IMG/VR virus record: IMGVR_UViG_3300009182_000084
Coordinates: 1 to 52,798 of that record
Strand: one strand, 5' to 3'
Source: a virus
Length of the DNA stretch: 52,798 nucleotides
The notes beneath the pieces are model-generated. The model was given only the letters and a program-made list of their open reading frames with translations. It searched no databases and was not told where the DNA came from. The position numbers and the translations under genes were made by a program. This document shows positions 1 to 52,798 of the stretch, in pieces (the stretch's first letter is position 1; each line of letters opens with the position of its first letter).

Positions 1-37
1 CTTCTTCAACGATTTCTGGGGTTGTGTCTTCGGACAT
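1..37 (-). CDS. N-terminal fragment of a gene cut by the window edge
   Basis: An ATG at 37-35 on the minus strand follows the ribosome binding site AAAGGTAA. It opens a frame starting M-S-E-D-T-T-P-E-I-V-E-E that runs off the left edge. Only 12 residues are visible and they are acidic, so no function can be given. The gene lies directly downstream of the tail-like gene at 114-1502 in the same transcription direction. Its frame happens to be compatible with the open frame at the right edge of the window (51651-52798), which would matter only if the molecule were circular. Confidence 0.6.
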   Translation of the reverse strand, partial: MSEDTTPEIVEE

Positions 38-113
38 TATTTACCTTTCGAAAGGTTAGGGGGAGGGGGTACACCTCTATTGTCCGTTATTTAATACTTA
101 TTTGCAGTATTAA

Positions 114-1502
114 CTAGAACGTTGTAGTAGTAGGCGTGACTGAAGCAGTAGTAGTACTCCAACTACCAAGATTTTTAGTTCCTCCAGCTGTGGTATATGT
201 TGTAGCAGTAGTTGCTCCCGTAATTTTTGTAACTCCAGCAGAAACTGTTGATACAGCGTTTGCCGTGTAGTTAAACGTTACGCCACTGACAACAATTCCA
301 GAAGAAGGAACAGCTCCAGTTGTAGGTATTTTAATAATAATTGGGTCTTTAGTAGTAAATTGATATGCGGCTAAAATGTAAACGTAAGCAGTATTATTTC
401 CAGAAACATTGACGTTGGGTCTACCAAAACCATTAAAGTCATTGTTTGTTATAAGACTTCCAGTAGCTGGAATAAAAGAGTTATTCCAATTTTGTGTTGC
501 AGTACTACCATTATCTGTGTATTTAGCTATCAACAATCCATTTCCAGTTTTACCAGCAATATATACGCTAGTTACAGTAGAAACTGTTTCAGCATAAACT
601 GAGACGTTATTCGTAGATTCAGAAGCAGCTCCTGCAATTTTATAGGACCAAACCACTGCACCATTAGTGTCTAATTTGATAAGCGTAAAGCTATTGTCAA
701 TTTGCCTACCAGCAATGTAAGTATTGTCAGATAAAGTAAAAGATGTTGCAGAAAGTAGTGCTACAGAAAGAAGAGAATCCCAAACTATGGTTGCAAGATT
801 TGAAGCATTAATTTTTAATACTTCAGCAGCTGTGCCTGTAAACGAGCCTTGAACAATAATTGGGTTATTAGATGAGTCGTAAGTAGCATATGAAAATGAT
901 TTATCAATACCAGATACTCCATAACTATAAGTATTTACAGAATTTCCAGAAGAATCAGTTTTTCCTAAAATTGTTCTAATAAAAGAACCTGTGCCATCAT
1001 CACCGATAATATACATAGAACTATCACCAGTTTGCATCATACCTAATACGTCAGTAAATGCGTTTGCATTCCAAGCAACCGAACCAGCAGCACCTCCGCT
1101 AGGTGTTAAATCAGATGCAGCAAATGTTGGAGTAGGATGGTCAGTAACCGTGTTATTAATAAAAGCTATTAAATTACCATCATTTTTTTTCTGAAGTAAT
1201 TGCCTATTATTGGCACTTCCAGAACCGCTTTTAGCTGTTACTGCTGGAGTAGAAGTATCAATTCCTGAAAGTTTTATCATATAAGCAGAACTTCCATTAG
1301 TAGTACTTGCACTACCATACATATATGCAGATGTACCAATTACAACTAATTGAGACACAACAGGAACGTTTGTTCCCACAATCTGTGCAACAAATCCGCC
1401 AATAGTTGCTCCACCACCAGAACCTGCTGGGATATAAATTCGCCCAATGTTAATTGCAGGCTTAAAGTTAATCTGCGTAGTACTCTGCCTAATTTTTGGC
1501 AT
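114..1502 (-). CDS. beta-propeller-like tail or receptor-binding protein
   Basis: The 462-residue protein is very rich in Ser, Thr, Gly, Ala and Asn and poor in Lys, Cys and Trp, as expected for an all-beta extracellular or virion protein. Several segments repeat a blade-like pattern: a hydrophobic strand such as AYMYG, YIIGD, YIAGR or YIAGK, then about 8-10 residues, then a strand such as TLIKLDTNG or LIAKYTDNG, sometimes followed by VVW. This resembles the bacterial SBBP type of beta-propeller repeat. The Thr-rich C-terminus is low complexity. It starts 3 bp after the stop of the small structural gene at 1506-1775. The fold is inferred; the tail-fibre or receptor-binding role is inferred from composition and from a similar beta-rich protein at the other window end. 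Confidence 0.5.
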   Translation of the reverse strand: MPKIRQSTTQINFKPAINIGRIYIPAGSGGGATIGGFVAQIVGTNVPVVSQLVVIGTSAYMYGSASTTNGSSAYMIKLSGIDTSTPAVTAKSGSGSANNRQLLQKKNDGNLIAFINNTVTDHPTPTFAASDLTPSGGAAGSVAWNANAFTDVLGMMQTGDSSMYIIGDDGTGSFIRTILGKTDSSGNSVNTYSYGVSGIDKSFSYATYDSSNNPIIVQGSFTGTAAEVLKINASNLATIVWDSLLSVALLSATSFTLSDNTYIAGRQIDNSFTLIKLDTNGAVVWSYKIAGAASESTNNVSVYAETVSTVTSVYIAGKTGNGLLIAKYTDNGSTATQNWNNSFIPATGSLITNNDFNGFGRPNVNVSGNNTAYVYILAAYQFTTKDPIIIKIPTTGAVPSSGIVVSGVTFNYTANAVSTVSAGVTKITGATTATTYTTAGGTKNLGSWSTTTASVTPTTTTF

Positions 1503-1505
1503 GAG

Positions 1506-1775
1506 TTATCGAACAATAGTTAGAGTTTGTACAGTAGAAGATGCAGATGATACGGCGTAAACAGTTTCTCCTGAAATAAGGTTGTCTAGTGAGATAGACG
1601 AACCTGAAGCAACCTTAATACCATTAGTTGTGGTAACACCAGGTCCACCTACAAAAAGGTCTCCAGAACCTATATTTTGAATAATTATAGTAAAAGTAGC
1701 AACTGGAGATGTAGAAGCAGTAGTTGTAAGTGCTTGAGCAGTAGTGACAGTTACTGTGCTGTTAAAAATGGCCAT
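1506..1775 (-). CDS. small beta-sandwich virion-like protein
   Basis: The 89-residue protein starts at 1775 behind a clear AAGGAG ribosome binding site. It consists of alternating hydrophobic and Ser/Thr-rich strands with a central NIGSGDLFVGG segment. This composition is common in small phage head-decoration or tail-associated beta proteins, but no specific family is recognised. It directly precedes the propeller-like gene and is probably co-transcribed with it. Confidence 0.5.
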   Translation of the reverse strand: MAIFNSTVTVTTAQALTTTASTSPVATFTIIIQNIGSGDLFVGGPGVTTTNGIKVASGSSISLDNLISGETVYAVSSASSTVQTLTIVR

Positions 1776-1830
1776 TTAAACTCCTTAAGTTCAAATACTA
1801 TTATGATTTATTTAATTTAAATTTTCTTGA

Positions 1831-2181
1831 TTAATACGCGGCAGTTCCGCCAACGCTACTGCCTGTAGGGACATCGTCCATTCCAGATTTTTGAGCTACT
1901 GCCTCTGCGCCAAGTTGAACTGCACTTAGATTTGAACCAGGTTGCAAAGTACGTGGGTCAAGCTCTGCTTTTCCAGCTACTGCGTAAGGCCAAAGACTCC
2001 ATGCATATTCTGACCCAGTAGGTTCTCCACGAGTTGCAAAGTCTACTACTGGCGTCGGTTCTCCTAGAGGAGCTCCACCACTGTACTCGGATAAGTTAGA
2101 GTCATCATACTGACCCTGGCTAGTTTTTACACTGCCGTACATACCAGTAGTAGTGTTACGAAGTTTGCGTTGCTGTTGCAC
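1831..2181 (-). CDS. hypothetical protein, virion-cluster
   Basis: The 116-residue protein is rich in Gly, Ser, Ala and Pro, has no Cys and looks largely unstructured. Its start codon at 2181 overlaps the stop codon of the gene upstream, so translation is probably coupled. No family is recognised. The position within a run of small overlapping genes next to tail-like proteins suggests a virion or assembly role, which is inference only. Confidence 0.5.
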   Translation of the reverse strand: MQQQRKLRNTTTGMYGSVKTSQGQYDDSNLSEYSGGAPLGEPTPVVDFATRGEPTGSEYAWSLWPYAVAGKAELDPRTLQPGSNLSAVQLGAEAVAQKSGMDDVPTGSSVGGTAAY

Positions 2182-2402
2182 TAGGCACCAAATCCAGTTT
2201 TACCAATGTTTGTGTTGGAGGCTGTTCCCTCACTGTGTGCCAAATCAAACTTCACACTTTGAGCAGGGTCTCCTAGGCCAGACTCACTATCACTTCCAGA
2301 ACGACTCTGAGCTCCGTTATTATCCATATAAGGCGTTGCATCTAGATTATCTGCATCTGTCTTGTACACGCCTTGATTTCTACTGCCGCATCCTGCACAC
2401 AT
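2181..2402 (-). CDS. hypothetical small protein with N-terminal CxxC
   Basis: The 73-residue protein begins MCAGCGSRNQG, giving one CxxC pair, and is otherwise polar, with many Asp, Ser, Gly and Asn residues. Both ends overlap their neighbours by one base (TAATG arrangement), which supports it as a real, coupled gene. No function is recognised. A single CxxC is too little to claim metal binding unless the protein is a dimer. Confidence 0.5.
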   Translation of the reverse strand: MCAGCGSRNQGVYKTDADNLDATPYMDNNGAQSRSGSDSESGLGDPAQSVKFDLAHSEGTASNTNIGKTGFGA

Positions 2403-2776
2403 TAGTTATTACCTTCCAGAACTTGCTGCTCATGCAGCGCCGCATTTTCTTTTATTTTTGACAGAATTGCATGCGCTCTTAACATGTGGCTACGATGTTT
2501 AGTAGAGTTTCGGTTTGTTTCCGTATTCAAAAGGTTAACAACTGCACCTAATGCCGCAGCCGAATCATGAATATGGCCTATAGAACTTATGTCGCCTGCT
2601 ACGTTAGCATTCATAGCTGCTTTAATGCTGTTATTAGATTTTTCTAAAAGGTTGTCGTAAGAATCGTAGTTTTTTAGTGGAGATTCATCATGCATGGTGC
2701 TAACAATGCCTGAAATATCATTATGGCCAAGAGCAGCAAATACTGTACGTTCTTTTGGATTAAATGTATTATTCAT
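2402..2776 (-). CDS. hypothetical helical protein
   Basis: The 124-residue protein is predicted mostly alpha-helical by its heptad-like pattern and contains several His residues in the segment SIGHIHDSAAALGAVVNLLN. Similar His-containing helical stretches can be seen in the large proteins at 28544-31321 and 31833-33593, so it may belong to the same structural theme. It is flanked by one-base TAATG overlaps on both sides. Function unknown. Confidence 0.5.
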   Translation of the reverse strand: MNNTFNPKERTVFAALGHNDISGIVSTMHDESPLKNYDSYDNLLEKSNNSIKAAMNANVAGDISSIGHIHDSAAALGAVVNLLNTETNRNSTKHRSHMLRAHAILSKIKENAALHEQQVLEGNN

Positions 2777-2880
2777 TACTTAACCTTCTTTGCTTCAATA
2801 CCTAGCTTTTCAAACATTTTACGATTTCTTTTTCTATCGTTGTAGGCTTCACGAACATCAAACTCGTTATTCTTACTCAT
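2776..2880 (-). CDS. small basic hypothetical protein (34 aa)
   Basis: A 34-codon frame starts at 2880 (M-S-K-N-N-E-F-D) and ends with TAA at 2778-2776, whose last A is also the A of the next gene's ATG. The protein is basic in its second half (DRKRNRKMF then EAKKVK). The exact TAATG coupling to its neighbour is the best evidence that it is translated. It is the first gene of the small operon that follows the hairpin at 2895-2927. Confidence 0.5.
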   Translation of the reverse strand: MSKNNEFDVREAYNDRKRNRKMFEKLGIEAKKVK

Positions 2881-2894
2881 AACCCAAGTATGAC

Positions 2895-2927
2895 AAAAGG
2901 CCTGGACTTTGTCAGTCCAAGCCTTTT
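2895..2927. terminator. bidirectional-looking hairpin terminator
   Basis: AAAAGGCCTGGACT and AGTCCAAGCCTTTT form a long stem with one C/A mismatch and a short loop. The A-rich 5' arm gives a T-rich 3' arm on either strand. It sits 4 bp downstream of the stop of the NlpC/P60 gene and just before the next minus-strand gene, so it should end or reduce that transcript. Confidence 0.7.
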
Positions 2928-2931
2928 GCTT

Positions 2932-3480
2932 TTAGTTAGTTGTAATAAGCCTTGTATAAGTTACGTCGGTTGTCCAATTTTGTTTGGCCCAATCCATAAC
3001 CTTGATTCGCTGGGTGCGAACTCCAGGATGTGGTGCGTGAATCATATACCCTTTACCTATATAGATACCTACGTGACCTGGGAATCCAATGATGTCACCA
3101 ACTTTTGCTTTTGATTGAGAGTACTTGTGTGGTTTAGCACTGTACTTCTCTACATAAGCGCTGTGGTGCAGCGTGATTCCTATTTGTTCGTAATACCACA
3201 TAACGAGACCTGAGCAGTCCCACCCTTTTGGAGTGTTACCCGAAAATACGTACCATGTTTTGTTTACGTATTTCTTCAGTTCTCTAGTAACGGTTTTTAC
3301 ACGTTGAGTGTAGACAAGGACTACGAGTCCTTTGGCACTCAAGGGATTCCACAATCCCTGTTCCGTCTTTGATGTGACGGCTGTGGAGGCTTTCTCCACG
3401 TTTATAGCAGCGACTGCACCAGAGGCAGAGCAACCTGCCAATGTCAATAGCAGGGCTGCGAATGCAATGAACTTCTTCAT
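2932..3480 (-). CDS. NlpC/P60 peptidoglycan hydrolase lipoprotein
   Basis: The 182-residue protein has a lysine-containing N-terminus, a hydrophobic core and a lipobox (LAGC, Cys17), so it should be exported and lipid-anchored. The C-terminal half is an NlpC/P60 domain: the nucleophile is Cys89 in GWDCSGLVMWYY, the catalytic His is probably His136 in GHVGIYIG, and a further His lies in MIHAPHPG near 148-151. Such enzymes cleave D-Glu-diaminopimelate bonds in peptidoglycan. A phage lysin normally lacks a lipobox and uses a holin, so this one may act from outside the membrane, in lysis timing, wall remodelling or exclusion of other phages. The gene has its own upstream gap and a downstream hairpin, suggesting separate expression. 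Confidence 0.85.
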   Translation of the reverse strand: MKKFIAFAALLLTLAGCSASGAVAAINVEKASTAVTSKTEQGLWNPLSAKGLVVLVYTQRVKTVTRELKKYVNKTWYVFSGNTPKGWDCSGLVMWYYEQIGITLHHSAYVEKYSAKPHKYSQSKAKVGDIIGFPGHVGIYIGKGYMIHAPHPGVRTQRIKVMDWAKQNWTTDVTYTRLITTN

Positions 3481-3522
3481 TTAGCGACCTACCTTTCCTT
3501 GCGTTAGTAATCGGTCGTTTAT

Positions 3523-3535
3523 TGTCAAAGTGACA
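3523..3535. promoter_or_regulatory. possible operator and -35 box upstream of the NlpC/P60 gene
   Basis: TGTCA-AAG-TGACA is a perfect 5-bp inverted repeat about 45 bp upstream of the NlpC/P60 start. On the minus strand it contains TTGACA, a consensus -35 box. No good -10 box sits at 17 bp, so the promoter is weakly supported. The overlap of inverted repeat and -35 would fit a repressor site. Confidence 0.3.
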
Positions 3536-3578
3536 CTATTCAGTTGTAAAAGAAGACTAGCAAAGCTTTTTAATAAGT

Positions 3579-3914
3579 CTAGCTATTAACTTCTTCTTTT
3601 TTCTTTTTTTGTTTTGCCCTGTATTCTAGGGCAAGATTTTCGGTTGTCTGGTTTTTACTGTGAACTGTCTTGATGCGTTCTGCACGAAAACTTCTCATGC
3701 TTTCGGCACCTTTGGGTCCACCCCATACATCTACCCAACTAGTATTTGGTGTAGTAACCCTTTTAATAAACCTAAACCTGCCACGTTCCTTAGAAATCTT
3801 TAGTTCTGTTCCTGGAATGACTGAGCGGTTATTAATTTGAATCTCAGTCTCTACAGACCAATCATCATTAGGTTTTGGTACTACTGGAACTGCTGTCTTT
3901 TTCTTGCGTCCCAT
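3579..3914 (-). CDS. conserved-looking small actinophage protein (DUF7246-like?)
   Basis: The 111-residue basic protein has Lys-rich ends and a central beta-rich core, with the segments GTELKISKERGRFRF, WVDVWGGPKG and SMRSFRAERIKTVH. This pattern is familiar from small uncharacterised actinophage proteins, possibly those grouped as DUF7246; the family name is from memory and unverified. The charge suggests nucleic-acid binding. Its start overlaps the stop of the FmdB-like gene by one base, so they are coupled. Confidence 0.6.
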   Translation of the reverse strand: MGRKKKTAVPVVPKPNDDWSVETEIQINNRSVIPGTELKISKERGRFRFIKRVTTPNTSWVDVWGGPKGAESMRSFRAERIKTVHSKNQTTENLALEYRAKQKKKKEEVNS

Positions 3915-4087
3915 TAACGTGCGTCCTTGCCCCAGCCTGTACCCTTAAACGCCACCAGAGGCGCACTGAAGCCCTTTGACATAGGTTTTACACAGTTAGG
4001 GCATAGAATCTCTGGCGAGACCGCCATGGGGTGGGAAACCTCTTGTACGTGTGCACAGGCAACGCACTTATAATCGTAACTTGGCAT
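3914..4087 (-). CDS. FmdB-type zinc ribbon protein
   Basis: This 57-residue protein begins M-P-S-Y-D-Y-K-C-V-A-C-A, the typical opening of the FmdB family, and has a second Cys pair (CPNC) about 22 residues later, so the four Cys can form one zinc ribbon. FmdB-like ribbons are found in bacteria and phages as small, probably regulatory or nucleic-acid-binding proteins with no settled biochemical role. The ATG overlaps the upstream TGA (ATGA) and the TAA overlaps the downstream ATG. Confidence 0.75.
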   Translation of the reverse strand: MPSYDYKCVACAHVQEVSHPMAVSPEILCPNCVKPMSKGFSAPLVAFKGTGWGKDAR

Positions 4088-4359
4088 CAAAGCAAATCCT
4101 CTTGTTCTAGACCAAACTCATTAACTTTTAGCACGTACTTGTCTCGCGCCTTAAGAAGGAACAATTTAATCTCTTGTCTCTGCTCATTGAAGTGTTTCAA
4201 GACGTCGTTGTATTGCTGCTCAGTCAGCTCAGCTTTGTGGAGCTCTACAACAGCCATAGACTTGTCTAGCTTCTCAGCTGCGGTTGCTGCAGCAATCTGC
4301 TCTCGCTCCCATACCATCTCGGCATGTGCTCTAGACTTATCTTTTTTCTTTTTAGACAT
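4087..4359 (-). CDS. small coiled-coil protein
   Basis: I start the gene at the ATG at 4359 (MSKKKKDKSRAH, 90 residues) because the alternative ATG three codons upstream runs deeper into the thioredoxin gene. The protein has a Lys-rich N-terminus followed by a long charged amphipathic helix, likely a coiled coil, ending in acidic EQEDLL. It overlaps the thioredoxin gene by 8 bp and the FmdB-like gene by 1 bp. No family is recognised. Confidence 0.55.
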   Translation of the reverse strand: MSKKKKDKSRAHAEMVWEREQIAAATAAEKLDKSMAVVELHKAELTEQQYNDVLKHFNEQRQEIKLFLLKARDKYVLKVNEFGLEQEDLL

Positions 4360-4657
4360 AGGGTGCAATCTTTTCTACGTACCAGGGAAACGGCTTAGCT
4401 CCCTGGTGTGTCCATACTAGTTCGCCGTCTTTAAACAAGAATACAGTAGGAATAGCTGTTACGTCAAGCTCCTCCATAAGTTCTTGCTCAAGGTCTGCAT
4501 TTACAAGACCTACACTTAGAGCAGGAAGCTGCTCCTCTAGTTGAGACAGAATAGGTTTCATCATTTTACAAGGAGCACACCACTCAGCCCAGAACTCTAC
4601 GAGTACTAGTGGTTTCTTTGTGTATTCTGCAAAATCTTCTTTTGTTAGGTGTTCCAT
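4352..4657 (-). CDS. thioredoxin
   Basis: The start at 4657 is fixed by AAGGAGTAAC just upstream; a longer in-frame ATG would run into the tRNA-Thr gene. The 101-residue protein is a single thioredoxin fold: FWAEWCAPCK carries the active-site pair Cys27 and Cys30 (CAPC rather than the usual CGPC), and the cis-proline loop is AIPTVFLF near residue 75. It reduces disulfides in the cytoplasm. A likely client is the class II ribonucleotide reductase at 21677-23713, whose C-terminal Cys pair must be re-reduced each turnover; that link is inferred. Confidence 0.88.
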   Translation of the reverse strand: MEHLTKEDFAEYTKKPLVLVEFWAEWCAPCKMMKPILSQLEEQLPALSVGLVNADLEQELMEELDVTAIPTVFLFKDGELVWTHQGAKPFPWYVEKIAPYV

Positions 4658-4675
4658 GTTACTCCTTAAATAGAT

Positions 4676-4751
4676 TGGAGCCTCAAGCAGGACTTGAACC
4701 CGCCACCTTCTCATTACAAGTGAGATGCTCTACCAGATGAGCTATTGAGGC
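4676..4751 (-). tRNA. tRNA-Thr (UGU)
   Basis: A complete cloverleaf: acceptor GCCTCAA/TTGAGGC, D-arm GCTC/GAGC, anticodon stem TCTCA/TGAGA with loop CTTGTAA (anticodon TGT), T-arm GCGGG/CCTGC with TTCAAGT. The 3' CCA is encoded (4676-4678). It reads ACA codons, which suit an AT-rich phage genome. Confidence 0.92.
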
Positions 4752-4755
4752 AATC

Positions 4756-4801
4756 GGCTTCTCAATCCCTGTGTAAACTGCCACTGGCACATATTGAAGC
4801 C
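4756..4801 (-). other. structured spacer between tRNA-Asn and tRNA-Thr
   Basis: On the minus strand GGCTT+CAAT pairs with ATTG+AG+AAGCC around an inner GCC-AGT-GGC hairpin. This makes a roughly 46-nt stem-loop that fills the spacer between the two tRNA genes. It is not a tRNA. It may help processing of the tRNA precursor. Confidence 0.4.
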
Positions 4802-4804
4802 TTG

Positions 4805-4876
4805 CTGACCACCCTGGACTCGAACCAGGAACCTACGAGTTAACAGCTCGGTGCTCTGCCATTGAGCTAGTGGTCA
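4805..4876 (-). tRNA. tRNA-Asn (GUU)
   Basis: Cloverleaf: acceptor TGACCAC/GTGGTCA, D-arm GCTC/GAGC, anticodon stem CCGAG/CTCGT (one mismatch) with loop CTGTTAA (anticodon GTT), T-arm CCTGG/CCAGG with TTCGAGT, discriminator G as usual for Asn. The bases after it are CAA, so CCA is not encoded and must be added by the host. Confidence 0.88.
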
Positions 4877-4880
4877 GTAG

Positions 4881-4960
4881 TGGACATGCACAGAATCGAA
4901 CTGTGGTCTTACAGATTCCTACTGGAGGCTTTGTTCTGCAATCGACACCATTTCATGCCC
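4881..4960 (-). ncRNA. tRNA-like RNA without a D-arm
   Basis: On the minus strand a full 7-bp acceptor (GGGCATG/CATGTCC, one G-U) and a perfect T-arm (CACAG-TTCGATT-CTGTG) are present, with discriminator A and no encoded CCA. The middle part does not fold as a normal tRNA: there is no D-stem and no 5-bp stem with a 7-nt anticodon loop. Instead 12 unpaired bases are followed by a 7-bp helix (TTGCAGA/TCTGTAA), an internal loop and a small CCT/AGG hairpin. It lies 4 nt upstream of tRNA-Asn in the same array, so it is probably co-transcribed. It could be a decayed tRNA or a tRNA mimic. Confidence 0.55.
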
Positions 4961-4964
4961 TTGA

Positions 4965-4996
4965 CCTAGAGGAGCCGAAACTCCCCTAGGATTTTT
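4965..4996 (+). terminator. hairpin with T-tract, plus-strand orientation
   Basis: CCTAGAGGAG and CTCCCCTAGG pair with one mismatch around CCGAAA, followed on the plus strand by ATTTTT. As a terminator it faces rightward, against the direction of the surrounding genes, so it could stop antisense transcription. On the minus strand the hairpin lies between the Hsp20 stop and the tRNA array and could be a processing signal. Confidence 0.4.
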
Positions 4997-5010
4997 AGTT
5001 TACACCAATA

Positions 5011-5526
5011 TTACTTGATGTCAATTACCTTTGGTTTCTTTTCTTCAGGAAGGTTCTTCTTAAAGGTTACAGTTAGCATACCTTCCTTGACTTCTGCTCC
5101 AGCAATTTCCCAGAACTCAGCAATAGCAAGCTCGAGCTTAAAATCACGAGTAGCAATGCCCTGGTAAACAATAAGTCCCTTGTCTTTTTCCTTCTTCTCA
5201 CCCTTAATGGTAATGATTGAATCCTGGAAAACAACAGACAACTCTTCCTTAGAGAAACCAGCAACTGCTACATTGAGCAGGTTCAGGTCAGTCTCAAGTG
5301 CGACAATGTCGTACGGAGGGTAAGAGGGCTTGTTATTGGTAACTTCCTTGAGAGTTTCAAGGATTGGAGACCAGCCAATAGATAGGCGGTCTAGACGTGG
5401 GAACAAATCAGCAATTGTGATTGGCTTTGGAATTGGTGGTACTTCCCAATTCTTCTTCATGTTCTTATCCCAAGGGTCATGAGGGCTACGCTCATAAGGG
5501 CTTGGATAATTATTCTTGTAGTTCAT
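5011..5526 (-). CDS. small heat-shock protein, Hsp20 family
   Basis: The 171-residue protein has a Pro- and charge-rich N-terminal arm, then the segments RLSIGWSPILETL and YPPYDIV that commonly precede the alpha-crystallin domain in phage Hsp20 proteins. The alpha-crystallin domain (about 75-165) has NVAVAGFSKEELSV, IITIKGEKKEK and a C-terminal VKEGMLTVTFKK, then the I-x-I-like tail VIDIK. These chaperones hold unfolding proteins in the cytoplasm. Known Hsp20 genes in cyanophages and other T4-like phages are thought to aid virion assembly or the stressed host. A TCTCCTTA sequence on the plus strand gives a good AGGAGA binding site upstream of the ATG. Confidence 0.9.
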   Translation of the reverse strand: MNYKNNYPSPYERSPHDPWDKNMKKNWEVPPIPKPITIADLFPRLDRLSIGWSPILETLKEVTNNKPSYPPYDIVALETDLNLLNVAVAGFSKEELSVVFQDSIITIKGEKKEKDKGLIVYQGIATRDFKLELAIAEFWEIAGAEVKEGMLTVTFKKNLPEEKKPKVIDIK

Positions 5527-5611
5527 TTTGTCTCCTTAGACGACAACTGTGTTATGGGAGCACCTCACGAGCATTTCTAAGAATCTGTCCTAGACTCACT
5601 CGTGTGGTTTT

Positions 5612-5663
5612 TTACTGCCCGTAGCACAGTAAGGGTTTTATAGACACCCGATTGGCGTGTCTA
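5612..5663. terminator. two small hairpins in the gap upstream of Hsp20
   Basis: TTACTG/CAGTAA (5612-5632) and TAGACAC/GTGTCTA (5641-5663) are perfect stems in the 168-bp gap between the Hsp20 gene and the gene at 5695. They may end the upstream transcript. On the minus strand AAATTATAAATAG next to the second hairpin could hold a -10 box for Hsp20, but no clear -35 is seen. Confidence 0.35.
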
Positions 5664-5694
5664 TTTATAATTTAGCAGAAAAATTACTTAAAGT

Positions 5695-6051
5695 CTATTC
5701 GTCGTTATGAGTGCCTCTTTTAGGCCTTAATTCAGTTACATTTTTTCTCATAAGTCTTGAAAGAGCTGGATGAGTTGGAGCTAAACCTTTTTTGATAGCT
5801 TCTTGAGCAGCTTGTTCTAGTGCAGCTTTTCCTCTAGGTCCTACAGGCCTATGTTGCTTATCTAGAATATGTCTAACATTTTCTTTTAATACCATATCAG
5901 GAGTACTGTGAGTTTCAATTACAGTACCATTCATAGCTTCTTGCTCAGGCTTGTCTACTTTAGGGTCATGATTATATGTAATCTCATAAATAGGATTATT
6001 ACAAAATAAACATTTACCAGTAGGCTCATTACTATTCATTACAAGTGGCAT
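5695..6051 (-). CDS. hypothetical protein with one CxxC
   Basis: The 118-residue protein has a CLFCNN pair near residue 14 and a basic helical C-terminal half (GKAALEQAAQEAIKKG, LSRLMRK). There is no second Cys pair, so a zinc site would need His ligands or dimerisation. It follows the metallohydrolase gene after an 11-bp gap. A nucleic-acid or protein adaptor role is possible but unproven. Confidence 0.5.
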   Translation of the reverse strand: MPLVMNSNEPTGKCLFCNNPIYEITYNHDPKVDKPEQEAMNGTVIETHSTPDMVLKENVRHILDKQHRPVGPRGKAALEQAAQEAIKKGLAPTHPALSRLMRKNVTELRPKRGTHNDE

Positions 6052-6062
6052 ACTTATCTCCT

Positions 6063-6689
6063 TTAAATCTTATTTATTCCAAAGTTTACACCATGAGCTC
6101 TGTAATAGCTTTTCAGGTTATCTGCAGCCTCATGCCCTAGAGTATTACGAACTATATGAACATGTGCTCTAGCAAACTGCCAACCATGTGTGTCAGGATA
6201 ATAGTGTCCAGCAAACTGAGACTCACTGAGAAGGTGGTGTGCAAGTTCATGTGTTACAAGACCTGCTGGAACTTTACCTGTTCCATCATCTGTTAATTGA
6301 ATTTTAGGAGTGATGCCACTATAGCCACTAACAACGTTACCTGCTCTAATACCAATGACCTCACCCGTCTCTGGGTCTTTAGCAACTAAGCGTTTATGAA
6401 AACTCACATCTTTAGGGTCGTAAGTACTTCTAACGTAGTCTATACCTGGAATATTTTCCATGGCAGGAGAGTGGACAACTGAAGTAGCTAATTTTCTAGC
6501 TTGTTTAATATTAATTAGAGAACTAGCATCGGGGTCTTCACCAATCCAGCCTCTAAAGTCACTGTGAACTCCGTGACCACGTTCAGCTCCATAAAGGGTA
6601 GAAGTCTGGTCTCTATCATTCATAAACCGATTTGCGCCCAGAAATTCTTGCCTTATTCTACGTCCACGTCTTGCTCTAAATGCAGCCAT
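6063..6689 (-). CDS. zinc metallohydrolase, HExxH type (TIGR04338-like)
   Basis: The 208-residue protein carries VTHELAHHLL (residues 145-154), a canonical HExxH zinc motif, and a third likely ligand, His168, in the downstream segment PDTHGWQFARAH. The order HELAH, then HG-x-x-FA, then a helix recalls the actinobacterial metallohydrolase family I remember as TIGR04338. The N-terminal 60 residues are basic and unlike that family. The substrate is unknown; related proteins are cytoplasmic. It overlaps neither neighbour but lies 1 bp from the zinc-finger gene upstream, so the two are probably one operon. Confidence 0.7.
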   Translation of the reverse strand: MAAFRARRGRRIRQEFLGANRFMNDRDQTSTLYGAERGHGVHSDFRGWIGEDPDASSLINIKQARKLATSVVHSPAMENIPGIDYVRSTYDPKDVSFHKRLVAKDPETGEVIGIRAGNVVSGYSGITPKIQLTDDGTGKVPAGLVTHELAHHLLSESQFAGHYYPDTHGWQFARAHVHIVRNTLGHEAADNLKSYYRAHGVNFGINKI

Positions 6690-6690
6690 A

Positions 6691-7017
6691 TTATCCGAAC
6701 AACATTCCCTCTGGTGGGTGAATAAAACTAGTGTGTAGTTCTAGTGTCTCAGGAGCATGAAAAGCGGCTCCACAGCCCTCTTCAGTACACTTGTAGCCTG
6801 GGTACTCGGTGTGAGTGCCATGACCATTATCATTCTCAACTTCGATGTCAGCATCGCCATGTCTAAGGCTGTCTTCGCCCTTGGGCTTAATAGGCTGAGC
6901 CAAAGACTCTCTGACCTGCCTCTGAGACATATTGACAGACGCAATACGAAGAATATCTTCATTGCGCTTAATCTGTGCCGCCCTATTTTCAGCAGGGGTA
7001 AGCTTTTTGCGAGCCAT
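6691..7017 (-). CDS. protein with a classical C2H2-type zinc finger
   Basis: I start at 7017 (MARKKLTPAEN, 108 residues) because GGATAGGAACATA gives a good binding site there; an in-frame ATG five codons earlier lacks one. The N-terminal half is basic and helical. Near the C-terminus Cys77-x4-Cys82-x12-His95-x4-His100 matches the C2H2 spacing of eukaryote-style or Ros-type fingers. This suggests DNA, RNA or protein binding in the host cytoplasm. No larger family is recognised. Confidence 0.65.
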   Translation of the reverse strand: MARKKLTPAENRAAQIKRNEDILRIASVNMSQRQVRESLAQPIKPKGEDSLRHGDADIEVENDNGHGTHTEYPGYKCTEEGCGAAFHAPETLELHTSFIHPPEGMLFG

Positions 7018-7068
7018 TATGTTCCTATCCAACGGCGGAGCCTATTTCGGCCCATCCTTATTTTTTGA

Positions 7069-7248
7069 CTACTTGGCAGGTGGAAGCCACTTGGTTCCAC
7101 CTTGCTCATTTACAATAGTCTTACCTGAACGGCTGCGACGGTTTGATGCATTCTTGACAACAAAAGTGCCTTGCTCTGTTTGGTGGTCTGGACGAGTATC
7201 CTTGGCTTTTGCGTATAAGTCTGTACGCTTTTCGTGGTTATTTCTCAT
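7069..7248 (-). CDS. small basic protein, N-terminal paralogue of its neighbour
   Basis: The 59-residue frame starts at 7248, overlapping the upstream stop by one base (TAATG), and ends at TAG 7071-7069. Its N-terminus NNHEKRTDLYAKAK closely matches NHENRTNMYDKAK at the start of the upstream gene, and the two also share similar DNA there. The rest is basic and ends TKWLPPAK. It looks like a partial tandem duplication. Function unknown. Confidence 0.6.
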   Translation of the reverse strand: MRNNHEKRTDLYAKAKDTRPDHQTEQGTFVVKNASNRRSRSGKTIVNEQGGTKWLPPAK

Positions 7249-7559
7249 TAGTGCTTTGACCCACTCTTTGGAAGAGTAATTGGACCATTCTCAGCGTTCA
7301 TCTTACGAACTTTACTGTGGAGACCAGATAGCCAGCCCTGGTATGCTTTGTCAGCATGAGAGTTAATCTGGCTTGAAGAGTTAATCTTTCTAGGAGCCTT
7401 ACCACCAGAGATAGACTTTTGTTCTTGACGGTCCCAAATAGCGTGGCCAGCATCCGTTTCGTGGACAGCATAGCGGTCAACCTTTTGGTTTACAGCATGG
7501 CCCATCTGAACTTTAGCTTTGTCATACATATTTGTACGATTTTCGTGGTTACTGTTCAT
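7248..7559 (-). CDS. hypothetical basic protein, paralogue of the gene at 7069
   Basis: The 103-residue protein shares its first 15 residues with the 59-residue neighbour downstream. The remainder is basic and polar with several His residues and a short LPKSG near the end. It has a Shine-Dalgarno-like AAGGAAAAG upstream. Its stop overlaps the next start. No family is recognised. Confidence 0.55.
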   Translation of the reverse strand: MNSNHENRTNMYDKAKVQMGHAVNQKVDRYAVHETDAGHAIWDRQEQKSISGGKAPRKINSSSQINSHADKAYQGWLSGLHSKVRKMNAENGPITLPKSGSKH

Positions 7560-7597
7560 GACTTTTCCTTAATTTCAAGGGGTAAAATGCCCCTGTA

Positions 7598-8038
7598 TTA
7601 CTGCTCGCCTCGTTCTAGGCGGTTTTTAATGTTGTCAAACTCGATATCGTTGTCCCATTGCTCGTACTTTTTGTACTCAGCTTTTCTTTTTTGTTCTTTT
7701 TGTAGTGGAGCGACCATTTGGTCAAATGCTTTGTTGGTTCTTTCCTCTGCAGAACGACGACGCATCTCTTCTTCGAGGTTTTTTGGGCTGTAACGGGCAA
7801 TTTTGTGTCCCAATTCACCCAATTTTGACGCAATATTGCGGATGTGACCACCAAATTGGGTTTTATTCATGTTTTCTAGCTGGTCTTCACCGTGCAAATG
7901 AGCATTTCCAGGTGTAATTAGGCCGTGCTGGTACATATGCTCATCAAATTCACCTGGTTCGTGAGAGTAAGACTCTCTACCACACTGTGGGCAGTTGTGA
8001 AAGTCCCCTGGTTCAGGGAGGAATGGTTCTGCGGCCAT
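7598..8038 (-). CDS. hypothetical protein with N-terminal C2H2-like finger
   Basis: The 146-residue protein has Cys16-x2-Cys19-x14-His34-x3-His38, close to C2H2 spacing, followed by a long charged helical region (about 70-146) likely to form a coiled coil. Together with the gene at 6691-7017 this makes two finger proteins within about 1.3 kb. The role is unknown; a nucleic-acid-binding dimer is a reasonable guess. Confidence 0.55.
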   Translation of the reverse strand: MAAEPFLPEPGDFHNCPQCGRESYSHEPGEFDEHMYQHGLITPGNAHLHGEDQLENMNKTQFGGHIRNIASKLGELGHKIARYSPKNLEEEMRRRSAEERTNKAFDQMVAPLQKEQKRKAEYKKYEQWDNDIEFDNIKNRLERGEQ

Positions 8039-8085
8039 GTTTATCCTTACGTTTTAACCATTATGACATGGTTACAGGGGCGTTT

Positions 8086-8571
8086 TTAGCTTAACTTTCG
8101 GTAATTCCATGCCGATTTTTTGTTAGCAGACTCAGAAAGCTTACGAGAGGCTTTTACGGTATCCGAATCTGGAATAAGTTTGGGGTTCTTTTGCAACTTT
8201 AGGTGCAGTTTCTCTTCTTGGCGAGTCATTGGGCGCATTCCGCCATTAATGCCCGAGGTTGTCATTCGCTGCGGGGGCGTTTCACGGTTAAATTTTTCAC
8301 CAGTGTATTCAGGTGTGCAGAGTTGACAATAGGCTGGTTGCTTACCCATATAGAAAATCATCTTGGTTTTGTCTGCATTAGGCACACCTTGCACACGTAC
8401 GTTGAACAAGTGGCCGAGTTTGGCAGCGTTAACCTGCTGCTCAAGAGCGGCTTCGCTTACTAGCTTCTGTCCGTAGCTGCGGTTGCTGTAATTCTCAATG
8501 TGTACGACCTCGTCCTTCCACTTGTGGAGTTTATCGTGGTCGAAACCTGGAACTGTAATTTTTCTTGCCAT
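8086..8571 (-). CDS. hypothetical protein, first gene of the leftward operon
   Basis: The 161-residue basic protein contains a CQLC pair near residue 82-85 in YCQLCTPEYTGEKF, preceded by a predicted beta segment (KTMIFYMGKQPAYC in outline). The C-terminal 60 residues are Lys/Arg-rich and probably disordered. It is the gene closest to the divergent control region on the left, so it would be the first product of leftward transcription from there. No family is recognised. Confidence 0.55.
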   Translation of the reverse strand: MARKITVPGFDHDKLHKWKDEVVHIENYSNRSYGQKLVSEAALEQQVNAAKLGHLFNVRVQGVPNADKTKMIFYMGKQPAYCQLCTPEYTGEKFNRETPPQRMTTSGINGGMRPMTRQEEKLHLKLQKNPKLIPDSDTVKASRKLSESANKKSAWNYRKLS

Positions 8572-9084
8572 AGAGCTATTTTAGGGCTACTGTGTCGATA
8601 ATGTAGGCTCAACCGTGTATTTCACCTGGCCGTATTGTTATACAAATGTGACTTAACCCTACCCCCTCGATTGTTATACATTTGTAACGTTACGCACCCG
8701 TTACATTGGGGATTTCTCGGTCTGATAGTCTGATTGAGCGTCAGCAACACCCAGAACCGAGTATAACAATCAGGTAACGCTCGGGGTGTGAAACCAAGTG
8801 TAACACTTGTGTAACATCTCCGTTATCTCTTTGTTATACGCGATAGGTGTCGGCTGTTACACAATAGTTATCAACAATGTATAACAAGTGTGTAACTAGC
8901 GTATTTCAGAAGGCTAACGACCTATGCGTTGGGTCGCCAGATAACATTTAGGTTACAGTGTATAACGAGTGTATAACACTGCTAGGTTTCGTCGCCTAGT
9001 CTGGCACGCATACTCACCAGAGATGCCGTTATGTATAACAAATACGTAACGCTAATCGCCAATACTATCTCGAAAGGATAACAA
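8572..9084. promoter_or_regulatory. divergent intergenic control region with paired TAAC sites
   Basis: This 513-bp stretch has no credible gene and separates the leftward from the rightward operon. It contains about 20 half-sites of the form (T/G)(A/G)TAAC or its complement GTTA(T/C)A. Eight pairs lie in the same orientation exactly 11 bp apart, at (first base of TAAC or GTTA) 8689/8700, 8764/8775, 8801/8812, 8822/8833, 8856/8867, 8882/8893, 8963/8974 and 9036/9047. A perfect palindrome GTAACGTTAC lies at 8684-8693. One turn between half-sites implies tandem binding on one DNA face. Promoters for both operons must lie here, and an origin is also possible. Confidence 0.85.
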
Positions 9085-9666
9085 ATGGCACGCAACAACA
9101 AGTTACAGACAACCTTCATCAAGGCAAACCGCAAGGATGTTGCCGAAGACCCTGCCGTCAAGGCACTTCGGAAGCAGTTGGCGGATGCGGAAGCAAAGGC
9201 GGCTAAAGCCGTCAGCGCCGAAGTTGACGCAATCCTGATTGGCGACAACAAGCCAACGGCAAACCTTCAGGTTGACGCCTCGTACCTCAAGGTGGCAATC
9301 GAAGGCGCAAAGGCGCTTTGCGCTTCTTGGAGAGTCGTCGAAGACAATGCCGAAAGCCGCAAGGCGTTCGAGAACCGCAAGGCTCGTCGCATCGCCGCTT
9401 ACAACAAGATTGTTGATGAGCAGGGGCAGGCAGAAGCAGACAAGAAGTTCGTCGGGGGTAACCCTGCTGTGGTTGACCAGTTCAACCGCTTCATTGGAGC
9501 AAGCGCTAAGTACGCTTACGAACAAGCCGTTGAAGAAGGCGTAAGCCAGAAGCAGGCATTCTTGGCTGTAATGGCAAAGTACCGCTTCTACCAGCAGACG
9601 CTGGGGTTCAACGAAGCACAACTTGACTCGCTCATTGAGCAAGCCAAGACACTCGTCACAGCGTAA
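9085..9666 (+). CDS. hypothetical helical protein, first rightward gene
   Basis: The 193-residue protein starts behind GAAAGGATAACAA. It is rich in Ala, Lys, Glu and Gln and looks fully alpha-helical, with an N-terminal coiled-coil segment (about 25-50) and no Cys-based metal site. Base composition is visibly more GC-rich than the following small genes. Being the first gene after the TAAC array, it is a candidate for an abundant early protein or for the array's own binding partner, though no DNA-binding motif is seen. No family is recognised. Confidence 0.6.
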   Translation: MARNNKLQTTFIKANRKDVAEDPAVKALRKQLADAEAKAAKAVSAEVDAILIGDNKPTANLQVDASYLKVAIEGAKALCASWRVVEDNAESRKAFENRKARRIAAYNKIVDEQGQAEADKKFVGGNPAVVDQFNRFIGASAKYAYEQAVEEGVSQKQAFLAVMAKYRFYQQTLGFNEAQLDSLIEQAKTLVTA

Positions 9667-9680
9667 CCCAACACGCTACA

Positions 9681-9766
9681 AGTAGTTTCGGCTACTGCGA
9701 CACAAAGCGGGGGGTTGAGCAAGTCTATCCCCAGACTAGCAAGACCCCCCGTCGCCTGTTATCAGG
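9681..9766 (+). ncRNA. hairpin train downstream of the first rightward gene
   Basis: Three stems follow the stop at 9666: AGTAG/CTACT (9681-9696), a nested stem GGGGGGT/ACCCCCC (9709-9750) enclosing AGTCT/AGACT (9722-9737), and CCTG/CAGG (9755-9766). No T-tract follows, so this is not a standard terminator. The tight packing suggests a structured untranslated RNA or a stability element. Confidence 0.5.
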
Positions 9767-9772
9767 TACAAA

Positions 9773-9833
9773 GCACTTCTAGTGCCATCGTGTCACAAGC
9801 AAGTCTTGTGGCACTTTGGGGTAAGAAATGCCC
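9773..9833 (+). ncRNA. repeated structured leader RNA, copy 1
   Basis: Three stems in fixed order: GCACT-TCT-AGTGC (9773-9785), GTGTCACAAG with CTTGTGGCAC around the loop CAAGT (9790-9814), and GGG/CCC (9818-9833). The same order and loop sequences recur at 10022 and 10300 with different but complementary stem bases. In this copy two extra hairpins (TGTGTA/TACACA at 9834-9851 and GGGG/CCCC at 9864-9879) come before the ribosome binding site of the 42-residue gene. Confidence 0.7.
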
Positions 9834-9892
9834 TGTGTAGACGCTTACACACTAAAAGAACAAGGGGAGCGTTAACCCCGAAAGGAGAAACA

Positions 9893-10021
9893 ATGGCTAC
9901 TAAGCCAAAGAAGCCACACAAGCAGGTCAAGAACGCTGCTCGTGGCACTAAGTCTCAAAAGGCTAACAAGAAGAAGCCTCTGGTCTTTGACCGAGAACTT
10001 CGCAAACTTGTAAGAGCCTAA
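9893..10021 (+). CDS. small Lys-rich basic protein (42 aa)
   Basis: The start at 9893 is chosen because GAAAGGAGAAACA precedes it; the frame is open further upstream but that part covers the structured leader. The protein is about one-third Lys/Arg (MATKPKKPHKQVKNA at the start), typical of a nucleic-acid- or ribosome-binding peptide. It sits between leader copies 1 and 2. No family is recognised. Confidence 0.55.
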   Translation: MATKPKKPHKQVKNAARGTKSQKANKKKPLVFDRELRKLVRA

Positions 10022-10081
10022 GCACTTCTAGTGCTGTTGTGTCATAGTTGAAAGCCTATGACACTTCAGGGTTAGAAGCCC
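10022..10081 (+). ncRNA. repeated structured leader RNA, copy 2
   Basis: The element begins at the base after the previous stop codon. Stems: GCACT-TCT-AGTGC (10022-10034), GTGTCATAG/CTATGACAC (10039-10064) and GGGTT/AAGCCC with an AGA loop (10069-10081). It is followed by GAAAGGAAGTGTGCT and the ATG at 10098, a ribosome-binding segment identical to that of copy 3. Stem 2 differs from copies 1 and 3 by paired changes. Confidence 0.75.
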
Positions 10082-10097
10082 AGAAAGGAAGTGTGCT

Positions 10098-10298
10098 ATG
10101 ACAAAGCGTCAAACCGCTAACGCAAAGCGGAAAGAAGCCAAGTATGGTTTCAATGGACCTCGTTCTTTCCAGCACTGGAGTTGGGAAGACAAGGTGTGGG
10201 TGAAGTGGACTACGAAAGAAGAATCCGACTTTGCTCGTGCTGTACAAGAGTACGACACAGTGGTAGAACTGTGGGCTTTAGGTGGCATCGTAATCTAA
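10098..10298 (+). CDS. small hypothetical protein downstream of leader copy 2
   Basis: The 66-residue protein has a basic N-terminus (MTKRQTANAKRKEAKYG) and a Trp-rich middle (FQHWSWEDKVWVKW) followed by an acidic helix. No family is recognised. Its whole upstream gap is the structured leader, so its expression is probably set at the RNA level. Confidence 0.6.
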   Translation: MTKRQTANAKRKEAKYGFNGPRSFQHWSWEDKVWVKWTTKEESDFARAVQEYDTVVELWALGGIVI

Positions 10299-10299
10299 G

Positions 10300-10358
10300 G
10301 CATTTCTAGTGCTGTTTGGTTATAAGCAAGTCTTATAACCATTCAGGGTTAAAAACCC
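10300..10358 (+). ncRNA. repeated structured leader RNA, copy 3
   Basis: Stems: GCATT-TCT-AGTGC (10300-10312, C-G replaced by U-G), TGGTTATAAG/CTTATAACCA around the loop CAAGT (10317-10341), and GGGTT-AAA-AACCC (10346-10358). It begins next to the preceding stop codon and ends 22 nt before the ATG at 10381. The CAAGT loop is identical to copy 1. Confidence 0.75.
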
Positions 10359-10380
10359 AAAGAGAGAAAGGAAGTGTGCT

Positions 10381-10653
10381 ATGTGTAAGCACAAAGAAGT
10401 AATGACGACAGCCCGTAACGCTGTCGTATCGCTAAGAGCAAGTCTAGGCAACTTGCTTGTGGAGAACCACACACTTAACGAAGAGATTTCTCGTCTAGAG
10501 AACTTCTACGACTCTGACAGGCTCATAGATGAAGAGTGGAGAGAGTGTCGTTTCTGTATACACGAAGTGTTCTATGACGACCTTGAGAACGCTCTTTACT
10601 TTGATGAGTGGAAAGAAGGGCTCTTCAAAGAGTCTCTCACTTGGGGTAAGTAA
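10381..10653 (+). CDS. small acidic hypothetical protein downstream of leader copy 3
   Basis: The 90-residue protein has a helical, probably coiled-coil N-terminal half (AVVSLRASLGNLL, LNEEISRLENF) and an acidic, aromatic C-terminal half with Cys in RECRFCIHE. The CxxC-like pair alone is not enough to claim metal binding. The ribosome binding site GAAAGGAAG is shared with the gene at 10098. Function unknown. Confidence 0.6.
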   Translation: MCKHKEVMTTARNAVVSLRASLGNLLVENHTLNEEISRLENFYDSDRLIDEEWRECRFCIHEVFYDDLENALYFDEWKEGLFKESLTWGK

Positions 10654-10674
10654 TCCCCTAGCCCGTAACAGGGT

Positions 10675-10794
10675 GAGAGCATAATGGGATAGTTGTTAGC
10701 GTTGCTATCTTGTTATGTTCTCTCTCTGTTATAGAGAAACCCCTTATGTGTTGTTACATAGGGGGAAACCCCCTAAGACCCCCAAATACAGGGG
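10675..10794 (+). promoter_or_regulatory. structured leader with mutually exclusive hairpins
   Basis: Stem A pairs GAGAG-CATAA...GATAG with CTATC...TTATG-CTCTC (10675-10724). Stem B pairs CCCCTTATGT with ACATAGGGGG (10740-10765, one G-U). Stem C would pair the same GGGGG with CCCCC after AAA (10761-10773), and stem D pairs CCCC with GGGG (10780-10794). B and C cannot form together, as in attenuators and riboswitches. The ribosome binding site AAAGGTAAG of the gene at 10812 follows 6 nt later. Confidence 0.6.
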
Positions 10795-10811
10795 CGTTAG
10801 AAAGGTAAGTT

Positions 10812-11063
10812 ATGAAAATACAAGTAAATACCCTTACTGATACTGAGCGTGCTATTTACAATGCGGGTAGGCGTTCTGAACGCAATCGTATAGTAAAGAT
10901 GATTGTCTCAAGAGCACAAGGTTCTGTGATAGATGATTGTGATGAAGGTTCTCACCTAACCTTTGCGTCTGTTATGTCTGACTATTGGCACAATGGAAGG
11001 ATGTGCCTATGTGAATTCAGGAAACTTATAGGAGTAACTAAAACAATGAAAGGTAAGAAATGA
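10812..11063 (+). CDS. small hypothetical protein
   Basis: The 83-residue protein begins with a beta-like strand (MKIQVNTLT) followed by the helix DTERAIYNAGRRSERNRIV, and has Cys residues in DDCDEG and MCLCEF. Its stop overlaps the next start as ATGA. It lies directly behind the structured leader with alternative hairpins. No family is recognised. Confidence 0.55.
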   Translation: MKIQVNTLTDTERAIYNAGRRSERNRIVKMIVSRAQGSVIDDCDEGSHLTFASVMSDYWHNGRMCLCEFRKLIGVTKTMKGKK

Positions 11064-11374
11064 CTAAATACAAACCACGATATTTCTTTGGTCCAAGAAA
11101 CAAATCGTATGATGATTTATTTCTTGAACTAACTATGAAACAAAGTATGGAAGGTAGTCTATGGTGGCATGCCCAAGACATAGCCGAAGAGTTGATGGCT
11201 CTCAAACTACCTCGCAAACAACAGCGTAAGCACCCATTGTTTAAACAGTTTCTAAAGGTTAGGCGATTGTCTAAACGATACAGAATGACTCATACTGAAC
11301 ACCAATACTATGAGTCAGAAAGCATTCGCCGTATGATTAGGGCGTCTATTCAATTCGCAAAGGAGAATAACTAA
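11060..11374 (+). CDS. small basic hypothetical protein
   Basis: The 104-residue protein is basic and helical, with the Lys/Arg-rich stretch LPRKQQRKHP and the segment KVRRLSKRYRMTHTE. This suggests nucleic-acid binding. It overlaps the gene before it by 4 bp and the gene after it by 1 bp, so the three are translationally coupled. No family is recognised. Confidence 0.55.
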   Translation: MTKYKPRYFFGPRNKSYDDLFLELTMKQSMEGSLWWHAQDIAEELMALKLPRKQQRKHPLFKQFLKVRRLSKRYRMTHTEHQYYESESIRRMIRASIQFAKENN

Positions 11375-11523
11375 TGGACTATCTCAAGTGGTTGTTATAC
11401 AAACGATTTGTGTATGCTTACAAAGCAAAGCACATGCCACCACACATGAAAACACGAAGTGTTCTTGTGTATCTATCTAAACACTACATCAAACCTATTC
11501 GAATAGAGATGACTAATGATTGA
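11374..11523 (+). CDS. small basic hypothetical protein (49 aa)
   Basis: The frame opens at 11374 in a TAATG overlap behind AGGAGAATAAC and closes with TGA at 11521-11523. The product is Tyr/Lys-rich (MDYLKWLLYKRFVYAYKAKH) with an aromatic amphipathic N-terminus that could touch membranes. No family is recognised. Confidence 0.5.
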   Translation: MDYLKWLLYKRFVYAYKAKHMPPHMKTRSVLVYLSKHYIKPIRIEMTND

Positions 11524-11713
11524 GTTACTTATGGCTATGGTTGTTGCTTCTGTAGAAGAACAACAAGAACAAGAACAACGACAGCAACGAATCAAGGAAC
11601 GCATACAACGACAAGTGTTTGAGCATTACTATGGCAAACATTACACAGAAAAACAATACAGCGTGTATGTATCACAGATTTCTGTAAGCAACGGGCTTAC
11701 AGATTGTAAATAA
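11516..11713 (+). CDS. small protein with hydrophobic N-terminus and Gln/Glu-rich helix
   Basis: The 65-residue protein starts with a short hydrophobic stretch (MIELLMAMVVASV), then a long Gln/Glu/Arg-rich helix likely to form a coiled coil, and one Cys near the end. It overlaps the preceding gene by 8 bp. The hydrophobic part is too short for a confident membrane anchor. Function unknown. Confidence 0.5.
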   Translation: MIELLMAMVVASVEEQQEQEQRQQRIKERIQRQVFEHYYGKHYTEKQYSVYVSQISVSNGLTDCK

Positions 11714-11723
11714 GGAGAAACAA

Positions 11724-12209
11724 ATGGCACAACAAGTAGTAGTAGCAGTTCTAAAGAAGCAGATTCTAGCCAAGCAGGCAGCCCTCATTGCCGCTCGTAC
11801 TAAGCGAGATGAGATGTCTAAGAAGCGTGAAGATGACGCAAAGAAAGTTCACGACGAATACGAAGCAGCACTTAAGAAGTGGGAAGCAGATGTACTTGCG
11901 ATTGCTATCAAGACTAAGTTGACTAAGGACAACAGTTGCGTAAGCAACCGTGGTTACGGCGAGCGTGAAGTTTGTATTGCTGAGATTACTATCCCAGCGG
12001 CTAAGTTGCCTAAGCGTCCAGAGCGCAAGGCACTTAACTGGGACGAGTATCACGTAGACATTCCTGTCTACTATGACTCATACCACCACGACATTGCTCC
12101 ACAGGCTGTGTTAGCACACTGGGCTAGGGCACTAGAAATGATTGAAGTGTTGCCTGCTGGTACAACCGAAGTAGCAGTCAAAGACTTCAACTTCCTAACC
12201 AAGTTCTAA
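11724..12209 (+). CDS. hypothetical protein with N-terminal coiled coil
   Basis: The 161-residue protein has a long charged helix at residues 5-60 and then a mixed domain with LPKRPERKALNWDEYHVD and a Tyr/His-rich segment. It has AAGGAGAAACAA upstream and a strong terminator-like hairpin downstream, so it probably ends a transcription unit that starts near 10812. No family is recognised. Confidence 0.6.
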   Translation: MAQQVVVAVLKKQILAKQAALIAARTKRDEMSKKREDDAKKVHDEYEAALKKWEADVLAIAIKTKLTKDNSCVSNRGYGEREVCIAEITIPAAKLPKRPERKALNWDEYHVDIPVYYDSYHHDIAPQAVLAHWARALEMIEVLPAGTTEVAVKDFNFLTKF

Positions 12210-12224
12210 TTCTGTAAGCAAGTT

Positions 12225-12276
12225 AGAGCAGGGACTAAACATCCCTGCTCTTTCTTGTCTACATAATTCCATGTAG
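12225..12276 (+). terminator. strong hairpin terminator or attenuator
   Basis: AGAGCAGGGA and TCCCTGCTCT form a perfect 10-bp stem with a 7-nt loop, followed by TTCTTGTCT. A second hairpin, CTACAT-AATTCC-ATGTAG (12259-12276), follows. The first has the form of an intrinsic terminator with a weak T-tract. Confidence 0.7.
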
Positions 12277-12299
12277 GCAATGTAAACAAGGAGTAACAC

Positions 12300-12536
12300 A
12301 TGACTAACAACCAAGTAATCATTGCTGCCTACAAGGTAGTGTTGAAAGACTTCAAGGCAGATGCTGAGAACTATATGTCAGTAGTTGCTGACGCAGTTCT
12401 TAGTGCTTTGAACATGCGTATTGATGAGTTGGAAACTATCTGGCAAGACGAACCACTTGAAGATGTAACCGATGAAGATATGGAAGCACACATCGTTGAA
12501 CTTGCTAACGATGTTGAACCATTACAAGGAGAATAA
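12300..12536 (+). CDS. small acidic hypothetical protein
   Basis: The 78-residue protein is acidic and helical with no Cys (DELETIWQDEPLEDVTDEDM in the middle). It starts behind AAGGAGTAACAC. It is the first of three short genes separated by only 2 bp. Such acidic small phage proteins can mimic DNA or inhibit host proteins, but there is no direct evidence here. Confidence 0.55.
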   Translation: MTNNQVIIAAYKVVLKDFKADAENYMSVVADAVLSALNMRIDELETIWQDEPLEDVTDEDMEAHIVELANDVEPLQGE

Positions 12537-12538
12537 CA

Positions 12539-12826
12539 ATGGATGAAATCAATCCAATCACAAAGTTTGTAGAGATGGTAATGTCAGGCAAACTTAAGGT
12601 AGAAGATTCTGTAGACATAACTCTACGAGAATCAATGGTGCGTGAGTTGTTTGATAAGATAGCGTCTAGTCTTACAGAACTTGAGACTACAGACACATCA
12701 AACTTAGTAGGTGAAGAGAAAGAATTCTACGCTAAGAACTTAGAACTATACACCGATATGTATAACATCTTTCAGGAAGCAGACGCACTGTTTGCTGAAG
12801 ATTATGAAACAGAAGGAGATGAATAA
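12539..12826 (+). CDS. small acidic hypothetical protein
   Basis: The 95-residue protein is helical and acidic, ending in EDYETEGDE, with a hydrophobic N-terminal helix (ITKFVEMVMSG). It is preceded by AAGGAGAATAAC and followed 2 bp later by the next gene. No family is recognised. Confidence 0.55.
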   Translation: MDEINPITKFVEMVMSGKLKVEDSVDITLRESMVRELFDKIASSLTELETTDTSNLVGEEKEFYAKNLELYTDMYNIFQEADALFAEDYETEGDE

Positions 12827-12828
12827 CA

Positions 12829-13035
12829 ATGGGTAACTTCCTAGTTGGTGAGTTGCTTGAACAACAAGCAGGGTTAGTTCAACGCAAATGGCGTTGGATT
12901 AACTTTATCAATCTATCCAGAAAGTCTGGTGGAACGGTGTCGCAAGACACACTTAATGAGTTAGCAAAGACTGAGCGTATGTTGCTTGAGACTGCTAAGC
13001 GCATTGAGCACGCAAAGAAATACATTAGAGGATAA
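12829..13035 (+). CDS. small basic helical protein
   Basis: The 68-residue protein is alpha-helical and basic with a Trp-Arg-Trp core (QRKWRWINFINLSRKSGG) and a second helix LNELAKTERMLLETAKRIEH. Helical hairpin architecture is likely. It completes a group of three tightly packed small genes. Function unknown. Confidence 0.55.
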   Translation: MGNFLVGELLEQQAGLVQRKWRWINFINLSRKSGGTVSQDTLNELAKTERMLLETAKRIEHAKKYIRG

Positions 13036-13046
13036 GAAAGGACTCT

Positions 13047-13661
13047 ATGTTTACAATTACAAAAGCACATTCAGATACTATACAACATACAGTTGACAAT
13101 GAACCAACTGATAATTTGTATTTATGGTCAAGACAATCTCGTGGTTATTATGACTACACTATGTATCTCAAAGCAGGTGTTCCATACACTTCACCTAAAA
13201 CTATGTTTGATGCTGAGGGAAACATTGATTACAATACCAAAGAGATAGTTACTTTTGACCAAGATGTTTATCTGATGAAGAAAACATATGACAAAATGCT
13301 GGGTGATGACAGGCAGGTAGGGTATGAGTGTAGATACTTTACCAAATCAGATACTGACATCATGAAGTTGATTACTCTTTATGAAGCACCTAGTAAACAA
13401 ACTCTACGTTTTGAGCCACTTGAAGAAGAACCATTTCTTCGTGCTAGGATACTTGGTACGTATGTTGAAGAGACTAGAAATACTTCTAAGCGTAACTCCC
13501 ATACACTTTATGACTACCCTACCACACTAGATTTCTACGAAGAATGTGATGAACTTGGCACGCTCTTTGCAGAATTGTATGATGTAGGTCTTGACTACAA
13601 CAAGTCTTGGCTGGTTAACAACCCATCATACCAACGTCCACGACACTGGACTAAGCAGTAA
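13047..13661 (+). CDS. hypothetical protein upstream of the MoxR-like ATPase
   Basis: The 204-residue protein is rich in Tyr, Thr and Asp and appears mixed alpha/beta, with segments TDNLYLWSRQSRGYYDYTMY and RARILGTYVEETRN. It is separated from the AAA ATPase by 24 bp containing GAAAGAGAG, so the two may be co-regulated. No family is recognised. Confidence 0.55.
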   Translation: MFTITKAHSDTIQHTVDNEPTDNLYLWSRQSRGYYDYTMYLKAGVPYTSPKTMFDAEGNIDYNTKEIVTFDQDVYLMKKTYDKMLGDDRQVGYECRYFTKSDTDIMKLITLYEAPSKQTLRFEPLEEEPFLRARILGTYVEETRNTSKRNSHTLYDYPTTLDFYEECDELGTLFAELYDVGLDYNKSWLVNNPSYQRPRHWTKQ

Positions 13662-13685
13662 CACCCAACAAAGAAAGAGAGATAT

Positions 13686-15032
13686 ATGTACGCAGTGATT
13701 ATGAAATCAAGCACTCCTATTGGTGTGCGTTCGACAGTCATCATACCTAATGGTGAAGATGACCCACGAATCTTCTCCCGTATTGGAGAAGGTCGTGGTC
13801 GAGCGTTCCCTTGGGAAGAAGGCATCGTAGATATGAAGGAGACTGAACAGGTAATCGGTGAGCCGATTGCCAAACAGATTACTCCATCTGACTACGCTGC
13901 CTTAGCCAATGGTGGCAAGCCAACAGTGTTGCTTGCTAAGTTGGCACAGGCTATGGCTGATGCTGTTGGGGTAACCAACCCTGACCCAGCAACAGCAGTG
14001 TTCGATGACATCTACAACGATGCTTCTGAAGACCCTGCCAACCTAGCAACTTACCTTGAGAAAGTAGTTGCTAACCCTGTAACACCAGCAGTAATTACAG
14101 CACCACAGCCAGTGGTGTACATACCAGAGCAAGAGATTGCTCTACCTAATGTAACCCCAACAGAAAGTGAGACTCCTATGGAGTACGGAACACCTATCCG
14201 CCCAGCATCAAGCGACTTAGCAGTGCTTGAGATTCCTGACAAGGAAGATTACTACGAGCGTTCTTGGTTCGGTCTTACCGAGACTGACCTGTATGACTAC
14301 GCTAGCAAGTTCAGCAAGGCAGTGCTTATTACTGGTCCTGCTGGTACAGGCAAGTCATCAAGTGCTCGTAACTATGCTGCCAAGCGCAACCTGCCATTCG
14401 TTACCATCGAATGTACTCAGCAGATTGACCAGTCAGTTACTCAAGGTCGCTTCGTTCCAACTGGTGTAGGCAACAGCCTGCGTTGGAAATACAGCCAGTT
14501 GGCTACCGCAATCCAGCAGCCGTCAGTCATTCTGCTCAACGAGATGTCTCGTATGAGTGGTAAGTCTGCTGTGCTATTCTTGCGTCTCCTACAAGAGCGT
14601 GAGTTGATTGTAGATGTACACAATGAGGTCATTAAGGTTCACCCACAATGTATCATCATTGCTGACCAGAACGTAGGCTCTGCTTACACTGGTGCTAGCA
14701 AGCAGGATGCTGCGCTGGTTGACCGCTACGCAGTCAAGATGGAGTTTGACTACGACACCAAGATTGAGAAAAACTTCATCAAGTCACCTGCGTTGCTCAA
14801 GTTTGCTAGCGACATTCGTGATGCGTCTCGAGTGACTGATGACTTCTCGGTGCCAATGTCAACTCGTGTGCTGATTGAGTTCCAGCACAAGTTGTCCAAC
14901 CTCAAGAACTGGGACTTCGCACTCTACGATTTCCTCAACAACTTCCCTTCAGAAGAAGGAGAGCGTGAGGCTATCAAGATGCGTCTTGAGGCTGAGGCTG
15001 ACACTATCAAGTCTGAGTATGGTATCAACTAA
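13686..15032 (+). CDS. MoxR/CobS-type AAA+ ATPase
   Basis: The 448-residue protein has a unique N-terminal part (1-185, with a Pro-rich linker) followed by an AAA+ domain. Walker A is GPAGTGKS (217-224). The Walker B segment is VILLNEM (281-287), with Asn where Asp is usual, and a sensor-1-like IIIADQN follows. The pattern fits the MoxR/CobS/CbbQ group, which works with VWA-domain partners as metal-chelatase-like or remodelling chaperones. The VWA partner is the next gene, 60 bp downstream. MoxR-VWA pairs occur in several actinophages, and their target in the phage cycle is unknown. Confidence 0.85.
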   Translation: MYAVIMKSSTPIGVRSTVIIPNGEDDPRIFSRIGEGRGRAFPWEEGIVDMKETEQVIGEPIAKQITPSDYAALANGGKPTVLLAKLAQAMADAVGVTNPDPATAVFDDIYNDASEDPANLATYLEKVVANPVTPAVITAPQPVVYIPEQEIALPNVTPTESETPMEYGTPIRPASSDLAVLEIPDKEDYYERSWFGLTETDLYDYASKFSKAVLITGPAGTGKSSSARNYAAKRNLPFVTIECTQQIDQSVTQGRFVPTGVGNSLRWKYSQLATAIQQPSVILLNEMSRMSGKSAVLFLRLLQERELIVDVHNEVIKVHPQCIIIADQNVGSAYTGASKQDAALVDRYAVKMEFDYDTKIEKNFIKSPALLKFASDIRDASRVTDDFSVPMSTRVLIEFQHKLSNLKNWDFALYDFLNNFPSEEGEREAIKMRLEAEADTIKSEYGIN

Positions 15033-15045
15033 TACTCATCTAAAC

Positions 15046-15076
15046 AGGGGGAGGGCAATCGCTCTCCCCCTTTATG
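15046..15076 (+). terminator. hairpin between the AAA ATPase and its VWA partner
   Basis: AGGGGGAG pairs perfectly with CTCCCCCT around a 10-nt loop, followed by TTATG. The T-run is short, so read-through is expected. It may lower VWA expression relative to the ATPase. Confidence 0.65.
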
Positions 15077-15092
15077 TTATGAAAGGAATACA

Positions 15093-16952
15093 ATGACAAG
15101 TATCGGTACACTTACTGGTCAAGTAGAGGCGTATAACAATGCGCCTGTTGATGACCGTATGGCTCGTGTTGCTCAGGTTATGTCTAAGTTTGCCAGCACA
15201 CTAGTGCTCAAACCTATTGGCGTTGAGTTAGAAAAGAGTGGTCCAGCAGCAGCGTGGTCAGACTCCGACACTATCTGGTTCAACACCAGCGAAGTCATGG
15301 TGCCTACTACACCTGAAGATGTCATCGCTGTTCGTGGTCTTGCTCTTCACGAGATTAGCCACATCATGATGACACCTAGCGTTGGCACTAAACTAGGTAA
15401 GCGTGTTATGGCTGCTAGGTTGTGGCGTGCGTTCAACTGTCTTGAGGACCAGCGCATTGAGACTTGGATGGTATCTAGGTTCAGCAATGTATCCTCTTGG
15501 CTACAAGGTACTGTGTCCTCATTCTTGCTCAAAGAGATTGAGAACTACAGCGTTATGTTCCCGCTCATTCATGGTCGCAAGTATCTACCGCTTGCTCTTC
15601 GTAACAAGATTCAATCTATGTATGAAGACCAAGTAAATGTGTCTGCTATTAGTGCGTTGATTGATGAGTATGTTCAACTCAATGTTATGGACTCTAGGTC
15701 ATACGACAGAGCGTTTGAGATTGTGGAAGAGTATAGTCGCCTAGTCAATCTAGGTCTTGACCGTGCTAGCATTGGTCACCCTTGGATGCGACAAGATGGT
15801 TGGGGTCGTGTTCCTGACCCTAATGGTCACGGCAAGGGTAGACCTGATGAGTATGGTCAGAAGCCTATGACTGGTAAGCAGGCTAACCCCATCATTGTTA
15901 AGGTTCAGCAGGCTATTGCTAAGGACAAGGCACAAGGTGTTGGTAATGGTGAAATTGAGCAATCAACACCACAGCAACAGCCTAGTGAGTCACAGCCTCA
16001 GCGTGAAGCCAATGACCTTAAGGAAGATGTGCCACAAGTCAAGCACATACCACCTGTGTCTAATGGTGCTAGCGAGTTGGAAGGTATCATTGCTTCCGTA
16101 CTTGACCGAGTCAAGGAGGATATGCAGGTAGAGATTGATAAGAACCTGCGACAGTTTAGCGGTGAACTAGAACTCAATAGCAAGCGATTGCCTGACCCAC
16201 CTAAAACTCGTAGTCATTGGTGGGGTAGTGCTGACTTTGCGCCATCAATTGAGGTTGTTCAATCTAGCAAGTCGTTTGCTAATGAGTTGAAGAAACTCAA
16301 GTCAGACAACGAGCCTGGTTGGTTGCGTAAGACTGAGGCAGGCAAACTCAATGTTGCTAGGTACGGCACTGGTTGTGAGACTGACGAAGCCTTTGACCTA
16401 TGGGACTTGGGTCGTGAGGATGCGGTAGACATTGAGTGCGTTATCTTGCTAGACAACTCTGGTTCTATGGGTAATAGGATTCAAGAAGCGTACGAAGCAA
16501 TGTGGGCTATCAAGCGTAGCATGGACAAGGTTGGTGCTTCTACCACTGTCGTTGCGTTTAGCGATACTGATAGAACCATCTACTCAGCCAAGGATAGGGC
16601 AGGTAAGGTTGTGCCACACATTGGTCTAGGTGGTGGCACTATGCCATTCAACTCTCTTCGCTATGCTCGGTCTGTGTTTGCCAATAGCACTCGTGCTATC
16701 AAGATTCTTATACCTATCACCGATGGTGCGTGGGCACAGTCAGAAGAATCTAACCGCGTCATTCGTCAGTTGCGTAGTGCTGGTGTAGTTACCGCACTAG
16801 GTATGATTGATGCTAACAAAGATAACAATGGCAAGTATGTTATTGATGCCCATGGTTGTGAGGTAGCAGTTGCTATTGATGACATTCGTAACCTGTTCCA
16901 TCTAGCCAAGGCTGTAGTCAGGGTTGGCATTGACCGCAACCTTAACAAGTAA
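15093..16952 (+). CDS. VWA-domain protein with N-terminal HExxH, partner of the MoxR-like ATPase
   Basis: The 619-residue protein has two recognisable parts. The N-terminal region contains LALHEISHIMMTP (HExxH at about 86-90), as in putative metallopeptidase domains linked to VWA proteins. The C-terminal region (about 445-610) is a von Willebrand A domain with a complete MIDAS: DNSGS near 454-458, the Thr in GGGTMP and the Asp in ITDGAW. Between them is a Gln/Pro-rich linker. VWA domains bind Mg2+ and a partner protein, and MoxR-type ATPases remodel or activate them. Whether the HExxH part is an active peptidase is untested. It starts behind GAAAGGAATACA. Confidence 0.85.
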   Translation: MTSIGTLTGQVEAYNNAPVDDRMARVAQVMSKFASTLVLKPIGVELEKSGPAAAWSDSDTIWFNTSEVMVPTTPEDVIAVRGLALHEISHIMMTPSVGTKLGKRVMAARLWRAFNCLEDQRIETWMVSRFSNVSSWLQGTVSSFLLKEIENYSVMFPLIHGRKYLPLALRNKIQSMYEDQVNVSAISALIDEYVQLNVMDSRSYDRAFEIVEEYSRLVNLGLDRASIGHPWMRQDGWGRVPDPNGHGKGRPDEYGQKPMTGKQANPIIVKVQQAIAKDKAQGVGNGEIEQSTPQQQPSESQPQREANDLKEDVPQVKHIPPVSNGASELEGIIASVLDRVKEDMQVEIDKNLRQFSGELELNSKRLPDPPKTRSHWWGSADFAPSIEVVQSSKSFANELKKLKSDNEPGWLRKTEAGKLNVARYGTGCETDEAFDLWDLGREDAVDIECVILLDNSGSMGNRIQEAYEAMWAIKRSMDKVGASTTVVAFSDTDRTIYSAKDRAGKVVPHIGLGGGTMPFNSLRYARSVFANSTRAIKILIPITDGAWAQSEESNRVIRQLRSAGVVTALGMIDANKDNNGKYVIDAHGCEVAVAIDDIRNLFHLAKAVVRVGIDRNLNK

Positions 16953-16963
16953 AGGAGAAATAA

Positions 16964-17266
16964 ATGAGTAACTATTACTACCACGAAGACGGGGCCTATG
17001 GTCCTGTATCAGAGATGGATGATGAGACAGTATGGACAATGATTGTTCCTACTAACTTTTATTCATATGAAATGTGGGAACGCATTGAGAACTGTACCGA
17101 TGACTTTCGGTATGAGTTAGCAAAGCACTTTGGTTATGGCTGTCACACATTCAATAGCAATGAAGTGTGTGATGAATGTCACCTAACCAAATCAGAACTA
17201 GGCGTTGACCTAGCACCAATAAATGAATACGACAATGAAGAATACCAATTGGAGATGAGCGAATGA
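16964..17266 (+). CDS. small acidic Cys/His-containing protein
   Basis: The 100-residue protein is acidic and aromatic and carries Cys and His in FGYGCHTFNSNEVCDECHLTK (listed here by its key residues Cys, His, Cys, Cys, His), a probable zinc site. It starts behind AAAGGAGAAATAA and overlaps the next gene by 4 bp. It opens the dense small-gene train. No family is recognised. Confidence 0.55.
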   Translation: MSNYYYHEDGAYGPVSEMDDETVWTMIVPTNFYSYEMWERIENCTDDFRYELAKHFGYGCHTFNSNEVCDECHLTKSELGVDLAPINEYDNEEYQLEMSE

Positions 17267-17481
17267 CTATCGCAGCAATAACTATTAACAAATACAAACT
17301 AACTATCACTAATGAAGAAGGCGAGGTAAGCACTCAAACTATTTGGGCTATGCCTACGGCAGTGCCTGAATACATTGCCAAGCACAACTTGGGTGAAGTT
17401 ACCTACGAAGTAATTGATTATGGCATCCAACAGGGTGAAGAGATTACTGATGAACAACGAGAACGAATGATGGAGGTATAA
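17263..17481 (+). CDS. small beta-rich hypothetical protein
   Basis: The 72-residue protein has alternating strands (KYKLTITNEEGEV, YEVIDYGIQQGEEI) and no Cys. The ATGA overlap with the gene before supports its start. The pattern resembles small ubiquitin-like or tudor-like folds, but no family can be named. Confidence 0.5.
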   Translation: MTIAAITINKYKLTITNEEGEVSTQTIWAMPTAVPEYIAKHNLGEVTYEVIDYGIQQGEEITDEQRERMMEV

Positions 17482-17484
17482 CAA

Positions 17485-17664
17485 ATGAATGCTATTGAGA
17501 TTGCATTAGTATGTGCATCTGTACTACAGGCTGTAGCCCTAGGTATCCTAACGGTACAGCATGAACGTACTCGCGGTGTGCTTGAGCGTATGGCATTGTT
17601 CGTAGCAACTATGGCTATGACAATTGAAAAAGAAATAAAGACAGAACTTGTCGTTACTGACTGA
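17485..17664 (+). CDS. small membrane protein (59 aa)
   Basis: The frame begins 3 bp after the preceding stop, behind GGAGGTATAACAA. Residues 3-23 (IEIALVCASVLQAVALGIL) form one likely membrane helix. A second moderately hydrophobic stretch (MALFVATMAMTI) follows after a charged turn. It could be a one- or two-pass inner-membrane protein; phage proteins of this type include holin-like and exclusion proteins, but nothing here decides it. Confidence 0.5.
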   Translation: MNAIEIALVCASVLQAVALGILTVQHERTRGVLERMALFVATMAMTIEKEIKTELVVTD

Positions 17665-17803
17665 GGCCGAACAAGCAATAGAAGATGACGTTGATGTGCC
17701 TGCGGATGTAGCGTGGAAGTTACTGCGCCTAATGTTCAATGGGCAACCAACACAAACAAAATCAATAGAAACCAATACAACTAAGGAAGATACTAATGCC
17801 TAA
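17648..17803 (+). CDS. small acidic protein with probable TTG start
   Basis: A 51-codon frame starts at TTG 17648-17650, inside the end of the gene before it, and ends at TAA 17801-17803, inside the start of the next. The sequence (SLLTEAEQAIEDDVDVPADV) is plausible coding sequence and covers what would otherwise be an unusual 130-bp gap. No ATG is available. A strong ribosome binding site is not seen, so translation may depend on coupling. Confidence 0.4.
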   Translation: MSLLTEAEQAIEDDVDVPADVAWKLLRLMFNGQPTQTKSIETNTTKEDTNA

Positions 17804-18320
17804 CTGGTGTGAAAACGAGATAACTATTACAGGTAACAAAGAAGTCATTGATGAGTTGCTTATTCACGCAAGGACAACAACAAACGAAGATGCAAAAAAC
17901 CCTAAGTTTCTTATGGGTTCTTTAGTGCCTATGCCATCAGTAAACTTTGATGACTGGTATGAATGGCGTGTTAAAAATTGGGGGACTAAATGGGACTTCA
18001 ACCAATACGACATAGATTTACACATACAACAAGTAACTCCTAATACTACAGAAGTATTCTTCAGAGTAGAAACGGCGTGGGCTCCACCGTTAGAATTTTG
18101 GAAAGCACTTACTAAAAAATACAAAGTTAGAGTAGAAAACTATTACTGCGAAGAAGGTGTAGGATTTGTAGGCATTGCTAAGTTTAAAGACGGAAAAATG
18201 CGTAACAAAGAAATGCAAATAACTAATGAACTATACGAAAAGGCAGGAGCAACACTGGTAGATGGGGTAGTAGATTGGGAAACAGAACAAGAGTATGACT
18301 TTAGAAAGGTATTCAAATGA
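17796..18320 (+). CDS. Api92/YubB-like ferredoxin-fold protein (DUF1281 type)
   Basis: The 174-residue protein begins MPNWCENEITITGNKEVIDE, the signature opening of the family with the ferredoxin-like fold of Api92 (DUF1281). A central Trp-rich segment (WYEWRVKNWGTKWDFN) and WAPPLEFWKAL are also typical. Members occur in phages, plasmids and actinobacteria; their function is unknown. No signal peptide is seen, so it should be cytoplasmic. It overlaps the next small gene by 4 bp. Confidence 0.8.
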   Translation: MPNWCENEITITGNKEVIDELLIHARTTTNEDAKNPKFLMGSLVPMPSVNFDDWYEWRVKNWGTKWDFNQYDIDLHIQQVTPNTTEVFFRVETAWAPPLEFWKALTKKYKVRVENYYCEEGVGFVGIAKFKDGKMRNKEMQITNELYEKAGATLVDGVVDWETEQEYDFRKVFK

Positions 18321-18463
18321 AAATAATGTTTGCAGGATTGTCTATTAGTTGCTTTTTTCTAGCATTAGGAAGCATAGTAGGTAATGATGATAGTATAAAT
18401 TGGCCCTGGCTATGTGTGGCGGGTGCTGTGTTTGGAACCGTAAGTAAAGGAGCAAATGAGTAA
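18317..18463 (+). CDS. small two-pass membrane protein (48 aa)
   Basis: The ATGA overlap with the DUF1281 gene sets the start at 18317. Two hydrophobic segments, residues 4-21 (MFAGLSISCFFLALGSIV) and 29-41 (WPWLCVAGAVFG), are joined by a short acidic loop. It ends in a TAATG overlap. It is a candidate holin or membrane effector by architecture only. Confidence 0.5.
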   Translation: MKIMFAGLSISCFFLALGSIVGNDDSINWPWLCVAGAVFGTVSKGANE

Positions 18464-18639
18464 TGAGTAAGTATTATGTAACAGGTTATTATGTTCAGTC
18501 TTGGACTGTTGAAGTCGAAGCGGATGATGAAGATGAAGCCCTAGAGATTGGTAGTGACTTTCTTGAAGAAGGCAAGGGAGAAGAAGGCGATGGAGCATGG
18601 CAAGATGAATTCAATGTATGGGAAGATGAGGAGGAATAA
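18463..18639 (+). CDS. small very acidic protein (58 aa)
   Basis: The frame is bounded by TAATG overlaps on both sides. After a beta-like opening (SKYYVTGYYVQSWTVEVEA) nearly half of the residues are Asp or Glu. The pattern resembles DNA-mimic proteins, but also many small phage proteins of no known role. Confidence 0.5.
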   Translation: MSKYYVTGYYVQSWTVEVEADDEDEALEIGSDFLEEGKGEEGDGAWQDEFNVWEDEEE

Positions 18640-18815
18640 TGAACGGATGGTGTGAACACTGCAAGCGTTACGATGTAATGATTGTTACTCAACCAAACAA
18701 AGGCAAAGGTCAAGCCTTGTGCCCTGAATGCTACGACAAATACCTTGATAGTTTCACTATGGTGCAACCACCAAGGCAAGACCCTGATGATGAAAGAAAG
18801 TATGGGAGATACTAA
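18639..18815 (+). CDS. small zinc ribbon protein (58 aa)
   Basis: CEHC at residues 5-8 and CPEC at 28-31 form a likely zinc ribbon with a 19-residue spacing. The C-terminal tail is charged and probably disordered. Both ends overlap the neighbours by one base. Role unknown; such ribbons often bind RNA polymerase, ribosomes or nucleic acid. Confidence 0.55.
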   Translation: MNGWCEHCKRYDVMIVTQPNKGKGQALCPECYDKYLDSFTMVQPPRQDPDDERKYGRY

Positions 18816-18946
18816 TGACTGAACTAATGGAGCCAACCACCTGCGATTGGTGTGACGCAGTATTCGATTATCAACTAGGTGGATATGTAGGGCCTGACCA
18901 CGTATGCCCTGAGTGCCTAGAATTTGAAGATGGGATTGAAAAATAA
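18815..18946 (+). CDS. small zinc ribbon protein (43 aa)
   Basis: CDWC (10-13) and CPEC (31-34) form a second minimal ribbon directly after the previous one. The remainder is acidic. TAATG overlaps at both ends fix the frame. It may be a diverged duplicate of the gene at 18639. Confidence 0.55.
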   Translation: MTELMEPTTCDWCDAVFDYQLGGYVGPDHVCPECLEFEDGIEK

Positions 18947-19431
18947 TGCAGACATTCATTACTAAATTAAACTATCGTGACATTGCTAAAGAACTAGACA
19001 ATAAACGATTAAATAAGCAAGCTCTCGAGGGCTGGCAGATTCTTATGAATCTGTTAGCCATTGACCCTGATGGCAACCATCGTGAACCTAAAGGTTGGTC
19101 TAACCATCCAGCAGTCAAGATGTGGCGTGGTTATGAGATGCAACTAGCAATTTATGTTATTGCTATGTGTGATGAATGGATTGAGCGTGGTTACAATACT
19201 GTAGTTAGGCAACGAGTAGAAGATACAATGCGTCATGCTGCCTTATTGAACAGGTCTATTGGAGTAGACTTGCCACCATGGTATGTAAATATTAATACTC
19301 TTGCAGATGTTGCTAGTAGCCACAGAAAAGCATTGCTAAACAAAAACTACAATTGGTATCACCAGTTTGGTTGGCCAGAAGATGATGGCTATCCACCACA
19401 GACCTACGAATACGTATGGCCAGTAGAGTAA
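18946..19431 (+). CDS. pyrimidine dimer DNA glycosylase / endonuclease V-like protein (MSMEG_6728 type)
   Basis: The 161-residue protein matches the endonuclease V-like pattern: MQTFITKLN at the start, ELDNKRLNKQALEGWQIL, GWSNHPAVKMWRGYE and DEWIERGYN. T4 DenV cleaves at cyclobutane dimers by a glycosylase/AP-lyase mechanism that uses its N-terminal Thr. Here the start reads Met-Gln-Thr, so Thr is third and the canonical N-terminal nucleophile is not directly available. The MSMEG_6728 branch found in actinobacteria has the same start as I recall it. It acts on DNA in the cytoplasm. Confidence 0.75.
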   Translation: MQTFITKLNYRDIAKELDNKRLNKQALEGWQILMNLLAIDPDGNHREPKGWSNHPAVKMWRGYEMQLAIYVIAMCDEWIERGYNTVVRQRVEDTMRHAALLNRSIGVDLPPWYVNINTLADVASSHRKALLNKNYNWYHQFGWPEDDGYPPQTYEYVWPVE

Positions 19432-19441
19432 AGGAGAGATA

Positions 19442-19618
19442 ATGTCACACCATCCAGTAATACCTAAAACCGATAACTGCGAGCATGAACACGTATACGA
19501 GTACTGGCACGATTGCAGTATAGAATGCGCAGTAAACGAATGTCAAGACTGTGGTGCGTATGCCACAGACTGTGAAGATACATGGCACATAAATGAAAAA
19601 GGAGAAACAAATGAATGA
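19442..19618 (+). CDS. small Cys/His-rich protein (58 aa)
   Basis: The protein has eleven Cys and His residues in its central part, including CEHEH, HDCSIEC, ECQDCG and DCED, enough for one or two zinc sites. It starts behind AAAGGAGAGATA. Its end overlaps the next gene by 8 bp. No family is recognised. Confidence 0.5.
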   Translation: MSHHPVIPKTDNCEHEHVYEYWHDCSIECAVNECQDCGAYATDCEDTWHINEKGETNE

Positions 19619-19793
19619 ACCAGTAAGCAGTAACCCAGAAACAAGTGCACTATTTGAGATGTTTGAAAAAGGATATGATGCAGGAGTCAATGAAGTACTT
19701 GATGCCCTCACTATCTTTTGCGGACAAGGTGGAGTAATAGACAAAGTTAATGTAGAAGAGTGGATTGAGACTTACGATTTGGAGAGTAAATAA
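19611..19793 (+). CDS. small acidic hypothetical protein (60 aa)
   Basis: The start at 19611 is chosen because AAAAGGAGAAACAA lies directly upstream; an upstream in-frame ATG has no such site. The protein is helical and acidic with a single Cys in the middle (ALFEMFEKGYDAGVNEVLDA). No family is recognised. Confidence 0.5.
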   Translation: MNEPVSSNPETSALFEMFEKGYDAGVNEVLDALTIFCGQGGVIDKVNVEEWIETYDLESK

Positions 19794-19889
19794 ATGTGTG
19801 AAGACTACCCATGCTGTGGTCATCAAAATGGTGACTGCTCAGATTATGATGGCAGCCTATTTGGTTGGCAAAAAGAAGGAGATAACTAA
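19794..19889 (+). CDS. tiny Cys-rich acidic peptide (31 aa)
   Basis: The frame starts at the base after the preceding stop and ends in TAATG. MCEDYPCCGHQNGDC carries four Cys and one His, possibly a small zinc knuckle. Its size is at the limit of what can be claimed, but the exact packing between two genes supports it. Confidence 0.45.
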   Translation: MCEDYPCCGHQNGDCSDYDGSLFGWQKEGDN

Positions 19890-20053
19890 TGAGTGATACA
19901 TACTACAGCATTGAAATCTATTACCCTGACACAGGTTGGATTCCAGTTAGATGGGCTCCAAACTTTGACACAGAAGAAGAGGCCGAGGCATGGCTGTATC
20001 AAGACCATGACTGGGATGGACAAGTACAAGTAGTAAAGATTGAGGAAGACTAA
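19889..20053 (+). CDS. small acidic hypothetical protein (54 aa)
   Basis: The frame is fixed by TAATG overlaps at both ends. It opens with a beta-like strand pair (TYYSIEIYYPDTGWIPVRW) followed by an acidic helix (TEEEAEAWLYQ) and a last strand. This beta-beta-alpha-beta outline would suit a small alpha/beta fold. Function unknown. Confidence 0.5.
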   Translation: MSDTYYSIEIYYPDTGWIPVRWAPNFDTEEEAEAWLYQDHDWDGQVQVVKIEED

Positions 20054-20241
20054 TGAGTAAAAAAGCACTAGAAAACTTTGCAATAAGCAAGGAAATGTTT
20101 GAAGAAGCATTACAAGATACACTGACTGATGCTCAATGGGATGCTATTGCCGATGAGATTGACGGCAGGGTAGGTAACTACCTTGATGAACTACTTGGTA
20201 TGCTCATCACGGAAATTGAAGAAGGCGAGTGGGAAGACTAA
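20053..20241 (+). CDS. small acidic helical protein (62 aa)
   Basis: The 62-residue protein is alpha-helical and acidic (EEALQDTLTDAQWDAIADEI in the middle). It overlaps both neighbours by one base. No family is recognised; a similar helical outline is seen in the gene at 19611. Confidence 0.5.
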   Translation: MSKKALENFAISKEMFEEALQDTLTDAQWDAIADEIDGRVGNYLDELLGMLITEIEEGEWED

Positions 20242-20411
20242 TGACTAATGTAACTCAATCTGAAGAAATAATTGAAAACTTCTCTAAGTCACTAGGTAAG
20301 GATAGCGCTTATCCTTATGCTTTTGGCTATGCTTGGGGAATGCTTACTACTAGGCAGCGCCAGCTGTTGATGGCAGTAAGTGTTGAAATGAAAAACGCAA
20401 CAACCAAATAA
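20241..20411 (+). CDS. small helical protein (56 aa)
   Basis: I start at 20241, where TAATG overlaps the upstream stop, rather than at the in-frame ATG four codons earlier inside the preceding gene. The protein is helical with a Tyr/Gly/Ala-rich centre (YPYAFGYAWGML). No family is recognised. Confidence 0.5.
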   Translation: MTNVTQSEEIIENFSKSLGKDSAYPYAFGYAWGMLTTRQRQLLMAVSVEMKNATTK

Positions 20412-20435
20412 CAAACAAGTAAAGGAAAAAATAAT

Positions 20436-20663
20436 ATGAAGAAGTACGAATCAGCACAAAAGACCCAGGTATTCCTTAAGGCTGCCTTGGCACACATGAC
20501 CATCCGTCGGACTGGCAAGCACCTTGTCATTCTTGCACCAGATGGTAAACTGTTCGGCAACAAGAAGCCAGTGCTCACCTACCAGATTACTAAGACCCAG
20601 GGTTGGGATGAGGTTTATGGTAAGGCGTACACTGACATGCACAAAGACCTTGTAGAGGCTTAG
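20436..20663 (+). CDS. small basic hypothetical protein (75 aa)
   Basis: The protein is basic with a helix followed by strands (MTIRRTGKHLVILAPDG) and a C-terminal helix, compatible with a small RNA- or DNA-binding fold. It starts behind AAAGGAAAAAATA and is followed by a GC-rich hairpin, so it ends a transcription subunit. No family is recognised. Confidence 0.55.
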   Translation: MKKYESAQKTQVFLKAALAHMTIRRTGKHLVILAPDGKLFGNKKPVLTYQITKTQGWDEVYGKAYTDMHKDLVEA

Positions 20664-20678
20664 TCAGTAGCTTTGGTG

Positions 20679-20697
20679 GCCCCGCCTAGTGCGGGGC
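20679..20697 (+). terminator. GC-rich hairpin after the gene at 20436
   Basis: GCCCCGC and GCGGGGC pair perfectly around CTAGT. No T-tract follows, so it may be an attenuator or an RNA-stability element rather than a full terminator. Confidence 0.55.
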
Positions 20698-20722
20698 TGC
20701 CTTAGCACTAAAGAAGGAAAAG

Positions 20723-20809
20723 ATGGGAATTATACTTGGGCTTCTTTTGTTGTTTTGGGTATCTGTTTGGTACCTTACATACAAAGAAGATGACCGTGAT
20801 GCATTATAG
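20723..20809 (+). CDS. tiny membrane protein (28 aa)
   Basis: The frame starts behind AAGGAAAAG and encodes MGIILGLLLLFWVSVWYLTY, a single membrane helix, then a short charged tail. Such short membrane peptides can modulate membrane enzymes or act in lysis; nothing here distinguishes these. Confidence 0.5.
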   Translation: MGIILGLLLLFWVSVWYLTYKEDDRDAL

Positions 20810-20821
20810 AAAGAAGAGTAT

Positions 20822-20938
20822 ATGAACGAAGATGAATACGAATCCGATTGCTGTGCATACAAAACCATGTTCTCAATGGAACGTGACCTTATATGTTTAA
20901 AATGTGGTAAACAATGTTTCAGAAAGTTTAAAAAATGA
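20822..20938 (+). CDS. small Cys-rich protein (38 aa)
   Basis: The protein has Cys in DCCAYK and a second cluster CLKCGKQC near the basic C-terminus, enough for a zinc ribbon. It starts behind AAGAAGAGTAT and overlaps the next gene as ATGA. No family is recognised. Confidence 0.5.
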   Translation: MNEDEYESDCCAYKTMFSMERDLICLKCGKQCFRKFKK

Positions 20939-21180
20939 GAGAGTTTAAAAATGAAGGCGCTCAATGCGCTTGTTGTGCCCCTAAAGAAATAGACAACGTA
21001 GAGATTACAGCTGCCTACAGGCTAGGTCAAACAGAGGCTAATAAAAATATTATAGATAAACTACTGGAGTTGGGTGTCTTGAGACGCAGTATGCTTGGTT
21101 CTAACTTCTATGTAATCTATAGTGAGTATGGTCCAAAAGATATAACAATAGAACGACTAACAGAAATGGAAAACAAGTGA
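20935..21180 (+). CDS. small protein with CACC motif, upstream of the HicA-like gene
   Basis: The 81-residue protein has QCACCAPKE near the start, then the helix ITAAYRLGQTEANKNIIDKLLELG and a C-terminal strand and helix. It overlaps the HicA-like gene by 4 bp. It does not look like a HicB antitoxin. Function unknown. Confidence 0.5.
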   Translation: MREFKNEGAQCACCAPKEIDNVEITAAYRLGQTEANKNIIDKLLELGVLRRSMLGSNFYVIYSEYGPKDITIERLTEMENK

Positions 21181-21401
21181 GTGGAAGTAAAGATTTAAAA
21201 GTATTAATAAAACAAGCGGAACAACAAGGATGGGAAGTTGGGTTAACAAAGAGTGGCCACTGGAGATGGATATCTCCTACTGGTAAATCAATCTTTTGTT
21301 CCAAGACTCCATCCGACTATAGAATGATTCTAAACTTTAAGCGTGAGCTTAAAGGCCTAGGGTTCATTGACATCACAAAACAATCAAGGAGAAAACGATG
21401 A
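21177..21401 (+). CDS. HicA-like (YcfA) double-stranded RNA-binding-fold protein
   Basis: The 74-residue protein fits HicA: a helix LKVLIKQAEQQGWEVG, then TKSGHWRWISPTGKSIFCSKTPSD. The conserved Gly-His is present; the His is the catalytic residue in HicA mRNA interferases. HicA normally pairs with a HicB antitoxin, but neither neighbour looks like HicB. It may be a phage effector that degrades host mRNA or a non-toxic RNA-binding protein. ATGA overlaps link it to the gene before and to the WhiB gene after. Confidence 0.7.
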   Translation: MSGSKDLKVLIKQAEQQGWEVGLTKSGHWRWISPTGKSIFCSKTPSDYRMILNFKRELKGLGFIDITKQSRRKR

Positions 21402-21631
21402 TTAATTCAGAACAAGCAGCATGTGCTGGAGAAGACACAGCAATCTTCTTCCCAGAACCTGGGCCACATGCCAGGGGTGACACAGCACTAGCCAAAGCCA
21501 TCTGTGCGTCTTGTCCCATAATCAAAGAATGTCTAGCCTTTGCGTTAGCCAATGATGAGTATGGTATCTGGGGCGGCACTACAGACTACGAACGTCGTCG
21601 CACCAGCAAGTACAAAAATATTGTAGTGTAA
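21398..21631 (+). CDS. WhiB-family iron-sulfur regulator
   Basis: The 77-residue protein has the four WhiB cysteines: one in AACAGED, then CASCPIIKEC (C-x2-C-x5-C), plus YGIWGGTTDYERRR, the Gly-rich turn and basic C-terminal segment that bind sigma factor and DNA. WhiB proteins hold a [4Fe-4S] cluster and contact the primary sigma factor; phage versions can block or redirect host WhiB. It is the last plus-strand gene and overlaps the HicA-like gene by 4 bp. Confidence 0.92.
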   Translation: MINSEQAACAGEDTAIFFPEPGPHARGDTALAKAICASCPIIKECLAFALANDEYGIWGGTTDYERRRTSKYKNIVV

Positions 21632-21637
21632 ATGAAA

Positions 21638-21664
21638 GGCCCCCTACCGCAATGGCAGGGGGCC
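21638..21664. terminator. bidirectional terminator between convergent operons
   Basis: GGCCCCCT and AGGGGGCC form a perfect 8-bp stem, extended inside by GCC/GGC-like pairing. It lies in the 45-bp gap between the WhiB stop and the ribonucleotide reductase stop, where both strands need termination. T-tracts are weak. Confidence 0.75.
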
Positions 21665-21676
21665 CAACACAAACAA

Positions 21677-23713
21677 CTACTGGTTATCTTTAATCAACTT
21701 AACTTCACAAGCGTCTGTTGTACAGTACGCTTCACCAACTGCGTCCGCTGCCAAGCCAGCATAAACACCAGCAAAGTCAATAGGAAAAAGCTCCATAGCA
21801 TACGCCTCGTATTCTTCTTCAGTAATCTGAGTATAAGGCATCTGTGGATAGACGTGGTTACCCATTGGCAAGAAAGAGACAGTCTTTAGTTGACCGTCGT
21901 ACATGTGTAGCGCCGTACCAATAGCGTCGCTTTCCTTTTCACTATCAAAGGTGACAGTTACAGAAACAGAATTGTCACTCCAATAACGTTGTGCAGTAGC
22001 TGCCAATGCCATCTTTTCATACACAGAAACGTCTTTTTCAGACCTTTCTGCCCCAGATTTAATAGGGAAAAATACTACAGAAGTAGTATCTGGCGATTCC
22101 GATGCAGGTTCAACTCTATACTGAGCCATCTTAAACAAAGGCAACATAGGGTCATTATTTCCAAAACGAATAGCTCTAAGGAAGTATTTGCCACCCGCTG
22201 TCCAGTGAACACCTGGCGACTCACCCGCAAGAATAGAAACAGTACCAGAAGGCTTAACTGTAGTCATTTTAATAGACTCGCGAATACCTAGCCACTCACT
22301 GTAAGTCTGGTCATAGTTTTTAACTACACCATAACCTTCATCCATCCATTCACGTAGCACGTGCATGCCCTTAGAGTCTGCAAAGTTTGCTACGCCTGAA
22401 ACTGACGTACCAATACGGCGGTTACGCTGCATGATTGCGTTTGTTTCTTCCCAGTGAGTAGGAAGTAGAGTCACAGTCTTTGCGTAGAGGTAAGCAAATT
22501 TAAGTGTGCGTTTAAAATCTTCTAGTGACTCATGTCTATTCAAATACGTTTCTACAAGCGTACACATTTCAAACGATTCAAGTGACTGCTCAGCGCATGG
22601 GTTGTACCCAACTACACGCCAATCCTTGTTGTTTACACCATCAGCTAGACGCCCATACTTACGACTCATGTCCATCCAGACTACGCCTGGCTCACCATTG
22701 CGTACAATTCCATCCACAATTGGGTCAAAATCCGTACCTACTGATACTTCCACGCTGTTATTACTCATCCACGCCCAACCTGGGGCTTCTGGGTCATAAC
22801 TGTTACGCTCTGGAAACTTCTCTGCATTCTTCAAATTCAGAAAATTCTCGTCATCAATACGGCCAATCAACAACTCTGCCGAACGTCGTACGTTACCCGA
22901 TACCACACATACGCCAATCAGATTACCAATGTCTGCGATGTCTGTACGCGTCAGCTTTTGTCCGCCTCTATTCAAAAATAGATTACGAATGTGGTTGTGC
23001 AAATTAATCAATGGTTCTGGACCCGACGCTGTTCCACCAAACGTGGCAATTGGCGCACCGTATGGTCGAATCAAATCGTAATTAAATTCCCACATTGGCT
23101 GGTCTGCTTTTAGAAATGAATTTATTAATGCGGTTGTGGACTCTGCCCAACCTTCACGCGTGTCTGGAATTACGTATTCCGACACCCCTTGTGGTGCGTA
23201 AATATCAAATCCCTTATCAGCACCCTTGTCATCAAATCCAACACCCACACCCAACATCGATGCCTCCATCAAAAATGCAAATGGCTTGGCTGGATTGTTC
23301 TTGGTCATCTCGTTTGTACTAACAAATGCACAATTCTGCAACGCTGCGCTGTTCTTTTGCTCGTTTACAATTGGCGTACCCATTACCCACAAACCACGAC
23401 CTGGCGGTGTCCACTTCAACTGGAATAGGCGTTCAAATGCTTCTTTTGCTGACGCTGCTGCTTTGGCATCCGACCATGGCAAACGGTTAGACTTTGCGTG
23501 GTCTTTCTGCAATGAATACATGCCGTTAATTACACGTTCGCAAACTTCTGCCCACGTCTCTTTTGTTCCATCGTCTTTCTTGCGGCTGTATGTGCGCAAA
23601 AAGGTAATTTCACCTACCGAGTTGCCCGCAACATCGGTGTAACCAAATGGTGCTTTCTTGTCCTTGTATCCTGATACGAAATCTTCCGCTAAACGGAATG
23701 AAAAATTAGTCAT
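21677..23713 (-). CDS. nrdJ: class II (adenosylcobalamin-dependent) ribonucleotide reductase, monomeric RTPR type
   Basis: The 678-residue protein reduces ribonucleotides to deoxyribonucleotides using a B12 radical. Seen: NCAFVST (first redox Cys), VGYNPCAEQSLESFEMCTLVE (active-site Cys near 373, then the Glu, and the second redox Cys), the phosphate-binding segment VKPSGTVS, and a C-terminal YCTTDACE pair (near 663 and 668) that shuttles electrons. There is no sign of a fused effector cone. The order matches the Lactobacillus leichmannii-type monomeric enzyme, which is slightly longer (about 740). It needs no oxygen and is common in phages of aerobic aquatic hosts. The ribosome binding site is weak (GGTGG). 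Confidence 0.93.
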   Translation of the reverse strand: MTNFSFRLAEDFVSGYKDKKAPFGYTDVAGNSVGEITFLRTYSRKKDDGTKETWAEVCERVINGMYSLQKDHAKSNRLPWSDAKAAASAKEAFERLFQLKWTPPGRGLWVMGTPIVNEQKNSAALQNCAFVSTNEMTKNNPAKPFAFLMEASMLGVGVGFDDKGADKGFDIYAPQGVSEYVIPDTREGWAESTTALINSFLKADQPMWEFNYDLIRPYGAPIATFGGTASGPEPLINLHNHIRNLFLNRGGQKLTRTDIADIGNLIGVCVVSGNVRRSAELLIGRIDDENFLNLKNAEKFPERNSYDPEAPGWAWMSNNSVEVSVGTDFDPIVDGIVRNGEPGVVWMDMSRKYGRLADGVNNKDWRVVGYNPCAEQSLESFEMCTLVETYLNRHESLEDFKRTLKFAYLYAKTVTLLPTHWEETNAIMQRNRRIGTSVSGVANFADSKGMHVLREWMDEGYGVVKNYDQTYSEWLGIRESIKMTTVKPSGTVSILAGESPGVHWTAGGKYFLRAIRFGNNDPMLPLFKMAQYRVEPASESPDTTSVVFFPIKSGAERSEKDVSVYEKMALAATAQRYWSDNSVSVTVTFDSEKESDAIGTALHMYDGQLKTVSFLPMGNHVYPQMPYTQITEEEYEAYAMELFPIDFAGVYAGLAADAVGEAYCTTDACEVKLIKDNQ

Positions 23714-23879
23714 GTAACCACCATCTGTTAATTATTTGAAATACCCCGACTGGGGAACCTCTATTATCGCTGGTATTAGCTTAACATGCTTCTACTAATA
23801 TCGTCAAACACACAAATACTCTGACTATTTTCTGGACTATAACGTTTCAATACTTATATGACCCTGTTATCAGATACTA
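23714..23879 (-). promoter_or_regulatory. 166-bp gap upstream of the ribonucleotide reductase
   Basis: No gene is seen. On the minus strand TTGACG at about 23795 could be a -35 box, and a small CCCC-AGTC-GGGG hairpin lies about 30 nt before the start codon. I looked for cobalamin or NrdR-type signals and saw no convincing one. A promoter for the reductase is likely but not located. Confidence 0.3.
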
Positions 23880-25373
23880 CTATTCTAATGAATCCTTGAT
23901 TATGAACGTGGTTTGCTCTTCGTTTAGTGGCTGATTTAGCTCTCGCAATGCCTGCGCTTTGTCACCAAAAATTGCTGACAGTACACCTCCCGATGTCTGG
24001 CGGCTGGCAGTAATCTGAACAAACTCTTTATTGCTTTCCAGGTCCTTGACTGACGCCACCAACTTCAACAATCTGTCCATTTCCTGGGACGTATTTGGGT
24101 CTGCGTATCCACCATTCAATTCTTCTGCAAACCGCATAAATGCTACTCTCTGGCCCTGCATCTCAACAATTGCGGTCAACAAACCCTTCAGCTGGTCCTT
24201 GGTTTTAACTTCAATTGGCAGGTTAAATGCACACGTGTTTGCTGGCTTAAATGCGGGGCAATTCGCTGCGACAAAACAGGTATCGCACTGTCTCAAACTG
24301 GCACTATTGGACTGAACTACGGGCACATCTTTTAGTACATCACGACCGTCTTCTGTCTCCACAATAGTCTTCATCTGATACCCCAAAACAGGCATTGAAA
24401 TGACTTCATTTGGGTCTCTTTGCACTACCTCTGTGCGTTCAACTTTCCGCACTTCGGACCCCTTGTTATTAGATGGGTCTATATCCAAATCCATCAAACC
24501 ACTGTATAGGGTATTATCACTGTTATCAGATACTTTGTCACCTTGAATGAGCTTCAGCTCTGGTTTTTCTTTATCCATTTGCTTCTCTAACTGTAAATAT
24601 GACCAAACCGCAACTTTTGTTGCTTCTAATGTGTCATCACCTTTGAACTTACCAAAATCAAATCCCGCTTTTTCAACTACACTTTTGTATCTTAAACGGG
24701 CTTGGTCTTTCATCTTTTTTGGATAACGAACCAGCTTTGACCCGTCCCAAATAATTGTTTCACCTCGCCGCATTGGGCTCAACCACGACAATGTGCTGGC
24801 AGTATCAAATGGAATTTGCCTCAGATTGTCTGGTTTTGCTGTTGCCAATGCGTGGAACTCGGTCCCGTATGTTCTTTTTAAACTTCTAACTGTTCCTGAT
24901 AATGACGTAACTGTTTCGATTACATCCCCTGGAATTGCAACATTTTTGTACTCTTCCGACCACTGTCGCAACATGGCAGAACTGTATGTATCGTGCCAAA
25001 CTACCCACATCTTTGGGTCATTTTCAAATGCGGCCCGCTGCTGTTGAACCCAATTTAGGCCCAACACTTGGCTATCAAACTCTACCCAGCCTTCAATTCG
25101 TTCATAATTTAATGCAATAAACTCTTCATAGTCCGCCGCGTACTCCTCGAGCTCACGAACTGACCACCCAGCTTTATCTGCTTGAACTGCTCCTGAATCT
25201 ACCCACACTTTCATGTTTGGGAGGAAATGCTCACCAATTAGATACGCCTTTGTCTTTGGCAAACCTCTTTTGCGCAATCCCCAGTACGACAACATAACTT
25301 GGTCTACGCCTGTGCGTTCCAATAACGTCCTGTTTGATGGTACTTCTACCCCACCAAAAATCAACTTACTCAA
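23880..25373 (-). CDS. TGT/DpdA-like TIM-barrel protein with Cys-rich C-terminal domain
   Basis: The 497-residue protein uses a TTG start (25373-25371). The N-terminal ~300 residues resemble tRNA-guanine transglycosylase-fold phage proteins: VWVDSGAVQADKAGWS (compare DSGAF/DSGGF with the catalytic Asp), a following YAADYEEFI helix and the strand WVEFDSQVLGLN. DpdA-type members insert 7-deazaguanine bases into DNA. The C-terminal part carries CDTC, CPAF and TCAFNLP, likely a metal-binding domain, followed by a helical region. Base-modification activity is inference and no 7-deazaguanine synthesis genes are seen in the window. Confidence 0.45.
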   Translation of the reverse strand: MSKLIFGGVEVPSNRTLLERTGVDQVMLSYWGLRKRGLPKTKAYLIGEHFLPNMKVWVDSGAVQADKAGWSVRELEEYAADYEEFIALNYERIEGWVEFDSQVLGLNWVQQQRAAFENDPKMWVVWHDTYSSAMLRQWSEEYKNVAIPGDVIETVTSLSGTVRSLKRTYGTEFHALATAKPDNLRQIPFDTASTLSWLSPMRRGETIIWDGSKLVRYPKKMKDQARLRYKSVVEKAGFDFGKFKGDDTLEATKVAVWSYLQLEKQMDKEKPELKLIQGDKVSDNSDNTLYSGLMDLDIDPSNNKGSEVRKVERTEVVQRDPNEVISMPVLGYQMKTIVETEDGRDVLKDVPVVQSNSASLRQCDTCFVAANCPAFKPANTCAFNLPIEVKTKDQLKGLLTAIVEMQGQRVAFMRFAEELNGGYADPNTSQEMDRLLKLVASVKDLESNKEFVQITASRQTSGGVLSAIFGDKAQALRELNQPLNEEQTTFIIKDSLE

Positions 25374-25851
25374 AATTTAATGTTTCTGTTCTTGTCAAAC
25401 GTGCATCTTGGGTTCGTAATGCGTTTTGCTTTTCAATCGCTGCCTCAATCTCATTCCATGCACGTACTTTTTTAGGTGCATCTGGTCGAAATTCTGGGCG
25501 TGTGTACGAGGGAACTGCAAACATTACCGATGGGATTCCCTGCTCAAATGCAAATGTCCACGTGCTTGGATTGTTTGTAATAAATAAATCCACTGCGCCC
25601 TTTGCACGGCTCAATGTCAACTGGCGCTGCGCTAACGGAACATCGTGCAGCGCTACTGATGAATCTACAATGTTGTCAAAATCTACAATCTTATTACTGT
25701 CTAACCAGTACCGTGTTTCTCTTTCATCAGACGATGACAATAAGGTCAACTTATTGTACACGCTCAGTGTACCTGCCATAATAACGCCAGTACCAATTGG
25801 CTCATCGTTTGTGCCTCGTAATACGCCGTCTAATTCTACTACTATGTGCAT
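25366..25851 (-). CDS. HAD-like protein with altered nucleophile motif
   Basis: The 161-residue protein opens MHIVVELDGVL, which matches HAD motif I (DxDG) except that Glu replaces the nucleophilic Asp. LTLLSSSDE resembles motif II and a later D-x(n)-NP segment could be the acidic motif. A swapped nucleophile suggests either a non-phosphatase HAD or an inactive binding protein. It overlaps the TGT-like gene by 8 bp, so they are coupled. Confidence 0.5.
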   Translation of the reverse strand: MHIVVELDGVLRGTNDEPIGTGVIMAGTLSVYNKLTLLSSSDERETRYWLDSNKIVDFDNIVDSSVALHDVPLAQRQLTLSRAKGAVDLFITNNPSTWTFAFEQGIPSVMFAVPSYTRPEFRPDAPKKVRAWNEIEAAIEKQNALRTQDARLTRTETLNFE

Positions 25852-25857
25852 TTATTC

Positions 25858-25950
25858 CTAATAACTATCGTCTGTACAATCGCATTTGCAGGTGTCCTCT
25901 ACACAAATGTCTTTGTATAGCTCATGGCCACATTTAATACAGTGTGTCAA
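25858..25950 (-). CDS. small Cys-rich protein with TTG start (30 aa)
   Basis: A 30-residue frame starts with TTG at 25950-25948 immediately after the upstream stop, behind AGGAACAAG, and ends at TAG 25860-25858. It has six Cys (CIKCGHELYKDIC, TCKCDC), which fit one or two zinc sites. The tight fit between two genes and the strong metal-binding pattern support it. Confidence 0.5.
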   Translation of the reverse strand: MTHCIKCGHELYKDICVEDTCKCDCTDDSY

Positions 25951-26805
25951 TTACTTGTTCCTATATGTTGCTGCTCGTCGGATTAGTGTGCTGGAATCTG
26001 GGATGTCCATTCCACTTACCATACTAGTCTTGAGATGCTGGCGTATGGTTCTCAACTTATTAATTGTTCCACGCTGCTTGCCTGCTTGCCAACGATAGTT
26101 GTGAAAATCCCCGTAACCTTGACCTGTTGGTGAAAACGCAATGCTTCTATTATTATGAATCTCGTTATACAGTGCATTTGCCTGCATTGCTGCCGCAGTC
26201 ATTTTAACCTCTGAATTACGTCTTACGGCTTCATTTGTGGCCATCTGCACATCTTGCAGGGATGCCTGATAGCGGTTGTATGTATTAGTGGCTAATGATG
26301 CATCTGAATTGGCTACACTATCCCACTCCGCGTTATTAGGAGCTTCCTGGGCTGGATTTGGAGTTACCGTCCACTCGTCGTACTTCAAATCGTATGCAGC
26401 GTATGGCTTAATAGTTTTAATATCATTTGTCGTCAACGCATAATACGTCAACTCAAATCCATTCCAGTCTTCGGTCCCGCTGTTGTGCAGCAGGTCATTC
26501 AACTCATCCGCAATCTCTCGGTCTGACAATCCAGCATACTCTGGGTTTGCTTTTCTAAACTGTATAAAATTAATACCCACTAGACAATCTAGGTCTTTTG
26601 GTTCCCTGGCGGCCTGCCATTGATAACTTACTCCTGAACCTGCCAACCAGGGATGTGTCCACAAATCTGCATGGCGGAATGACTGCCCCAACAAATCAAT
26701 CAAAATGCTCTGGATACCAGAACGCACCTGCGACTTCAATGACCTACCATCAAATAGGGTTGGGTCAAGAGTATCGGCAGGTGCGCTAAAGTATGATGTA
26801 TTCAT
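25951..26805 (-). CDS. putative nucleotidyltransferase-fold protein
   Basis: In the 284-residue protein WLAGSGVSYQWQ is followed by REPKDLDCLVGINF, i.e. a Gly-Ser turn, a helix, and a D-x-D pair on a strand, as in the minimal nucleotidyltransferase fold. A third acidic residue may be in GFELTYYAL. The remainder is helical with an Asn/Ala-rich middle. The substrate is unknown; fold members transfer NMP to RNA, proteins or antibiotics. It heads the cluster that continues into the HAD-like and TGT-like genes. Confidence 0.5.
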   Translation of the reverse strand: MNTSYFSAPADTLDPTLFDGRSLKSQVRSGIQSILIDLLGQSFRHADLWTHPWLAGSGVSYQWQAAREPKDLDCLVGINFIQFRKANPEYAGLSDREIADELNDLLHNSGTEDWNGFELTYYALTTNDIKTIKPYAAYDLKYDEWTVTPNPAQEAPNNAEWDSVANSDASLATNTYNRYQASLQDVQMATNEAVRRNSEVKMTAAAMQANALYNEIHNNRSIAFSPTGQGYGDFHNYRWQAGKQRGTINKLRTIRQHLKTSMVSGMDIPDSSTLIRRAATYRNK

Positions 26806-26821
26806 ACCTCTAGTTTACTGG

Positions 26822-27097
26822 CTATGCAGGTTCTTGTGGTGTAATTCCACGTTCTTTTAGTTTTTCTTTAATTGCATCAGGAACCGTTGGCTCTACTGGG
26901 TTTAGCGCATTTACAATACGGTCTACCAGCATCTGGGTTTCTAGTTCCTTAATGATGGCCTGCAGTGTAATGAAAACATCGTAACTAGATGCCTCTCGCT
27001 GAACCTCAATAACTTCACCAGTTTGCTTTAGATTTACTGCGAAGGTACCGTCTGTGTGAACAACTACGGTAAATGCTGTTTCAATTTGCTTTTCCAT
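26822..27097 (-). CDS. hypothetical protein (91 aa)
   Basis: The protein begins with beta strands (IETAFTVVVHTDGTFAVNL) and continues as a helix (FITLQAIIKELETQMLVD) and a Pro-rich tail. It starts behind AAGGAGTATATAA. No family is recognised. Confidence 0.55.
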   Translation of the reverse strand: MEKQIETAFTVVVHTDGTFAVNLKQTGEVIEVQREASSYDVFITLQAIIKELETQMLVDRIVNALNPVEPTVPDAIKEKLKERGITPQEPA

Positions 27098-27108
27098 TTA
27101 TATACTCC

Positions 27109-27663
27109 TTAATACATTCCCATGATTTTACGACGCAACTGCACAACCTGACCGTGGTACGGACAGAAATGACACGTGTAAATCTTTGGACCGTCTAGAT
27201 GTTCTGGCTTTGGCAGCCCTAGTTCGCCACGTTCCTTTGCGGTATCTGGCAACAGACGTTTTGATGGTGACTCGTAATCATCACAATTTACTGTGGGCTT
27301 GTTGTGCTTTTCCCAACACGACATAGCGTCATCAGCAAACTGCATCTTGGTTTCGTAGAATGACTTCTCTGGGTCTAGTTCATCTAGACCTCGTGAACCG
27401 CCCTGTTTAAACTGTTCAAGAATGGCCGCTTTTTGTTCTGGGTTTGCCCATGCTTTAACTGGCAGCTTAAACAACTTACCCTTGTGTGGCTCTCCCGAGT
27501 CAAACTTGTGCTTTTCTAGAGAAATCTCCAACAAATAATCGCGGTCTGTTGGCCCCTCATAGTCTGGAAGTTCTTCTAGCGTCTCGCAAACTAGGCACAT
27601 CAGCAAACGAATTACTGGGCCCTCAATAGGTTTTGACCCAATTACTGGTTTAAATTCAGTCAT
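27109..27663 (-). CDS. hypothetical protein with split zinc-binding Cys pairs
   Basis: The 184-residue protein has CLVC near residue 23 and CHFCPYH near residue 169, with the intervening region charged and helical. The two pairs may bind one zinc, bringing the ends together. It overlaps the gene upstream by one base. No family is recognised, although similar proteins with CPYHG endings occur in actinophages as I recall. Confidence 0.55.
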   Translation of the reverse strand: MTEFKPVIGSKPIEGPVIRLLMCLVCETLEELPDYEGPTDRDYLLEISLEKHKFDSGEPHKGKLFKLPVKAWANPEQKAAILEQFKQGGSRGLDELDPEKSFYETKMQFADDAMSCWEKHNKPTVNCDDYESPSKRLLPDTAKERGELGLPKPEHLDGPKIYTCHFCPYHGQVVQLRRKIMGMY

Positions 27664-27923
27664 TAAACTACCAGCCCGTGCTCAATCAACCAATTAAGGT
27701 TTTCGCTTATCTGCTGAGTAAACCCATGCTTTTCTAGCCATGCCTGACCATCTGGGGTCTGCAGGGCTTGCGCACGACGCTTCAACCATGCTGAACGAGT
27801 TGCTTTTAGTTCATCACTCATATTTGCAGGAAACCACTGAAGATAATAGTTACGTGATTCATCCGACAAAAGGGATGGTTGGCGAAGGTGTCCCTCTGCA
27901 TCAGTCCAGTCATTTAGTTCCAT
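27663..27923 (-). CDS. hypothetical protein (86 aa)
   Basis: The protein is helical and Trp-rich (YYLQWFPANMSDELKATRSAW). It starts behind AAGGAGAATAAC and overlaps the next gene as TAATG. No family is recognised. Confidence 0.55.
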   Translation of the reverse strand: MELNDWTDAEGHLRQPSLLSDESRNYYLQWFPANMSDELKATRSAWLKRRAQALQTPDGQAWLEKHGFTQQISENLNWLIEHGLVV

Positions 27924-27977
27924 GTTATTCTCCTTATTAGTTGTACGTATTAGTATACCGATATTTTAATAGGTTGT

Positions 27978-28103
27978 CTAGTTGCTTTGACTTTCCCTAC
28001 GAGCTCTCTGACCAGTAGCGTGTGCCTGCTTTGTACCATAAAAAGGTGTATTAAATACCTTGTGGTTGATTGTGCGGCCTTGATTACTTTTTAATCCTGT
28101 CAT
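27978..28103 (-). CDS. small basic protein (41 aa)
   Basis: The frame starts behind AGGGAAGTAAAA and encodes a basic product (MTGLKSNQGRTINHKVFNTP...) ending at TAG 27980-27978. It follows the gene at 28106 by 2 bp. No family is recognised; it may be a virion-associated peptide. Confidence 0.5.
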   Translation of the reverse strand: MTGLKSNQGRTINHKVFNTPFYGTKQAHATGQRARRESQSN

Positions 28104-28105
28104 TT

Positions 28106-28318
28106 TTACTTCCCTGGATTTACCATAGATTCGGCAGGCGCTTCAGATGTGGCAAAACCGTAACCGTAGAATGGGTGCAATGTCTGCTTGTTGTCCATGA
28201 TACGCTCGTTGTCTTCACTGCCTACAACCTGCGTGTTTGGGCGTACCTTGCGGTACTTGCCGTCAGTTGCGCCTTCGTGAAGGCTTCCGTTCATCGAACG
28301 ACTTGTATTAACTGCCAT
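28106..28318 (-). CDS. small hypothetical protein (70 aa)
   Basis: The protein is polar, Asn/Gly/Ser-rich and probably disordered (MAVNTSRSMNGSLHEGATDG), ending MVNPGK. It starts behind AAGGAAGAAACA. Composition is like the virion-cluster proteins upstream. No family is recognised. Confidence 0.5.
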   Translation of the reverse strand: MAVNTSRSMNGSLHEGATDGKYRKVRPNTQVVGSEDNERIMDNKQTLHPFYGYGFATSEAPAESMVNPGK

Positions 28319-28352
28319 TGTTTCTTCCTTTGTTAACTCTTAGTTTATTGTA

Positions 28353-28544
28353 CTAGACCATGCGATTAACGACACGGTTAGCCATCTTTTTTTCGTGACA
28401 TGTTGGGCACAACAATTGATTCATAACTTGAATAGGATTCATCATAATTCCACATGTAGGGCATGGTCGTGAACCATTCATAATTCCGTCTACTACAGCC
28501 TTGGCTTGTAGGTCCATGGTGTAGCCACCGTCATCAGTATCCAT
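28353..28544 (-). CDS. small zinc ribbon protein (63 aa)
   Basis: CPTC (28-31) and CPTC (46-49) are spaced as in a zinc ribbon, followed by a basic C-terminal helix (HEKKMANRVVNRMV) suited to nucleic-acid contact. The start overlaps the stop of the 925-residue protein by one base (TAATG). Function unknown. Confidence 0.6.
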   Translation of the reverse strand: MDTDDGGYTMDLQAKAVVDGIMNGSRPCPTCGIMMNPIQVMNQLLCPTCHEKKMANRVVNRMV

Positions 28545-31321
28545 TATTCGCCCCTAAATGCTGCGAGGTTCTTGGCTGCACGGCTATTTGACCCACTAAG
28601 GGTTGGTGGCGGTGCAGTAGGCGTGCTTACAGTTTTCACATTTTTAGGCAATACAGTAGGTACAGATTGAGATTCTGGTCTCTCATTTACGTATTCTTCT
28701 AGATAACGGTGTGGGTCAGTGTAGGCCGTACTTGATGCGTAGTCTTTAGAGTGAGCAGCGTGCTTCTTAAGAAGAGTTGTATATGCTTTTTCATCTTTAG
28801 GATTACCGCTAGTTTCTGATAGCTTTCTTGCAGCAGCTAGCTGGCCAACAGTAGCTGGTGCAGGATTCCAGCTTAGCCAGTCTTTTCTAGCGGCTGCGTG
28901 CGCCACTTCAAATGCATCAAATAGAGGCTTTTGTTTTGCACTGGGGGTCTTTACTGAGCTGTAATCTTTAAGAGTTAGTGGGCCACTAAATTCTTTTTCT
29001 TTTTTAGTTCTCGTAGTAGAACCTACGGATGGCTCTTCTGTAGCCTTTGCAGCCGCAGCTTTTGCACGTGCTTCAATAATCTCTGGGTGGTCCTTAATCC
29101 ATTGAGCATTAAACGCCTCCGTGGATTTACGTGCACGTTGAGCTGAAGGAGAATCCATCTCTGTTCCATGAGTAATGCCCTTGGCTTCCTCTGCTCTACG
29201 AAGTCTGGATGGGTTTGCAGAAACTGTACGGGTAAACTTTTCTCCAGTTTTTGGATTTGTAGCCTCTACTTCTCTAGGGCTGGCGCTTTGACCATTAACA
29301 GTTACTTCACCTTTGTAACCCAAAGTTGTTTGTCCTGCGTCAAGTCCTTTGCGCTGGCGGTATGCCCTGATACTTCTAAGAGTTCCGAGTTCCGCTACCT
29401 TTTTTTCCTTTTCTGCTTCTGCGGCTTGCTTCAGTTCCTCTGGAGTGCGTGGACGTGTACGTTCAGCTTCTTGAGCTGCTCTGTTTGTTTTCTCACGCTC
29501 AGTAATTCTTTGCAAAAGTTCTTCAGGAGAATCAGCAAAACCAACAATGACGCCCTTTTTATTGCCCTGCTTGTACTTAACTTTAATTGGGGCTTCGGCA
29601 ACTTCGGGCGTTCTAACTTGCCTAAAATCATTTACTGTAAAATCTGGAACACGACCAGCTTTGTGCCATTCTTGAATCTGTTTGCTAGTTGCAATGTTAA
29701 AAGCAGCGGTTCGTAGAGGTCCAAGTTCCTCTCCCCTAAAGTTAACCTTGTTTCTAGGAATCTTAATGCCTGCTTGCTGCATGCTTTCGATTTCTTTTTG
29801 GTGCTTTTTTGCAATTGCTTCGGATTTAGAACCGACAAGCAATGACCTGTTATCAAAATTGTTTGCGTGCTGCCAGTCCATGATTTTTTCAGCCATTTCT
29901 GGGTTGGCATACTCGCTCAAATCAGATTTTTTGTACCTATTAACAGCCATAAGGGCTGCTTGACCATAACGAACACCGTGGTAATCGTTTTTAAATCCGT
30001 GTCTGTAAACTTCTTTTCCAGGATAAGCTGCCTCTACACCTTCAAATCCTGGGATGTCTGTTCGAACATTCTTTGCTGGCCTGTCCTCACTAAACATTTC
30101 TGCAGGAATGGGGTTACCCAGTACGGTACGACTAACGTCTTCTAGTTTACCTGCCAAAGTTCCGATATGTTTAGCTGCAAGAAGAGCGTGCTCTACACCT
30201 GTTTGTGCGCCATTAACATCATCATCAACAGTCACGTACTCTTCTTTTGGAGCACGAGCTGTAAAGTCAGCAGGTGAACCACCACCTTCACCTACAGATT
30301 CAAGCTGAGCTGGTGTGTAGTTCTGACTCTGTACTGGACGACCAAATGCATTTAGGTCTTTGGCCTTAACTCTAGGGCTAATAACTCCTTCACCACGTCC
30401 GTGAGCAAGGTTAGCGTTTCCTAGATGGTTCCACATTTCATTTGCTAAACCAGATAGGTGCTCCAAATCTTCGTGGTAAGCTCCAGGAGCAGTTCTTTGA
30501 ATAGCGTCTCTAACTTGTCCAAGTCTGTGATTTAGACTTGATGCAATGAGGTGAAGGTCTCCAAGACCAGGGCCCATGTCATTGGCCGCCTTACGGTCAC
30601 TAGAAGTTATTTCTTCTAGAGCACCTGGACGAGCAGCTTTAGGCATGCGGAAAGTCTCATCTCCACCGCCAGATTCCCTAACTTCTTTAGCTACAGCAGC
30701 TTCGGAAGGAGTTGAAGTAGGGCCACCAGAATCAAGATTCTGGTCACTCTTTATAATATCTTCTCTTTCTGCTTTTAGCATTTTTTTAATAGCGTCTGAG
30801 TAGGCTTCGCTTGCTTGTTTTCTATTGGTATTTACTGCGGGGGCTTTAGCAGCCGAACCAACATTTTGACGTGATACTGTGAAATCACCATTTGGGCCCT
30901 CTGTAGTTGACCCAATAACTGATGCAAGAGTGTCATTAATTTTTGCAATCTTTAACGCATCTTCAGCATTTCTTACTTTTTTACTTCTAGAACGAGGTGG
31001 CTCTACAAGACCTACCTTACGTCGTGCAGCCTTTACCTCATCTGTGGTAGCACCTTTTCTAGGTACGACTCCAGGTACAAGAACACCCGTGTCTTTTAAT
31101 GTCGCTTTTGCTGCGGATTTTGCTACGGTTTTATCTCCAACAGCTTCTGCTTGGTCTTTAGACAGACCTGAATTCTTACGTTTTGCATTTGTTTTACGGG
31201 TTTGTTCAGCCGCCTCTTCAACGCTAGGTTTGCCTGCATTGGCACGACGGCGCGCTTCCTCTAGGTCAACATTAATATCTGCGCCCGAACCACCCGTAGC
31301 ATTTAGGTTTTTCTTAGCCAT
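28544..31321 (-). CDS. large basic, largely disordered protein (925 aa), possibly virion-internal
   Basis: The protein is rich in Ala, Lys, Glu, Arg, Thr and Pro, with long low-complexity stretches and no Cys. Ordered helical islands include DLHLIASSLNHRLGQVRDAI, SGLANEMWNHLGNANLAHG and VEHALLAAKHIGTLAGKL, which share a His-x-x-x-Leu-Ala/Gly theme. No enzyme motif is seen. It is a candidate for an internal head or DNA-associated protein, or a scaffold; this is inference from composition and from neighbours of the same type. Confidence 0.5.
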   Translation of the reverse strand: MAKKNLNATGGSGADINVDLEEARRRANAGKPSVEEAAEQTRKTNAKRKNSGLSKDQAEAVGDKTVAKSAAKATLKDTGVLVPGVVPRKGATTDEVKAARRKVGLVEPPRSRSKKVRNAEDALKIAKINDTLASVIGSTTEGPNGDFTVSRQNVGSAAKAPAVNTNRKQASEAYSDAIKKMLKAEREDIIKSDQNLDSGGPTSTPSEAAVAKEVRESGGGDETFRMPKAARPGALEEITSSDRKAANDMGPGLGDLHLIASSLNHRLGQVRDAIQRTAPGAYHEDLEHLSGLANEMWNHLGNANLAHGRGEGVISPRVKAKDLNAFGRPVQSQNYTPAQLESVGEGGGSPADFTARAPKEEYVTVDDDVNGAQTGVEHALLAAKHIGTLAGKLEDVSRTVLGNPIPAEMFSEDRPAKNVRTDIPGFEGVEAAYPGKEVYRHGFKNDYHGVRYGQAALMAVNRYKKSDLSEYANPEMAEKIMDWQHANNFDNRSLLVGSKSEAIAKKHQKEIESMQQAGIKIPRNKVNFRGEELGPLRTAAFNIATSKQIQEWHKAGRVPDFTVNDFRQVRTPEVAEAPIKVKYKQGNKKGVIVGFADSPEELLQRITEREKTNRAAQEAERTRPRTPEELKQAAEAEKEKKVAELGTLRSIRAYRQRKGLDAGQTTLGYKGEVTVNGQSASPREVEATNPKTGEKFTRTVSANPSRLRRAEEAKGITHGTEMDSPSAQRARKSTEAFNAQWIKDHPEIIEARAKAAAAKATEEPSVGSTTRTKKEKEFSGPLTLKDYSSVKTPSAKQKPLFDAFEVAHAAARKDWLSWNPAPATVGQLAAARKLSETSGNPKDEKAYTTLLKKHAAHSKDYASSTAYTDPHRYLEEYVNERPESQSVPTVLPKNVKTVSTPTAPPPTLSGSNSRAAKNLAAFRGE

Positions 31322-31323
31322 TA

Positions 31324-31830
31324 TTAACCTTTATTTCTCTTTAGTGCGATTGGCTTTGGTGGAGCAGGAGTTGGAATAGGCTTTCCAGCAGTCTTAGTAA
31401 CAGGATTTTGGGTTGTCTTTTTAGCAGTTGTTGCTTTTTTTGTTGTCGGTGGTTTTGGAGAAGCGCCTGTGACGTAATGAGCATCTCCACGTTGGCGTGA
31501 ACGACGTGGAGTTCCTGCAGGTTGACCCTTTGCACCACGAGCAGACGCAGTTGAGTAACCTACTCCAGCACCTGTTGGTTTAGTTTCCTTAGCAGCAGGC
31601 TTAGCTTTGGTTGTTGAGTCTGGCTCTGATTTCTTTGTTTTAGCGCCCTTTTCCATGGCAGACAAAAGCCCTTTAAGGGTTTGTGCCTGTCTCTTGTTAA
31701 ATGTAGCTAGAGCCATTCCAGTAAGAGGCTTTCCATTACTATCTTTGGGTACAAAGTTTTTAGCGTTACGTGGCTTATATGTATTAACGTCAATGTCTTT
31801 AGACTTTAGTGGTTTTTTTTCTGCGGCCAT
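31324..31830 (-). CDS. basic disordered protein (168 aa)
   Basis: The protein is dominated by Lys, Pro, Thr and Ala (SKPPTTKKATTAKKTT-like stretches), resembling histone-H1-like tails that bind DNA. It lies 2 bp from the 925-residue gene and 2 bp from the 586-residue gene, so the three form one unit. DNA condensation or capsid packing aid is possible. No family is recognised. Confidence 0.5.
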   Translation of the reverse strand: MAAEKKPLKSKDIDVNTYKPRNAKNFVPKDSNGKPLTGMALATFNKRQAQTLKGLLSAMEKGAKTKKSEPDSTTKAKPAAKETKPTGAGVGYSTASARGAKGQPAGTPRRSRQRGDAHYVTGASPKPPTTKKATTAKKTTQNPVTKTAGKPIPTPAPPKPIALKRNKG

Positions 31831-31832
31831 GT

Positions 31833-33593
31833 TTACTCTCCTGCCTGGCTTGGTGCATCAATGGTGGTTGGTTTCCAATAGTGTGTTCTACTCAATTTTA
31901 CCTGTTGTCCACTATTTGGGTCAATATCCCCAGCTACATATGGGACATTTTTCTGTGGGTGGACGTGCTGTCCCTTACTATCTTTAAATGCTTGTTGAGA
32001 TGATGGAAGTTGCCTAACGTCCACTGCCCTCATACGAATTGCAGCTGAGTTACTTGCGTCTGAAAAAGAACGGACAGTTGGAGTAAGAGTAATCGCAGGT
32101 GTTCCTGTACGGCTACTTCTCTGTGGGCCTGCGGTAGCAAGGGCTTCTGCAATTTTGTGCCCCATGACATCGGCCATTCGAGGGTTTGTCCTCTTTAGAA
32201 TTTCGTGGTTTTCATGACTAATTTTCATTTGCTTGGCTACGCCTGCAACACGGTCATTTGTAAGAAATATATGCCCTGGCATAGATTTTTCTTCAGTCAG
32301 TGGGTCAATGTCAACATCGTCTATAGAAACTTGTTTAGGCATACTTTCTGCAACAAGTTCATTTGCACGTCTACTGGCAGCTTCAAGCTCAGTTCTATCT
32401 ACTGGATGTACCATACCTTCTGGTAATTCAGCTTGAACTTTATTATGAATAGTTATTAGGTGTCCAAGGTATCTAGAAACTTGTTTAGCAGTATCTGCGG
32501 TAGGATTTGCTACGCTAAATGTCGGCTGGCTTAGTGAGCGGTAATCAGGAATTTGATTACCTTCTTTATCTACTCCACGAGGAATCGCTACGTCAAGTCG
32601 CTCTTGTCTTGTCTGACCAAATTGTCTAGCAGCAATTTTTCCGCTAACTCCTGCATCAACCAAAACGTCTTGTGCGCCACGTGCTGACACACTTGGCTTT
32701 TCCCAAAGATTTGTTTTCATAATATTTGGAGCGTCTGGTGCAGATAGTGTTCCTGCCCAATCTCTAAGGTCTTTGGCATATGGATGTGTAGGGTCTTTTT
32801 GCTCAATTTTATCCGCAACTTCATGGGCCGCTGCTATTTGAGCGCTTATGTGTCCAGAGGGGTCATTGATAAAAGAGTTAAGGGCTTTGTGGGCCTTATC
32901 TGCAATGCCCATAATAGCGGAAAGACCTGCTGACCGCATAGGGTGCGAATCAGCCGCAGCCAACCTGGTTTCTTTAGGAACTCTAGTTGCACCAAATGCA
33001 AACCTGTGTGCGTTCTTTTCCCAAACTTTATCTCCAGCTTTGCGGCGATTTTTAGCAGCAGTTTCTTCTTTACGAGCTGCACGAGCTTCTGCTTTTAGTT
33101 CTTCTGGGGTCTTTACAGAAGTGTTTGATTGAGGAATGCCGTCCATGGAGCCTCGGGAGTTGTTGCGGTCTTCCGTCGCCATACGCTGTGCGACGTCTCG
33201 CTCAACCTGTGCAGCAGCGGCTGTTCCTGCACGCTGGGAAGTTGATGTGGCGATTACTCGGTTATAGCGTTCAATTTCATGTTGGTGCCACCCGTAAAAA
33301 CGACCCCGACCAGTTTCTGCGGTTGCATTGTTTTCTTTAGTTGATTTTTTACTGGTAGATTTAGTAGCTGACTCTGCTGTCCCTGTTTTTCTGGCAGCTT
33401 CTTGGGCTTGGGCGGATATTAGAATGCCGTTTGCATCTACAAGGTTCTCAGTTGAAGGACTTGTTGTTGCTGGCTTAGATGTCTTCTTGACTTCGGTCGT
33501 AGATTCTTCTGGGGTAGGCTCGGGCTCTGCTCCGCCTACTCTTGTTAGAGCAACGGGGTTGTACTCAAAATACTTTTTAATTTTACGGGCCAT
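31833..33593 (-). CDS. large basic protein (586 aa), possibly virion-internal
   Basis: The first ~190 residues are low-complexity and charged. Then helical segments appear, e.g. SAGLSAIMGIADKAHKALNSF, IAAAHEVADKIEQ and TAKQVSRYLGHLITIHNKV, similar in style to the helices of the 925-residue protein. No Cys-based or enzymatic motif is recognised. The common pattern suggests the two are distant relatives. The stop is 2 bp from the next start. Confidence 0.5.
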   Translation of the reverse strand: MARKIKKYFEYNPVALTRVGGAEPEPTPEESTTEVKKTSKPATTSPSTENLVDANGILISAQAQEAARKTGTAESATKSTSKKSTKENNATAETGRGRFYGWHQHEIERYNRVIATSTSQRAGTAAAAQVERDVAQRMATEDRNNSRGSMDGIPQSNTSVKTPEELKAEARAARKEETAAKNRRKAGDKVWEKNAHRFAFGATRVPKETRLAAADSHPMRSAGLSAIMGIADKAHKALNSFINDPSGHISAQIAAAHEVADKIEQKDPTHPYAKDLRDWAGTLSAPDAPNIMKTNLWEKPSVSARGAQDVLVDAGVSGKIAARQFGQTRQERLDVAIPRGVDKEGNQIPDYRSLSQPTFSVANPTADTAKQVSRYLGHLITIHNKVQAELPEGMVHPVDRTELEAASRRANELVAESMPKQVSIDDVDIDPLTEEKSMPGHIFLTNDRVAGVAKQMKISHENHEILKRTNPRMADVMGHKIAEALATAGPQRSSRTGTPAITLTPTVRSFSDASNSAAIRMRAVDVRQLPSSQQAFKDSKGQHVHPQKNVPYVAGDIDPNSGQQVKLSRTHYWKPTTIDAPSQAGE

Positions 33594-33952
33594 TAGTTAG
33601 CTCCTAAGTCATTTCTACTACTACCACTATACCCTGCTGGACCGCCTGAAAACCAGGAAACTCGGGGTTCTGTGTAATTTCTATCGATACTTACTACATC
33701 ATCAATTTCTGGTTGACGTCTCAATCCGTATCCCATTCGTGGTGGGAACAATTGAATTTGTGGAAGGTTTGGGCGTACCATCTGTTGAACCTGTGCCCCA
33801 GTAAGAGTGGCAACTACAAGTGCCTGCTGCGTTAAGCGCTCCTCATTAGATGACCAAGGACCGTTGTAAGTCCACTTAGGCCACCCCTGCTGGTCTGTAA
33901 TACCATTGCGCCAAGGTTTTGTATAATCGTAATTACCATCAAACTGGGACAT
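33593..33952 (-). CDS. hypothetical virion-cluster protein (119 aa)
   Basis: I start at 33952 (MSQFDGNYDYTKPW), where ATG overlaps the upstream TAA. The protein is Trp-, Tyr-, Gly- and Pro-rich (GWPKWTYNGPW), with a later helix ALVVATLTGAQVQQMV. No family is recognised. Confidence 0.5.
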   Translation of the reverse strand: MSQFDGNYDYTKPWRNGITDQQGWPKWTYNGPWSSNEERLTQQALVVATLTGAQVQQMVRPNLPQIQLFPPRMGYGLRRQPEIDDVVSIDRNYTEPRVSWFSGGPAGYSGSSRNDLGAN

Positions 33953-34485
33953 TATGACCACACAGGCTTTAAATAGTTAAGTTGGTTAGCTCGTTGTACG
34001 TTAATACTTCCAGGGGAATCTGAAACAAGGTTTGACTTACCATCATTAACTAGATGAGGGGCTGGAACAAAACGTGTGTCTTGGCCTGCACGTGGAATCA
34101 TCCATACAACTGCACCATTAACGTTAACTTGTTTGGCTTTCATCTGACGCTTAATACTTGTTTCATTACTAAAATCTGGTGTCCAGTAATAGGCGTTGGG
34201 CTCAATGCGTTCGCCCTTGTGAACACCACGCTGATATGATTTTTGATTAACACGATTTTTAATTGAATCAAGAAGTCGGTCATCACGACGTGAACGAATA
34301 GTTCCTAGATAACCATCAGGGTATTCTGCAGAAGGTACTCGTCCAGTACCGATTCGCATAGCATCAAGGTCTCCGCGAGCAACTGGGCCTCCATAGCCAC
34401 CTTGGTTGTTATAGCCATTAAGACCATTACCACCAATTGACTGCCAGTTTTGCTGCGGGCTGAAGTTATTGACTGACCCAGCCAT
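33952..34485 (-). CDS. hypothetical virion-cluster protein (177 aa)
   Basis: The protein has an Asn/Gly-rich N-terminus and then a mixed domain with GTIRSRRDDRLLDSIKNRV and AVVWMIPRAGQDTRFVPAPH. Both ends overlap neighbours by one base. No family is recognised; its place among structure-like genes suggests a virion role. Confidence 0.5.
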   Translation of the reverse strand: MAGSVNNFSPQQNWQSIGGNGLNGYNNQGGYGGPVARGDLDAMRIGTGRVPSAEYPDGYLGTIRSRRDDRLLDSIKNRVNQKSYQRGVHKGERIEPNAYYWTPDFSNETSIKRQMKAKQVNVNGAVVWMIPRAGQDTRFVPAPHLVNDGKSNLVSDSPGSINVQRANQLNYLKPVWS

Positions 34486-34808
34486 TAGTCACCACTCATT
34501 GAGCTTAAAGAATGAGGCATTTCAACTGTAGCTTTGTCCCCAAATTGAAGAATACTTCCAACGTTCATAGCCCCAGCACCAGCAATTCGTCCTCCGCCAT
34601 TCATTGATTTAGAATGCCAAACTGTTGGCAGAGAGGTATTTGTGCCTTCAGTTAGCACATTAGGACCCTCAGTAACAGATTGGTGCCCTGCAATAGAGCT
34701 TTTAATTAAATCGTCAGAATTTTGAATACCGTACCGTGCAGCGACTTCACCAGCAGGTGATGCTGGTGCTTGCGGTGTAGGTTGCGGAAGTGAAGGAAAA
34801 CCTGCCAT
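34485..34808 (-). CDS. hypothetical virion-cluster protein (107 aa)
   Basis: The protein has a Pro/Ala-rich N-terminus (PSLPQPTPQAPASPAGE) and a Gly/Ser/Asn-rich remainder, with no charged catalytic-type motif. It overlaps the next gene by one base. No family is recognised. Confidence 0.5.
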   Translation of the reverse strand: MAGFPSLPQPTPQAPASPAGEVAARYGIQNSDDLIKSSIAGHQSVTEGPNVLTEGTNTSLPTVWHSKSMNGGGRIAGAGAMNVGSILQFGDKATVEMPHSLSSMSGD

Positions 34809-34820
34809 TGCACTACCTAC

Positions 34821-35261
34821 TTAAATATTTTGGACGGACTGAATGCCTGATTCAAAGTTAGGGTTGGCACGACCAGCAACCGATGGAATAATGCGAGCAT
34901 TAGCCATAGTTGGTCCAGCTGCAGGGTCAATCTGAACAAATGTAGACTTAGGAGCTACACGGTAAGTTGCACCGATAACTTCCTGGTTTACACGGTTCTG
35001 CTTTGAGCCAGGGTTGGTTGGGTCACCAGCCTGAACATTGTGACGTGGTTCCATTGTGCCACGTAGAGCAGGCATAGGAGTGGTTGCATAAGCATCCATA
35101 CCCATTGCAATGCGGTGACTGCCCGAGTTGCTTGCGTCTTCATATGCCTCGTCTGAGGTTTGGTGCATACGTGCCATTGAATTACCTGCCGATTCTAGAT
35201 GATTTGAGGGTGCTCCAGTACGACGTCTCATACCGTGTCCCATTGATGTCCAATTTGCCAT
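34821..35261 (-). CDS. hypothetical virion-cluster protein (146 aa)
   Basis: The protein is polar, rich in Gly, Ser, Asn, Ala and Met, with no Cys (AMGMDAYATTPMPALRGTM in the middle). A strong AGGAG-type binding site (AAAGGAGTTTCC) precedes it. It may be the first gene of the virion-like block. No family is recognised. Confidence 0.5.
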   Translation of the reverse strand: MANWTSMGHGMRRRTGAPSNHLESAGNSMARMHQTSDEAYEDASNSGSHRIAMGMDAYATTPMPALRGTMEPRHNVQAGDPTNPGSKQNRVNQEVIGATYRVAPKSTFVQIDPAAGPTMANARIIPSVAGRANPNFESGIQSVQNI

Positions 35262-35294
35262 TGGAAACTCCTTTATACATGTATTGAGTAGCGT

Positions 35295-35588
35295 TTAGCT
35301 CGCGGAGATTGCAAAGACAATTGCTGAAATCTCGCCATCACGAGATTCAATTGTAGTAAAACCAGGCTTGCAGGTTAGGTCTAATCCTCGTGGGGCCACA
35401 TAGCCTCGTGCGATTGCTAGTGCTTTTACTGCTTGGTTTACTGCGCCAGCACCTACGGCACGAAGTTTTACTTCACGCTTGTCATAGATTGCATGGGCCA
35501 CTGCCGATGCGACGGATTGTGGATTGCTACCTGCTGAAACACGAAGGAATGGTTCCTCTGTAGAAGGTAGGATGATTTCTTCACTCAT
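35295..35588 (-). CDS. SpoVS-family protein
   Basis: The 97-residue protein is a close match to stage V sporulation protein S: FLRVSAGSNPQSVASAVAHA, VGAGAVNQAVKALAIARGYV and LDLTCKPGFTTIES. SpoVS is a small cytoplasmic Alba-like protein, required in Bacillus subtilis sporulation; actinobacteria and some actinophages also carry it. It may bind nucleic acid. It sits between the virion-like block and the RuvC-like gene. Confidence 0.92.
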   Translation of the reverse strand: MSEEIILPSTEEPFLRVSAGSNPQSVASAVAHAIYDKREVKLRAVGAGAVNQAVKALAIARGYVAPRGLDLTCKPGFTTIESRDGEISAIVFAISAS

Positions 35589-35647
35589 TTGTAGTCCTTA
35601 AATATACGAGTTTATACGCCATCCTCGTTATTAAGAATACATAAGTT

Positions 35648-36214
35648 TTACTCTATAGAATCCCTAAACTTAGGGTCTTTTACTTTTTCTAGAATTTCTT
35701 TTTCAACAGCATCTATGGCTATTCCAGCTGCTAAACGGGCCAAAGAATAAGCATCCGCAGCATTGTCATCATTAAACTCTACGCCATAACGCTTGTATAT
35801 TTGTAGAAGCATTTCTTGCTTCTTAGCCGTACCTTTTCCTGAGGCGTACTTCTTAAGTGTCATTGGGGGAATCTGTAGTGGGAGGATACTCCTCGACCAG
35901 AGCTCTAGCTTAACTGTGGCAGATAACTCACCTAATGCCAAAGCAGAGTGTGATGCTAAAACCGTGCCTTCTATGGCAACGTCTTTAACTATCCAGCCTT
36001 CTAGAGAAAACATTAGCCACATGTTATTTATCCAACCTTGTATGTCTGCTAGGCGTTGGATACCTCGATACTCGGATTTATAAACCCAAGTCTTGTGTTG
36101 TGAGGGGAACTCGACGGAGACCACAGAAAGAGCAAACCCTGTCAATGACTGGTCAATACCAACTGCAACTTCTTGGCTGCCTTGTAGGCCTCCGTCAAAT
36201 TCCTTAACACTCAT
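35648..36214 (-). CDS. RuvC-like Holliday junction resolvase
   Basis: The 188-residue protein shows the RNase H-like RuvC layout: VAVGIDQSLTGFALSVVSV (first Asp near residue 20), VKDVAIEGTVLASHSALALGEL (catalytic Glu), PLQIPPMTLKKYASGKGTAKKQEML, and FNDDNAADAYSLARLA (last acidic pair). It would cleave Holliday junctions during recombination or before packaging. It lacks the extended basic C-terminus of bacterial RuvC and resembles phage versions. Confidence 0.85.
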   Translation of the reverse strand: MSVKEFDGGLQGSQEVAVGIDQSLTGFALSVVSVEFPSQHKTWVYKSEYRGIQRLADIQGWINNMWLMFSLEGWIVKDVAIEGTVLASHSALALGELSATVKLELWSRSILPLQIPPMTLKKYASGKGTAKKQEMLLQIYKRYGVEFNDDNAADAYSLARLAAGIAIDAVEKEILEKVKDPKFRDSIE

Positions 36215-36231
36215 TGTACGACTTTCTTTGC

Positions 36232-36360
36232 TTAAGCGTTTACTAGTCGTCTTTTTTCAGCATCAAATTTCTTTGGGTGCTTTTTAAACGCTTTACCGTT
36301 ATTGCGGTCTGGTCCTTTACGGACAGGAGCTGCTGGAGCTCCACCTCTACCTTTTGCCAT
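36232..36360 (-). CDS. small basic protein (42 aa)
   Basis: The frame starts at 36360, ends at TAA 36234-36232, and encodes a Lys/Arg/Ala/Gly-rich product (MAKGRGGAPAAPVRKG...). It fits exactly between the RuvC-like gene and the DUF1599 gene. It may be a nucleic-acid-binding accessory. No family is recognised. Confidence 0.5.
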   Translation of the reverse strand: MAKGRGGAPAAPVRKGPDRNNGKAFKKHPKKFDAEKRRLVNA

Positions 36361-36362
36361 CT

Positions 36363-36770
36363 TTACTCCTGTGGCCACTCGTTATCAAGAACCAGCATAG
36401 CAATGATTGCGTAGTTAGCCATGTCAAGGAATGAATCTTTTAAACTCTCATTCTCTGGCGTAACGCCACTATCAATAAGGTTATTGATACGTGCAAACTT
36501 ATCCCACATACGTACTCTTAGTCCGTTCAGAGGTCCGCCAGGGCTCTGTGAGATGTTCTTTGGTCCGTAGTCCTTGTGCTTTTGTAGTAGCACTGACTTG
36601 GCGTGCTGGAACTTTTGCTGAACTGCTTCATCAAACTCACCAGTCGCACCCTTACGAATCATATCCACAATCTCCTGTGGCAAGTCCTTAACTTCTCCAA
36701 GAAGACTCATATCAGCTGGGTTGATACCCTGCTCCTCAAGCTCCATGTATAGTTCCTTCATTTTTCCCAT
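36363..36770 (-). CDS. DUF1599 / nucleotide-modification-associated (Nmad1) protein
   Basis: The 135-residue protein contains the characteristic KHKDYGPKNIS, LRVRMWDKFARINNLI and ESLKDSFLDMANYAIIAMLV of DUF1599. Family members are found next to phage nucleotide-modification genes, and the fold is thought to relate to nucleotide pyrophosphohydrolases. It overlaps the nuclease-like gene by one base. Its presence is consistent with base or dNTP modification, which is inference. Confidence 0.85.
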   Translation of the reverse strand: MGKMKELYMELEEQGINPADMSLLGEVKDLPQEIVDMIRKGATGEFDEAVQQKFQHAKSVLLQKHKDYGPKNISQSPGGPLNGLRVRMWDKFARINNLIDSGVTPENESLKDSFLDMANYAIIAMLVLDNEWPQE

Positions 36771-37201
36771 TATTCACTAACCTTCCACATTTTTAGATAC
36801 TTCATTAGTCCTTTAATTGATACTAGCACACCATTGCTTGCTGCGGAATGGCGGTTAGCAATAGGCTGCTTGCTCTTTGGTGGCTCTACCAACTCAATAT
36901 AGTTTCGTAGTGCCTCAGTTTTAATCAACAGAATAGCTGTGCCATCTGGAGATGCCTGACCCCACCACTTAGACTGTGTTCCGTATACTCCCGATGGTAC
37001 TGCATCTGATTCATCAGAACGACGGTACTTCTCAGTCTCTACGTAGAAATTGCCAGTCTCATTGGCACGGTAGTCAGTCTTGACTTCAATCGTAACGTTT
37101 GGGTCACGACTGTCCTCAAACAAAAGGTCAAGTAGTTCTTCCCCTACTTCACCACGCTCCATGTCACGGTCAAACCGTGGCTCGAATCCTGTAGCTTTCA
37201 T
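36770..37201 (-). CDS. PD-(D/E)XK-like nuclease
   Basis: I start at 37201 (MKATGFEPRFDRDMERG, 143 residues), because AAAGGA lies upstream and earlier in-frame starts fall inside the preceding gene. The segment GELLDLLFEDSRDPNVTIEVKTD has the E-x(n)-D-x-E-x-K layout of PD-(D/E)XK nucleases, followed by a Gln/Trp segment. It would be a cytoplasmic DNA nuclease. No specific family is named. Confidence 0.6.
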   Translation of the reverse strand: MKATGFEPRFDRDMERGEVGEELLDLLFEDSRDPNVTIEVKTDYRANETGNFYVETEKYRRSDESDAVPSGVYGTQSKWWGQASPDGTAILLIKTEALRNYIELVEPPKSKQPIANRHSAASNGVLVSIKGLMKYLKMWKVSE

Positions 37202-37202
37202 A

Positions 37203-37649
37203 CTAGTAGTCCTTTCTATTAATTGAGCGCCTTGTAATCTCACGGCTAACCAGAGAAAGGTCACGCTCGTGATTGTTAAGAAGCATTTCAACTAGCTTAC
37301 GATAAGCATACTTCTCTTCATAGTCATTTGACAAGTCCACAACATCCTGATTAACAGAAATCTCTGCCTTGACAGTAGTTACGCGCTCGCCTTTTACCTG
37401 AGCTCCCATGCGTCGCACCAAAAGAGTGTTCTCAAGGAACTCCATTTTTTTAAGTACGGCACGTTCCTCTAGCTGTGCAACAGTTAGCTGAGATGCAATG
37501 TAGTCAGTCCAAGAAGTTAAACGAGTAAACAACTCGCCCAAATCCTCAGAGCTAACTGCAGTGATATCTCGTGGAAGTTTTACCTGCTCGTCTTCAGGCT
37601 TTTCAAAGGCCAGACCCCAAGATTGAAAACGTTCAATAGCACTAGACAT
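37203..37649 (-). CDS. hypothetical recombination-cluster protein (148 aa)
   Basis: The start at 37649 overlaps the Cas4-like gene stop (TAATG); an in-frame upstream ATG lies within that gene. The protein is charged and helical with EERAVLKKMEFLEN and YEEKYAYRKLVEMLLNNHERD. It sits between two nuclease genes and may be an accessory factor. No family is recognised. Confidence 0.55.
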   Translation of the reverse strand: MSSAIERFQSWGLAFEKPEDEQVKLPRDITAVSSEDLGELFTRLTSWTDYIASQLTVAQLEERAVLKKMEFLENTLLVRRMGAQVKGERVTTVKAEISVNQDVVDLSNDYEEKYAYRKLVEMLLNNHERDLSLVSREITRRSINRKDY

Positions 37650-38497
37650 TAGTCCTCCTTGTATGGTGAGCAGTAGTCGCAGGTTCCTCCAGGGTTGTTG
37701 TTGCAATCTGGCACTACCTTAGCTTCTACAGCTTTTACTACTTTTTCACAGTTGTCAAAGATGTGACGAACCAGTTCGTAGTCTGCCTTGACGGTAAACT
37801 CCTTGTATGACTGGTCAGCCTTGAGCTCGTAAATAAATACAATCTCGTTAACCTCGTGACCCATACGCTTCATCAACTCAAGGTACATTTGACCTTGCAT
37901 AATGTGTGCGCTAAATGGGCGGTTGATGTTTTTCCATGCAGTAAACAAGTCTACGTCTTTCATTAGACCTGGGTCTGCATGGCGGATAGTTCCTGGACCA
38001 ATTGTCTTAAGCTCAATCAGGCAGTCATCGCCAATCCCGCGAACCCAACCATCAGTGTGCCCCTTGATACGTAGAGCATCATCATAAAGAGTTACTTCAC
38101 GGTATTCCATAGTAGGACGGTTACATGATGGGCAGTCTACTGGACCAAAATCAAATAGAGAAAAGTCGCAAGAGGTACAGCTAAAGCGACCATAAAGTAC
38201 ACCCATCTCCTGGAAGTAACGCTGCCACTTAGCATGGGCTGCGTGTCCCTCATCAAAGATAGACTGAAGCTTTAGATTTGGTTTCTTTGCAATCTTTTCG
38301 TGACCACTCAAAAGGAAGTATGACTCACGACGGCACCAATCTTTTTTAATAATTTCAGATGGGTGCAAAACAAGCGTACTGCGGTCTCCAACAGGGCGCT
38401 TTTGCAGATGACGCTCAATGTCACCAAGCAAACGAGTCTGCTTAGTTTTTGCATCCAAGAATCGTTTTAGTTCTGCGCTACTAGCCTTTACTACCAT
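37649..38497 (-). CDS. Cas4/RecB-family PD-(D/E)XK exonuclease
   Basis: I start at 38497 because GAAAGAAGGAAAACAA lies directly upstream; an earlier ATG adds nine residues without such a site. The 282-residue protein has DWCRRESYFLL (Cys55), an inserted zinc ribbon (CTSC 107-110, CPSC 122-125), GHTDGW (Asp149), IELKT (Glu162, Lys164), Gln-x-x-x-Tyr (QGQMYLEL) and a late CDYC, as in iron-sulfur Cas4/AddB-type nucleases. It is likely a recombination exonuclease acting with RecA. Confidence 0.8.
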   Translation of the reverse strand: MVVKASSAELKRFLDAKTKQTRLLGDIERHLQKRPVGDRSTLVLHPSEIIKKDWCRRESYFLLSGHEKIAKKPNLKLQSIFDEGHAAHAKWQRYFQEMGVLYGRFSCTSCDFSLFDFGPVDCPSCNRPTMEYREVTLYDDALRIKGHTDGWVRGIGDDCLIELKTIGPGTIRHADPGLMKDVDLFTAWKNINRPFSAHIMQGQMYLELMKRMGHEVNEIVFIYELKADQSYKEFTVKADYELVRHIFDNCEKVVKAVEAKVVPDCNNNPGGTCDYCSPYKED

Positions 38498-38822
38498 TTG
38501 TTTTCCTTCTTTCTTGAAAGACATACTCTTTCAAAGTCATACTACTTTTATATTGCCTATTCCATTTTCTTACTAGAGCATTACGTTCACGGTGAGATAG
38601 CCCTCCCCAGATTCCATGTTGCTCATCATTTAAAAGTGCATCCCATAGACACTCTAGTCTAACAGGACAAGGCGGTTTTCCGCTACCCCCATAACAGTAG
38701 GCCTTAGCAAGGTCTGCTGTTTTTTTATATAGAGCCTTATCTCTGGGTGGAAAGAATATCTCTGGCTCAGGTTCTGGAAGCCCTCTACATGAGGCGTCCT
38801 CATACCATCGCTCACTCGCCAT
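38481..38822 (-). CDS. second WhiB-family protein with unusual Cys spacing
   Basis: The 113-residue protein has the WhiB order: a first Cys in DASCRG, FFPP, then CYGGSGKPPCPVRLEC, and GIWGGLSHRERN. The Cys spacing is C-x8-C-x5-C instead of C-x2-C-x5-C, because of a Gly/Pro-rich insert. The cluster may still bind iron-sulfur, but with altered geometry. The C-terminus is basic (KWNRQYKSS), fitting DNA contact. It is in the recombination block, apart from the WhiB at 21398. Confidence 0.85.
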   Translation of the reverse strand: MASERWYEDASCRGLPEPEPEIFFPPRDKALYKKTADLAKAYCYGGSGKPPCPVRLECLWDALLNDEQHGIWGGLSHRERNALVRKWNRQYKSSMTLKEYVFQERRKTNGSKG

Positions 38823-39126
38823 TCTTTTCCCACATCTCGATGAAGTCCGTCTCTAGAAGTACTACGTAATCTTCGCCATCCAAGTGGATTCCAAATACAG
38901 GCAGCCTACCATCCATAATAGCTTCTGTGGTAATCTTTTGCAACTCCGCAGCTTGGATAGTCTTTGATTTTTTGCCTGTCCACTTGTGCTCAATCAGTAG
39001 TTCAGCATTGCGGACATCGCCCTTGCGAGACCAGAAGGCACCAGAAGCAGCGGTTGTTTGGCCTCCTACCGCCTTAGCGAGACGTTTCTCGTGCTTCTGG
39101 GACTGCTTTTGGCCCTCACTCTTCAT
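38812..39126 (-). CDS. PD-(D/E)XK/Holliday-resolvase-like nuclease
   Basis: The start at 39126 (MKSEGQKQSQK, 104 residues) is fixed by a TAATG overlap. The segments GAFWSRKGDVRNAELLIEHKW (E, D and E-x-K residues) and PVFGIHLDGEDYVVLLETDF fit the small archaeal-type resolvase/endonuclease fold. It overlaps the WhiB gene by 11 bp. The match is from motif layout only. Confidence 0.55.
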   Translation of the reverse strand: MKSEGQKQSQKHEKRLAKAVGGQTTAASGAFWSRKGDVRNAELLIEHKWTGKKSKTIQAAELQKITTEAIMDGRLPVFGIHLDGEDYVVLLETDFIEMWEKNGE

Positions 39127-39263
39127 TAGGAAATCCAATCTGGAGAGGTGATTACTTCGATAATTTCTTCGAGAATTTCTGCTAGAGACTCATCACCAAA
39201 ATCTCTAAGGTCATTGATTACTAGCTGAATATACTCAATTGCTTTCTCAAGGTCTTTACTCAT
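39126..39263 (-). CDS. small acidic helical protein (45 aa)
   Basis: The frame starts at 39263, inside the last codons of the RecA-like gene, and stops at 39126 in a TAATG overlap. It is an acidic amphipathic helix pair (LEKAIEYIQLVINDLRDFG, LAEILEEIIEVI), probably a coiled coil. No family is recognised. Confidence 0.5.
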   Translation of the reverse strand: MSKDLEKAIEYIQLVINDLRDFGDESLAEILEEIIEVITSPDWIS

Positions 39264-40275
39264 CTTGAATTCCTACAAAAGAATCGGGAGTGTTGAGAAC
39301 CTTATCGCGAAGCTCCTCAAACAAATCAAGTTCTTCACGTAGGGAATTAGAAAAAGCTTCTTGCCCGTTCCACTTACGCTCACCGTAGTAAATCCATCCG
39401 CCCTTGCGTTCAACAATTTGCTTTACGATTGTCATAGCTGCAACTTCTTTAGCGGTGTCATAGTCACCCGCATCATAGATGCTGAATGGTGAGAAGTAGA
39501 AATCTACATAAGCTACCTGCTGTGGTGGAGCAGTCTTGTTTTTAATCACACGAATTTTAATACGCTGACCTACACGAGTCTTATTAGTTCCCGACCCTGC
39601 CTCAATCCACTCATCACGACGTACTTCTGAGCGAGTAAAGAATGCGTAGTTCTTTCCCTCACCACCAGGAGTAGTGCGTGGGTCTCCGTGCATTACGCCA
39701 ATTTTCATACGGTACTGGTTAATTACAATACCTAGAATAGGGCGCTCAGACTCTACAAGACTGCGCTTCATTGCCATGCCCGCTTTACGGAAGAACTTGT
39801 TAGTAAGCAGGGCTCCACGACCAACGGTCATTTCGTCCATGTTTTTCTCGTTCTCAGGACCTGGAACTAGGGCAGGAAGAGAGTCAATAACGATAGCGTC
39901 AACAGATTTCGATTCAGCAAAAGCAATAGCCGCATCATACGCTTCCTCCATAATGTTAGTTTCGACAACAATTACACGACTTGTATCCACGCCACACATC
40001 TCTGCGTATTCTGGAACCCACTGCTCAGCAGCAATCCATACAGTCGTGTGCTCTGGGTCCTTGGCCTGGTTGGCTGCGATTGTCTTAAGTGCAATAGCAG
40101 TTTTGCCGTGCGATGGCTCTCCTACAAGTTCGTTCCACTGGTTGGTGGGGAATCCTCCTCCAAGAACGTAATCAAAAGTAGTAGAGCCAGTGGTTGAGCG
40201 AGTGATGAGGTCATTACGAATGTCCCCACCAATCACTACAACGTTCTCTCCAAAGCGCTTGTTAATCAGCGCCAT
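39256..40275 (-). CDS. RecA/UvsX-type recombinase
   Basis: I start at 40275 (MALINKRFGENVVVI, 339 residues); longer frames overlap the upstream gene, and AGAGG precedes this ATG. Walker A is GEPSHGKT (52-59). VDAIVIDSLPALVPG is the Walker B strand, and an L2-like segment with GVMHGDPRTTPGG follows. It forms filaments on single-stranded DNA and drives strand exchange. The C-terminus is longer than the UvsX core. Neighbouring nucleases and SSB-like gene support a recombination-dependent replication role. Confidence 0.85.
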   Translation of the reverse strand: MALINKRFGENVVVIGGDIRNDLITRSTTGSTTFDYVLGGGFPTNQWNELVGEPSHGKTAIALKTIAANQAKDPEHTTVWIAAEQWVPEYAEMCGVDTSRVIVVETNIMEEAYDAAIAFAESKSVDAIVIDSLPALVPGPENEKNMDEMTVGRGALLTNKFFRKAGMAMKRSLVESERPILGIVINQYRMKIGVMHGDPRTTPGGEGKNYAFFTRSEVRRDEWIEAGSGTNKTRVGQRIKIRVIKNKTAPPQQVAYVDFYFSPFSIYDAGDYDTAKEVAAMTIVKQIVERKGGWIYYGERKWNGQEAFSNSLREELDLFEELRDKVLNTPDSFVGIQDE

Positions 40276-40294
40276 GACTTTCTTTGCCTCTGCA

Positions 40295-40489
40295 TTAATC
40301 ACGGACAGACTCCAAAAGCTCGTATAGTGATACCCATACGTGATTTCCAGTTGGGTCAAATTTCCAGAAACCTGCAACATCATTGCGGGTCTCAAGAATG
40401 CCATGCTCTACGAGAGCTGAGGAAATCTTGGCACGCATGTCCAAAAAGGTTTGTTCTTTTACTAGTTTAACTTGTGATTCGGTAATCAA
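40295..40489 (-). CDS. small hypothetical protein (64 aa)
   Basis: The protein is alpha/beta, with a helix LVKEQTFLDMRAKISSALVEHG and strand GNHVWVSLYELLESV. It ends 19 bp before the RecA-like start. No family is recognised. Confidence 0.5.
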   Translation of the reverse strand: MITESQVKLVKEQTFLDMRAKISSALVEHGILETRNDVAGFWKFDPTGNHVWVSLYELLESVRD

Positions 40490-40490
40490 T

Positions 40491-40874
40491 TTATTCTCCT
40501 ATTCGTCCGATAATCCCTTGTGGATTCCAGTTGTTTGCTACGTCATTTCCTGTTGCTTGTCTTGCTGCTCCCTCGACATGTGCTCCAGCGAGGTTTCCGT
40601 ATCTGCTACCCGATTGAGAAATGGGGTACCCACAATCGTAACATCTCGGTGCAGCATTTGCCACTGCCATGTAATTAACCGACCCGCAGTCAGGACACGT
40701 AGCAGTCTGTTTAGCTGACTGCGCACGCTCCGACGCTTGCGCTTGGGGCTGAAAGGAAGGCATCGGTGTCAATGGCCTCTGAGATGGCGGCATCTGTGGG
40801 GTAGGGTCAGGACGCCCCTGTTGTACGGGCTGCTGGTTACCCAGTTTAGAAGCCCACCAGTCTGCATTACTCAT
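40491..40874 (-). CDS. zinc ribbon protein with Pro/Gln-rich N-terminus
   Basis: The 127-residue protein has a disordered Pro/Gln-rich N-terminus (MPPSQRPLTPMPSFQPQ), then CPDCGS and CYDCGY separated by about 17 residues, forming a zinc ribbon, and a Gly/Ala-rich C-terminal part. It lies between the RecA-like gene and the DNA polymerase. Interaction with DNA or with replication proteins is possible. Confidence 0.55.
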   Translation of the reverse strand: MSNADWWASKLGNQQPVQQGRPDPTPQMPPSQRPLTPMPSFQPQAQASERAQSAKQTATCPDCGSVNYMAVANAAPRCYDCGYPISQSGSRYGNLAGAHVEGAARQATGNDVANNWNPQGIIGRIGE

Positions 40875-41073
40875 CTAGCCCTCCTTCTGGAAGCGGTCCG
40901 TAAGTACCCTCATATTCTTCTGCTGCTTTTAGCATTCTTTTCATAACGTTAGTCATGGTGCTGAGTTGCTTGTCGTCTGCTTCTTTACTTAGTTTAGTAA
41001 ATGCATAGTCATACATAACAATCAGAGTGTTCATTTCTACAGTATCGAGTTTTACATTAAATACGTTTGTCAT
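40867..41073 (-). CDS. small helical protein (68 aa)
   Basis: The protein is alpha-helical (MTNVFNVKLDTVEMNTLIV at the start) and ends acidic. It overlaps both neighbours (8 bp and 4 bp). No family is recognised. Confidence 0.5.
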   Translation of the reverse strand: MTNVFNVKLDTVEMNTLIVMYDYAFTKLSKEADDKQLSTMTNVMKRMLKAAEEYEGTYGPLPEGGLDE

Positions 41074-41474
41074 TTATACTTCCTAGGGATTTCTAGTAGA
41101 CCCATGTCTACAAGTTGAGAGATAGTTCCGAGAAGGGCAGCAAAGCTTGATTGCTCCATCATTCGACGCCCCTCTCTCCACACATCTTCTGGAATAGATT
41201 TTAGTTCATCTCCTACAGAGGATTTTTGTATTTCTACAGCTCCTTCAGCAAGTAGTCGAGAAAAAGCATACAGCAGAGGGACTACATACGACAATTTTTC
41301 TACACGAATGTCGCTCTGCTCCTCTTCTTTATCCATAAGTTCATCGCTAATATTGCTGCAGCCAAGTATTACACTAATTTTGTGAGCGTTGGGCATTTGA
41401 GAGTCAAGCACCACACCACGAACACGTTCGCTAATATCTGCCATAGTTAGCTTTGGAAGTTTACTCTTTCCCAT
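41070..41474 (-). CDS. hypothetical protein next to DNA polymerase (134 aa)
   Basis: The protein is mostly helical, with a hydrophobic middle (LSYVVPLLYAFSRLLAEGA). Its start overlaps the polymerase stop by one base, so the two are co-translated. It may be a polymerase accessory; nothing in the sequence proves this. Confidence 0.5.
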   Translation of the reverse strand: MGKSKLPKLTMADISERVRGVVLDSQMPNAHKISVILGCSNISDELMDKEEEQSDIRVEKLSYVVPLLYAFSRLLAEGAVEIQKSSVGDELKSIPEDVWREGRRMMEQSSFAALLGTISQLVDMGLLEIPRKYK

Positions 41475-43465
41475 TATTTTGCCTCACCCCACTTATCCAC
41501 AACATAGACCTCTGCCTTTAGAGGTACAGTAATTTCTTTCAGTTTAATACCCTCCATTGATGTACGGATAGCCTCAGCAACCTCATCAACCCTGTCTTCA
41601 GGGGCAATGGTTACCAATTCATCGTGAACCGTGAGAATAACATTGATATCGGGCTCATCGGTAAAACATGAGTGAGCACGTACCAAAGCTAGTTTCATGA
41701 TGTCAGCAGCAGAGCCCTGAATCATAGTGTTGAAAGCCTGACGCTCTGCACGTGCCAGCAATCCCTGGTCGTTAACACGCAAGTCTGGAATGTAGCGTCT
41801 ACGACCAAAGATAGTCTCAACAAATGGAACTTGACCAGACTCTTTTGCTAGACGAACAACCCGAGACTTGTAAGTAGCAATTGATTTAAACTTGGCCTCA
41901 AAATCACGGAGAAGTTTTTTAGCTTCTGGTACAGTACAACCAATGCTTGCTGCAATCTTGTCAGGACCTACGCCATATGAAATAGCGAGAACCAGAACCT
42001 TGCCTGCCTTGCGGTCTACTCCCATAGTGTCACCAATAGTTGTATAGATGTCTCCGCCGTTGAGATAGTTAGCCATAAGAATAGGGTCCTGAGAGAATGA
42101 GGCAATAACTCTAGGCTCAATCTGCGAGTAGTCAGCAACCACAAGCTTGTGGCCTGGAGGAGCCACGAACAGGTTACGTACCAGCTTGCCGTACTCACCA
42201 GATGATGGGATGTTCTGCAAGTTAGGCTCAGAGGAACTAAAGCGACCTGTCTCTGCACCGTGAGCCTTGAAGTTAGTGTGCACACGGTTATTAATAAGAA
42301 GAGACTTGCGCTGAGTCAAAGTAGTCTTGCCGTTTGTAACACGCTTGACTTCTCCGCCCTTGTAGGGAGTTACGTACGTAGTCATTAGCTTGTTCAAGTC
42401 GGAGTACTCCAGCAAGGCATCTACAAGAACATCCTTACCGCGATAGTACTCAAGAGCCTCAGCAGAGCATGAGTAATGACTCTCATTAAGAGTTTCACCA
42501 CGCTTTTGAGCATCAAAGCCTTTAGCAGTTAGCACGTTTTTAAACTTAACGTTTGGCTTGATACGAGGAGACGTACCTCCAAACAACAATGCCTGTTTTG
42601 TTGGGACAGAGTTGATGGCAAATGCTTTGCCTGCTAGTTTATAGCATGCTGCTTCGGCAGCCTGCTTGTCTTTTTCAATCTGCTCAGCAAGGTCATCAAG
42701 AGTATCCTGGTCAATGTAAGCACCTGTAAGCTCCATGTCGCACAAAGCTGCAGTTACATCCATCTCAAGTTTCCACACCTTGTTGAGATTGCCAGTAATT
42801 TTTGGAGCAAGGGCTTTGTAAAGTTTCCAAGTCAGGTCAGCATCGATACCAGAGTAAGTAGCAACACTGCTAAACGAGTGTAGCGCAACGTTTTCTCCTA
42901 CTCCCTTTTCCATATCAATGTTAAGTTCACGAAGAACACACGCCTTAAGATTCAGGGCGTTCTTGTTTAGATTATTTACAATAAAAGAAGCAGTCATAGT
43001 ATCAAAGTATGGCTTTGAGGGGACCTTGCCACCGTAGTACTTAGCAACAGATTTCAAATCAAATTTTGCATTGTGGGCAACCTTAAGCTGTGTACCAAAC
43101 ATAAGCGGTTTGATTGCATCAAAGACTTGCTTGGGGGTAAGTTGCTCTGGGGCTTGACCAAACTTAGCGGTCCACTTGCGCTCATCTTTAGAGTAGTGGG
43201 AATCAAGTAGAGTTTTGCCATCTGCTACTCGACGCTGTCCTGAAAGAAGTAGTGGCTTATCATGACCCTCAAGGTCGCCATTAGGATGGCCCATAGGAAT
43301 AACATCTACGCGGTCATCTGTAGCAAAAGAAATCCAGCACACATCATTGATGACTGGATAAAGTCTATTCTCACCGATAGTTTCGGTGTCCCATGCAAAG
43401 GCGTCAACCTTTGAGTAATAATCTACAAATTCTTGTAGTTGTTCTTTGGTAGTAATGATATTCAT
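41474..43465 (-). CDS. DNA polymerase I (family A) with 3'-5' exonuclease
   Basis: The 663-residue protein has an intact proofreading domain: AWDTETIGENR (exo I), HNAKFDLKS (exo II) and YSGIDADLTWKLY (exo III). The polymerase domain has VVADYSQIEPRVIA (motif A), RKAGKVLVLAISYGVG (motif B) and LTVHDELV (motif C). No 5'-3' exonuclease domain is present. It would replicate the phage DNA. A long hairpin lies upstream of its start, between it and the SSB-like gene. Confidence 0.95.
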   Translation of the reverse strand: MNIITTKEQLQEFVDYYSKVDAFAWDTETIGENRLYPVINDVCWISFATDDRVDVIPMGHPNGDLEGHDKPLLLSGQRRVADGKTLLDSHYSKDERKWTAKFGQAPEQLTPKQVFDAIKPLMFGTQLKVAHNAKFDLKSVAKYYGGKVPSKPYFDTMTASFIVNNLNKNALNLKACVLRELNIDMEKGVGENVALHSFSSVATYSGIDADLTWKLYKALAPKITGNLNKVWKLEMDVTAALCDMELTGAYIDQDTLDDLAEQIEKDKQAAEAACYKLAGKAFAINSVPTKQALLFGGTSPRIKPNVKFKNVLTAKGFDAQKRGETLNESHYSCSAEALEYYRGKDVLVDALLEYSDLNKLMTTYVTPYKGGEVKRVTNGKTTLTQRKSLLINNRVHTNFKAHGAETGRFSSSEPNLQNIPSSGEYGKLVRNLFVAPPGHKLVVADYSQIEPRVIASFSQDPILMANYLNGGDIYTTIGDTMGVDRKAGKVLVLAISYGVGPDKIAASIGCTVPEAKKLLRDFEAKFKSIATYKSRVVRLAKESGQVPFVETIFGRRRYIPDLRVNDQGLLARAERQAFNTMIQGSAADIMKLALVRAHSCFTDEPDINVILTVHDELVTIAPEDRVDEVAEAIRTSMEGIKLKEITVPLKAEVYVVDKWGEAK

Positions 43466-43493
43466 AATGCCCCTAGTAATAGAAGATGAAAGT

Positions 43494-43536
43494 GTGGGGG
43501 GCCAAGGAAAGAAAGGAGAAGACCTTGACCCCCCAC
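43494..43536. terminator. long hairpin between the SSB-like gene and DNA polymerase
   Basis: GTGGGGGGCCAAGG and CCTTGACCCCCCAC form a 14-bp stem with one mismatch and a 15-nt loop. On the minus strand it follows the SSB-like stop and precedes the polymerase start by about 30 bp. No T-tract follows, so it is more likely an attenuator or mRNA-stability stem that lowers polymerase relative to SSB. Confidence 0.6.
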
Positions 43537-43547
43537 GAGGGGAGTGA

Positions 43548-44201
43548 CTAGGAAACTAGCGTACGAGCAAGCTCAAGCAGTTCTTCGCGGGGGCTCACGT
43601 AAACTGCACTTGCGTCGTGCTTACTTGCCGATACCGCAACAGTATCGATTTCCTCAGCGTCCAACTCCCAATCCTCTGCCAGGTCGCTGGCACGGACACG
43701 GTCAAGAACATACTGTGTCTGTGGTCCAGTACCAGTGCGGGAGATTGCCCAGTAGTACTTGGTCAGCGGTCCACGACGGGTGTCGTCGTTTGCTGCCTGA
43801 AGCTGACGTGCCAGTGTTGGTGGCGCAGTCAGAATCTGCACATTAGGGGTTTCTTCCGAAAGGACAAGAATGTTAAACGATGCTTTAGTGCGTGGCTTGT
43901 CGCCTGCAATCGTACACAGTGGACACTCGTCACCTAGACAAACGAATGAACGCTTGCCCTCTGAACGGTCAATCCAGTGCTGATTGTAGACAGCAAACGG
44001 CTCGTCCTCAAGAAAACGAACAAGCTGACCCTGCTCCGAGAAACGGAAGTCGGTAGGGTATTCACTGTTTTCGCGCTTCGGCTTAATGGAAGCGTTTACT
44101 GCTCCCCAACCTGCCTGAACCGTAGTTCCGTGCTTTGGGGTGTTGTCAACGGTGTCTTCAGCAAGGTAGCTGTTGGCGTCAACTGATGGGGTGTTAATCA
44201 T
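43548..44201 (-). CDS. single-stranded DNA-binding protein-like, gp32 style
   Basis: The 217-residue protein has a Cys cluster CLGDECPLC (Cys88, 93, 96) within RSFVCLGDECPLCTIAG, as in zinc-containing phage SSBs, preceded by RFLEDEPFAVYNQHW and followed by FNILVLS, LTKYYWAISRTGTG and an acidic segment WELDAEEID. The pattern matches actinophage proteins that resemble T4 gp32. A strong hairpin separates it from the polymerase. It would coat single-stranded DNA in the replication fork. Confidence 0.65.
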   Translation of the reverse strand: MINTPSVDANSYLAEDTVDNTPKHGTTVQAGWGAVNASIKPKRENSEYPTDFRFSEQGQLVRFLEDEPFAVYNQHWIDRSEGKRSFVCLGDECPLCTIAGDKPRTKASFNILVLSEETPNVQILTAPPTLARQLQAANDDTRRGPLTKYYWAISRTGTGPQTQYVLDRVRASDLAEDWELDAEEIDTVAVSASKHDASAVYVSPREELLELARTLVS

Positions 44202-44263
44202 GTTGTTATTACTTTCGGTAGTGAGGCTTTCGCTCTCGGTTGAATTTGAGGTCTTGCGACTCT

Positions 44264-44743
44264 CTATTTTGATTGTACAGCATCTCTCCAGCGTTCCACA
44301 AGAACATCTGTCAAGTCACTGTGTAAACTCCACTCTACACGAGGTGAGTTCAAAAGTCCACGACTCTCGAATTCCTCAATGGTTATTTCAATTAGTTCAC
44401 GTGTGTAAACACGATTACCATTAACTTTTTTACCATTAAGGCTCTTAGAACGCAAACGGTAGGGAGCTCCTGGAATGTAGCCCTTCTTCTCCCATAGTCG
44501 GATGGTTACGATTTGTTTTTCTAGTGCTAATGCTAATGCACCAATAGTAAACACCTCGGTCTCCACCCCACGAATGGTTTTAATGATTGGGTTTGAGTCC
44601 CAGCCATTAGAACCAGTCATGGCTTTGGAACGGCGTTTGTCTGCTACTGGAGTAGACACACGACGTTGTTTCTTAGAACCAGGCGCACGGTCTAGACCCT
44701 CAAAAGCTTTGAGGATTTCTTCGTCTGAACGCATTCCTGGCAT
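44264..44743 (-). CDS. MerR-like transcription regulator
   Basis: The 159-residue protein has VFTIGALALALEKQIVTIRLWEKKGYIPGAPYR (about 62-95) as a MerR-type winged helix: recognition helix at IVTIRLWEKKG, wing GKKVNGNRVYT. The N-terminal 45 residues are basic. There is no effector-binding domain of usual length. It could regulate phage transcription; the TAAC array is one candidate target, although MerR proteins usually bind inverted repeats. Confidence 0.75.
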   Translation of the reverse strand: MPGMRSDEEILKAFEGLDRAPGSKKQRRVSTPVADKRRSKAMTGSNGWDSNPIIKTIRGVETEVFTIGALALALEKQIVTIRLWEKKGYIPGAPYRLRSKSLNGKKVNGNRVYTRELIEITIEEFESRGLLNSPRVEWSLHSDLTDVLVERWRDAVQSK

Positions 44744-44746
44744 TTA

Positions 44747-45184
44747 TTACTTCCTAGTCCACAAAGCCCATGTTACCTTAGTTGGAAACATCTCGTCAAG
44801 TTGTTCCTCGGTAATTTTGTCTTCGTAGTAGGCAGCCATCAAAGCGTCTTCATTGATGGTGCGTTTAAACTCGTAAACCTCAAGACCAAGACCCAGTTGT
44901 TCAATGATTTCATCTGCCTTGAGTTCATCAAGAACACGACTTGCACGGCGTTGCTTTTCAAGCACAGTTACACCATCGGCACTAAAACCTAGTGATAGTT
45001 GAATGTTGCCACTAGAGTCCTCTTGACCTTCAAGCTCAATCTTTTCCATGAACTTCTTGTTGAGTTCTTTAGCGCGTGCATCCATAATTTTGATGGATTC
45101 TTTGATACGAACAAACTCCCGTACCTGAGCTTCAAAGCTCTCTGGGTCAGCGAACTGACGTCCTTCTTCTGGTATTAATGCCAT
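44747..45184 (-). CDS. hypothetical coiled-coil protein (145 aa)
   Basis: The protein begins with a long charged helix (FEAQVREFVRIKESIKIMDARAKEL), then strands and an acidic helical C-terminal part. It lies 3 bp before the MerR-like gene. It recalls phage host-nuclease inhibitor Gam-like proteins in outline, which is weak. No family is assigned. Confidence 0.5.
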   Translation of the reverse strand: MALIPEEGRQFADPESFEAQVREFVRIKESIKIMDARAKELNKKFMEKIELEGQEDSSGNIQLSLGFSADGVTVLEKQRRASRVLDELKADEIIEQLGLGLEVYEFKRTINEDALMAAYYEDKITEEQLDEMFPTKVTWALWTRK

Positions 45185-45193
45185 AATTGCCTC

Positions 45194-46747
45194 CTAAATT
45201 AATTTGTTACCTAAGAAGTCTATCAAACTTCCTACTGTTAAATCAACACCACCCTTGGAGTTGATATTAGAACCATCTAAGATAGCTCCAGCTATATTGC
45301 CTTTTTGTTTTAACATGTCGTGTTGACGTTGCTCAATCGACCCTGTAACTAATATATCTTGAATTGTAATTGTTGTCCAGTCGCTGGACGTACGATTTAT
45401 TCTACCATTACGTTGAACTGCGAGTCCAGAACTCCATGGCTGGTCGTAGTTAATTAAGAGATTAGCTTGAGGAAGGTCAACACCATAACCCCCAGCATCA
45501 GAAGATACCAAAACTCTGGTGTCTTCTTGAGTCTGGAACGTGACCTTGGCTTCTTCTTTTTGTTTAGCATTCATCTTTCCTGTGTACCCAACAGCCCCAT
45601 AGCCCTTGGCGTTTAACCTAGATACAATCTCATCAACAGAATCTAGATAAGTAGAGAATACAACGGCTTTGTATGTCGGGTCAATGTCAAGATGGTCTTG
45701 TAAGTAAGAGAGGGTGGCATCTAACTTAGGAGTTTTATGTAAGTCTGCTAAGTGTTCTGACAAAGAGTTTATATATGCACTGCCCTTACCAGTGTGGTTG
45801 TCAAACTCTGCGGAGCTCTTTTGTAAAACTTGTGGGCTAGAGCACAACATTCGTAAGGCCCCGATTCTAGACATAATCTGCCCCCGCATTTCATTGGCGG
45901 GGTCACCTGGGTCAAATGACTGTCCATAGTGTGCAGACAAACTAAACGAAGTACCAAAAGATTCTCTAGCTTCTATAAGTAATGTCATTAAATCTGTTGC
46001 TATTAGGTTGTAGAGTTTTTGAGCTTTATTATCTAGAGGTATTGTTAGTGGCTCACGATAAACGGCATCTGGAAGAAAAGGCTTAACATCCCCATCTTTT
46101 TGTGACTTTCGTACAGTGTGATTTTGAATTGTTTTATTTAATACAGGTAAGTTTCTGTATCTTTGAACTCCACCAAAATGATTACGAACAATAAAGGTTT
46201 TGTCAAAAATATCAAAGCGACCAAGAACATGTGGATTAACAAACTGCATAATAGAAAAGATTTCTTCTGGCCTACCATTTTCAATTGGGGTACCAGTTAA
46301 TGCAAACCTGATATCAATATTTTTTGAAATCTCTTTTACTTTTTTAGCTCTTTTAGCACGAAAACCTTTTATAGCGGTCGCTTCGTCACAAACGATAGCA
46401 TCAAAGTTAAAAGTTTTAATAACATCCCAGTCGTTTACCACCTGTTCATAGTTCATGATTACGTACTCGTAATCGAAAATCTGTTCGTATTGTTTGGCCC
46501 TTTGGGCTGGAGTTCCATCAATAACTAAAGCTGTAGAGTCACTAAATTTATTTATTTCTTTTTGCCACTGATACTTCAAAGAAGCCAGGCATAAAACTAA
46601 AGTACGAGAAGGAGAAAGCTCCTCCACCGCAGCAATAGTCATTGGGGTTTTACCTAAGCCCATTTCATAGGCTACTAGGATTTGTTTTGATTCAACCATC
46701 TTTTTGACGGCATCAACTTGGTAGGGTTTAAGAGTTCCCTTGAACAT
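45194..46747 (-). CDS. SNF2/DEAD-type helicase
   Basis: I start at 46747 (MFKGTLKPYQVDAV) where CGGAGAAC precedes ATG; a longer start 13 codons upstream overlaps primase more. The 517-residue protein has Walker A MGLGKTPMT, motif II VCDEAT, motif III ALTGTPIENG, and C-terminal helicase motifs VLVSSDAGGYGVDL and INYDQPW...QRNGRINR. It is a SWI/SNF-family translocase. In phages such proteins support replication or remove host proteins. Confidence 0.9.
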   Translation of the reverse strand: MFKGTLKPYQVDAVKKMVESKQILVAYEMGLGKTPMTIAAVEELSPSRTLVLCLASLKYQWQKEINKFSDSTALVIDGTPAQRAKQYEQIFDYEYVIMNYEQVVNDWDVIKTFNFDAIVCDEATAIKGFRAKRAKKVKEISKNIDIRFALTGTPIENGRPEEIFSIMQFVNPHVLGRFDIFDKTFIVRNHFGGVQRYRNLPVLNKTIQNHTVRKSQKDGDVKPFLPDAVYREPLTIPLDNKAQKLYNLIATDLMTLLIEARESFGTSFSLSAHYGQSFDPGDPANEMRGQIMSRIGALRMLCSSPQVLQKSSAEFDNHTGKGSAYINSLSEHLADLHKTPKLDATLSYLQDHLDIDPTYKAVVFSTYLDSVDEIVSRLNAKGYGAVGYTGKMNAKQKEEAKVTFQTQEDTRVLVSSDAGGYGVDLPQANLLINYDQPWSSGLAVQRNGRINRTSSDWTTITIQDILVTGSIEQRQHDMLKQKGNIAGAILDGSNINSKGGVDLTVGSLIDFLGNKLI

Positions 46748-47705
46748 AAGCAAGTTCTCCGAGTACTGACGATTTAGCATTCGCAATTCCCCATGCTAGT
46801 TGCTCGTCTGTAAGGTCGCCTGGGTCTTTTGCTCCACTACTACCATAGTTGAAAAAGAACAGATTTAAACCGTATTTGCGTGCAAATTTACGCATCTCAT
46901 TTGAAGCTTTCATTCCTGCTGCATCGGTGTCAAATGCACAAATAATTTTGTCTGATGAACGAAGAAGTTTTACTTGTTCTTCTGAGACAATTGCTCCGCA
47001 AGTTGCTACAGCACCAGGGATACCAGCACTAGAAATACGCAAGCAGTCAAGAGGAGACTCAACGACAATAGCCATGGATTCATTTTGTTTCTCAATTCCA
47101 AATAGGGTAATAGATTTTTTTAGTCCAGCTGGACGATTAAAGAATGTACGAAACTTAGTTCCCTTTTCTTGCCAACCAAGAAGCTTGCCACTTTGAGGTT
47201 CACGCAATGGAAGAATCCATGTTTCTTTTTTACTATCCCACAAAACACCGTACTCGTTTACCGATTCAATAGTGATGTTTCTAGAAACTAGTTGCTCTTT
47301 AGTTGGTTCAACAAAGATTGCTAAACGAGCCTCTGACATTGCTAGTGGTTTTGGAGCTTCTTCAATTCTATTGGGAAGAGCTTTGACCATCTCCAAAAGT
47401 TTTTCTACAGGAATAGAGTAGATGTCGGAAAGCCATGCACGAGCAGCTGCATAATCATATGAATACGAGCCATCATAGTTCTTGAGGTAAAACTCATTTA
47501 CATCGCAAACCAATTGCGCAATGTTGCCCTTGTATCCACAAGAAAAACAAATGTGCATTCCAGTCTCAGTGTTAATCCACCAAGATGGAGAATTATCTTG
47601 TTTACCAGTGCGAGCAATGTGACCTGGGCAAAGACCATTGGCCTCATGTCCTCGTTGGCTAACTTCGATACCTAGCGCATCAAGCGCTTTAACTACATCA
47701 ATCAT
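46728..47705 (-). CDS. DnaG-like primase
   Basis: The start at 47705 (MIDVVKALDALG, 325 residues) is fixed by a TAATG overlap with the helicase stop. The N-terminal zinc-binding domain has CPGH (about 25-28) and CFSCGYKGN. The TOPRIM domain has VVESPLDCLRIS and AFDTDAAG. It primes DNA synthesis at the fork with the DnaB-like helicase next to it. There is no C-terminal helicase-binding domain of bacterial DnaG length. Confidence 0.9.
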   Translation of the reverse strand: MIDVVKALDALGIEVSQRGHEANGLCPGHIARTGKQDNSPSWWINTETGMHICFSCGYKGNIAQLVCDVNEFYLKNYDGSYSYDYAAARAWLSDIYSIPVEKLLEMVKALPNRIEEAPKPLAMSEARLAIFVEPTKEQLVSRNITIESVNEYGVLWDSKKETWILPLREPQSGKLLGWQEKGTKFRTFFNRPAGLKKSITLFGIEKQNESMAIVVESPLDCLRISSAGIPGAVATCGAIVSEEQVKLLRSSDKIICAFDTDAAGMKASNEMRKFARKYGLNLFFFNYGSSGAKDPGDLTDEQLAWGIANAKSSVLGELAYVQGNS

Positions 47706-48958
47706 TAGATTTTCATGCTGTAAGGAGTGCAATACTTACAGCTGTCTTTCTTTGCATCGTCGTGAAAACACCCAGTGTCCCATCTCCAAGTAATTGAGTT
47801 AGTTTCAGGACCACAGTTACGAGCCTGAACAACCTTTAGTAGACGAACCTGTTCCTCATCTTCAACTGGCTCAAGACCCAAGATTACATCGGAGTCCTGA
47901 AAAAACGATGAAGAGTAACCAATAGAGTCCGCAGAAACTTTACCGCCCTTCATCTTCCAAAGAAGAGTCTGAGTAGAGATAACTACAGGAATGTCGAGCT
48001 TTTGTGCAACACGCTTCAATGAACGAGTGATATTAGTCAAAGCCTGCGGAGTGTTAGCCTCACCAGTAACCTGGTCAAGCATAAGATACACACCATCAAC
48101 AAAAAGAACGTCTGGCTTCAGCTGCTCTGCTTTTGCGAGCAAAGAGTCTACAGTCAAACCGTTTACAGCATCAACAAAGTGAAACGGGTGTTGAGACTTC
48201 AGGTTGTCAATCACGTTAATCAAACGGTCTTCTTCAATATCATTCAACTTACCTAGACGAAGCTTGTCGCTAGGAACGTGAGCAGTCATAGCCAAGTAAC
48301 GCTGAGTCTGCTCGTGGTTGTTCATCTCAAAAGACTGAAACATAGGAACCTTGCCAGAAGCATGAATGTTTGCAGCAATTCTCAAACAAATTTGAGACTT
48401 ACCAGTTTTAGGAGGAGCAATAACAGTAATCAACTGTCCACCTTGCAGACCAGCCGTTGCCATATCAATCTTCTCAAAGCCAGTAGGAATACCTAGAAAC
48501 TCAGAGTTTTGAACGAGCTGGTATTCTTCCCAAAACTTGTCTGGGTTCTTGGTCAAGTCAATGTGAGTTGTTCCCACAATACCTTGGTCATTAACCAAAG
48601 TAATCGCTTTGCTCATCTCAATAAGCGCTGATTCATGGTCATTGAGGTTAAGCTTTTCAACTACGTTCTCAACACCGTTACGAGTAATAGTACGGCGACG
48701 GAACTCAACCATCTTGTCAATCAAGTAATCAAGGCTGTCTTCAACCTTAAGAGTCTTGAAGTTTGGGAAGTTGTCATTGACCGCTACTGCAGTTGGGACC
48801 TCACGATAGTTTGCGTAGTGGTCACGAACAAACTTCCAAACACGACGCAAGTCATCATCAACAATCCAGTCGTCTTTGATGCCACGTTCCAAAACAGGAA
48901 TAATGTTCCTGTCAAGAATTATTTTACTTACAAGACGATACTCGTTATCTGCTGCCAT
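47705..48958 (-). CDS. DnaB-like replicative helicase
   Basis: The 417-residue protein has an N-terminal helical domain and a RecA-like domain with GFEKIDMATAGLQGGQ, Walker A APPKTGKS (181-188), VLFVDGVYLM (Walker B) and ISTQTLLWK. It unwinds the fork. It ends in a short Cys/His-rich tail (CGPETNSITW...CKYCTPYS). It is flanked by the primase gene and the small gene at 48976. Confidence 0.9.
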   Translation of the reverse strand: MAADNEYRLVSKIILDRNIIPVLERGIKDDWIVDDDLRRVWKFVRDHYANYREVPTAVAVNDNFPNFKTLKVEDSLDYLIDKMVEFRRRTITRNGVENVVEKLNLNDHESALIEMSKAITLVNDQGIVGTTHIDLTKNPDKFWEEYQLVQNSEFLGIPTGFEKIDMATAGLQGGQLITVIAPPKTGKSQICLRIAANIHASGKVPMFQSFEMNNHEQTQRYLAMTAHVPSDKLRLGKLNDIEEDRLINVIDNLKSQHPFHFVDAVNGLTVDSLLAKAEQLKPDVLFVDGVYLMLDQVTGEANTPQALTNITRSLKRVAQKLDIPVVISTQTLLWKMKGGKVSADSIGYSSSFFQDSDVILGLEPVEDEEQVRLLKVVQARNCGPETNSITWRWDTGCFHDDAKKDSCKYCTPYSMKI

Positions 48959-48975
48959 TTTGCCCTCCTACTTTT

Positions 48976-49395
48976 TTAAAGATTCTCTAGTTCGATTCCT
49001 GCAGAACCATATCTTGCCACACGTTCCCTAATATCCACAACACCTTTCAAATTATTGCGGTAAGGAAGTTCTCCAATAAAGTCCTCGATGTCGTTGTAGA
49101 GTTCCGCATAGTTAAATGGGTTACCTCCACGACGGTCCAACTTATCCATTACATCATCTAGTTTCTTCTGTGTCCAGAGCTCGCTAGAAAAACCAGCCAA
49201 CTCCACTGATAGTCCATACTTGTTTGAGATGTTCCAGAGTTGTGAAAGAGCAAGGTTCTTTAGTCCCCTTACTTTTCTTTCTGTTACTGGTGGTAGAAAT
49301 ATTTTGTTAGTTGTTTCAACATCTGAATCAAGAACCACGTCTACTAGAACAATGATTCGTGGAGATGTTTCATTTGAAATGTCTCCGCCCTTCAT
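48976..49395 (-). CDS. hypothetical replication-cluster protein (139 aa)
   Basis: The protein opens with RIIVLVDVVLDSD, a hydrophobic strand with Asp residues like the start of a HAD or VWA-type strand, but no second motif is visible. It overlaps the SWIM-finger gene by 4 bp. It lies between helicase loader and helicase genes, so a replication role is likely but not shown. Confidence 0.5.
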   Translation of the reverse strand: MKGGDISNETSPRIIVLVDVVLDSDVETTNKIFLPPVTERKVRGLKNLALSQLWNISNKYGLSVELAGFSSELWTQKKLDDVMDKLDRRGGNPFNYAELYNDIEDFIGELPYRNNLKGVVDIRERVARYGSAGIELENL

Positions 49396-49700
49396 TCAAG
49401 CACCTCTACTGGAGCATACTTAATAATGAATTGTCTAAAAGCTTCTGAGTTTGCCATAGCTTCATAAGCCTCTTCATCTGGAACATTTTCGGGAATACGT
49501 ATTGCGTAATGTCCTTCGTTCTTTTCCATGTGTTCTTTTACGTAATTAACGTGCTTGCACCTTGCTCTAGACATGAATGATGGGCAACTACAGCGCACTT
49601 TTTTATTATTTTCCACATCAATTTGAACTTCACAAACACCGTCTTCAGACAAAAACATTTGAACGGTTCTCCAGTCAATATCCATTTTTTGTCCCTTCAT
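49392..49700 (-). CDS. SWIM zinc-finger protein
   Basis: In the 102-residue protein Cys37-x-Cys39 and Cys48-x-His50 (VRCSCPSFMSRARCKHVNY) match the SWIM motif CxC-x(n)-CxH. SWIM fingers bind DNA or proteins and occur in recombination (Shu2, Sws1) and helicase partners. It overlaps the loader gene by one base at its start. A replication or recombination partner role is inferred from location. Confidence 0.75.
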   Translation of the reverse strand: MKGQKMDIDWRTVQMFLSEDGVCEVQIDVENNKKVRCSCPSFMSRARCKHVNYVKEHMEKNEGHYAIRIPENVPDEEAYEAMANSEAFRQFIIKYAPVEVLE

Positions 49701-50422
49701 TATTTCTTGCGAAGGTCTTCACCCTTGATACGGACACGAATAAACGCTTCGTGTGCAAAGCTGCCCATAGCTTCGCCATACTGTTCTTTCCAAACTTCAC
49801 GGGCCACGTTTGTAGTGATGATTGTTGGGAGTGCTTTGTCATAACGACTACGAAGAATCTCATCAAACGAAGTGTCGTCATACTTTGAACCATATTCCTT
49901 GCCAAGGTCATCAAGAACCAAAACACGGACATTCAAGTGGTCATCTTTTGCACGACCATGAAACCCCTCCATCTCTCGATAAAGGTCTTTCTTGCTTTCA
50001 GAGTCAGCGTCAATCAAAGCCTTCTTGCGAGAAAGAAATTCTGGGAAAGTCATGTAGTAAACAGGACGAGCATTCATCCCATAGTTTTCTGCACTCATTC
50101 CAAGAACCTCACGAGCCTGGTCGTTTTCTTCTGGAAGACGACGAACAAACTCCATCAAAGAAGTTACAGCATGCGTAGTTTTTCCTAGACCTGGACCACC
50201 ATCAAACAAAAGTCCAACGCCAGTAGTTCCTAGTCCACCTACCTGCTTGATAACCTCGCCATCAAGAGCCTGCTCTAGCCAGTCCTCAATGATTGCAGGA
50301 AAACTGCCCATGGTCTTTGCGATATCCGATGGCTCAAGACCAAGAAATCTGCGTGGAATGTTTGAATTTTTAAGCAACCAGTAGCGCTTGTTGCTTGATA
50401 GTGAATTGATGTCGTATGACAT
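49700..50422 (-). CDS. DnaC-like AAA+ helicase loader
   Basis: The 240-residue protein has Walker A GGPGLGKT (75-82), Walker B VLVLDDLGKE and sensor-type ITTNVAREVW. N-terminal residues 1-60 hold a helix that could bind helicase. It belongs to the DnaC/IstB AAA+ group that loads DnaB at origins. The neighbouring winged-helix and DnaB-like genes fit this. It overlaps both neighbours by one base. Confidence 0.85.
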   Translation of the reverse strand: MSYDINSLSSNKRYWLLKNSNIPRRFLGLEPSDIAKTMGSFPAIIEDWLEQALDGEVIKQVGGLGTTGVGLLFDGGPGLGKTTHAVTSLMEFVRRLPEENDQAREVLGMSAENYGMNARPVYYMTFPEFLSRKKALIDADSESKKDLYREMEGFHGRAKDDHLNVRVLVLDDLGKEYGSKYDDTSFDEILRSRYDKALPTIITTNVAREVWKEQYGEAMGSFAHEAFIRVRIKGEDLRKK

Positions 50423-51369
50423 TATGCCCTCCTTAGTTTTTCTTCGTAACGTTCTAATGCTGCCCTACCTGGCATAGAGTTGTCAAACTCAGTACCATCT
50501 GATGCTTTAATAACTTCATCCATCTTAGTCTCAACCACAGTTACTGATGACTGCTCAGCTACAAAATTAGTGATTGCATTCAAGAAAACTCCGTGAGTAT
50601 TTTTTGGAAACTTACGAAGAGTAGCGACGTTTCTAGCATCTGAAAAGAACTTGTCCATTGCAGCTATTTCTACTGCAGCAGTAGTCCCATACTTCTTGCG
50701 GTTAGTAGCTAGAGCAATGGAAAGGCGTTTGGTATTGACCATCCCTGGAACTCCAGGAATCTTTGCATAAACACGGCTTGCAAATTCTGAAGCAACCATC
50801 TGTGCAGTCCACGATTCAGTAGGACGCTCACTACGGTGTGCCTTTGTCTTTGCCTGCTTTTGCGCTGCTGGTAGTTCGCCCTCAAGCAAACCTACACCAG
50901 CAATATCATCGTCATCATTCCAACGATTAACCATCTTGCCCTCCATCGGGGCCTTGGCCCCAAAAGAATACGAAGTATTCTTTACTATTGTCTTATCTGT
51001 ACCAGTAGTAACAATTACAGTATTACTATCAGCTGTTGATGTTGCATCTGTGAAACATGGTACAACACTATTTGGTGCTGTGTCAACACCCTCATGTTTA
51101 TTTTTGAAACATGGACTAATCAAACGATAATTGTTTTTATGGAGCTTGCCAAGATTGCGCTTGGTGCGGTTAATTGCTAGCAGACCCTTTGACTCTAGCA
51201 CAGACATGTCCCGCCACAATGTTGTGCGGCTAAGGCCCGTTGCTATTCCTAAAGTATCCATGGTTGCGTCTACCCCACCATTAGAATCTGCCATTCGATT
51301 CATAATAGCAAACAGGTAGAATTCATTAGGTTTTAGACCCATGTCCAAAACCTCATCAGGTATTTCCAA
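50422..51369 (-). CDS. winged-helix replication-initiator-like protein
   Basis: The 315-residue protein has an N-terminal winged helix with GLKPNEFYLFAIMNRMA, LGIATGLSRTTLWRDMSVLESKGLL and a wing, resembling phage DnaD/replication-initiation proteins. The remainder is partly disordered with a second helical domain (ASRVYAKIPGVPGMVNTKRLSIA). It lies directly upstream of the loader, as initiators usually do. It may bind the phage origin. Confidence 0.7.
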   Translation of the reverse strand: MEIPDEVLDMGLKPNEFYLFAIMNRMADSNGGVDATMDTLGIATGLSRTTLWRDMSVLESKGLLAINRTKRNLGKLHKNNYRLISPCFKNKHEGVDTAPNSVVPCFTDATSTADSNTVIVTTGTDKTIVKNTSYSFGAKAPMEGKMVNRWNDDDDIAGVGLLEGELPAAQKQAKTKAHRSERPTESWTAQMVASEFASRVYAKIPGVPGMVNTKRLSIALATNRKKYGTTAAVEIAAMDKFFSDARNVATLRKFPKNTHGVFLNAITNFVAEQSSVTVVETKMDEVIKASDGTEFDNSMPGRAALERYEEKLRRA

Positions 51370-51377
51370 TTGCCCTC

Positions 51378-51638
51378 CTAGTAGTTACGTCTGGAAGTCT
51401 GAACAACAGTTGGTTTATTAACCAACTTCATCAGAGCCAGAGCTATAAAACTAGCAGCTGGGGCAGAAATAAACAAGTGCAACTGAAATCCAGAAAAAAT
51501 ACACATTGCAAGTGTGGCAAGAGGAAGGGTAAAAATTCCTTTAACAAATCCCGCAGGAATAGTGAGAATCAGTAAAATAGCTTCAACAATATATGCCACT
51601 GCACTACCAGCAAGCACTACTTCAAAAAAAGTTTCCAT
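51378..51638 (-). CDS. small membrane protein (86 aa)
   Basis: Three hydrophobic stretches (VVLAGSAVAYIVEAILLILTI, GIFTLPLATLAMCIFSGF, LFISAPAASFIALALMKLV in outline) suggest a three-pass membrane protein with a basic C-terminus. It sits between the tail-like gene and the replication operon. A holin-like role is possible by architecture but cannot be shown. Confidence 0.55.
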   Translation of the reverse strand: METFFEVVLAGSAVAYIVEAILLILTIPAGFVKGIFTLPLATLAMCIFSGFQLHLFISAPAASFIALALMKLVNKPTVVQTSRRNY

Positions 51639-51650
51639 GTTTCTATACTA

Positions 51651-52798
51651 CTATGAAATTCCATATGGCAATATGCCAGAAGGTCCATACGCATTTGTAA
51701 CTCCAGCAGAACCATTTCCTGCCGTAATTACGTAGGGGGTGTTTATTGGAAGAATATTACTAATTTGATATTTTAAAAGTTCAATATTATTTGTAATATC
51801 TCGGTATAAACCACAACCAAAATTAGCAGAAGTAATATTATTTATTGAAAAAGTATTTGGAGTAACTCCAGGTTGAAAATAATCAGTTGCAGAATAAGTA
51901 TTTTCAAGTTGAGGAGATGAAACTTCTACTATTTGGCCAGTGCCAGTTCCCGAAATTCCCACTAAATAACTAAAGTTATTATAAGAAGTTGTTGTTTTTG
52001 GTACGTACAGTGTTGTTTGAAATCTTTGCCACGTAGTTGTAAGAGTAGCTGTAACAGTAGAACTTATAACCGAAGTGGGCCAAGAATCAGAGGAGTATCC
52101 TTGAATGTAAACAGAAGTATTTAAATTTGAACCAGTAGTAACTCTCGCATACACAGAAAAAGTTACATATACTCCAGAAGGTGCGACTCCAAAAGTAATT
52201 GGGACCTTGCTCAAACTAAACGCTGTTGAACTAGTGGTAGTTAAAGCTTTGGCGTTTGATAGTGCGAGTGCTCCAGCATATGGTAGTGCTGAACCAGTAG
52301 TTACCGATGACCAACTTCCACCAGTACCAGTCCACGAAGGAAGGTTACTTCCACCATCGTTAATATAATTAAGTTTATTAGGTAATAGCCTAATTTTTAC
52401 AGAGCGAGCATCTCCATGGTAAAATCCATCATACATTTGTATGTAGCTAATACCTGTGTATGTACCCAAAACAGTAACCATGCTATTTGATGCGGAAATA
52501 ACCTCTGCAGCAGTTCCATTAATATCAATTATATCGCCTAATTTATACGGCATATTAGTGCCATTGTTGTATTCATTGGTCAAAGTTTTAGAAAAAAATC
52601 TAGTACTAGTTAACTGATTATTTCCACCAGCACCCGTTCCAGTAATACTTGAGATACTTACTACTGGAATTCTTTTAACTACACTAATTTTATCTACGTA
52701 ATAAGTTCCTGCAGTTTGCAAAACAATATTGATGAACATATAAACTGCGCCTGTAGGTGCCTGAATATTTTTATAACTTAAATAACTACTAGTAGTTA
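51651..52798 (-). CDS. beta-rich tail-type protein with a CBM-like domain, cut by the right window edge
   Basis: The frame is open from the window edge to the stop at 51651; no start codon can be assigned. At least 382 residues are visible. The middle contains a carbohydrate-binding-module-like jelly-roll (about 140-290 of the visible part: strands such as VTFSVYARVTTGSNLNTSVYIQG and TWQRFQTTLYVP, then GQIVEVSSPQLENTYSATDYF). This suggests a tail fibre or host-surface-binding protein. Composition is Ser/Thr/Gly-rich, similar to the protein at 114-1502. Confidence 0.6.
   Translation of the reverse strand, partial: TTSSYLSYKNIQAPTGAVYMFINIVLQTAGTYYVDKISVVKRIPVVSISSITGTGAGGNNQLTSTRFFSKTLTNEYNNGTNMPYKLGDIIDINGTAAEVISASNSMVTVLGTYTGISYIQMYDGFYHGDARSVKIRLLPNKLNYINDGGSNLPSWTGTGGSWSSVTTGSALPYAGALALSNAKALTTTSSTAFSLSKVPITFGVAPSGVYVTFSVYARVTTGSNLNTSVYIQGYSSDSWPTSVISSTVTATLTTTWQRFQTTLYVPKTTTSYNNFSYLVGISGTGTGQIVEVSSPQLENTYSATDYFQPGVTPNTFSINNITSANFGCGLYRDITNNIELLKYQISNILPINTPYVITAGNGSAGVTNAYGPSGILPYGIS

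Follow-up and report, generated by a model that had tools for sequence, protein, structure and literature searches.

A dense array of MtrA-like boxes between the divergent gene blocks of an actinophage, a candidate operator for the host response regulator MtrA

The virus record G000, a 52.8-kb stretch of DNA analysed over its whole length of 52,798 nucleotides (hereafter the window), carries a dense array of paired TAAC half-sites closely matching a published MtrA box. The array lies in the divergent gap at 8572-9084, the boundary between a leftward and a rightward gene block, as originally observed. We consider it fairly probable that this gap is an operator array where host MtrA would bind and govern transcription of both flanking blocks, in the simplest case as an activator of the rightward one. 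Binding by MtrA, the direction of its effect (activation, delay or titration), the purpose of the arrangement and the true host are matters on which we infer from sequence.

Within 8637-9082 there are 25 TAAC or GTTA cores, and eight same-orientation pairs of them, within 8637-9050, are spaced by exactly 11 bp. Three such strict pairs lie on the minus strand (8689/8700, 8822/8833 and 8856/8867) and five on the plus strand (8764/8775, 8801/8812, 8882/8893, 8963/8974 and 9036/9047), while no other spacing between 4 and 30 bp gave more than two pairs in the region. The entire window holds 11 strict pairs, 8 of which fall inside the array. A random-shuffle control with 2000 exact dinucleotide shuffles of 8622-9084 yielded 0.05 strict 11-bp pairs on average and never more than 2, compared with the 8 observed, and the best count at any spacing of 5-40 bp in the same shuffles was at most 3. 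These results confirm the eight pairs reported in the initial annotation, as well as their location between divergent operons. Relaxing one half-site to RTnAC gave 12 boxes (shuffle mean 0.1, maximum 3), that is, about 12 boxes in 420 bp, arranged as isolated pairs in both orientations. Several of the "single sites" of the initial annotation belong to pairs with one degenerate half (GTCAC-N6-ATAAC at 8637, GTTAC-N6-ATAAC at 8673 and ATAAC-N6-GTTAC at 8941) or, as the core at 8811, overlap the 8822 box.

The 12 boxes share the consensus RTnAC-R-A-W-T-n-n-RTAAC-R-A-T, with a tabulated half-site of R-T-A-A-C-R-A-(T/A) and 11-bp spacing. This consensus was derived first, and the published Corynebacterium MtrA box was found only afterwards. 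The C. glutamicum box reads (A/G)TAACAATttn(A/G)TAACAAT (PMC3353115), and the array consensus matches it closely in half-site, linker length and the A or G at the first base, the array being built of RTAACAAT direct repeats, each 8 bp long and joined by a 3-bp linker. Scoring against this published motif found 9 sites of at least 13/16 in the array versus a Markov expectation of 0.04, and one such site in the remainder of the window. Across the three arrays known to us (see below), the first base is A or G in 56/56 half-sites, with any first base permitted in the scan, and A in 25/56. The suspected likeness to MtrA boxes gains support from the C. glutamicum box and from the retention of the array in two relatives. 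The parts of the control region, together with its flanking genes and two further genes discussed below, are as follows; scores out of 16 give the match to the published C. glutamicum consensus.

8086-8571, minus strand: first gene of the leftward block, 161 aa, without a known family
8584-8629, no strand: left flank of the control region, GGGCTACTG...CAACCGTGT...CCTGG, from by-eye comparison with L317, L307, L301 and L298
8634-8652, minus strand: MtrA-like box GTCACATTTGTATAACAAT, 14/16
8670-8688, minus strand: MtrA-like box GTTACAAATGTATAACAAT, 14/16
8689-8704, minus strand: strict TAAC pair GTAACGGGTGCGTAAC
8763-8781, plus strand: MtrA-like box ATAACAATCAGGTAACGCT, 14/16
8800-8818, plus strand: MtrA-like box GTAACACTTGTGTAACATC, 13/16
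8819-8837, minus strand: MtrA-like box ATAACAAAGAGATAACGGA, 12/16, with which a weaker pair at 8811 overlaps
8853-8871, minus strand: MtrA-like box ATAACTATTGTGTAACAGC, 13/16
8881-8899, plus strand: MtrA-like box ATAACAAGTGTGTAACTAG, 13/16
8941-8959, plus strand: MtrA-like box ATAACATTTAGGTTACAGT, 13/16
8962-8980, plus strand: MtrA-like box ATAACGAGTGTATAACACT, 13/16
9035-9053, plus strand: promoter-proximal MtrA-like box ATAACAAATACGTAACGCT, 13/16
9063-9068, plus strand: candidate -10 element TACTAT, 28 bp from the start of the proximal box
9085-9666, plus strand: first gene of the rightward block, 193 aa, without a known family
21398-21631, plus strand: WhiB-family protein, an actinophage marker (Pfam E 8e-21)
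50422-51369, minus strand: O-like replication initiator gene (PHROG O-like/DnaD-like)

By eye, the left flank at 8584-8629 is alike in several relatives, array-bearing or not. A separate element, GnTACAGGGGCGTTTTA, recurs near leftward gene starts, at 8071-8087 and in four weaker copies in the window (5 matches versus 0.4 expected), and also in L301, L307 and L317; it may act as promoter or leader for the late block.

The VWA gene was placed by protein search in 10 of 31 relative records, and the divergent gap was comparable in most of these when the surrounding DNA was compared. The relative G014 (contig L317) carries an array of 10 boxes in the corresponding divergent gap, and G031 (L309) one of 7 boxes in the same gap, each exceeding 2000 shuffles. 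Both relatives are distant, and in both the sites are rearranged with the 11-bp spacing kept. The flanks in G014 resemble those of the window, with GGCTACTG...CAACCGTGT on the left and GAAAGGATAACAATG ahead of the start codon on the right; a second contig, L522, the best match of a scan for double RTAAC pairs, repeats the G014 array region. The array is absent from the gap in at least seven relatives (G009, G010, G013, G019, G020, G024 and G029), the gaps of G013 and G010 holding one relaxed pair each, and it is likewise missing from the comparable gap of the named relatives GMA6, DalanDe and Cantare. A pattern search of 50 relative records gave no further clusters, searches with DNA or flanking proteins found no relatives, and a scan with the AAA ATPase led to a distant group without arrays. 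Since the array is present in G014 and G031 and absent in at least seven relatives, its distribution appears patchy, with strong turnover of sites, and it would therefore be nonessential to the phage family. Of the conservation expected in homologous phages, the 11-bp spacing is kept wherever an array is present, but the array as a whole is missing from those seven or more relatives.

Several proteins identify the window as an actinophage: the WhiB-family protein, a DNA polymerase I and DnaB whose best matches are in BRock-group Streptomyces phages, and a CobT/von Willebrand-like protein resembling ones from Gordonia and Brevibacterium phages. It probably represents part of a larger genome, because several contigs among the 341 IMG/VR relatives of its DnaB helicase (the best 80 of 341 at 65-85% identity) measure 88-96 kb. 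It also encodes a SpoVS-family protein (PF04232, E 4e-29), a queuine tRNA-ribosyltransferase-like gene (23883-25373, minus strand), a pyrimidine-dimer glycosylase/MSMEG_6728-type gene (18946-19431, plus strand), two tRNA genes for Thr and Asn (4676-4876, minus strand) and many small proteins without a known family. The O-like gene lies about 41 kb from the array, and its region is probably the replication origin. Relatives carry palindromic GTAAC-N6-GTTAC repeats inside their O-like initiator gene (L237, L240, L244, L253, L254 and L256), and the window's own O-like gene has other repeats, ATGTTTC...AAACAT, by eye.

We propose that the control region at 8584-9085 would serve as an operator array for host MtrA, with dimeric MtrA sitting on each pair of 8-bp half-sites, at 11-bp spacing, as a tandem dimer. 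The proximal box at 9035-9053 stands 28 bp before the candidate -10, where an OmpR/PhoB-type activator would contact RNA polymerase, and because of this position MtrA would probably switch the rightward block on. The other approximately ten boxes could support cooperative loading of MtrA and its action on leftward transcription, and may in addition sequester free MtrA. Phage transcription would thereby follow the MtrAB state of the host, whether this reflects division, envelope or osmotic status, and the virus probably reads the host state through MtrA, a regulator that in Actinobacteria connects replication and division with the envelope and that Mycobacterium tuberculosis requires as an essential protein.

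The promoter geometry recurs in a second genome. The proximal box starts at 9035 and TACTAT at 9063 in the window, an offset of 28 bp, and in G014 the box starts at 12323 and TATTAT at 12351, again 28 bp apart; both hexamers lie 21-22 bp ahead of the start codon. At an offset of 28 bp, a bound protein would occupy the -35 region as PhoB-type activators do. Since a sigma-70 consensus scan found no promoter at the candidate -10 in the window, and the wider set of viral boxes showed no peak at the 28-bp offset, this two-genome geometry is at most suggestive.

None of the three array-bearing records, G000, G014 and the 95.8-kb G031, encodes an OmpR-type DNA-binding domain (Trans_reg_C, PF00486), and the binder is therefore probably a host protein. 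As a stand-in host we took the order of the metagenome-assembled actinobacterial genome G051, which is linked to the phage weakly, through a ribonucleotide reductase 63% identical to the phage's; the genomes of this order measure 0.6-2.2 Mb, which would be in keeping with Nanopelagicales. Of 101 genomes in this weakly linked stand-in order, 97 have an MtrA that scores above the family cut-off. A similarity search with MtrA through the 1.16 Mb read of G062, a nearly complete genome of the order, found three OmpR-type regulators, identified by best PDB match and sequence as MtrA, GlnR and a RegX3-like protein. In the G062 MtrA, the segment ADTRLVNVHVQRLR is identical to that of M. tuberculosis MtrA. 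The MtrA-type box was not enriched in G062 over other linker lengths, and the scan exposed GlnR-type sites, from which the main rival explanation arose. Order-wide, the box matches, left unsummed, look modestly above a control pattern, and no box was found ahead of mtrA itself in the candidate order, where mtrA directly follows ahcY. Boxes of the form RTAACRATTTGRTAACRA are found repeatedly in the order, upstream of ABC substrate-binding-protein genes of RbsB-like and other kinds, the same gene lying downstream in 12 of 30 box loci examined, and ATAACGATTTGGTAAC is identical in a chromosomal site of the order and in the G031 array. Chromosomal sites with A or G as first base would, by our reasoning, be bound by MtrA. 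A conserved RTAACRATTTGRTAAC box stands before an RbsB-like substrate-binding-protein gene in L532-L534, L537, L539-L541, L543, L544 and L551-L553, and these sites form a candidate MtrA (or GlnR) regulon of that order.

Among the other possible binders, the main rival is GlnR, through which the phage would sense nitrogen supply. Its boxes, GTnAC-n6-GTnAC and gTnAc-n6-GaAAc, have the same core and the same 11-bp spacing, and in Streptomyces the two regulators can be competitors at nitrogen genes (PMC10704036). The array pairs with G-starting halves conform to the GlnR core and spacing, about half of the half-sites starting with A; the candidate order has a GlnR homologue and GlnR-type boxes before amtB, such as GTAACCCGCTTGTAACACA, and before glnA (L538). 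However, at amtB the first base of the likely GlnR half-sites is G or T, with A in 0/40 (20 distinct boxes) versus 25/56 in the arrays (Fisher p ~1e-7, indicative only because related sites are non-independent), and the 3' parts of the half-sites differ as well, so we regard GlnR operators as unlikely. Slightly less likely still is a phage-encoded regulator without an OmpR-type domain, whether WhiB with a partner, the SpoVS-like protein or one of the many small proteins of no known family, all of which the phage encodes. OmpR-type regulators characteristically use tandem 8-bp half-sites separated by 3-bp linkers (PMC3353115), but 0/3 array-bearing records encode such a protein, and under this alternative the resemblance to the host box would be a coincidence; the idea of the phage's own regulator, raised in the initial annotation, is disfavoured by the missing PF00486 domain.

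The initial annotation proposed that host MtrA may be either recruited or titrated away, and recruitment is the reading we favour. That the array is mainly a decoy drawing MtrA off the chromosome, rather than a control of phage transcription, seems to us about as improbable as GlnR binding. About 12 boxes in 420 bp exceed the need of one promoter and would presumably multiply along with the phage DNA, but the array sits in the divergent gap, its proximal box keeps its distance to the candidate -10 in two phages, and in viral contigs generally 91 of 120 boxes among the matches listed stand alone, lacking another box in the surrounding 300 bp, which is too sparse for a decoy. Replication iterons, another earlier suggestion, are very improbable. 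Origins can have direct repeats of one helical turn, and the skew sign changes at the array, yet this change is what any divergent operon pair gives. Moreover, the array consists of isolated pairs in both orientations and not of a tandem same-orientation run, the O-like initiator gene is elsewhere, and the palindromic repeats of relatives lie within that gene.

Beyond these relatives, an exact pattern, RTAACRATTTGRTAACRAT, based on published boxes and on the candidate host order, matched at least 112 viral stretches. Its sites were intergenic in 91 of 120 cases among the matches listed, versus 15% expected from the non-coding share by the same gene caller, a bias that AT-rich composition can also yield. 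A WhiB-like protein was found in 11 of 112 of these loci versus 0 of 117 control loci of the GTAAC-array pattern (Fisher p 3e-4, among the matches listed), and in 2 of 96 loci from the double-RTAAC-pair scan. We suggest tentatively, with doubt slightly outweighing belief, that in several actinophage lineages the control regions contain boxes for MtrA, the host's cell-division and envelope regulator, from which the phages would take a timing or state signal for infection. This would be an independent invention of the strategy of the alphaproteobacterial CtrA-site phages, and the present phage family would show the actinophage version in an extreme form.

Two scans returned other kinds of repeats. 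The matches of the GTAAC-array pattern were mostly unrelated tandem runs, several beside terminase genes, in a layout that differs from the array, and the double-RTAAC-pair scan, besides the second copy of the G014 region, returned DnaA-box runs. Tandem 11-bp GTTAC runs occur in the unrelated viral contigs L083, L064, L029, L013 and L058, several adjoining terminase small-subunit-like genes, and are perhaps packaging or partition sites; DnaA-box-like GTTATCCACAG runs lie near terminase-like genes in the unrelated viral contigs L462, L475, L520 and L439.

A search of the open literature, subscription papers being outside its scope, found no papers linking phages to MtrA. With the MtrA regulon boxes of C. 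glutamicum (PMC3353115) and Streptomyces (PMC5650626, PMC13189361) the array has in common the RTAACAAT direct repeat, the 3-bp linker and the tandem-dimer geometry, and it differs from them in its phage genome, its approximately 12 boxes per gap and their two orientations. A closer parallel in layout is offered by the CtrA-site-rich gaps of alphaproteobacterial phages ("lytic deferment"), which have gel-shift and reporter proof (PMC9437464). There, too, boxes for a host cell-cycle regulator of OmpR type, TTAA-N7-TTAA and likewise of 11-bp spacing, are densely clustered in an intergenic gap, which in one case separates divergent gene blocks; such clusters evolved independently several times and show high site turnover, strongly so between phiCbK-like relatives (PMC9437464). 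The array shares the dense intergenic cluster, for a predicted host OmpR-type regulator, but has TAAC-N7-TAAC cores of MtrA type in place of TTAA-N7-TTAA, and its WhiB protein and nearest named relatives are actinobacterial, not alphaproteobacterial; the link of CtrA to flagella and pili is inapplicable here. PhoBR control of cyanophage genes, established by gel shift and transcriptomics, likewise places phage promoters under a host OmpR-type response regulator, but involves PhoB and phosphate, with few boxes per promoter. If phages do read MtrA, the host cell cycle or osmotic state would bear on when infections proceed in dominant freshwater actinobacteria, and lytic deferment, hitherto described for CtrA, would prove to be a strategy of general reach. 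The array is best read as an actinobacterial counterpart of the CtrA-site arrays, like the CtrA and PhoBR systems yet a member of neither, because its regulator and phylum are different and its role is predicted from sequence.
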